From contig CALPMA020000006.1 in the NCBI GenBank assembly GCA_943324545.2, forward strand, positions 1 to 35,215: DNA of 35,215 nt, in the 5' to 3' direction. Position 1 is the first letter of the stretch, and each line of letters opens with the position of its first letter. Positions 1 to 35,215 of the stretch are shown here, piece by piece. The position numbers and the translations under genes were made by a program. A model generated the notes under the pieces. That model ran no database searches. It was given only the letters and a program-made list of their open reading frames with translations, and was not told where the DNA came from. Source of the stretch: Chitinophaga pinensis. Lineage in GTDB: Bacteria; Bacteroidota; Bacteroidia; Flavobacteriales; Flavobacteriaceae.

Positions 1-672
1 AATTCCGAAACCTGGTGTTTCACAATTGGGGCATAATGATTTTATCTTGTCAACTAATTTAAAAGTAGCATTTTCAATTACTTTCATCCGACTGGGGTTG
101 AACATGGCTCTCATATCAGTTTCAATATAAGCGGTACCATAATTTTTAATTAGCTTAAAAAAAGTATCATATAGTAAATTCTCATCAATTATTCCTTTAG
201 TAATTCCGTCTAATTTCTCTTTTGATTTTCTAAGAATTAGGCCATGTAAAGGAAAATTTGATTTGGTTGCAAATTCTTGAAGTTCTTCTATTGTTTTTAT
301 TTCTGAGCCATTGAAATTGGTTTCTAAACTTAGCTCTCGTGCACTAATTTCAATATTATTTTTCTTGTCTATAAAGACTAAAAATTCATCATCGGCAGCT
401 GCAAAAAAAATGGTGGGATGAGATCCAAAAGAACCTTCACTTGCAATTGCTAAATCACAATTTGTTAAATCCATACCTATTAAGCATTTATTTCGAGCAG
501 TTGTAATTGGATCTTCCGTTCTTTCAATCTCTCCAGTAAATGTTCCCAATTTATCAGTATCTAAATCAGAAGCAACAAAGCATTTCACTCCCAATTGGCT
601 TTCTAAAATTGGAGCAATTACTTTTTCTTTTTGGTGTTTTGTTGCAATAAGTAAATTCCTTCCTTGGAACAT
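1..672 (-). CDS. DUF6671-like protein, truncated by the left window edge
   Basis: Manual reverse-strand translation is open for 224 codons with no stop from ATG at 672 to position 1: MFQGRNLLIATKHQKEKVIAPILESQLGVKCFVASDLDTDKLGTFTGEIERTEDP...CPNCETPGFGI. Absent from the ORF track because it has no stop inside the window. The family call is from recognition of the N-terminal motif. Confidence 0.75.
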   Translation of the reverse strand, partial: MFQGRNLLIATKHQKEKVIAPILESQLGVKCFVASDLDTDKLGTFTGEIERTEDPITTARNKCLIGMDLTNCDLAIASEGSFGSHPTIFFAAADDEFLVFIDKKNNIEISARELSLETNFNGSEIKTIEELQEFATKSNFPLHGLILRKSKEKLDGITKGIIDENLLYDTFFKLIKNYGTAYIETDMRAMFNPSRMKVIENATFKLVDKIKSLCPNCETPGFGI

Positions 673-953
673 TAATTGTCTTTTAATGAAATGTTTATTT
701 CCGAATTAATCACCAGTTTTTTGTTATTGGCTTTAGCCTCTAAAATAATTTCCTCAAGTTTTTCAATCTCGTTTTTTAGTAGTGGAATTTTCTTTTGAGC
801 CGTTTCATCGTCTTTTCCATATCGCTCTTGAGAACTCCAATTTTGTATATTATGAAAATTGATTTTGGAATTAAACATACTTGTTAGGATTTCTCTCGCC
901 TCATTGAATGAAAATTCACCTTCGATAAGTTTTAATTTTTCAATTTTATTCAT
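672..953 (-). CDS. Conserved hypothetical protein, 93 aa
   Basis: Complete ORF. Its stop (672-674) overlaps the ATG of the DUF6671-like gene (670-672), which suggests translational coupling. Confidence 0.65.
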   Translation of the reverse strand: MNKIEKLKLIEGEFSFNEAREILTSMFNSKINFHNIQNWSSQERYGKDDETAQKKIPLLKNEIEKLEEIILEAKANNKKLVINSEINISLKDN

Positions 954-1122
954 TTTCTTTTGAATTTTTAGGGGATGATGATTTTAATGCTAATACTCCA
1001 ATAATTATTGATAATGATGTAAATATTTGACTATTTATTTCGTCTTTTGTTATAAATGCTGAAACAAGAAATGAAATCATTACTATTAAATAGAAGCTTG
1101 TTTTCATTCGAATTAAATCCAT
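946..1122 (-). CDS. Small membrane protein, 58 aa
   Basis: Manual translation MDLIRMKTSFYLIVMISFLVSAFITKDEINSQIFTSLSIIIGVLALKSSSPKNSKENE*, with two hydrophobic segments. Overlaps the downstream gene start by 8 nt. Below the ORF-track size cutoff. Confidence 0.5.
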   Translation of the reverse strand: MDLIRMKTSFYLIVMISFLVSAFITKDEINSQIFTSLSIIIGVLALKSSSPKNSKENE

Positions 1123-1218
1123 CCTGTTTCAATTTTAGTTACTTATTAAAATTCAAAAAGTGTTGAAGTATTTTTTAAACACTGCAAAATTGATGATTCT
1201 AATTCATAAATTTTTATT

Positions 1219-1226
1219 TATCTTTG
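1219..1226 (+). promoter_or_regulatory. Predicted Bacteroidota -7 promoter element (TATCTTTG) for the lysR-type gene
   Basis: Matches TAnnTTTG, 24 nt upstream of the ATG at 1251. Confidence 0.5.
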
Positions 1227-1250
1227 TAATGTAATACATTAAATATATCT

Positions 1251-2174
1251 ATGAATTATACTTTGAATCAATTGCAGATTTTTTTGAAAATAGTGCAAAC
1301 AAAAAGCGTAACAAAAGCCTCAGAAGAGTTGCATCTTACTCAACCAGCGGTTTCTATACAGTTAAAAAATTTTCAAGAACAATTCGACATTCCATTGACA
1401 GAAGTGGTAGGGCGAAAAATTTATATCACTGATTTTGGATTAGAAATTGCAGAAGCTGTTGAAAATATTATCAACCAAGTTTATGCTATTAATAATAAAA
1501 CCTTAGCTTTCAAAGGCCAATTAACAGGTCGTTTAAAAATTTCTGTAGTCTCAACTGGAAAGTATGTAATGCCTTATTTTTTATCCAATTTTATGAAACA
1601 ACATATTGGAATTGAACTAATGATGGATGTTACCAATAAAAATAAAGTTATTGAAAGTTTAGAAAATAATGAAGTTGATTTTGCTCTTGTTTCTATTTTA
1701 CCAAACTCATTAAATATTGAAAAATTAGATCTACTTCAAAATAAGTTATTCTTGGTTGGAAGCAATGAATTAAGAATAACTAATAGAACTAATATTAATG
1801 ATACTTTTAAAGATTTGCCTTTAATATTTAGAGAAAAAGGCTCTGGAACAAGACAAATAATGGAAAGTTTTATAGATCGTAATAATATTTCTGGCTTAAA
1901 AAAAATGGAGTTAACTTCTAATGAAGCGGTTAAACAATCATTATTAGCAGGTTTAGGTTATTCAATTATGCCTTTAATTGGAATTAAAAACGAAATTCAT
2001 AATAATGAATTAAAAATCATCTCAATTAAAGGTCTTCCAATAAAAACAACTTGGAGTTTAATTTGGTTAAAGGGAAAGAAACATTCCCCGGTTTCTAAAT
2101 CTTTTTTAGAGTATTTGACTAAAGAAAAGGACCAAATTATTCAGGAACAATTTAGCTGGTACGAACAATATTAG
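1251..2174 (+). CDS. LysR-family transcriptional regulator
   Basis: 307 aa with N-terminal wHTH signature (LNQLQIFLKIVQTKSVTKASEELHLTQPAVSIQLKNFQ) and a substrate-binding domain. Confidence 0.92.
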   Translation: MNYTLNQLQIFLKIVQTKSVTKASEELHLTQPAVSIQLKNFQEQFDIPLTEVVGRKIYITDFGLEIAEAVENIINQVYAINNKTLAFKGQLTGRLKISVVSTGKYVMPYFLSNFMKQHIGIELMMDVTNKNKVIESLENNEVDFALVSILPNSLNIEKLDLLQNKLFLVGSNELRITNRTNINDTFKDLPLIFREKGSGTRQIMESFIDRNNISGLKKMELTSNEAVKQSLLAGLGYSIMPLIGIKNEIHNNELKIISIKGLPIKTTWSLIWLKGKKHSPVSKSFLEYLTKEKDQIIQEQFSWYEQY

Positions 2175-2263
2175 AGGAAGAAAATTACAAATATTTTTTT
2201 AAACAAAATTTTAAATTACAATAAAACCTTCATTCTTTAAACCACTGTTAAAAGTCAGTTTTA

Positions 2264-2885
2264 CTATTTTACCTCTTGTAATTCTATGCCTTTTGGAATT
2301 AAAAAAAAATCATCTTCTATTTTTCTAAAATTGATTTTAATAGCAGTGCTTTCTAATGTCAAACCTTGATTTTCAATTATGAAAAGTGTTTTTAGCGGAA
2401 TAGATTTTGTGATTGAAGTAATCTTATTGAGATTTCCATATTTATGGTTATTATAAAATTTAGGATCTATTGATAATTTTGAACTGAAATAATATTTTTG
2501 TATGACGCCAAGAGATTTAATAATTAATTCATCGCAAATGATACCTAATGCCTGCAAAGCTTTCTTATTAACTGTTATTTTAGTTATACTGTCGTTATTA
2601 GAATTCGCATCATTACTATAAATTATTCTTTTTTTTTTTTGGTGTAAATTTTATTTCATTTTTTTTATAAATCGTCCAAGTTTGATTGTTTGGAACACTG
2701 TATTTGTAGTTTCCATTTTTATAATAATAATTCTCGATTGAGTCAGTTATCATTTGGCAATATTCAATCTTCCAACCAATCTTATTGCTTTTGCACTCAT
2801 TTTTATATATAATTTCTCCTTCAAAGTTTTGTGAAAAAGATGTTGTAGAGAAAAACAAAAAAAATAAAATAAGTTTAAAGTTCAT
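2264..2885 (-). pseudogene. Secreted protein gene split by a frameshift at a homopolymer (ORFs 2616-2885 and 2264-2557)
   Basis: The N-terminal ORF has a signal peptide (MNFKLILFFLFFSTTSFSQ) and runs out just after an A12 tract. The frame containing the second ORF is open back through the tract. Removing one A gives one 207-codon ORF reading ...EIKFTPKKKRIIYSNDANSNNDSITKITVNKKALQALGIICDELIIKSLGVIQKYYFSSK... The second ORF as listed starts only at an internal TTG. Confidence 0.8.
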
Positions 2886-3015
2886 AATTTAAGGTTGTTT
2901 TAACTTAAAACTTAAAGTTATAAATATTAACCTACTGATTTATGGGATATATTAATTGGGTAATTCGTTATTAAGTTATTTTAATTATTAAAATGGATAA
3001 TAGATGAGAGCTAGA

Positions 3016-3588
3016 TTATATCTTCTTCACATATTGCGTGATAATCACAATAGTTTGTCCATCAACACGACCTTCAATGTATTCTGCATTTTCGTGATCC
3101 AATCGAATGTTTCTCACTGAGGTGCCTTGTTTAGCAACCATGCTTGACCCTTTTACTTTCAAATCTTTAATTAAAACTACCGAATCTCCTGTAGCTAAAA
3201 TAACGCCATTTACATCGCGGTGAACGACCTTGTTTTCGTCGTCTTCTCCTTCGCCAGTTGCTTGCGCCCAAGCTAATGTCTCGTCGTCAAGATACATCAT
3301 ATCTAACAATTCTTTGGGCCAACCCGCTAAACGTAAACGACTTAACATTCTCCAAGCCACAACTTGAACGGCTACATTTTCGTTCCACATGCTGTCGTTC
3401 AAACAACGCCAATGGTTTAGATCTTCATTTCCTGGGTTATCAATTTGGTCTATGCATGTTTTGCAAGCCAATAAATTATCGTCTAATCCACCTTTTTTTG
3501 TAGGCAACACATTGAATACTTTTAGGTTTTCAGTCGATGCACACAATTCACATTTTGATTCGCTGCGTTTGTTTAAGGCTCTTTCCAT
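3016..3588 (-). CDS. PhnA-domain zinc-ribbon protein
   Basis: CELCAS...CKTC zinc-ribbon pairs, SMWNENVAVQVVAWRML segment and C-terminal domain (DVNGVILATGDSVVLIKDLKVKGSS) characteristic of PhnA/YjdM-type proteins. Confidence 0.88.
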   Translation of the reverse strand: MERALNKRSESKCELCASTENLKVFNVLPTKKGGLDDNLLACKTCIDQIDNPGNEDLNHWRCLNDSMWNENVAVQVVAWRMLSRLRLAGWPKELLDMMYLDDETLAWAQATGEGEDDENKVVHRDVNGVILATGDSVVLIKDLKVKGSSMVAKQGTSVRNIRLDHENAEYIEGRVDGQTIVIITQYVKKI

Positions 3589-3650
3589 AATTTTATTTTA
3601 GGATGCGGAAATACAATTATATATACACTTCCCTAAATGGTATTTAGTTT

Positions 3651-4115
3651 CTAATTTTGTTTTTTTACTCGAACTGCCTCAGGAACGAGTTTTTCATATT
3701 CACCACCATTTCTAATAACATCGCGAACAATGCTAGAACTTATATAGGAGGTTTTAGCTGCCGTTAGTAAAAACACGGTTTCAATTTTGGAGAGTTTTCT
3801 ATTGGTGTGGGCTATGGCTTTTTCAAACTCAAAGTCGGCAGGATTTCTCAAGCCACGAAGGATATAGTTGGCCTTAATTTTTGCACATAAATCGATAGTC
3901 AAACCTTGATAAGTGATTACCGAAACTTTAGGTTCGTTTTTAAATGTCTCCTCAATGAATCTCTTGCGTTCTTCTAAGGAAAACATATATTTTTTTTCAG
4001 AATTAACACCAATAGCGATTACAATTTCATGAAATAATGGAATGGCTCTTTTAATAATATCTTCATGTCCTAAAGTTAAAGGATCAAATGATCCAGGGAA
4101 AACGGCTTTTTTCAT
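3651..4115 (-). CDS. coaD: Phosphopantetheine adenylyltransferase
   Basis: MKKAVFPGSFDPLTLGHEDIIKRA and YISSSIVRDVIRNGG motifs of CoaD; 154 aa. Confidence 0.97.
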   Translation of the reverse strand: MKKAVFPGSFDPLTLGHEDIIKRAIPLFHEIVIAIGVNSEKKYMFSLEERKRFIEETFKNEPKVSVITYQGLTIDLCAKIKANYILRGLRNPADFEFEKAIAHTNRKLSKIETVFLLTAAKTSYISSSIVRDVIRNGGEYEKLVPEAVRVKKQN

Positions 4116-4139
4116 ATGTATTTTTATAGGTGTAAAGAT

Positions 4140-5114
4140 TTAATTATTTAATGCCAATTCAATTGCGTTGGTGAACAATTCTTCTAATGAAATTCCAGCT
4201 ACTTTGGCTTGTTGCGGAATCAAACTTTCGGTGGTTAAACCGGGTATAGTGTTCATTTCTAGCATGTGCGGTTCTCCGTTTACAATGATGAATTCGCTTC
4301 TTGAGAAGCCTTTCATTTTTAAAATTTCGTAGGCGCGTTTTGCAATGTCACCTACTTTATGAGTCATTTCATCAGAAATTCTAGCCGGTGTAATTTCCTG
4401 AGATTTTCCTAAATATTTGGCTTCATAATCGAAGAAGTCGTTTTCTGAAACTATTTCAGTAATTGGTAAAACGGTAATTTTTCCTTGATAATTAATCACT
4501 CCTACCGAAACTTCTGTTCCGTCAAGGAAACTCTCAATAATAATTTCGTTATCTTCTTTATAGGCTACTTCAATGGCAATTGGCAATTCTGCAGCTGTTT
4601 TTACTTTTGAAATTCCAAAGCTAGACCCTGATTTATTTGGTTTCACAAAACAAGGTAAACCAACTTTATTTATAATTTCGGAAGTGTCAACGTGATCTCC
4701 TTTATTTAGATAATAGGAAGTAGCTGTTTTAATTCCGTAGGGTTTTAATACAGATAATAAATCGCGTTTGTTGAAGGTAAGTGCTGCTTGGTAATAATCG
4801 CATGAGGTTTGTGGTATTCCCAATAATTCGAAATAAGCTTGCATTAATCCATCTTCACCTGGAGTTCCATGGATGGCATTAAAAACTGCATCGAAGGCAA
4901 TTTTTGTTCCGTTTACTGTGGTTGAAAAATCGTTTTTATCAATTGGAAATTCAACATTATTAGCATCAACATAGACCCATTTTTCTTTGAAAACATGGAT
5001 GCGATAACCCTTAAATTTCGATTGATCTAAAAAGTTAAACACCACATTTCCACTGACTAACGAAATTTTATATTCGCTTGAATAACCTCCCATGATAATT
5101 GCAATATTCTTCAT
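4140..5114 (-). CDS. ddl: D-alanine--D-alanine ligase
   Basis: IIMGGYSSEYKISL, HGTPGEDG, FVKPNKSGSSFGISKV and HMLEMNTIPGLT motifs; 324 aa. Confidence 0.96.
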   Translation of the reverse strand: MKNIAIIMGGYSSEYKISLVSGNVVFNFLDQSKFKGYRIHVFKEKWVYVDANNVEFPIDKNDFSTTVNGTKIAFDAVFNAIHGTPGEDGLMQAYFELLGIPQTSCDYYQAALTFNKRDLLSVLKPYGIKTATSYYLNKGDHVDTSEIINKVGLPCFVKPNKSGSSFGISKVKTAAELPIAIEVAYKEDNEIIIESFLDGTEVSVGVINYQGKITVLPITEIVSENDFFDYEAKYLGKSQEITPARISDEMTHKVGDIAKRAYEILKMKGFSRSEFIIVNGEPHMLEMNTIPGLTTESLIPQQAKVAGISLEELFTNAIELALNN

Positions 5115-5147
5115 TTTTCACTCTTTAATTTAATTTTATTTCAAATA

Positions 5148-5218
5148 CCTAGCCCTGACAGAAGGGAAATCCCACGCTTTTTTGCGTGAATTGGAATGAT
5201 GGCAGGAAATAGCTCCTA
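5148..5218. repeat. Candidate interspersed intergenic repeat or structured RNA element (TAGCCC...hairpin...ATAGCTCCTAA)
   Basis: Outer blocks CCTAGCC (5148-5154) and GGCAGG (5201-5206) can pair as CCT(A)GCC/GGCAGG with a bulged A. Inner perfect hairpin CACGC-TTTTTT-GCGTG (5173-5188). The block order resembles an element I recall recurring in Flavobacteriia intergenic regions. Confidence 0.55.
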
Positions 5219-5271
5219 ATTAATAACAAAAATATCATTTTTTTTCAAACGAATTACCTTTACAATTTTTA

Positions 5272-5279
5272 TATCTTTG
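5272..5279 (+). promoter_or_regulatory. Predicted -7 promoter element (TATCTTTG) for the PASTA-rluD operon
   Basis: TAnnTTTG match 16 nt upstream of the ATG at 5296. Confidence 0.5.
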
Positions 5280-5295
5280 CAGTAAATTGAATACT

Positions 5296-5901
5296 ATGAG
5301 TTTGAAAGAATATTTAAAGAGTAAAGTTTTTGCGGTTCAAGTTTTTGTGGCTTTGATAATTATATTGGTATTAGGCTATTTATTCATGCATTGGTTAACA
5401 TTTACGACTGATCATGGAAATGAAATAACGGTTCCCAATTTGGGAAAAATGACGGAAGAGCAAGTAGAAGAAACAGTGGACGATTTGGATTTGGAATACG
5501 TTCTTTTAGATAGTGTCGATTTTAATCCTGCCTTTCCAAAGCACACGGTGGTGGAGCAAGATCCTATGCCGGGCGCAAAAGTGAAGAAGAATAGAAAGAT
5601 TTATATTAAGATAAATTCATCGGGTTTTACTATGGTTAGAATTCCTAATTTAATTCAAAAGACCTATCGTCAGGCGGGTCCAACATTAAAATCATTAGGG
5701 CTTGAACCAGGAGAAATTACCTACAAGCCAGATTTAGCAAAAGACATGGTTTTAGAAATGTATTGTAATGGTAAGAAATTAAATCCTGGAGATAAAATCT
5801 TTAAGTCTTCCAAAATTGATTTGGTTCTAGGCGATGGAAATCAGGGGTTTATTGAGCCAGCCGACAGCATTACTGCCGAAAAACCTTTAAATGAAGAATA
5901 G
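5296..5901 (+). CDS. PASTA-domain protein with an N-terminal transmembrane anchor
   Basis: One TM helix (VFVALIIILVLGYLFMHWL) followed by PASTA-type repeats (VPNLGKMTEEQVEETVDDLDLEYVLLDSV...VVEQDPMPGAKVKKNRKIYIKIN; IPNLIQKTYRQAGPTLKSLGLEPG). The ATG at 5296 is preferred over the TTG at 5287. Confidence 0.9.
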   Translation: MSLKEYLKSKVFAVQVFVALIIILVLGYLFMHWLTFTTDHGNEITVPNLGKMTEEQVEETVDDLDLEYVLLDSVDFNPAFPKHTVVEQDPMPGAKVKKNRKIYIKINSSGFTMVRIPNLIQKTYRQAGPTLKSLGLEPGEITYKPDLAKDMVLEMYCNGKKLNPGDKIFKSSKIDLVLGDGNQGFIEPADSITAEKPLNEE

Positions 5902-6937
5902 CAATACCGACATAGAGGAAATAGAAGAAGAGTTATTTGAGCATTTTAGATTTGATGTTCCTAAAGGGCAATTGTTATTGAGAATTGACAAATTTTTGAT
6001 GAATTTGATTCCTAATGCCACACGAAATAAAATTCAAAATGCAGCTTCTGCAGGAGATATTTATGTGAATGATATACCTGTAAAATCAAATTATCGTGTA
6101 AAACCTATGGATGTGGTTCGGATTATGTTATCACACCCTCCGTTTGAAAACCGCGTAGATCCTGAGAATATCCCCCTAAACATTGTTTATGAAGACAATA
6201 CTTTATTGCTAATAAACAAATCCTCCGATTTTGTAGTTCATCCTGGACATGGAAATTATACTGGTACTTTAGTGAATGCCTTGGCGTATCATTTTGAGAA
6301 TTTGCCAATGAATTCTAGTGAGCGTCCCGGACTAGTTCACAGAATTGATAAAGACACTACCGGACTTTTAGTAATTGCAAAAACAGAAGCGGCCATGACA
6401 CATTTGGCAAAGCAATTTGAATTAAAAACTACTGAAAGAGAATACATTGCGTTAGTTTGGGGAACTGTGAAAGAAGACGAAGGTACCATTGAAGGAAATA
6501 TAGCACGACATGTAAAAGACAGAATGCAAATGGCCGTTTTTGAAGATCCTACCATTGGAAAACCAGCGGTTACACATTATAAGGTTTTGGAGCGTTTTGG
6601 TTATGTGACTTTGGTTTCTTGTATATTAGAAACCGGGCGTACACATCAAATTCGCGTTCATATGAAACATATTGGTCATCCTCTTTTTAATGATGCTCGT
6701 TATGGTGGCGATTTAATTTTGAAGGGAACTACATTTACTAAATACAAACAGTTTATAGACAATTGTTTTAAGATATTACCAAGACAAGCTTTGCACGCAA
6801 AAACACTTGGATTTGTTCATCCTACCACGGGTGAAATGATGCGTTTTGATACTGAATTACCACAAGACATGTACGAATGTATTGAAAAGTGGCGAAACTA
6901 CTCTAAGTCACACGAAGTGATGGAAGAGGAGCAATAG
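5891..6937 (+). CDS. rluD: Ribosomal large-subunit pseudouridine synthase, RluD family
   Basis: S4-like N-terminus plus HRIDKDTTGLLVIAKT and GRTHQIRVHMKHIGHP motifs. Overlaps the PASTA gene by 11 nt. Confidence 0.94.
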   Translation: MKNSNTDIEEIEEELFEHFRFDVPKGQLLLRIDKFLMNLIPNATRNKIQNAASAGDIYVNDIPVKSNYRVKPMDVVRIMLSHPPFENRVDPENIPLNIVYEDNTLLLINKSSDFVVHPGHGNYTGTLVNALAYHFENLPMNSSERPGLVHRIDKDTTGLLVIAKTEAAMTHLAKQFELKTTEREYIALVWGTVKEDEGTIEGNIARHVKDRMQMAVFEDPTIGKPAVTHYKVLERFGYVTLVSCILETGRTHQIRVHMKHIGHPLFNDARYGGDLILKGTTFTKYKQFIDNCFKILPRQALHAKTLGFVHPTTGEMMRFDTELPQDMYECIEKWRNYSKSHEVMEEEQ

Positions 6938-6943
6938 ATAATA

Positions 6944-6968
6944 AAAGGGGTTCAAATTGAACCCCTTT
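6944..6968. terminator. Bidirectional intrinsic terminator
   Basis: AAAGGGGTTCAA-A-TTGAACCCCTTT perfect inverted repeat between convergent genes ending at 6937 (+) and 6976 (-). Confidence 0.8.
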
Positions 6969-6975
6969 ACTTTAT

Positions 6976-7542
6976 TTAGAAACTGTATCCTACTCTAATT
7001 CCTACTCTAGGAACTAAACTTGAAAAGGATCTATTATCTACATCGTCTGTGCCTCGCCATTCTATTTTCCAAAGGCAACCCATAGAAGGTTCGATGCTTA
7101 ACTCTTTTGAAACTTTCCATTTGTATCCAACTTCTGGATTGAAAAAGGAAATGTATTTATAAGTTCCGGTATAATTTTGTTCTTTAAAACGAATGTATCC
7201 AAATTCTAGGCTGTTTTGGTAGTAAAAATCATTCCAACTTTCTTTCTTTAAATACGTTCTGGAACCTGATGATAATAGTATCCCTGTTCCAACATATTTT
7301 TCGCCACCAAGACTAACTACTGTTCTTCCGTAGCCTAATTTTAAAATATTGGAACTGTTATAACCGAAAAGACTTTTTAAAAGGTTCTTTTTTTCTCCTG
7401 TTAATTCGAATGCGCTAGGTTCAGAAGCGCTAAACCCTAAACTTATGGTTCTTCGTTGTTCAATAACTCTTGCTTTTTTTATTTTGCCTTGTGCAAAACC
7501 AAAGTTGCTAATTAAAAGTGCTAGTACTACAATTTTTTTCAT
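6976..7542 (-). CDS. Outer-membrane beta-barrel-like secreted protein
   Basis: Signal peptide MKKIVVLALLISNFGFAQG, alternating aromatic beta strands, C-terminal VGIRVGYSF. Confidence 0.7.
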   Translation of the reverse strand: MKKIVVLALLISNFGFAQGKIKKARVIEQRRTISLGFSASEPSAFELTGEKKNLLKSLFGYNSSNILKLGYGRTVVSLGGEKYVGTGILLSSGSRTYLKKESWNDFYYQNSLEFGYIRFKEQNYTGTYKYISFFNPEVGYKWKVSKELSIEPSMGCLWKIEWRGTDDVDNRSFSSLVPRVGIRVGYSF

Positions 7543-7645
7543 ATTAAATTAAATTAGGTTTAGTAACAAATGTAATCAAATTATGTAATAATAGAAAAAT
7601 ACTATTATAAAGAATTAGTAATCTTATTTTGTTATTTGTATTTTT

Positions 7646-7659
7646 GATTTTCGAAAATC
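7646..7659. promoter_or_regulatory. Perfect 14-bp palindrome GATTTTCGAAAATC at the predicted yaaA transcription start; candidate operator
   Basis: Its first G is the last base of a TATTTTTG -7 element (7639-7646); the yaaA ATG is at 7667. Confidence 0.45.
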
Positions 7660-7666
7660 TACTCAC

Positions 7667-8425
7667 ATGAAAATTGTAATTTCACCGGCTAAGTCCTTAA
7701 ACTTTGAATCTGAATTACCAATCCAGAATTTTTCCGAAGCTACCTTTTTAAAAGAAGCGCGACAAGTTCATAAAGAATTGAAAAAATTGAAACCTAAAGA
7801 TTTATCAAAATTGATGGACATTTCAGAAAAATTGGCTGAATTGAATTGGGAACGCAATCAAAGTTGGAAAATCCCATTTACCCTAGATAATTCCCGACCT
7901 GCAATTTATGCTTTTGACGGTGAAGTTTACACCGGCTTAGATGCCTACACGATTCCGATGGAAAAAATGGAAGGCTTACAAAATCAATTGTATATCCTTT
8001 CAGGATTATACGGCTTATTGAAGCCACTAGATTTAATTCAGGCTTACCGATTGGAAATGGGAACCTCTATTGCCATTGGTGAATCCAAAAATTTATATGC
8101 CTTTTGGAGAACAAAGATAACTAAGGCGTTAAACAAATCACTTTCAAAAGATGAGTTTTTATTAAATTTAGCAAGCAATGAATATTTCTCGGTTGTTGAT
8201 ACCAAATCACTTAAAACTAAAGTCATTACCCCAGAATTTAAAGATTATAAAGACGGCAATCTTAAGATGATTAGTTTCTTTGCTAAAAAGGCTAGAGGTT
8301 TAATGGTTCGATACATTATTGACACTGATTCCCAAACTATTGATGATATCAAAGGATTTAATTATGAAGGTTATGCTTTTGACATTAATTTGTCAAGCGA
8401 TTCAAAATTAGTTTTTACTAGGTAA
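7667..8425 (+). CDS. yaaA: Peroxide stress protein YaaA (DUF328 family)
   Basis: MKIVISPAKSLNFESELP, RPAIYAFDGEVYTGLDA, LYILSGLYGLLKPLDLIQAYRLEMGT and ISFFAKKARGLMVRYII motifs. Confidence 0.95.
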   Translation: MKIVISPAKSLNFESELPIQNFSEATFLKEARQVHKELKKLKPKDLSKLMDISEKLAELNWERNQSWKIPFTLDNSRPAIYAFDGEVYTGLDAYTIPMEKMEGLQNQLYILSGLYGLLKPLDLIQAYRLEMGTSIAIGESKNLYAFWRTKITKALNKSLSKDEFLLNLASNEYFSVVDTKSLKTKVITPEFKDYKDGNLKMISFFAKKARGLMVRYIIDTDSQTIDDIKGFNYEGYAFDINLSSDSKLVFTR

Positions 8426-8511
8426 ATTTTTCGCCTTTTTTCTTTAAAGTAGTCACAACGAAAAAAAGAAATTAAGAAATATAAAACTGAATAAAGTTAA
8501 TTTATATTAAC

Positions 8512-9081
8512 TTATTGGTTCAACCAATTTTCTAAAATATGTTTTCCATGTGGAGTTAAAAGGCTTTCAGGGTGAAATTGCACTCCCCGAACATCTAAAT
8601 TTCGGTGTCTTAAAGACATTATTTGATTGTTTGAATCAATGGAAGTTATTTCCAATTCATCTGGTAAATCATTGGGATTTACCACCCAAGAATGGTATCT
8701 TCCAACTTCGATAGTAGTTTCTAAATTTTGAAATAATGGTTCGTCAGGAGCAATAATAGTAATTGTGCTTGCAACTCCGTGATGTACTTTCTCCAAATTA
8801 ATAAGGTTTCCACCAAAAACTTCAGCAATCGCTTGTTGTCCTAAACAAATTCCGAGAATGCTTTTTGTTTTCGAATAGGTTTTGATGACCTCAAGTAATA
8901 ATCCGGCTTTATTTGGCAAACCTGGACCTGGGGAAAGTACAATTTTATCAAATTTTTGTAATTCATCAATATCAAACTCGTCATTTCTATATACGGTAAC
9001 TTCAGCATTTAGATCTTCTAAATAGTGCACTAAATTATAGGTAAAACTGTCGTAGTTATCTATGATTATTATTTTTTTCAT
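8512..9081 (-). CDS. Anthranilate/aminodeoxychorismate synthase component II (class I glutamine amidotransferase)
   Basis: DNYDSFTYNLVHYLE, LSPGPGLPNKAG, GICLGQQAIAEVFGG and GVQFHPESLLTPHG. PabA and TrpG cannot be separated from sequence alone. Confidence 0.93.
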   Translation of the reverse strand: MKKIIIIDNYDSFTYNLVHYLEDLNAEVTVYRNDEFDIDELQKFDKIVLSPGPGLPNKAGLLLEVIKTYSKTKSILGICLGQQAIAEVFGGNLINLEKVHHGVASTITIIAPDEPLFQNLETTIEVGRYHSWVVNPNDLPDELEITSIDSNNQIMSLRHRNLDVRGVQFHPESLLTPHGKHILENWLNQ

Positions 9082-9151
9082 TTCCTTTTTATTCGAAATT
9101 TGATATTCTATTTAGATCTTGCAATTTAGGATTTTTTAAATAAATAGACCT

Positions 9152-9187
9152 AAAAAAAAGCCCTAACATTTGCTAGGGCTTTTTTTG
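9152..9187 (-). terminator. Intrinsic terminator of the marR-nitroreductase-yceI operon
   Basis: AAAAAAAAGCCCTA-ACATTTGC-TAGGGCTTTTTTT hairpin just downstream of the yceI stop on the minus strand. Confidence 0.8.
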
Positions 9188-9203
9188 AATTTTTATTGTA
9201 AAA

Positions 9204-9767
9204 TTAGAATTTCAAAGCTACTGTTAACTCAAATTCATCATCAATTGCTCTATCTGCAATAGTATCAGCTAAAGATTTAGAACCGTATTTAATTCCAAAT
9301 TTAGTTCTATCAATACTTAATTTTGCATTAGCAGCATTTGCAGAAACTGTAAGCTCAAAATTTACCGAATTGGTTACTCCTTTAATCGTTAAATCAGCAG
9401 TTACTGAATAAACTCCCGTACTTTTTTCTCCAATAGATTTGAAAACTAAAGTTGCAGATTGAAATTTTTCAGTTCCAAAGAAATCCTCAGATTTTAAGTG
9501 ACCATCCAATTTTTCTTTACCTTGACCTGCTTTTAAATCTGTAGTTGTCATAGAAGTCATGTCAACAGTAAAATTACCACCAACTACTTTTTTACTTTTG
9601 AAAATTAAGTTACCTTCTTTAAGGTTTACTGTTCCTTCATGTTGTCCTGTTACTTTTTTTCCTACCCAAGAGATAGTACTTTTAGCAGCGTCAACTTTTT
9701 TTGTTTGAGCATTTACAGTTCCAAATGCTACTAATAATGCAATTACGATTGTCTTTAAATTTTTCAT
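9204..9767 (-). CDS. YceI family protein
   Basis: Signal peptide plus VDAAKSTISWVGKKVTGQHEGTVNLKEG...LDGHLKSEDFFGTEKFQSATLVFKS...ADLTIKGVTNSVNFEL. Confidence 0.93.
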   Translation of the reverse strand: MKNLKTIVIALLVAFGTVNAQTKKVDAAKSTISWVGKKVTGQHEGTVNLKEGNLIFKSKKVVGGNFTVDMTSMTTTDLKAGQGKEKLDGHLKSEDFFGTEKFQSATLVFKSIGEKSTGVYSVTADLTIKGVTNSVNFELTVSANAANAKLSIDRTKFGIKYGSKSLADTIADRAIDDEFELTVALKF

Positions 9768-9792
9768 TTTTAAATTTGATTTTAGTTAATAA

Positions 9793-10425
9793 TTATAGTG
9801 TGATAAATAAATCCTCGTTTGATTTTCTTACTTTTTTGTAATGTTGGGTAGCGTCTTCTTCGTGACGGTAACCAATGGTAGCAATTACTGCTACATTTAG
9901 GTTCTGTGCTTCTAATCCTAAAATTTCGTTGAATTGGATTACATTAAATCCTTCCATTGGCGTTACATCAATTTTCAATTCAGCTGCAGCATTAAGTAAA
10001 TTCCCCAAAGCTAAGTAAGTTTGTTTTGCCATCCAAATCGCTTTTTGTTCTGCTGGAATTGGATTAATATTTCCTTTCATATAATCGCTAAATCCAGATA
10101 AAGTTTCAACTGGAATCCCTCTTGTTTCACTGATGTTTTTTATATATGCATCTATATCAGCATCAGTTGCTGAGGTCTGATTTGCAAACACAATCACATG
10201 TGAAGCATCAATAATTTGAGATTGCCCATAAGCTGCAGGAAGTAATTTTGCTCTTAGTTCTGGGTTTTCTATTATAAACACTTTGTAAAGTTGTAAGCCA
10301 TATGATGATGTACTTAGTCGAATCGCTTCTTTAAGAAAGTTTAAATCTTCGGTTGAGATTTTTTTGGTGGCGTCGAATTTTTTTGTTGCGTAACGCCAAT
10401 TTTGATTTTCAATGAAAGTACTCAT
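9793..10425 (-). CDS. NAD(P)H-dependent oxidoreductase (nitroreductase family)
   Basis: NWRYATKKFD, LRLSTSSYGLQLYKV-type region (IRLSTSSYGLQLYKVFIIENPELR), and AKQTYLALGNLLNAAAELKIDVTPMEGF. Confidence 0.92.
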   Translation of the reverse strand: MSTFIENQNWRYATKKFDATKKISTEDLNFLKEAIRLSTSSYGLQLYKVFIIENPELRAKLLPAAYGQSQIIDASHVIVFANQTSATDADIDAYIKNISETRGIPVETLSGFSDYMKGNINPIPAEQKAIWMAKQTYLALGNLLNAAAELKIDVTPMEGFNVIQFNEILGLEAQNLNVAVIATIGYRHEEDATQHYKKVRKSNEDLFITL

Positions 10426-10445
10426 AATTTTATGTTTGTTTTTTA

Positions 10446-10901
10446 TTATTTAGTCCTAATTTTTTCTAAAAGTTCGTTCAATTGTTCCAATTCATTTGTG
10501 GTTAAATTGGCCACGAAATTATTTTCATAATCATTTACTTTAGGATCTAATTCTTTTAAAATAGCCAACCCTTTTTCAGTGATTAAAACTTCAATTTTTC
10601 TTCTATTTTCTTTGCATACTTTTCGAGTAACCAATTCTTTCAATAGGAGTTTATCAACTAATCGGGTGGTGTTACTTGTTTTAGCAAGCATTCGTTCTTG
10701 AATAACACACATATTAGCAGGATTTCCTTTCCTACCTCTTAAAATTCTTAATACATTATATTGTTCATTAGATAAATCGTATGGCTTAAGAATTTCAATC
10801 AATCGCTCATGAATATTATTTTGAGTGTAAATAATATTTAAAACCGCTTTTTGAGATAATCCCATTAAAACATTTGATTTTACTACTTCTTCAATTCTCA
10901 T
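10446..10901 (-). CDS. MarR-family transcriptional regulator
   Basis: Winged-helix signature with LRGRKGNPANMCVIQERMLAKTSNTTRLVDKLLLKELVTR. Start set to the ATG at 10901 (MRIEEVV) because the promoter and operator array occupies 10903-10956. The ORF-track start at 10943 would lie inside it. Confidence 0.92.
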   Translation of the reverse strand: MRIEEVVKSNVLMGLSQKAVLNIIYTQNNIHERLIEILKPYDLSNEQYNVLRILRGRKGNPANMCVIQERMLAKTSNTTRLVDKLLLKELVTRKVCKENRRKIEVLITEKGLAILKELDPKVNDYENNFVANLTTNELEQLNELLEKIRTK

Positions 10902-10902
10902 A

Positions 10903-10956
10903 TTTGTAACTACAAAATTTGTAGGTACAAATGTATAATACATTTGTTATATTCAA
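10903..10956 (-). promoter_or_regulatory. marR promoter with an overlapping palindromic operator array
   Basis: On the minus strand, TTG (10956-10954) - 18 nt - TACATTTG (10935-10928). Perfect inverted repeats: TTTGTA-AC-TACAAA (10903-10916), ATTTGTA-GG-TACAAAT (10917-10932), ACAAATGTAT-A-ATACATTTGT (10927-10947). Confidence 0.75.
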
Positions 10957-11083
10957 TTGTATTGTTTTGTTATTCTTTTGTTAATTAATTTAATGAAGAA
11001 TTAATTTAATAACTTCTAATTTTATATGTGATTAATAATTAATATATTCGCTTTCCATTATTAAATAACATAAATTATTTCCA

Positions 11084-11389
11084 ATGAATTTAGAGCAACA
11101 AGTTTGGAGAGACCAGTTAAAAGACGATGCAAATGCCGTTATTTTAGATGTAAGAACTGAGGATGAATTTAGCGAAGGGATAATTCCTGGAGCATTTAAC
11201 ATTGATATATACAAAGGACAAGGTTTTATATATGCTTTAGAGGAGTTGGATAAATCCAAAAACTACTATGTTTATTGCAGATCGGGAGGACGAAGTGGTC
11301 AAGCATGTTCAATCATGAGCCAATTGGGTTTTGAAAATACCTATAATTTATTAGGTGGAATAATGAATTGGGAAGGTGAAGTAGTTTAA
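11084..11389 (+). CDS. Rhodanese-like domain protein
   Basis: VILDVRTEDEFSEGIIPGAFNIDI and active-site loop YCRSGGRSGQA. Confidence 0.94.
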   Translation: MNLEQQVWRDQLKDDANAVILDVRTEDEFSEGIIPGAFNIDIYKGQGFIYALEELDKSKNYYVYCRSGGRSGQACSIMSQLGFENTYNLLGGIMNWEGEVV

Positions 11390-11463
11390 TTTATAACTTT
11401 TTTATTTGGATGATTTCTCTCCATAAGAAGGAATTGAGTTTTTAAAAATTTAAATATTTTAAA

Positions 11464-12744
11464 ATGTCAGTTTTAGAAAAGATAACTACCGAGGGATTAA
11501 TCGGATTAGAAAATGAATTTGGTGCACATAATTACCATCCACTACCAGTTGTATTAAATAGAGGTGAAGGAGTTTATGTTTGGGATGTAGAAGGAAAGCG
11601 TTATTACGATTTTTTATCTGCTTATTCAGCTGTAAATCAAGGTCATTGTCATCCAAAAATTGTTGAAGCATTAATCAATCAAGCCCAAAAATTAACATTA
11701 ACTTCTCGTGCTTTTTACAACGACCAACTGGGTTTGTTTGAAGAGTATATTACCAATTACTTTGGCTTTGATAAAGTATTACCAATGAATACAGGTGCTG
11801 AGGCAGTTGAAACGGCGTTAAAACTTTGTAGAAAATGGGCTTATGAAGTAAAAGGAATTCAAGAGCAAAAAGCACAAATTATTGTTTGTGACGGAAACTT
11901 TCATGGAAGAACAACCACAATAATTTCTTTTTCTAATGATGAAAACGCTAGAAAGAACTTTGGCCCTTATACAGAGGGATTTATTAAAATTCCTTATAAC
12001 GACCTTGAAGCTTTAGAAAACACCTTAAAATCTTCAGATACTATAGCGGGATTCCTAGTGGAACCTATTCAAGGAGAAGCCGGTGTTTATGTACCTTCAG
12101 ACGATTATATGCTTAAAGCAAATGAACTTTGTAATAAATACAATGTTTTATTTATAGTAGATGAAATTCAAACAGGAATAGCAAGAACAGGTTCGCTACT
12201 TGCTGTTTGTGGAAATTGTAGTTGTGAGTATAAATGTGAGAAACAAAGCACTTACGCAACTCCAGATATTCTAATTTTAGGAAAGGCATTATCAGGCGGA
12301 GCTTATCCAGTTTCGGCTGTTTTAGCTAATAATTCAATTATGAATGTAATAAAGCCAGGTCAGCACGGATCTACTTTTGGTGGAAATCCTATTGCGGCTG
12401 CCGTTGCCATTGCAGCTCTTAAAGTGGTTAACGAAGAACAATTAATAAAGAATGCTCGTGTTTTAGGTAAACTCTTTAGAAGTAAGTTAAATGAATATAT
12501 CCCATCTTCAAATGTTGCAATCTTAGTACGCGGCAGAGGTTTGTTAAACGCAATTGTAATCAATGATACCGAAGAAAGTGATACTGCCTGGAATATTTGT
12601 ATGGCTTTACGCGACAATGGATTATTAGCAAAACCAACACACGGAAACATCATTCGTTTTGCTCCACCACTGGTAATTAACGAAACACAAATATTAGATT
12701 GCGTAGACATAATAATTAAAACCCTTAAACAATTTGATAGATAG
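11464..12744 (+). CDS. rocD: Ornithine--oxo-acid transaminase (ornithine aminotransferase)
   Basis: PLP aminotransferase class [94 protein letters not shown]. Confidence 0.95.
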
Positions 12745-12750
12745 ATAAAT

Positions 12751-12779
12751 AAAAAACCCTCTTTTTAGAGGGTTTTTTA
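12751..12779. terminator. Bidirectional intrinsic terminator
   Basis: AAAAAACCCTCTTTTTAGAGGGTTTTTT between convergent genes ending at 12744 (+) and 12789 (-). Confidence 0.85.
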
Positions 12780-12788
12780 TTGCAATAG

Positions 12789-13127
12789 CTATTGGCTTTG
12801 TTCTTGTTGGTATTTAGCTTTAGCTTCCAAATTCTTCTGGAATTCTAATAATTTTTCTGGACCAAGTGAATATAAATATACAAATGCCAGTAAAGTTAAT
12901 GCGCTAAGAACTATTCCTACCATCCCTAAAATTCTTCCAACATTCAAATTCTTATAATTCAAATACAATTCAGGACTTTCTTTATATAGTTTTAAATCTT
13001 TGTTAGCTAAAACAACTGCTATAATCCCAAAGGTTAAACCAATAAAACCATAGCAACAACAAGTTACTATTGATAAAATTCCTAATACAAGAACTGCGGT
13101 TCCGTTGGGTAGATTTCTTTTTTCCAT
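12789..13127 (-). CDS. CCC-motif membrane protein
   Basis: NGTAVLVLGILSIVTCCCYGFIGLTFGIIAVVLANKDLKLY, a Bacteroidota small membrane protein with a CCC motif in the first TM segment. Confidence 0.85.
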   Translation of the reverse strand: MEKRNLPNGTAVLVLGILSIVTCCCYGFIGLTFGIIAVVLANKDLKLYKESPELYLNYKNLNVGRILGMVGIVLSALTLLAFVYLYSLGPEKLLEFQKNLEAKAKYQQEQSQ

Positions 13128-13138
13128 AGAAGTAATAA

Positions 13139-13423
13139 TTAAATGTTTGATATTTTGTAAATATAGGAAATAATCATAATTATGGCATTAGATATCGCTA
13201 ATCCTATTATTATTTTTTGATAGTTTCTTTTTTTATCAATTAGATGTAAACCTATTAAACCAAAAAGGAGTAGGGTTGTATATATTGCTGGAAATTGATA
13301 AAATGCCTTAGTGAATTCTCCATTCAGTAATAAAAGTAAAGAACGCTGCGTTCCACAACCAATACAATCGATTCCAAATAGCGATTTGTTCATGCAAGGC
13401 AATAGGTATTTTTCTATATTCAA
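13139..13423 (-). CDS. DUF2752-type membrane protein
   Basis: PCMNKSLFGIDCIGCGTQRSLLLLLNGEFTKAFYQFP motif (CxxCGxxR), hydrophobic; 94 aa. Confidence 0.85.
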   Translation of the reverse strand: MNIEKYLLPCMNKSLFGIDCIGCGTQRSLLLLLNGEFTKAFYQFPAIYTTLLLFGLIGLHLIDKKRNYQKIIIGLAISNAIIMIISYIYKISNI

Positions 13424-13528
13424 TCCTCGGTAATTTTGAGTTGCAATTTAATACTATTTACATTCAATATATTAATTGCTTGTTATTATTTCAAAGTTAC
13501 CTACTTTTGAATTATTAAATTATACACT

Positions 13529-13711
13529 ATGAAAAAAGTCTTACTTCCAATAATGATAATTGCAATTCTAGTTGCTTTTTATGAGCAAAGTTTGGAGAAA
13601 AAAAACGTCTATATTCAGGTAATTTCAATAGTAGTTTTTATGTTTGGAATGATGAAATTAAGCGCTAAAGTACCAAGTAAAAATCAAGAAAAAGAAGAGG
13701 AAGATGTTTAG
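13529..13711 (+). CDS. Small membrane protein, 60 aa
   Basis: Two hydrophobic segments. Stop overlaps the start of the Smr gene at 13704. Confidence 0.7.
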   Translation: MKKVLLPIMIIAILVAFYEQSLEKKNVYIQVISIVVFMFGMMKLSAKVPSKNQEKEEEDV

Positions 13712-14255
13712 TATAGGGGATAAGGTTTCGGTTCTTGATGACGATATAAACGGCGTTGTGATTTCTATAAATAACAAGGAGGTTTCTATCGAAACTACCG
13801 ATGGATTTACGATGACATTTTTTGTCAATGAATTAATTAAAGTAAACGATACCAGTATTTTAAGTAAAAATATAGGAAGTTTTAATTCAAGTAAAATTAA
13901 AATTGAAAAAGAAGAGCCAAAACCGCGTAGTTTTGTAAAAGTTAAGAAATCAAAATACGAAATTCCTGCTCCAGAATTCGATTTGCACATCGAAAAATTG
14001 GTTCCGAATTTCAGAGGAATGAGTAATTATGACATCCTCACCTTACAAACAGAAACGGCAAAAAGACATCTCGAATTTGCGATCAGAAATCGCATACCAA
14101 AAATAGTCTTTATTCACGGTGTTGGTGAAGGTGTTTTAAAAGCAGAACTTGATTTTTTAATGGGAAGATACGATCAGATTTTCTTCCAAGAAGCCAATTA
14201 TCAAAAATACGGTCAAGGAGCAACCGAGGTTTTTATAAAGCAGAATGTTAAATAA
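13704..14255 (+). CDS. Smr/MutS2-C-like domain protein (with DUF2027-like N-terminus)
   Basis: FDLHIEKL...GMSNYDILTLQTETAKRHLEFAIRNRIPKIVFIHGVGEGVLKAELDFLMGR, Smr motifs DLH and HGxGxGxLK. Confidence 0.9.
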   Translation: MFSIGDKVSVLDDDINGVVISINNKEVSIETTDGFTMTFFVNELIKVNDTSILSKNIGSFNSSKIKIEKEEPKPRSFVKVKKSKYEIPAPEFDLHIEKLVPNFRGMSNYDILTLQTETAKRHLEFAIRNRIPKIVFIHGVGEGVLKAELDFLMGRYDQIFFQEANYQKYGQGATEVFIKQNVK

Positions 14256-14266
14256 TCCTACTTGAT

Positions 14267-14797
14267 TTATGGTGTTGTTACATAGTTTCCGTAAACATAG
14301 TTTTCATAGGTAAAAGTATTTGCTCCATTTGAAAAAGTGATATTTTTAAAAACTACATAATGGTTGTATCCAGTTATAGCATTTGTAGTTGGGTTAACTA
14401 TTTGATTAGTAGTAACTTGAATAAGTCCGCTCGTCCCGATAATTCCATTTGAAGCATACCATTCATCAATAACTGAAGGGGCTGCAGGGGGAAGAATTTC
14501 ACAAAAATAAGAATTGCTAATTATAGAATTGAAAGATCTGTAAATTACTTGATTGCTATTGTTGATTACTATTGTTCTTGGTGAATTTACCGCTGTTACT
14601 GTATTTGCAAATGTTGTAATTGGTGTTTTTAAAATTAGCGCTCCGTTGTTTTTTACTTTAAAGAACAATCCGTTATTGGTGGTGCAACTATTAATTGCTG
14701 CAGCTGGATCAAAATTAAAAGTCTCAATTTTTAATTCTCCATCGTTACAGCTAATAAATAAAAAAGCACAAACCAGTATTCCTATAATTTTTTTCAT
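14267..14797 (-). CDS. Hypothetical lipoprotein
   Basis: MKKIIGILVCAFLFISCNDGELKIETF: lipobox and signal. Start reassigned to ATG at 14797 from the track's 14860. Confidence 0.75.
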   Translation of the reverse strand: MKKIIGILVCAFLFISCNDGELKIETFNFDPAAAINSCTTNNGLFFKVKNNGALILKTPITTFANTVTAVNSPRTIVINNSNQVIYRSFNSIISNSYFCEILPPAAPSVIDEWYASNGIIGTSGLIQVTTNQIVNPTTNAITGYNHYVVFKNITFSNGANTFTYENYVYGNYVTTP

Positions 14798-14969
14798 GAT
14801 ACTATATTTCACACAAAAATATAATATTATTTGCAGGTATTCTGTAGTTTGTAGAATCAATTTTTAATAAGTCAATTTATTTAATAAAAAAGCTATTCCA
14901 CATTGATTTGATTTCCTATTTTTGTATTCAAAATTGATAATTATTTGTCAATAAAGTTAAAAAACACCT

Positions 14970-16094
14970 ATGAATAAAGTATACCTGGATAATGCAGCCA
15001 CCACACAAATTCGTGAAGAAGTAATTCGTGAAATGGTTGAAGTAATGTCAAATGATTTTGGAAACCCTTCATCTACACATAGTTTCGGTAGAAATGCAAA
15101 AAATATTATTGAACTTTCAAGAAAAGCTATTGCAAAAGAATTGAATTGTAACGCTCAAGAAATCATATTTACTTCTGGCGGAACCGAATCTAATAATATT
15201 ATACTTCGTTCTTGTGTAAAAGATTTACAAGTAAAGAGAATTATAACTTCTAAAATTGAGCATCATGCAGTTCTTCATACTATTCAAGCGTTGCAAAAGG
15301 AGTTCAAAATCCAAGTTGATTATGTAGCCATAAATTATGATGGTACTATCGATATTAATAACTTGGTTGAGTTGCTTTCGCAAGATGTAAAAACATTAGT
15401 GAGTTTGATGCACGTAAACAATGAGGTTGGAGCTGTTTTAGATATTGATTTGGTTGCAAGAATTTGTCAACAAAACAATGCCTTATTCCACTCTGATACC
15501 GTTCAATCTGTTGCAAAAACAGAACTAGATTTACAAAATACTCCTGTTGATTTTATTGTTGCTGCGGCACATAAATTTCATGGTCCAAAAGGAATTGGAT
15601 TTGCATTTATTAGAAAAAATTCAGGATTAAAGCCTTTAATATATGGTGGAGAACAAGAAAAAGGATTGCGTCCTGGAACGGAAGCTGTTCATCAAATTGC
15701 TGGAATGGCAAAGGCTATAGAATTAGCGTTATTCCATTTAAATGAAGAAAGAAAAGGAATCTTAGCATTGAAGAATTATCTTATTGAACGTTTAGAAAAA
15801 GAATTTCCAGATTTCAAAATCAACGGTTCTAGAGACGGATTTTATAATGTGTTGAATATAATTTTACCATTTTCTGAAGATAAATCAGCCATGATTTTAT
15901 TCGGATTAGACATCAAGGGAATCGCAGTTTCTCGCGGAAGTGCATGCCAATCAGGAAGTGCCAAACCATCACACGTTTTAGCTGAATTTTTAACAGATGA
16001 AGATTTGAAAAAACCAAGTTTGCGAGTATCTTTCAGTCATTACAATACCAAAAATGACATCGATTTATTGATTGACGGATTAAAAGGTGTTTAA
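14970..16094 (+). CDS. Cysteine desulfurase family protein (NifS/IscS-like)
   Basis: YLDNAATTQIREEV, GNPSSTHSFGRNAK, TSGGTESNN, SLMHVNNEVGAVLD, AAHKFHGPKGIGF, SRGSACQSGSAKPSHVL. Confidence 0.95.
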   Translation: MNKVYLDNAATTQIREEVIREMVEVMSNDFGNPSSTHSFGRNAKNIIELSRKAIAKELNCNAQEIIFTSGGTESNNIILRSCVKDLQVKRIITSKIEHHAVLHTIQALQKEFKIQVDYVAINYDGTIDINNLVELLSQDVKTLVSLMHVNNEVGAVLDIDLVARICQQNNALFHSDTVQSVAKTELDLQNTPVDFIVAAAHKFHGPKGIGFAFIRKNSGLKPLIYGGEQEKGLRPGTEAVHQIAGMAKAIELALFHLNEERKGILALKNYLIERLEKEFPDFKINGSRDGFYNVLNIILPFSEDKSAMILFGLDIKGIAVSRGSACQSGSAKPSHVLAEFLTDEDLKKPSLRVSFSHYNTKNDIDLLIDGLKGV

Positions 16095-16103
16095 TTCATT
16101 AAA

Positions 16104-17654
16104 TTAAAACGGTACTTCGCTGTCATCTTCTTCATAATCATTTAAATTACTTCCAAAGGCTTCATTTGGCGTAGGTAAATTCTTCGTTTGAAATGGATTG
16201 TCATCATGGTTCATTTTTGAAGGTAAATCATCAAAAGTACCGCTGTAGGTTTCTAAGTTTTCGAATTTACCCAGGTTACCAACGAATTTCAATTTCACAC
16301 TTTCCAAACTACCATTTCGGTGTTTAGCAATTATAAATTCTGCCTGACCCTGCGTTGGCGAATTTCCTTCGTCATCCCATTCGTCTAATTTGTAATATTC
16401 TGGACGATAAATAAACGAAACAATATCGGCATCTTGCTCAATAGCGCCCGATTCTCTGAGGTCGGATAAAAGGGGTCTTTTGTGTCCAGGACGTGATTCA
16501 ACAGCACGAGATAATTGTGAAAGTGCTATTACAGGAACTCCTAGTTCTTTTGCTAAAGCTTTTAAGTTTCTTGAAATTGTGGATATTTCTTGCTCTCTAT
16601 TTCCAGATCCTTTTCCGTTGTTTCCTCCGGCAGTCATTAACTGAAGGTAATCCACAATAATTAATTTGATTCCGTGTTGTGAAGCTAAACGTCTTGATTT
16701 TGCTCGTAAATCAAAAATAGATAAGGAAGGTGTGTCGTCAATAAACAAAGGCGCTTTTTCTAAGTTTTTCACCTTTATACTCAATTGTTCCCATTCATGT
16801 TTTTCTAATTTACCAGTTCTTAATTTTTCTGAAGATAGTCCCGTTTCAGATGAAATTAATCGGGTAATTAATTGAACAGAAGACATTTCAAGAGAAAAAA
16901 GCGCTACAGGATGTCCATAATCGATAGCTACGTTTCTAGCCATAGATAGCACGAATGCTGTTTTTCCCATACCAGGCCGTGCTGCAATGATAATTAAATC
17001 ACTTGGTTGCCAGCCAGATGTCACTTTATCCAAATTGTCAAATCCAGTGGCTATTCCGCTCAAACCTTCTTTTCCAGCAATTTCTTCAATTCTCTTTTTA
17101 GCTTGAATTACTAAACTTTGAGCAGTTTCTGAACTTCGTTTAATGTTTCCTTGAGTTACTTCATACAATTTAGATTCTGCTTTATCCAATAAATCAAAAA
17201 CGTCTGTAGATTCATCATAAGAATCTTCAATTATCTCAGATGAAATTCTGATTAAACTTCGTTGAATAAATTTTTGTAAGATAATTCTAGAGTGAAATTC
17301 AATGTGTGCCGAAGAAGATATTTTTTGTGTAAGTTGAATCAAATAGTAATCGCCACCCGCCAATTCTAATTTACCGTTTTTTCTAAGTTGAGCAGAAACA
17401 GTCAATAAATCTACTGGTTGAGAATCGGTGAATAATTGAAATATTGCCTCGAAAATATATTTATGAGCATCTTTATAGAACGCTTCCGGCTGTAATATAT
17501 CAATTACTTCATCAACTCCCTTTTTATCAATCATCATCGCTCCCAATACCGCTTCCTCTAATTCTAGAGTTTGTGGTGGAAGCTTTCCTTTTTCTAAATT
17601 GATAATTGTAGTTTTTTCTACTTTTATAGGGTTGAGGTTGACCGATTTTTCCAT
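16104..17654 (-). CDS. dnaB: Replicative DNA helicase
   Basis: PPQTLELEEAVLGAMM, ATGFDNLDKVTSGWQPSDLIIIAARPGMGKTAF, ALFSLEMSSVQL, IVDYLQLM, LSDLRESGAIEQDADIVSFIYRPEYY. Confidence 0.97.
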   Translation of the reverse strand: MEKSVNLNPIKVEKTTIINLEKGKLPPQTLELEEAVLGAMMIDKKGVDEVIDILQPEAFYKDAHKYIFEAIFQLFTDSQPVDLLTVSAQLRKNGKLELAGGDYYLIQLTQKISSSAHIEFHSRIILQKFIQRSLIRISSEIIEDSYDESTDVFDLLDKAESKLYEVTQGNIKRSSETAQSLVIQAKKRIEEIAGKEGLSGIATGFDNLDKVTSGWQPSDLIIIAARPGMGKTAFVLSMARNVAIDYGHPVALFSLEMSSVQLITRLISSETGLSSEKLRTGKLEKHEWEQLSIKVKNLEKAPLFIDDTPSLSIFDLRAKSRRLASQHGIKLIIVDYLQLMTAGGNNGKGSGNREQEISTISRNLKALAKELGVPVIALSQLSRAVESRPGHKRPLLSDLRESGAIEQDADIVSFIYRPEYYKLDEWDDEGNSPTQGQAEFIIAKHRNGSLESVKLKFVGNLGKFENLETYSGTFDDLPSKMNHDDNPFQTKNLPTPNEAFGSNLNDYEEDDSEVPF

Positions 17655-17746
17655 TTAGCGAAAGTACCAAAAAAATAAAAAAAATATTCGATGAGTTATT
17701 ACTAATATTTGTTGATAACTAACCTTTTTTTGTTTATAAGTAAAAA

Positions 17747-17776
17747 AAAATCCGAAACGGTAAGGCTTCGGATTTT
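17747..17776 (-). terminator. Intrinsic terminator downstream of accA
   Basis: AAAATCCGAA-ACGGTAAGGC-TTCGGATTTT; the minus strand continues into a U tract (A run on plus at 17742-17750). Confidence 0.8.
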
Positions 17777-17794
17777 CTAAAGATTTTAACTAGT

Positions 17795-18748
17795 TTATTC
17801 TTTATATTCACCCATCTTACTGTATTTGTCCATTCTTTTGGCTACTAATTCAGTTGTTGATAAGTCTTTTAGTTCATTGTATCCTTTCAAGATGTATTTC
17901 TCTACTGTTTTAAATGTAGTTTCACGATCATAATGAGCTCCTCCAAGAGGTTCAGGTATAATATCGTCTACTAAATTTTGCTTTTTCATGTCGGCAGAAG
18001 TTAGTTTCAATGCATCTGCCGCTTGTTCTTTGTATTCCCAGCTTTTCCAAAGAATAGACGAACAAGATTCTGGAGAAATTACAGAGTACCAGGTGTTTTC
18101 CAACATGTATACTTTATCTCCAACACCAATTCCTAATGCACCACCTGAAGCTCCTTCACCAACAATAACAGTGATAATTGGCACTTTTAATCGCATCATT
18201 TCAAGAATGTTTCTTGCAATTGCTTCTCCTTGACCCCGTTCTTCCGCTTCTAAACCTGGGTATGCTCCTGGAGTATCAATTAAGGTAACTACAGGAATTC
18301 CAAATTTTTCGGCCATTTTCATTAAACGCAAGGCTTTTCTATATCCTTCAGGATTTGCCATACCAAAGTTACGGTATTGACGTGTTTTTGTATTGTACCC
18401 TTTTTGTTGACCCACGATCATGAAAGATTGCCCACCAATTTTTCCTAATCCACCGATCATGGCTTTGTCGTCTTTAAAATTTCTATCACCAAACATTTCA
18501 AGGAAAGTGTCTCCGCACAAAGCGTTAACATGGTCCATAGTATAAGGTCGGTTTGGATGACGTGACAATTGAACGCGTTGCCAAGCCGTTAGGTTTTTAT
18601 ATATTTCGCGTTTGGTCTCTTCTAATTTTTTAGAGATTTGCTTACAAGGATCTGAAACATCAACATCTGATTCTTGTCCGATGATTTCACATTTGTCTAA
18701 TTGTTCTTCTAGTTCTTTTATTGGAAGCTCAAAATCTAAATATTCCAT
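17795..18748 (-). CDS. accA: Acetyl-CoA carboxylase carboxyltransferase subunit alpha
   Basis: [92 protein letters not shown]. Confidence 0.97.
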
Positions 18749-18776
18749 AGGGTATGTGCATTTATATTTTAGAACG

Positions 18777-18784
18777 CAAATATA
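18777..18784 (-). promoter_or_regulatory. Predicted -7 promoter element (TATATTTG on minus) for accA
   Basis: TAnnTTTG match about 28 nt upstream of the accA ATG. Confidence 0.5.
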
Positions 18785-18889
18785 GTTTTTAATTTAAAGA
18801 TTGAAAAATTTAATGAATGTAAAATGACATTTATTAAGTTAAAAGTAGATGCTTTTTTGTTTGATCGGGGTTAAACTACACTTGAAATA

Positions 18890-19777
18890 TTAAGCATTTT
18901 TAGTTTTATGGAAATACTTGATAACTCCATTTAGGATTACCGTTGATAGGATAATTAAAGCACCAATATAAAAGTTGACACTCATTTTTTCGGTTTCCTT
19001 GAATACAACTATAGCCAAAATAATTCCGTAAATGGGTTCTAAATTAATGGTTAGCATTACCGTATATGGACTTAAAAATTTCATCACTTTTACCGATGCT
19101 ATGAAAGCGTAGGCAGTACAAAAAGTACTAAGAATGATTAGGTATACCCAATCAGAATTTGATATTTCAAAGAATTTAGAATTGAAACTTCCAGAAAAAA
19201 ATAGGAAAACTGAAAAGAATAAAACTCCTCCTAAAAGTTCGTAAAAAGAAATAATTGAAGAATCGTATTCTTTAGCATACTTGCCATTAATCATTGAAAA
19301 TAATGCTGATAAAAATGCCGAGCTTAAGGCCAATAAAATCCCGTTAATGAACTTCCCTTCAATATTAAAAATGATGTAAAGCCCTAGAAATACTATAATT
19401 CCAAACAACACTTCGTACCAGATAATTTTTCTGCCATAGAAAATGGGTTCTAATAAAGACGCAAAAAATGCCCCTGTAGATAAACAAGCCAGTGTGACTG
19501 ATATATTGGAAACCTTAATTGCTTTAAAAAAAGTAAACCAATGTAAAGCAATTATTAATCCTGCAAATAGAAATCCGATAAGTATTTTTTTTGGAACTCG
19601 TAAGGATGTTTTATGGATGCCAATATAAATGATTATGAAACCTACAGCCAAAAGCATTCTAAACCAAACTAAAGGTAAGGCGTCTAGCGTTATCAGTTTT
19701 CCTAGAACCGCTGTAAATCCCCATACAAATACAATAAAATGGAGATGCAAGTAGCTTTTTAGGTTATCGTTTGGCAT
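18890..19777 (-). CDS. EamA/DMT-family transporter
   Basis: About ten hydrophobic segments, HFIVFVWGFTAVLGKLITLDALPLVWFRMLLA and C-terminal LEPIYGIILAIVVFKE. Start set to ATG at 19777 (MPNDNLKSYLH); overlaps the lptF/G-like gene by 14 nt. Confidence 0.9.
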   Translation of the reverse strand: MPNDNLKSYLHLHFIVFVWGFTAVLGKLITLDALPLVWFRMLLAVGFIIIYIGIHKTSLRVPKKILIGFLFAGLIIALHWFTFFKAIKVSNISVTLACLSTGAFFASLLEPIFYGRKIIWYEVLFGIIVFLGLYIIFNIEGKFINGILLALSSAFLSALFSMINGKYAKEYDSSIISFYELLGGVLFFSVFLFFSGSFNSKFFEISNSDWVYLIILSTFCTAYAFIASVKVMKFLSPYTVMLTINLEPIYGIILAIVVFKETEKMSVNFYIGALIILSTVILNGVIKYFHKTKNA

Positions 19778-20846
19778 ATTTAAGTAAGTATACTGCAAGA
19801 ATTCCAAATAAAACGTTTGGCAACCAAACCGCTATAAATGGGTTTATAGTAGATTTTTCGGCTAAAGCGCCAAATATTTTATCAAAAAATACAAAGGCAA
19901 AAGCTATTGCAATTCCAATAGCTAAATTGATTCCCATTCCACCTCTTCGTTTCATTGAAGAAACAGAAAGTGCAATAATAGTGAGAATAAATGCTGAGAC
20001 AGGTAAGCTGTATTTTTTATAAAGCACCACTAAATATACACTAATATTAGCATTTCCTCTTTTAATTTCTTTGTCTATAAAATGATTTAATTCTAATATA
20101 GACAGTGTTTCAGCAACATAAACAGTTGGCGTTAAATCTTCGAGATCAAAACTAAATACAGTATCTTTTTGCTCGGACATTTCAATTTTATCAGATAATT
20201 CTCCAACTGTTCTTTTATTGTAATCATAAAGCGTATAATTTTTTTTCAGTGAATTCCATTTTATTCTGCTGGCCGTGATTTTATATTTTAATTGGTCCTT
20301 ATCAAATTTTTCCATTGAAAAATTAAAAGCCATATTGGAGACTTGGTTAAAACTTCCCACATAAATATATTCATCTTTACTAATTTGTCTGAAAACATCT
20401 GAATTTTCACGCATTATTTCTTTACCACCTGTTCTTAAATAAGTGTACCTAAAATTATTGAATCCTTCACTTGCTTTTGGCAATAAAAAAATCCCCATTA
20501 AAAAGGCCAAAACCGATACTATAGTTGCTCCAATTAAGTAGGGACGCATGAACCTTGTAAATGAAATTCCTGAGCTCAATATGGCGATTACCTCAGTATT
20601 ATTGGCCAATTTTGAAGTAAACCAAATAATTGATAGAAAAAGAAATATAGGGAATAATAGATTTGCAAAATAAATGGTAAAGTTGAAATAATAAATAGCA
20701 ATAGCTGAAAATGGAATTTTGTATTCAATCATTTTATCAACTTTTTCCGATACATCTATGATAATTCCAATAGGGATAAACATGATTAGCATAACAAAAA
20801 AATTGCTTAGATAACGTTTTAATATGTATTTATCAATTATTTTCAT
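19764..20846 (-). CDS. LptF/LptG family permease (YjgP/YjgQ)
   Basis: KIIDKYILKRYLSNFFVMLIMFIPIGIIIDVSEKVDKMIE, STKLANNTEVIAILSSGISFTRFMRPYL-type core, C-terminal TM bundle. Confidence 0.92.
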   Translation of the reverse strand: MKIIDKYILKRYLSNFFVMLIMFIPIGIIIDVSEKVDKMIEYKIPFSAIAIYYFNFTIYFANLLFPIFLFLSIIWFTSKLANNTEVIAILSSGISFTRFMRPYLIGATIVSVLAFLMGIFLLPKASEGFNNFRYTYLRTGGKEIMRENSDVFRQISKDEYIYVGSFNQVSNMAFNFSMEKFDKDQLKYKITASRIKWNSLKKNYTLYDYNKRTVGELSDKIEMSEQKDTVFSFDLEDLTPTVYVAETLSILELNHFIDKEIKRGNANISVYLVVLYKKYSLPVSAFILTIIALSVSSMKRRGGMGINLAIGIAIAFAFVFFDKIFGALAEKSTINPFIAVWLPNVLFGILAVYLLKYAKR

Positions 20847-20852
20847 TGCATT

Positions 20853-21983
20853 TTATAATCTTTGGCTCATGTTTTTTACCATCATTTCCTTCCAAAATTT
20901 GAAATCTCCCGCTAAGATATGTTTTCTAGCCTCACGAACCAACCACATATAAAAACCAAGGTTGTGAATTGTGGCAATTTGCTTTCCTAGATATTCATTG
21001 GCAGCAAAAAGATGACGCAAATAGGCTTTCGAATATTCTCTATCTACAAAGGTGATCCCCATTTCATCTACTGGTGAAAAATCATCTTCCCACTTTTTAT
21101 TTTTGATATTGATGGTGCCGTTTGCGGTGAATAACATTCCGTTTCTTGCATTTCTAGTAGGCATTACACAATCAAACATGTCAATTCCAAGTGCTATATT
21201 TTCCAATATATTTATTGGAGTTCCAACACCCATTAAATACCTCGGTTTATCTTGTGGTAAAATTGCAGTAACAATTTCAGTCATGGCGTACATTTCTTCG
21301 GCAGGTTCCCCCACTGAAAGTCCGCCAATAGCATTTCCTTGAGCGCCAGCATTTGCTATATATTCTGCCGATTGCATGCGCAAATCTTTGTAAGTACTTC
21401 CTTGAACAATTGGGAAAAAAGTTTGATCGTAACCGTATTTCACTGGTACTTTTTCCAAGTGATTGATACAACGATCCAACCAACGATGCGTCATGTGCAT
21501 CGATCGTTGCGCATATTTGTAATCACAGGGGTAAGGGGTGCATTCATCAAAAGCCATAATGATATCAGCTCCAATGGTTCGTTGAATTTCCATTACATTT
21601 TCTGGCGTAAAAAAGTGATACGAACCGTCAATATGCGATTTAAATTTCACTCCTTCTTCCTTAATTTTTCTATTTGCCGAAAGAGAATATACCTGATAAC
21701 CGCCAGAATCAGTTAAAATATTTCGATCCCAATTCATGAATTTGTGTAATCCACCCGCTTTTTCAAGAATTTCCGTTTGAGGACGCAAATACAAATGATA
21801 GGTATTTCCAAGAATAATATCTGGGTTAATCTCTTCTTTTAATTCTCGTTGGTGCACCCCTTTTACAGAAGCAACCGTTCCAACAGGCATAAAAATTGGC
21901 GTTTCAATCACACCGTGGTCGGTAGTAATTGTTCCCGCACGAGCTTGAGATTGCGGATCAGTCTTTAATAAATCAAACTTCAT
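20853..21983 (-). CDS. tgt: tRNA-guanine transglycosylase (queuine tRNA-ribosyltransferase)
   Basis: TPIFMPVGTVASVKGV, LGNTYHLYLRPQTEILEKAGGLHKFMNW, LTDSGGYQVYSLS, MAFDECTPYP, GGLSVGEP, RYLMGVGTP, DMFDCVMPTRNARNG. Confidence 0.97.
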   Translation of the reverse strand: MKFDLLKTDPQSQARAGTITTDHGVIETPIFMPVGTVASVKGVHQRELKEEINPDIILGNTYHLYLRPQTEILEKAGGLHKFMNWDRNILTDSGGYQVYSLSANRKIKEEGVKFKSHIDGSYHFFTPENVMEIQRTIGADIIMAFDECTPYPCDYKYAQRSMHMTHRWLDRCINHLEKVPVKYGYDQTFFPIVQGSTYKDLRMQSAEYIANAGAQGNAIGGLSVGEPAEEMYAMTEIVTAILPQDKPRYLMGVGTPINILENIALGIDMFDCVMPTRNARNGMLFTANGTINIKNKKWEDDFSPVDEMGITFVDREYSKAYLRHLFAANEYLGKQIATIHNLGFYMWLVREARKHILAGDFKFWKEMMVKNMSQRL

Positions 21984-22002
21984 ATTGGCTTTTTTCAGTC
22001 AG

Positions 22003-22010
22003 CAAATATA
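22003..22010 (-). promoter_or_regulatory. Predicted -7 promoter element (TATATTTG on minus) for tgt
   Basis: TAnnTTTG match about 20 nt upstream of the tgt ATG. Confidence 0.45.
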
Positions 22011-22077
22011 AGAGAATTGTATTTTACGAGTGGGGTAATACCAAATAAATTAACACGAATTTCAAGTTTTGGTAGTT

Positions 22078-22204
22078 TTTTGGCGCGCCCTCGTTTGTAG
22101 GTTTAACTGAAATTCAAACTTCACTTCAACTCGGTCGTACTGTTCATTATAATCTCTCGCTACACGCGGTTCCGCAATAGGATTTCCATTTCCATCACTC
22201 ACTT
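22078..22204. repeat. Candidate degenerate copy of an interspersed Flavobacteriia intergenic repeat
   Basis: Block order TTTGGCGCGCCCTCG...CAACTCGGTCGTACTGTTCATTATAATCTCTCGCTACACGCGGTTCCGCAATAGGATTTCCATTTCCATCACTCAC. Locally GC-richer than its surroundings, with internal palindrome GGCGCGCC and stem GCGG-TT-CCGC; no ORF. Resemblance to a recurring element is from memory. Confidence 0.45.
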
Positions 22205-22280
22205 AACTAGTGGTGAATTTCACAATTCGATAAAATATTTACTTTATTTTAATATTAACTTTACCTTAAATTAATTGTAA

Positions 22281-22288
22281 TATATTTG
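22281..22288 (+). promoter_or_regulatory. Predicted -7 promoter element (TATATTTG) for the sulfatase gene
   Basis: TAnnTTTG match 28 nt upstream of the ATG. Confidence 0.5.
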
Positions 22289-22316
22289 CAACTATTTCAA
22301 AATAATTCATTTTAAT

Positions 22317-24245
22317 ATGAACCAGCACTTGCGATTAAACGAATATAAAGTTCTGTTTTACAGACTCTCACTCGCTTATATTTTTTATTTTTTTGCGCGA
22401 GTATTATTTTATATTTACAATTTACAACTTCTAAAGGTCGATTCAGTAACTGAATTTCTTACCCTTTGCTATTACGGATTGGCTTTTGACACTACGGCTA
22501 TTTTATATGCCAATTTACTTTTTATAGTATTCTCTGTTTTTCCAGTATTTAAAAATACTAATCAAGGCTACCAGAAGTTCTTATTTTATTTGTATTTTTC
22601 ATTGAATTTATTGGCCTATGCAACAAATTTTATTGATTTCATTTATTATAAATTCACCTTTGCTAGAACCACAATTGTGGTTTTAAATGTCCTGGAACAC
22701 GAAACGAATAAAGCCGTTTTATTTTCAAGCTTTCTGATGCAATATTGGCATGTGTTTTTATTGTTTTTATTGTTCTCATCAGTATGGATTTATCTTTATA
22801 AAAAGGTGACTGTAAAACAATTTATACCATCAAAGAAAATTCCTTACATCGGATTTTCAATCCTAGGCTTTTTGTTTGTTGTGCTATTAACAATTGGTGG
22901 AATTCGTGGTGGCGATTTTAAAAAGTCAACTCGACCAATCAATCTGGTTGATGCAAGCCGACATGTGAAAAATATTGTTCACTCCGACATTGTGCTAAAT
23001 ACTCCATTTGCAATTATTAGAACTCTTTTTAGCAACAGCTTTATTAAACCCGATTTTAAAGAGGTCAATCAGCAAGTAATTAATACATTGGTTCAGCCAG
23101 TTAAATTATATCACAATAATCCAACTACAAAGCCTAATGTAGTGGTGTTTATAATGGAGAGTTATGGACGTGAATACATTGGAGCACTTAATAAAAATGT
23201 CAAAATTCCAAACTATAAAAGTCATGCTCCTTTTCTAGATTCCTTATCGCAACACAGTATGATTTTTACTAATGCCTACGCAAATGGGCGTCAGTCTATT
23301 CATGGAATGTCTTCTGTATTAGCAGGAATTCCTTCATTTAAGGATGCATTTACTTCTTCGCCTTATCCAAAACAAAAAATAGAATCCTTAGTTTCTACCT
23401 TAAAAAGTGAGGGTTACAACACGTCGTTTTTTCATGGTGCTGCCAACGGTTCCATGGGCTTTTTGGGATTTGCAAATATCTTAGGAATCGATAATTACTA
23501 TGGTAGAACCGAATTCAATGACGATTCACAATTTGATGGGTTTTGGGGTATTTGGGACGAGCCATTCCTTCAATTCATGAAAAAGACATTAGACAAAAAG
23601 AAGTCGCCTTTTTTTGCGACTGTATTCACAGTCTCGTCTCATGAGCCTTATATAATACCTGAAAAATATAAATATAAATTCCGTGAAGGCGGAGTTCCTA
23701 TTCATAAGTCTGCTGAATATACCGATTATTCCTTGAAACAATTTTTTAATGAAGCTAAGAAAGAGGCTTGGTTCAACAACACTATTTTTGTTTTTGTAGC
23801 CGATCATTGTAATCAAATATATTATGACGAATTCCAAAAACCAATAAATAGATATGCAGTACCTATTATTATTTATAAACCAAATAGTAACTTGGTGGGA
23901 ATAAATAATGATTTGGCGCAACAAATAGATATTTATCCAACAATCTTAGATATGATTGGTTATATAAAACCTTTTAGGAGTTGGGGCAGAAGCCTATTTG
24001 ATACCAAAATCAGTACTCCATTTGTAATCAATTCAACAGGTACTATTTATCAATTTTCTAGAGGGAACTACATTTGCACATTTGACGGAACTAATGCTAT
24101 TGGTTTTTTTAATAAAGACGATAAGGCTTTAAAAACAAATTTAATAGCGCATAGAAATGCCGAAATGAATACCTTGGAACTCAATTGCAAAGCCTTTATT
24201 CAAGATTATATGAATCGTGTTGTAGACCAAAAGCTAGCCAATTAA
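22317..24245 (+). CDS. LTA synthase family / membrane-anchored sulfatase-type phosphotransferase
   Basis: About five N-terminal TM helices followed by an alkaline-phosphatase-fold domain: NVVVFIMESYGREYIG, NAYANGRQSIHGMSSVLAGIPS, FFHGAANGSMGFLGF, TVFTVSSHEPY, FVFVADH. Confidence 0.92.
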   Translation: MNQHLRLNEYKVLFYRLSLAYIFYFFARVLFYIYNLQLLKVDSVTEFLTLCYYGLAFDTTAILYANLLFIVFSVFPVFKNTNQGYQKFLFYLYFSLNLLAYATNFIDFIYYKFTFARTTIVVLNVLEHETNKAVLFSSFLMQYWHVFLLFLLFSSVWIYLYKKVTVKQFIPSKKIPYIGFSILGFLFVVLLTIGGIRGGDFKKSTRPINLVDASRHVKNIVHSDIVLNTPFAIIRTLFSNSFIKPDFKEVNQQVINTLVQPVKLYHNNPTTKPNVVVFIMESYGREYIGALNKNVKIPNYKSHAPFLDSLSQHSMIFTNAYANGRQSIHGMSSVLAGIPSFKDAFTSSPYPKQKIESLVSTLKSEGYNTSFFHGAANGSMGFLGFANILGIDNYYGRTEFNDDSQFDGFWGIWDEPFLQFMKKTLDKKKSPFFATVFTVSSHEPYIIPEKYKYKFREGGVPIHKSAEYTDYSLKQFFNEAKKEAWFNNTIFVFVADHCNQIYYDEFQKPINRYAVPIIIYKPNSNLVGINNDLAQQIDIYPTILDMIGYIKPFRSWGRSLFDTKISTPFVINSTGTIYQFSRGNYICTFDGTNAIGFFNKDDKALKTNLIAHRNAEMNTLELNCKAFIQDYMNRVVDQKLAN

Positions 24246-24305
24246 GAAATTATTGAATTGTTAATAAAATATCCTACTTTGTTAGGATTTTTTATTTTTA
24301 GACAC

Positions 24306-24334
24306 TTGCCAACAGAGTTATCTGATTATCTTTG
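24306..24334 (+). promoter_or_regulatory. Predicted promoter for the transketolase operon (TTG-N18-TATCTTTG)
   Basis: TTG at 24306-24308 and TATCTTTG at 24327-24334, spacer 18 nt; ATG at 24360. Confidence 0.65.
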
Positions 24335-24359
24335 CATAAGTTTAACTTTAACACACACA

Positions 24360-25208
24360 ATGAAGCCCAACACACAACAATTAAACGATTTAACAATCCA
24401 AGTTAGAAGAGACATTCTTCGAATGGTACACGCAGTAAATTCAGGTCACCCCGGGGGTTCTTTAGGTTGCGCAGAATTTTTAGTTGCCCTTTACCAAAGT
24501 ATCATGAACAGAAGAGATACTTTCAATATGGACGGAATTGACGAAGATCTTTTCTTCCTTTCCAACGGTCATATATCACCTGTTTTTTACAGCGTTTTAG
24601 CAAGAAGCGGTTATTTTCCTGTTTCGGAATTAGCTACTTTCAGAAAAATAAATTCTAGATTACAAGGACATCCAACCACTCATGATAATTTACCAGGAGT
24701 AAGAATGGCTTCAGGTTCTTTAGGTCAAGGTTTGTCTGTGGGTATTGGTGCAGCATTGGCTAAAAAATTGAACGGAGATAAAAACCTAATTTATACTCTT
24801 CACGGTGATGGAGAATTACAAGAAGGTCAAAACTGGGAAGCAATTATGTATGCCTCTGCTTATAAAGTAGATAATTTAATTGCGACAATTGACTTAAATG
24901 GAAAACAAATCGATGGTTCTACCGATGAGGTTTTACCGATGGGGAGTATTCGTGCCAAATTTGAGGCCTTCGATTGGGATGTATTAGAAATTAAAGAAGG
25001 AAATAATATTGAAGCTATTATTGCTGGAATGCAAGAAGCAAAATCAAGAACTGGAAATGGAAAACCAGTTTGTGTTTTATTACATACAGAAATGGGAAAT
25101 GGTGTTGATTATATGATGTTTAGTCATGCTTGGCATGGAAAAGCACCAAATGACGCGCAATTAGAAACGGCATTGGCTCAAAACCCTGAAACTTTAGGAG
25201 ATTATTAA
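24360..25208 (+). CDS. Transketolase, N-terminal (TPP-binding) subunit
   Basis: VHAVNSGHPGGSLGCAEFLVALY, GHISPVFYSVLARSGYFP, GSLGQGLSVGIGAALAKKL, HGDGELQEGQNWEAIMYA. The track start at 24258 lies upstream of the predicted promoter. Confidence 0.95.
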   Translation: MKPNTQQLNDLTIQVRRDILRMVHAVNSGHPGGSLGCAEFLVALYQSIMNRRDTFNMDGIDEDLFFLSNGHISPVFYSVLARSGYFPVSELATFRKINSRLQGHPTTHDNLPGVRMASGSLGQGLSVGIGAALAKKLNGDKNLIYTLHGDGELQEGQNWEAIMYASAYKVDNLIATIDLNGKQIDGSTDEVLPMGSIRAKFEAFDWDVLEIKEGNNIEAIIAGMQEAKSRTGNGKPVCVLLHTEMGNGVDYMMFSHAWHGKAPNDAQLETALAQNPETLGDY

Positions 25209-25212
25209 TTGA

Positions 25213-25863
25213 ATGATTAAAGCCATTGCTATAGTATTTTTTCTTTTTTGTCAAAATGTTTTTTGTCAAGAGTATCATTTTGATAGGTTGATTCAATATA
25301 AAGCAAGCAATAGTAACTACCCTGAGAATACTTTAATATCTGTGTTTTTTAATTCAAAAAACACCTCTTATTATCTTGTAAATAGTCATTGGAATGATGA
25401 AGTAAGCTCATATTTAATAGATAACAATTTAAATATAGGTCATAGATATTATATTAAAAGCATTAATGAAAATAAAGACTTTGAATATTTATTTTCAAAT
25501 CGTTTTAATCCTGATAATTGTTCTATTGATTGTTCTAAAGTTAAAATAGAAGAAACAAAAAATAGTGGTCAGTATTCAATGATAGTAATGACAGAGTATA
25601 ATACTAAGAAAAAGAAAAAAAAGTTCTTTGAAATTGAAGTTATTTCAAAACCATATGACTTTCCTATTTTAAAACCATTAATTAAAATTCTTCAACATCA
25701 TTTTTTATTTTGTGAGGAAATAAAAGTTGATGAAAGCAGTATTCCTACTTCACTGAAATTTAAAAAGGGTAGTAATACAGTTTTAGAGCAAAATTTAGTT
25801 CTAGAAAAAACTGTTGATGTCAATTTTACTGTAAAAAATGAAAATTTAGTTTTCAGAAAATAA
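25213..25863 (+). CDS. Hypothetical secreted protein, 216 aa
   Basis: Signal peptide MIKAIAIVFFLFCQNVFCQ; begins 4 nt after the transketolase N-subunit stop. No family recognised. Confidence 0.75.
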   Translation: MIKAIAIVFFLFCQNVFCQEYHFDRLIQYKASNSNYPENTLISVFFNSKNTSYYLVNSHWNDEVSSYLIDNNLNIGHRYYIKSINENKDFEYLFSNRFNPDNCSIDCSKVKIEETKNSGQYSMIVMTEYNTKKKKKKFFEIEVISKPYDFPILKPLIKILQHHFLFCEEIKVDESSIPTSLKFKKGSNTVLEQNLVLEKTVDVNFTVKNENLVFRK

Positions 25864-25924
25864 ATAAATAAATAATTATATAATACAACTCAATTAATTA
25901 CAAAAGAACAGATTAACTAAAAAA

Positions 25925-26878
25925 ATGAAAAAATATACAAATACAGGAAGTAAAGATACCCGTTCTGGTTTTGGGGCTGGAATGACAGAATTAGGACAAA
26001 CTAATGAAAAAGTTGTTGCACTTTGCGCCGACTTAATCGGTTCCTTAAAATTTGATGATTTTAAGAAAAATCACCCAGAGCGTTTTTTTCAAATCGGGAT
26101 TGCTGAGGCGAATATGATAGGGATTGCAGCTGGTTTAACAATAGGAGGTAAAATTCCATTCACCGGAACGTTTGCTAATTTCTCAACCGGTAGAGTTTAC
26201 GATCAAATTCGTCAATCGGTAGCTTATTCTGATAAAAATGTAAAAATATGTGCTTCGCATGCCGGTTTAACTCTTGGAGAAGATGGTGCGACTCACCAAA
26301 TTTTAGAGGACATCGGATTAATGAAAATGTTACCTGGAATGACAGTAATTAATACTTGTGATTACAATCAAACAAAAGCAGCAACTATTGCAATTGCAGA
26401 ACATCATGGTCCTGTTTATTTGCGCTTTGGCCGTCCTGTAGTTCCTAATTTTATGCCAGCTGAAGAACCATTTGTAATTGGGAAAGCAATTGTATTAAAT
26501 GAAGGAACCGACGTTACTATCGTAGCTACAGGTCATTTAGTATGGGAGGCTTTATTAGCCGCAGAAGCACTTAAAGAAAAGGGTATTTCTGCTGAGGTTA
26601 TTAATATCCACACCATTAAACCACTGGATGAAATTGCGATTTTAAAATCATTGGCAAAAACAAAATGCATTGTAACTGCCGAAGAACATAATATTCTAGG
26701 TGGATTAGGAGAAAGTGTTGCAAGAGTATTGTCTTCTAACCATCCTGCGCCTCAAGAATTTGTAGCAGTTTACGATTCATTTGGAGAAAGTGGAACTCCT
26801 TCACAATTAATGGAAAAATACAAATTGAACAATCAAGCAATTGTGGAAGCAGTAGAAAAAGTAATTGTTAGAAAATAA
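25925..26878 (+). CDS. Transketolase, C-terminal (pyrimidine-binding and C) subunit
   Basis: RSGFGAGMTELGQTNEKVVALCADL, RFFQIGIAEANMIGIAAGLTIGGKIPFTGTFANFSTGRVYDQIRQSVAYS, HAGLTLGEDGATHQ. Confidence 0.95.
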   Translation: MKKYTNTGSKDTRSGFGAGMTELGQTNEKVVALCADLIGSLKFDDFKKNHPERFFQIGIAEANMIGIAAGLTIGGKIPFTGTFANFSTGRVYDQIRQSVAYSDKNVKICASHAGLTLGEDGATHQILEDIGLMKMLPGMTVINTCDYNQTKAATIAIAEHHGPVYLRFGRPVVPNFMPAEEPFVIGKAIVLNEGTDVTIVATGHLVWEALLAAEALKEKGISAEVINIHTIKPLDEIAILKSLAKTKCIVTAEEHNILGGLGESVARVLSSNHPAPQEFVAVYDSFGESGTPSQLMEKYKLNNQAIVEAVEKVIVRK

Positions 26879-26897
26879 TTATAAACTACATTAGCAT

Positions 26898-26927
26898 AAA
26901 AAAACCTTTCATTGAAAGGTTTTTTTA
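26898..26927. terminator. Bidirectional intrinsic terminator
   Basis: AAAAAAACCTTTC-ATT-GAAAGGTTTTTTT between genes ending at 26878 (+) and 26929 (-). Confidence 0.85.
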
Positions 26928-26928
26928 T

Positions 26929-27450
26929 TTAGAACAAGTATTTAACTTCATTTTTTATATAGGATAATGCGACGCTTGATGGCGATTGCTTATCCATTAA
27001 ATCATTCATGATTACTTCACGAAGTTTGTTTGCCGTATCAACACGATCACCCATATTGGTTCTTCGTATCATTTGAATGGTAGCGTTTTTAGCAGTAAGA
27101 ATAACAGTCCAACATTCATCTGACATATAAATTTGTTGGGTTAAGTTGTGCTCAAACTCTTGTTCAATAGTTGAAATCAATAAATTCTCATAATCATTTT
27201 TATTTTCTGAATTGGGAGAAATTCTAATTAATAATTTCCCAGGATTAATTCTTTCTAAAAACAAAGTCATTCTTTCAAAAGCCTGTAATCTCAATGGTAA
27301 TGCATCTTTTTGAGTGTCTTTATTCAATAAATACCTGCGTCTTCCTTCTTCGTTTTTAGTGTGTAAGTTGAAAAAATAATAGGCTACAAAACCAGTAATA
27401 ATTGCTGGTAATGTATAACTTAATAATTCGATCAATTTTGTAGTATCCAT
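26929..27450 (-). CDS. Conserved hypothetical protein with N-terminal TM helix (DUF7935-like)
   Basis: LIELLSYTLPAIITGFVAYYFFNLHTKNEE...KDALPLRLQAFERMTLFLERINPGKLLIRISP, a pattern typical of conserved Bacteroidota proteins. Confidence 0.7.
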   Translation of the reverse strand: MDTTKLIELLSYTLPAIITGFVAYYFFNLHTKNEEGRRRYLLNKDTQKDALPLRLQAFERMTLFLERINPGKLLIRISPNSENKNDYENLLISTIEQEFEHNLTQQIYMSDECWTVILTAKNATIQMIRRTNMGDRVDTANKLREVIMNDLMDKQSPSSVALSYIKNEVKYLF

Positions 27451-27546
27451 TTTTATTGTTTATAGTTATTTTTAGAATTAAAAAAAACAAATTAACGAAT
27501 AAAGAAATAAACTTATAGCTTACATTTGATAAAATTTATATAAAAA

Positions 27547-28317
27547 ATGGATATTCTAGTTATAACATTATTATGTGTAGCTGCATTTTTAGCTGGATTT
27601 ATTGATGCAATTATTGGTGGCGGTGGATTAATTCAAACGCCTATGGGAATGATTTTGTTACCCAATCTGCCGGTTTCAACAATTATTGGAACTCTTAAAG
27701 TTCCATCTTTTAGCGGAACTTTTTTTGCTGCAATTCAGTATTTAAAGAAAATTGAAATGAATTGGAAACTACTCATTCTAATGATGGTATTAGCAGTCCC
27801 ATCAGCCTTTTTAGGTTCTGCCTTGTTGACTTATATGAGTAATGATTTTATGAAACCATTACTTTTAGTGATTTTATCTTTATTATTGATTTATACGTAT
27901 GTAAAGAAAAATTTTGGAATGAATTCTGATAAATCACATTCCCCTAAACAACAACTATTTTATGCTGTTTTAATTTCTTTTTTTATTGGATTTTATGATG
28001 GCTTTATAGGTCCCGGAACGGGTAGCTTTTTGGTTTTGGCATTTGTAATCCTACTTGGATTCGATTTTCTACAAGCTTCCGCAAATGCTAAAATGGTAAA
28101 TTTAGCAACTAATTTTGGTTCGATTTGTTTGTTTATTATCAAAGGCAAAATACTATGGATGATTGCAATTCCAATGGCTATTTGCAATTCTTTAGGAGGT
28201 TATATTGGTGCAAAGCTGGCTATTAACAAAGGAAATAAATTCATTAGGATATTCTTTTTAGTTGTCGTTTTAGGAACGTTAGTTAGGTTTGCTTATGATG
28301 TTTTTCATGGAAAATAA
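27547..28317 (+). CDS. TSUP family transporter (sulfite exporter TauE/SafE)
   Basis: AAFLAGFIDAIIGGGGLIQTPMGMILLPNLPVSTIIGTLKV and GFYDGFIGPGTGSFLVLAFV...ASANAKMVNLATNFGS. Confidence 0.94.
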   Translation: MDILVITLLCVAAFLAGFIDAIIGGGGLIQTPMGMILLPNLPVSTIIGTLKVPSFSGTFFAAIQYLKKIEMNWKLLILMMVLAVPSAFLGSALLTYMSNDFMKPLLLVILSLLLIYTYVKKNFGMNSDKSHSPKQQLFYAVLISFFIGFYDGFIGPGTGSFLVLAFVILLGFDFLQASANAKMVNLATNFGSICLFIIKGKILWMIAIPMAICNSLGGYIGAKLAINKGNKFIRIFFLVVVLGTLVRFAYDVFHGK

Positions 28318-28389
28318 GCATTGTATAACTAACTTAAAATTGTTAAGATTTAGTTTGTTTTTCATAACCAAATCCTCATTCTAAATTCC

Positions 28390-28397
28390 TATTTTTG
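28390..28397 (+). promoter_or_regulatory. Predicted -7 promoter element (TATTTTTG) for the helicase gene
   Basis: TAnnTTTG match 17 nt upstream of the ATG. Confidence 0.45.
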
Positions 28398-28414
28398 TAT
28401 TCCTATTCATTAAA

Positions 28415-30739
28415 ATGCAAAAATACATAAGCCAACTTAACTCAGCACAACAAGAACCAGTTCTTCAAAAAGACGGGCCGATGATTATTATCGCTGGTGC
28501 AGGTTCTGGAAAAACACGTGTTTTAACAATTAGAATTGCGTACCTAATGAGTTTGGGCGTTGATGCTTTTAGTATTTTGGCATTAACATTCACGAACAAA
28601 GCAGCTCGTGAAATGAAAAAAAGAATTTCTGATATTGTTGGAACCAATGAAGCAAAAAATCTTTGGATGGGAACATTCCACTCCGTATTTGCAAGAATTC
28701 TTCGTTCTGAATCGGATAAACTGGGTTATCCTTCCAATTTCACGATTTATGATACCCAAGATTCTGTTCGATTAATATCTGCAGTTATTAAAGAAATGCA
28801 ACTAGATAAAGATATTTATAAACCTAAACAGGTTCTAGGTAGAATATCATCTTATAAAAACAGTTTGATTACGGTTAAAGCCTATTTCAACAATCCAGAA
28901 TTAATGGAAGCTGATGCGATGTCTAAAAAACCTCGATTAGGAGAAATTTATCAAAATTATGTTGATCGTTGTTTTAAAGCGGGAGCCATGGATTTTGATG
29001 ATTTACTATTAAAAACTAATGAATTGCTATCTCGTTTCCCTGAAGTTTTAGCTAAATACCAAGACCGATTTAGGTATATTTTAGTTGATGAGTATCAAGA
29101 TACCAATCATTCACAATACTTAATTGTTCGTGCTTTATCCGATAAATTTCAAAATATATGTGTGGTAGGAGATGATGCTCAAAGTATTTATGCTTTCCGA
29201 GGGGCTAACATAAATAATATTTTGAATTTCCAAAAAGATTATGATGGTGTAAAGACCTATCGCTTAGAACAAAATTACCGTTCTACAAAAAATATTGTTG
29301 AAGCCGCAAATTCAATTATTGAAAAAAACAAAACCAAATTAGATAAAATAGTTTGGACAGCAAATGATTCAGGATCTAAAATTAAAGTACATCGAAGTTT
29401 GACTGATGGGGAAGAAGGTCGATTTGTTGCCAGCACCATTTGGGATCAGAAAATGCAAAACCAAATGATGAATGGGCAATTTGCAATTCTTTATCGAACC
29501 AATGCGCAATCTCGTGCGATGGAAGATGCACTAAGAAAAAGAGATATCCCGTATCGTATTTATGGAGGTTTGTCCTTCTACCAAAGAAAAGAAATAAAAG
29601 ATGTTTTGTGTTATTTGCGATTGATTATCAATCCAAAAGATGAAGAAGCATTAATTCGTGTCATCAATTATCCAGCTCGAGGAATAGGGGATACTACCGT
29701 TGAAAAACTAACTATTGCAGCCAATCATTATAAAAGATCGATATTTGAAGTAATGCAAAATATTGATAAAATTGATTTAAAGCTGAATTCTAGTGCAAAA
29801 CAAAAACTGACTGATTTTGTAACGATGATTCAGAGTTTTCAGGTCATAAATGAAAATCAAGATGCATTTTATATTGCCGATCATGTGGCTAAAAAAACAG
29901 GATTGGTTCAAGAATTGAAAAAAGATGGAACTCCTGAAGGAATTGCCAGAATTGAAAATATTGAGGAATTATTGAACGGTATAAAAGATTTTACCGAAGG
30001 CCAAAAAGAAATTGACGGTGCACGAGGTTCATTGGCTGAATTTATGGAAGACGTTGCTTTGGCTACCGATTTAGATAAAGATACTGGCGATGATGATCGG
30101 GTGGCTTTAATGACGATTCACTTGGCTAAAGGATTGGAATTTCCAACGGTTTTTGTGGTGGGAATGGAAGAAGACTTGTTTCCAAGTGCAATGAGTATGA
30201 GTACCAGAAGTGAATTAGAAGAGGAACGCCGCTTATTTTATGTGGCATTAACTCGTGCGGAACACCAAGCCTATTTGACTTATGCTCAATCTCGTTACCG
30301 ATGGGGAAAATTGACCGATAGTGAACCTTCCAGATTTATTGAAGAAATTGACGGTCAATATTTGGAATATTTAACTCCAGAAGAAAATAATTACCGTTAT
30401 AAACCAATGATTGATAGCGATATATTTGGTGATGTCGATAAGTCAAAATTGCGATTGGCTAAACCAATAGGAGGAACGCCACCGAAACAATATGGCGATG
30501 AACAAACGGCAATTGTAAGAAAATTAAAACCAATAAATTCCGATGCTACTACTGGCACTGCGAATCTATTTGACAATAAATTAACCATTGGAAATGTTGT
30601 AATGCATGAGCGTTTCGGAAAAGGAGAAGTCATTAATCTTGAAGGTGTTGGCGCAGATAAAAAAGCCGAAATAAAATTTGAAGTCGGAGGAATCAAGAAG
30701 TTATTACTTCGTTTTGCAAAATTAGACATTATAGGGTAA
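28415..30739 (+). CDS. UvrD/PcrA-type ATP-dependent DNA helicase
   Basis: LNSAQQEPVLQKDGPMIIIAGAGSGKTRVLTIRIAYL, TFTNKAAREMKKR, ILVDEYQDTNHSQY, VVGDDAQSIYAFRGA, LEQNYRS, LMTIHLAKGLEFPTVFVVGMEE, EEERRLFYVALTRAE. Confidence 0.96.
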   Translation: MQKYISQLNSAQQEPVLQKDGPMIIIAGAGSGKTRVLTIRIAYLMSLGVDAFSILALTFTNKAAREMKKRISDIVGTNEAKNLWMGTFHSVFARILRSESDKLGYPSNFTIYDTQDSVRLISAVIKEMQLDKDIYKPKQVLGRISSYKNSLITVKAYFNNPELMEADAMSKKPRLGEIYQNYVDRCFKAGAMDFDDLLLKTNELLSRFPEVLAKYQDRFRYILVDEYQDTNHSQYLIVRALSDKFQNICVVGDDAQSIYAFRGANINNILNFQKDYDGVKTYRLEQNYRSTKNIVEAANSIIEKNKTKLDKIVWTANDSGSKIKVHRSLTDGEEGRFVASTIWDQKMQNQMMNGQFAILYRTNAQSRAMEDALRKRDIPYRIYGGLSFYQRKEIKDVLCYLRLIINPKDEEALIRVINYPARGIGDTTVEKLTIAANHYKRSIFEVMQNIDKIDLKLNSSAKQKLTDFVTMIQSFQVINENQDAFYIADHVAKKTGLVQELKKDGTPEGIARIENIEELLNGIKDFTEGQKEIDGARGSLAEFMEDVALATDLDKDTGDDDRVALMTIHLAKGLEFPTVFVVGMEEDLFPSAMSMSTRSELEEERRLFYVALTRAEHQAYLTYAQSRYRWGKLTDSEPSRFIEEIDGQYLEYLTPEENNYRYKPMIDSDIFGDVDKSKLRLAKPIGGTPPKQYGDEQTAIVRKLKPINSDATTGTANLFDNKLTIGNVVMHERFGKGEVINLEGVGADKKAEIKFEVGGIKKLLLRFAKLDIIG

Positions 30740-30756
30740 TAGCTTAAAGCATAAAA

Positions 30757-31377
30757 ATGGCTCAATTCATAAAAATTTACGAAAATAACCCAAACGAAGT
30801 CGCGATAAAAAAAGTGGTTGAGGTATTGAAAAATGGTGGGTTAGTGATATACCCAACAGATACCGTTTATGGTTTGGGTTGCGATATTACCAATTCCAAA
30901 GCCCTTGAGCGAATTGCAAAAATAAAAGGAGTAAAGTTGGAAAAAGCCAATTTCTCATTCGTATGTTCCAATTTAAGTCACATTTCCGATTACATTAAAC
31001 AAATAGATACGGTCACATTTAAAATCCTAAAAAGAGCGTTGCCCGGACCTTATACTTTTATTCTCCCTGGTAATAATAATTTACCTAAAGAATTTAAGAA
31101 AAAAACTACCGTTGGAATTCGAGTTCCTGATAATGCAATTGCTTTAGAAATTGTTCGCCAACTGGGAAATCCAATCGTTTCAACATCTATACATGATGAA
31201 GATGAAGTTTTAGAATACTCTACTGATCCAGAATTAATTTTTGAAAAATGGCAAAACCTTGTAAATATAGTAATTGATGGAGGTTACGGAGATAATATTG
31301 GTTCAACTATTATTGATTTATCAGGATTTGAACCCGTTGTAATTAGAGAAGGTAAAGGAAATTTGGATATTCTTTGA
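30757..31377 (+). CDS. L-threonylcarbamoyladenylate synthase family protein (Sua5/YciO/TsaC)
   Basis: LKNGGLVIYPTDTVYGLGCDITNSKALERIAKIKG, RALPGPYTFIL, TVGIRVPDNAIALEIVRQLGNPIVSTS. Confidence 0.94.
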   Translation: MAQFIKIYENNPNEVAIKKVVEVLKNGGLVIYPTDTVYGLGCDITNSKALERIAKIKGVKLEKANFSFVCSNLSHISDYIKQIDTVTFKILKRALPGPYTFILPGNNNLPKEFKKKTTVGIRVPDNAIALEIVRQLGNPIVSTSIHDEDEVLEYSTDPELIFEKWQNLVNIVIDGGYGDNIGSTIIDLSGFEPVVIREGKGNLDIL

Positions 31378-31404
31378 GTCGGTTTTCAATTTTATATAAG
31401 TTAT

Positions 31405-31440
31405 AAAAAAAACGTCTTGATTTCTCAAGACGTTTTTTTT
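31405..31440. terminator. Bidirectional intrinsic terminator
   Basis: AAAAAAAACGTCTTGA-TTTC-TCAAGACGTTTTTTTT between genes ending at 31377 (+) and 31478 (-). Confidence 0.88.
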
Positions 31441-31477
31441 ATTTCTGAATGAAGTATAGCAGTTTGCTAAAATCCAT

Positions 31478-32308
31478 TTATTGTTTCTTCATTTCTTTTT
31501 CGATCATTTCGTAAAATTCATCGATTTTAGGTAAGATTACAATACGAGTTCTCCTATTTATTGCTCTATTTACGACAGAGTTGTTATCTACTAATGGGAC
31601 AAATTCTCCACGACCGGCAGCAATTAACTGCTTAGGATTTACTTTTAAATCTTTTGTTAAAACGCGAACAATAGCTGTAGAACGTTTCGCACTTAAATCC
31701 CAGTTATCTATTAAAATATTATTTCCAATAAACGGAACATTATCTGTATGACCCTCTACCATACACTCAAATGTTGGTTTTTCATTAATGATTTTAGCTA
31801 CTTTCGCAAGTACCTCTTTAGCACGATCGCTAACTAAATAGCTTCCACTTTTAAATAATAATTTATCAGCAATAGAGATGAAGACAACTCCTTTTTCAAC
31901 ATTCACTTCAATGTCTGGATCTGTAACTCCTACAGCGCTTTTAATACTTGTTACTAATGCTAAAGTTACACTATCTTTTTTAGTTAAAGCATCTTGCATT
32001 CTAGAAATTTTAATGTCTTTTTCTTTAATAGTTTCTAATGCTTTTTCAATATTTTGTGCTCCTTTAGTAGATAACGTGGTCATATTATCCATATTTTGAA
32101 TTAAATTGGTATTACTTTTCTTTAGAAAATCAATTTGATTAATTAGAGCATCCTTGTCATTAATACACATGTTTAATTTCACGGTGCATGAATTTAATAA
32201 ATCTTGAATTTCTTTATTTTTTGTTTCTAGATCAACAAATTTTTTCTTAGAAACGCAAGAAGTGGAAAATAAAGTTAAAAATAATAATGATAAAACGATT
32301 CTTTTCAT
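31478..32308 (-). CDS. OmpA-family lipoprotein
   Basis: Lipobox FSTSC, coiled-coil region, C-terminal OmpA domain (FECMVEGHTDNVPF...NWDLSAKRSTAIVRVL...GRGEFVPL...NRRTRIVI). Confidence 0.94.
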   Translation of the reverse strand: MKRIVLSLLFLTLFSTSCVSKKKFVDLETKNKEIQDLLNSCTVKLNMCINDKDALINQIDFLKKSNTNLIQNMDNMTTLSTKGAQNIEKALETIKEKDIKISRMQDALTKKDSVTLALVTSIKSAVGVTDPDIEVNVEKGVVFISIADKLLFKSGSYLVSDRAKEVLAKVAKIINEKPTFECMVEGHTDNVPFIGNNILIDNWDLSAKRSTAIVRVLTKDLKVNPKQLIAAGRGEFVPLVDNNSVVNRAINRRTRIVILPKIDEFYEMIEKEMKKQ

Positions 32309-32365
32309 GAGGTTTATTTTTTTACAAAATTAAAGAAAATAACAATACGATTGATTTAAAAATTT

Positions 32366-33346
32366 TCAAAAATTATGCTGTTTTTTAATATAATAATTAT
32401 ATACTATACTATTTCTTTCAAAATAGTGATTAACTTTAATTTGGCCTCTTTTATTTAAATTCATTTGAATTAAATGATAATAATGGAAATGCGCTTTTAA
32501 TACAGCAAATAAATGTGTAAATTTTCCTTGGAATAAAAATCTAATTCCTGCAATACCATCTAATAACATTCGAATAAATATTATTTTAAGTAGTTTTTCG
32601 TTAGGTAAATTTTTGGTTAACATGAATAAAGAATTTCTAAAATTCAAAAAAGTTTTCTTAGGGTTTTCTTCGCTTAATGTTGCTCCGCCAACATGATAAA
32701 TGGTAGATAAACCATTGTATTTTATAATGTATTTTTTATTTTTTGCACGCCAACATAAATCTATTTCTTCTTGATGAGCAAAAAAATCTCCATCAAAACC
32801 GTTTAATTCTCTGTATACAGAACTTCTTATAAAAAAACACGCCCCTGATGCCCAAAAAATTTCGCAAGTATCGTTGTATTGCCCCAAATCTTTTTCTATG
32901 GTTTCAAATATTCTCCCACGACAATAAGGAAAACCATATTTATCAATAAAACCTCCGCCAGCGCCAGCATATTCAAAATAGTCTTTACGTTTGTAATCCA
33001 ATATTTTCGGTTGAACAATTGCAGTATTTGGTTCGTTTTTGAAGGTTTCAAGTATTGGTTGTAACCAATTTGGAGTAACTTCAACATCTGAATTTACTAA
33101 GGCAAAAATATCGGCATTAACCGATTTTAAGGCTTCGTTATAACCCTGAGCAAACCCAAAGTTGTATTCGTTTTTTATTATTTGAACCGAAGGAAAATTA
33201 GTGGAAACAAATGAAATCGAATCGTCTGAAGAGTCATTATCGGCTAGATAAATTGTTGATTCTGGAGAGTTTTTAATAATCGATGGCAGAAACTGTTCTA
33301 ACAATTTCTTACCATTCCAATTTAAAATTACAACTGCAATTTTCAT
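32366..33346 (-). CDS. Glycosyltransferase family 2 protein
   Basis: KIAVVILNWNGKKLLEQFLPSIIKNSPESTIYLADNDSSDDS, FALVNSDVEVTPNWL, ASGACFFIRSSVYRELNGFDGDFFAHQEEIDLCWRAK. Confidence 0.94.
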   Translation of the reverse strand: MKIAVVILNWNGKKLLEQFLPSIIKNSPESTIYLADNDSSDDSISFVSTNFPSVQIIKNEYNFGFAQGYNEALKSVNADIFALVNSDVEVTPNWLQPILETFKNEPNTAIVQPKILDYKRKDYFEYAGAGGGFIDKYGFPYCRGRIFETIEKDLGQYNDTCEIFWASGACFFIRSSVYRELNGFDGDFFAHQEEIDLCWRAKNKKYIIKYNGLSTIYHVGGATLSEENPKKTFLNFRNSLFMLTKNLPNEKLLKIIFIRMLLDGIAGIRFLFQGKFTHLFAVLKAHFHYYHLIQMNLNKRGQIKVNHYFERNSIVYNYYIKKQHNF

Positions 33347-33355
33347 TTATTTATA

Positions 33356-33802
33356 TTAAAATTGATATTCAGGTAGTTCTTGTAGAAAATCATACTTTTC
33401 ATTCTCATAATCCATTTTGCAAAAGTAATGATTAAGTCCATTAGTCACCATTAAATATTCTGCTTTTAAAGTCATATTGTATCTTGCAATTTGATCGAAA
33501 GTACTTTGAGTAACTTTAACTTCTGGAGCTTTACATTCTACTAAAATTGTAATATCCCCATCTGGTTTATAAACGACAATATCATATCTTTTGGTTAAAT
33601 TATTGATTTTTATCAACTTCTCAACATTGATATGTGACTTAGGATATTTTTTCTCTTGCAATAGAAATTGAACCACATGTTGGCGAACCCATTCTTCAGG
33701 TGAAATAATTATAAATTTTTTCCTAATTTCATCGAAAATAGCTACTTTATTTTCACTATTTTTGAATCGGAATGAATAAGTTGGAAATTGCAATTGCTTC
33801 AT
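33356..33802 (-). CDS. Orphan protein with type I restriction HsdR N-terminal-like (HSDR_N) nuclease domain
   Basis: FIIISPEEWVRQHVVQFLLQEKKYPKSHINVEKLIKINNLTKRYDIVVYKPDGDITILVECKAPEVKVTQSTFDQIARYN: D...ECK pattern of the PD-(D/E)xK fold. Confidence 0.85.
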   Translation of the reverse strand: MKQLQFPTYSFRFKNSENKVAIFDEIRKKFIIISPEEWVRQHVVQFLLQEKKYPKSHINVEKLIKINNLTKRYDIVVYKPDGDITILVECKAPEVKVTQSTFDQIARYNMTLKAEYLMVTNGLNHYFCKMDYENEKYDFLQELPEYQF

Positions 33803-33806
33803 AAAG

Positions 33807-33814
33807 CAAAAGTA
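33807..33814 (-). promoter_or_regulatory. Predicted -7 promoter element (TACTTTTG on minus) for the HSDR_N/GT2 pair
   Basis: TAnnTTTG match only 4 nt from the annotated ATG; no clear -33 TTG. Confidence 0.35.
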
Positions 33815-33891
33815 TAAAATTAGTTTAAAAGTTTATGTTTATAAATATACCCGATTCTAACAACTTTTTACATTAAATAACTGCTCAAACA

Positions 33892-34896
33892 ATGGATGAA
33901 GTTGTAAAAATAGTAAATGACATAAAAGAAGGTAATTTAAAACCCATCTATTTTTTAATGGGCGAGGAGCCTTATTATATAGATAGACTATCAGATTATA
34001 TCGAAAATAATGTACTTTCTGAAGAAGAAAAGGGCTTTAATCAAACGGTACTTTATGGACGTGATGTTTCTATTGAAGATATAGTTTCAGCAGCAAAACG
34101 GTATCCTATGATGGCTGAAAGACAAGTTATTATTGTTAAAGAAGCTCAAGATTTGTCCAAATCAATAGACAAATTTGAGAATTACGCATCAGATCCTATG
34201 CCTTCTACAGTATTAGTTCTTTGCTATAAATACAAAACTCTTGATAAGCGTAAAAAAGTGACTAAACTAATTGAAAAATCAGGATTAGTTTTTGAAAGTA
34301 AGAAATTATATGAAAACCAAGTCGGTCAATGGATTAACCGAGTTTTACAAGCTAAAAATTACTCCATTGAAGCCAAAGCTTCCGCAATGCTCATAGAGTT
34401 TTTAGGTACCAATTTGGAAAAGATTAATAATGAATTGGACAAACTTCAAATTATTTTACCTCTTGGAAGTACAATCTCTGCTAATGACATAGAGGAGAAT
34501 ATAGGTTTTAGTAAAGATTATAATATTTTTGAGTTACGAAAAGCAATAGGTGAAATGAACCAGTTAAAATCGTATAAAATAGCTCAGTATTTTTCAGAAA
34601 ACCCTAAAGACCATCCTTTAGTAATGACAACGGGAATGCTATTTAGTTTCTTTGTTCAATTGCTTCAATACCATGGATTAAAGGATAAAAATCCTAAAAA
34701 TGTAGCTACAATCTTGAAGGTTAATCCGTACTTCCTCAAAGATTATGATGTTGCATTAAGAAATTATCCAATGAAAAAAGTAAGTAGAATAGTTACACTT
34801 CTTAGGGATATAGATGTAAAAAGCAAAGGTGTTGGAGCCAATTCTTTACCTCAGCAAGAATTATTGAAAGAAATGCTAGTTGGAATTTTTAATTAA
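33892..34896 (+). CDS. holA: DNA polymerase III subunit delta
   Basis: LKPIYFLMGEEPYYIDRLSDYIENNVL...RYPMMAERQVIIVKEAQ...VLCYKYKTLDKRKK...FLGTNLEKINNELDKL. Confidence 0.93.
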   Translation: MDEVVKIVNDIKEGNLKPIYFLMGEEPYYIDRLSDYIENNVLSEEEKGFNQTVLYGRDVSIEDIVSAAKRYPMMAERQVIIVKEAQDLSKSIDKFENYASDPMPSTVLVLCYKYKTLDKRKKVTKLIEKSGLVFESKKLYENQVGQWINRVLQAKNYSIEAKASAMLIEFLGTNLEKINNELDKLQIILPLGSTISANDIEENIGFSKDYNIFELRKAIGEMNQLKSYKIAQYFSENPKDHPLVMTTGMLFSFFVQLLQYHGLKDKNPKNVATILKVNPYFLKDYDVALRNYPMKKVSRIVTLLRDIDVKSKGVGANSLPQQELLKEMLVGIFN

Positions 34897-34979
34897 TTCT
34901 ACCTATTTACAATAGTAATAGCATTTGAATTAATAACTATTTTAACGATATTTGTCATTCAAATTTTAAAATTTCATTT

Positions 34980-35162
34980 ATGGGAATGAATAAAAATACA
35001 ATTTTAGGTTGGGCAACGTTATTAATGGTACTAATGGGTTTGTTACTAATTGGATTGGGAATTTTTAAATATAGTGAAATCTCAGGATGGGGATTTGTTG
35101 CCGCTGGGGTTGGTTTTCTAGCAAATGCATGGGTTTTTAATGCACTAAAAGGTAGGATTTAA
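34980..35162 (+). CDS. CAL67264-type small membrane protein, 60 aa
   Basis: MGMNKNTILGWATLLMVLMGLLLIGLGIFKYSEISGWGFVAAGVGFLANAWVFNALKGRI, a pattern recognised from Flavobacteriia. Confidence 0.8.
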   Translation: MGMNKNTILGWATLLMVLMGLLLIGLGIFKYSEISGWGFVAAGVGFLANAWVFNALKGRI

Positions 35163-35215
35163 TTTTTTCAAACAGAAAAATCATATAATTATTTATAATA
35201 TAATAAAATAAAATA

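Follow-up and report, generated by a model that had tools for sequence, protein, structure and literature searches.

A worn Flavo-1 copy between ddl and a PASTA-domain gene, and evidence that its family may consist of mobile hairpin elements

The ddl/PASTA gap holds a slightly degenerate Flavo-1 copy

Within the 35,215-nucleotide stretch of DNA analysed here (the window), the gene for D-Ala-D-Ala ligase (ddl; 4140-5114, minus strand) and a PASTA-domain gene (ORF 5287-5901, plus strand; an RNA pseudouridine synthase gene comes next) diverge from a gap at 5115-5286. What is the element at 5148-5218 inside this gap, and to what kind of family does it belong? A first-pass annotation, made from the sequence alone, had described the region as free of ORFs and built around a perfect CACGC-T6-GCGTG stem, and had likened it to an intergenic element that recurs in Flavobacteriia, in which the outer blocks are conserved, the central hairpin varies and the function is not settled. 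The region indeed contains no ORF of at least 80 amino acids, and direct reading of the sequence shows the stem to be exact, 5173-5177 pairing with 5184-5188 around a loop at 5178-5183. Also found there are TAGCCC..GA and TAGCTCCTAA, and the element to which the region was likened can be given a name: it is Flavo-1 (RF01705), to which no function is assigned in PMC2864571 and PMC9723704.

At lax thresholds, Flavo-1 was the sole cmscan match in the 801 bp around 5148-5218. At 5147-5213 of the plus strand, the window copy matches the whole of the model (positions 1-76), with 39.0 bits and an E value of 1.1e-6. This score lies just below the RF01705 gathering cut-off of 42 bits, which is why a default Rfam scan of the window, run at that cut-off, returned no match. 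The copy is of the short form and occupies 5147-5219 (+), with a core from T5150 to A5207 and a tail that extends to 5219; an alignment of 73 copies places the 5' edge at T5150.

The base of the hairpin is formed by CCTG (5154-5157) and CAGG (5203-5206). According to the cmscan alignment, the 5' arm that follows (5158-5172) holds the G.A loops (A8, GA, GGA), an AAT stem and a bulged C, and leads into the variable apical hairpin CACGC-TTTTTT-GCGTG (5173-5188), of a kind often seen in the host and in genome G036, and less often in G010. The 3' arm (5189-5202) is partly degenerate. The helix is interrupted by the mismatches C5171.A5189 and G5164.A5196, each arm lacks the central base in its first 3x3 loop, and position 9/-1, which is T-A in nearly all other copies, is C-G. 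The 3' tail AAATAGCTCCTAA (5207-5219) is moderately conserved, as judged from per-position information in 73 copies.

The window copy has the ends, core pairs and loops of RF01705, and is by these features a member of the family; in comparison with curated Flavo-1, it is below the cut-off and partly degenerate. It is filed here as a degenerate member because thirty other host copies, as well as the orthologues at the same ddl/PASTA site in G003, G004, G005 and G010, exceed the cut-off. The feature is thus an uncatalogued, slightly degenerate Flavo-1 member, ordinary and worn when taken on its own.

A second copy lies in the window at 22129-22212 on the minus strand (RF01705, 41.4 bits), flanked by the genes for a tRNA-ribosyltransferase (TGT) and for a protein with a sulfatase domain. 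It belongs to a subfamily with GTGAG...GACC ends, also seen at loci L031, L163, L165, L180, L232 and L248. The ends of this subfamily read GCGTGAGGGAT...AGCCCGACCC, followed in some copies by GGTCACGCC, which is able to extend the outer stem, and its pair 5/3 (numbered as below) is G-C instead of C-G, a compensating change.

The conserved core folds as one imperfect hairpin

The outer blocks CCTAGCC and GGCAGG had initially been proposed to pair with one another, a proposal that did not survive comparison: when the four pairs that can be tested are scored across 22 long-form copies, only 58% of cells are paired, one of the pairs never forms, and there are no compensating changes. The hairpin base that is supported, its equivalent pairs being essentially invariant or strongly covarying in 140 copies and in the 22 long copies, comprises C5154-G5206, C5155-G5205, T5156-A5204 and G5157-C5203.

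Covariation, as anticipated at first pass, was found and is very strong in the conserved core of the 140 copies, in which pairs are numbered from the T of TAGCCC (0) and the G of GCnGGA (0). Pairs 5/3 and 7/1 are essentially invariant. Pair 6/2 occurs as TA in 65 copies, CG in 44, AT in 19, TG in 6 and GC in 4, and is paired in 98.6% of copies versus 56% after shuffling; the corresponding values for pair 10/-2 are 93.6% and 51%. Pairs 14/-6 and 15/-7 covary as well, and the loop position 12/-4 does not. The lengths of the two arms also agree, both being long in 64 copies and both short in 58, with a handful mixed. Two 3x3 loops interrupt the helix with near-invariant opposed G.A and A.G, the second loop being different in the short-armed class.

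Of the two strands, the one represented in Rfam tolerates G-U more often than A-C pairs, by 27 to 9 in short copies (P 0.004) and by 38 to 17 in the long form (P 0.006), and is therefore identified as the folding strand. As the copies are related to one another, neither these changes nor the covarying ones count as independent events. Folded alone, the window piece was not unusually stable relative to shuffled sequences (z of -1.2 on the plus strand and -0.1 on the minus strand). The evidence for the structure is consequently comparative, drawn from relatives of the window copy.

A long form of about 134 nucleotides

A half-site scan revealed copies with halves approximately 120 nt apart, and 22 of these widely spaced copies align across about 134 nt. 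Four long copies, when folded, each gave a single continuous imperfect hairpin with z values from -4.6 to -7.8. The alignment has 37 consensus pairs, with both-sided changes in 23; its cells are paired in 90.3% of cases, as opposed to 75% when shuffled and 41-53% when slid, and the covariation score is 0.435 versus 0.158. The inner part reads GAGCGAC...GGAAGCTC.

The model built for this form, R1, finds copies of about 134 nt in most Flavobacterium genomes that possess Flavo-1, its raw counts at the lax threshold including short copies. R1 also detects both copies in the window, at 29.2 bits for that in the ddl/PASTA gap and 25.0 bits for the second. Five copies of about 134 nt are present in the host outside the window (C78:9940-10075, C3:28223-28356, C9:4552-4688, C79:6498-6631 and C10:28904-29037). 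In an even draw across the phylum, R1 matched in 12 of 148 genomes, seven of the 12 being from the same genus. Of the ten top long-form loci, eight did not reach any Rfam cut-off. The long (about 134 nt) and short (about 60-80 nt) forms have identical ends and may occupy one orthologous site. The long form is an overlooked and almost unannotated variant that mostly escapes the Rfam model, and it goes beyond the known family.

Copy number and distribution

The prediction that the element would recur in its genome was borne out, with about 50 copies in the host: in an assembly of 1.97 Mb that is 85.5% complete, there are 53 matches at E<=10, 49 at E<0.01 and 30 above the gathering cut-off. In three species, each genome contains 42-45 occurrences of a 17-base pattern for the 5' half, and none of the pattern in reversed reading. 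Neither a single copy nor a lack of covariation, the two outcomes named at first pass as refuting the idea, was therefore observed. The expected differences in presence between species were likewise observed, congeners having no copies (G018, G020), one to four (G024, G033, G032, G002) or as many as 82 (G036), with G013 and G007 also among the species with many. A blastn search of plasmids and phages, a weak test with so short and divergent a query, found no Flavo-1.

Mobile element or structured RNA

Flavo-1 is listed as a candidate RNA (PMC2864571, Weinberg et al. 2010), and the Rfam type of RF01705 is 'Gene; sRNA'. The reading preferred here, with a probability of roughly 55%, is that the Flavo-1 family behaves not as a small-RNA gene but as a set of short mobile hairpins that are non-autonomous, and that it is probably recognised as single-stranded DNA. 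The copies are multiple, intergenic and patchily distributed, with a sharp 5' end and, on one strand, a G.A-looped hairpin kept through compensating changes. A trans-acting enzyme would recognise the folded single strand, most likely DNA made available by replication, repair or transcription, and would insert it close to gene ends. Continued spreading or gene conversion would homogenise the copies within one genome, and conversion could rewrite old interiors in place. Between two of the functions suggested at first pass, a mobile non-coding repeat is favoured and a stand-alone RNA gene disfavoured.

That Flavo-1 is instead a functional structured RNA, either a small RNA acting in trans or a protein-binding element of UTRs, which spreads as a module, is rather unlikely. 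Its status as a candidate RNA speaks for this reading, as do the strand-specific covariation and the G-U pairs of the Rfam strand, and several matches in F. psychrophilum fall within transcribed regions at the 5' side (PMC9723704). On the other hand, the transcript map of that species places Flavo-1 sense or antisense in transcripts, with many copies outside any, and without consistent expression (PMC9723704). A range of 0 to 82 copies within one genus also argues against an RNA function.

The type of apical loop offers a further means of distinguishing the two. UUCG loops were used by the discoverers of Flavo-1 to argue that the STAXI motif is RNA and not single-stranded DNA (PMC2864571). In 77 of 134 Flavo-1 apical loops, T makes up 75% or more of the bases; a single loop is GNRA, and UUCG does not occur. 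By the STAXI yardstick, Flavo-1 therefore looks like DNA.

Gene context was assessed for 167 copies with two clear neighbours in the host, G036, G010 and other species, long ORFs being taken as genes. Both neighbours are antisense to the Rfam strand for 74 copies and both sense for 39, while 41 copies lie in divergent and 13 in convergent gaps. The excess of antisense over sense placements (P 0.0013), close to twofold, counts against the RNA reading, and it recurs among the long forms (15 antisense, 5 sense). An impression of random orientation relative to neighbours, gained from about 72 copies, was overturned by the count of 167. The 5' end of Flavo-1 points toward a gene start in 115 cases versus 52. 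About one third of antisense stops are 8-18 nt from the core, and the 3' end often adjoins a stop codon. At L193, L243, L113 and L012, the stop codon of the adjacent ORF is supplied by the Flavo-1 tail CTCCTA or CTTCTA on the other strand.

No conserved motif is present in the 20 nt upstream of TAGCCC in the 73 aligned copies, and the element therefore carries no promoter of its own, which again weighs against an RNA gene. In the window, consensus matching suggests a likely ddl -7 box, TATTTTTG of the TAnnTTTG type (5227-5234, minus strand), in a region kept in same-genus species both with and without Flavo-1. A likely -7 box for the PASTA gene, TATCTTTG (5272-5279, plus strand), conserved across species, is located downstream of Flavo-1. 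From these putative promoters, only the strand complementary to Flavo-1 would be transcribed, into the ddl leader, and not the Rfam strand. Together, loop type and gene context are suggestive of folded single-stranded DNA, rather than RNA, as probably the acting form.

Filled and empty orthologous sites

The ddl/PASTA site is filled in G000, G001, G003, G004, G005, G006, G010 and G015, holds a decayed copy in G019, and is empty in G002, G008, G009, G011, G012, G013, G017, G023 and G024. A second site with both states lies between convergent symporter and CoA-binding genes. Here, the two stops overlap in 'TAATA' in G009, G012, G026 and G032 and in 'TAAAA' in G011, while in G000 and G035 the stops are separated by a short Flavo-1, and in G007 and G029 by a long one. 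The TAAT/TAATA present at this site, a candidate target-site duplication, may only reflect stop codons kept by selection.

In comparisons among G000, G010 and G036 in which both flanking genes matched, orthologous copies had the same orientation in 32 of 32, several loci being counted in more than one comparison. This constancy indicates either inheritance or strongly directed insertion. Conversely, the inner stems of orthologous copies are no more alike than those of random pairs (0.53 versus 0.51, P 0.2), whereas the orthologous flanks are more alike. At the variable core pairs, orthologues show 37 both-sided differences, 8 one-sided and 12 broken, and the structure is retained although neutral flanks are nearly saturated. 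Location and orientation are thus inherited while the inner stem turns over. Furthermore, the nearest relative of a copy lies in its own genome in 57-59% of cases, versus 34% expected.

These observations bear on whether Flavo-1 might be a fixed chromosomal DNA hairpin, protein-binding or chromosome-organising, which is selected in place with little mobility while its stems drift by compensation. The identical site and orientation in all 32 comparisons, and the survival of structure between nearly saturated flanks, are as this reading would have it. However, some congeners have no or almost no copies, orthologous sites are filled in some species and empty in others, the copies within a genome are more alike than expected, and two complete chromosomes show no strand pattern along their length. 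A fixed DNA element is for these reasons unlikely.

The preferred reading of Flavo-1 as a mobile element has its own difficulties in the same data. Orthologous copies are old and have remained at their sites, and transposition on the lagging strand would give the chromosomal strand pattern that is not seen. The dissimilarity of orthologous inner stems is sufficiently explained by structure-keeping drift, but the likeness of copies within a genome needs spread or conversion inside that genome. It is conceivable, though doubtful, that the interior is rewritten in place by a mobilising or converting system, such that site and orientation are long inherited and stem or form is swapped for the current versions of the genome, with the 134-nt form and its extra conserved loops as the complete substrate from which the short forms derive. 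If true, this would be an unusual route to persistence for a repeat family.

Search for a mobilising enzyme

REP-type repeats are mobilised by RAYT/TnpA-REP transposases of the Y1 family, and Flavo-1 resembles them in its ecology: it is short and intergenic, and its imperfect hairpin is read from one strand only. In addition, subclass 2.6 TnpA-Y1 genes of Bacteroidetes are reported to have atypical flanking structures (PMC6006769), and in G036 one RAYT pair lies beside Flavo-1. Nevertheless, PF01797 (Y1_Tnp) is missing from the host assembly (85.5% complete) and from the copy-rich G004, G029 and G030, a full Flavo-1 lies within 1.5 kb of only 1 of 30 Y1 loci, which is about chance level, and the ends of Flavo-1 (5' TAGCCC, 3' AGCTCC) bear no GTAG or CGTC tag. 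With neither co-occurrence nor linkage, RAYT/Y1 is not supported as the mobiliser, and a REP-type origin is very improbable and largely refuted.

The G036 pair, at locus L155, consists of tandem RAYT genes at 2210-2665 and 3767-4228, with a full Flavo-1 at 4947-5024 and a copy of the 5' half near 3605, the two having similar flanking sequence. The RAYT genes themselves adjoin different hairpins, of the TCCCGTTAGGGAC type. The half-site scan gave no clear gene-sized autonomous parent between half-sites, for G036 among the matches listed. The ORFs between close copies in G036 and G010, inspected by eye, looked like ordinary chromosomal genes, the RAYT pair excepted. No mobilising enzyme emerged from the Y1 profile, the half-site scan or these ORFs.

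Finally, an intrinsic transcription terminator, possibly bidirectional, is highly implausible and was rejected, since, despite the share of copies 8-18 nt from a stop codon, the locations are wrong (41 divergent and only 13 convergent) and the Rfam strand has no T-run after the hairpin, its tail AGCTCC giving way to A-rich sequence.

Relation to known systems and variant ends

REP/REPIN sequences with their RAYTs (PMC2817692, PMC3116915, PMC6006769) are, like Flavo-1, short, multi-copy, intergenic imperfect hairpins of patchy distribution with one recognised strand. Flavo-1 differs in being longer, in its G.A loops, and in having neither the GTAG/CGTC tag nor a linked Y1 transposase.

Other systems offer partial parallels. 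The attC sites of integrons are recognised as a single strand in folded form, in which certain unpaired bases are conserved and the terminal hairpin varies, and they occur in cassette arrays. Flavo-1 appears similar to attC in these traits of the fold, but its copies are dispersed singly and not in such arrays. MITEs, ERIC and NEMIS-type miniature elements are non-coding, multi-copy and intergenic, and their insertions are polymorphic between relatives, all of which holds for Flavo-1 as well. Unlike for these elements, no parent insertion sequence was identified for Flavo-1, and covariation keeps its structure more than its sequence.

Since 2010, catalogues have carried Flavo-1 as an sRNA without assigning it a function. 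In relation to the Rfam model, the present data add the form of about 134 nt and describe copies that behave less like an sRNA gene than like mobile DNA, and they suggest that the family be studied as a mobile element, probably acting at the level of DNA. For such work they assign the folding strand, define the 5' end and document both filled and empty sites as well as a long form that annotation largely misses, and the responsible genes can be sought in species that have either no copies or more than 60.

The ends of individual copies also vary. An alternative 3' tail, GGACACGAGCGTAGCGAACTGACGAAGT or similar, replaces AGCTCCTAA at L021, L053, L067 and L162. An extension like GAAAnCGnnTGCCC stands just before TAGCCC in the ddl/PASTA gap of G001, G003, G006 and G015, and also at the unrelated locus L045 of G006, which hints that the 5' part may be longer in some of the copies.
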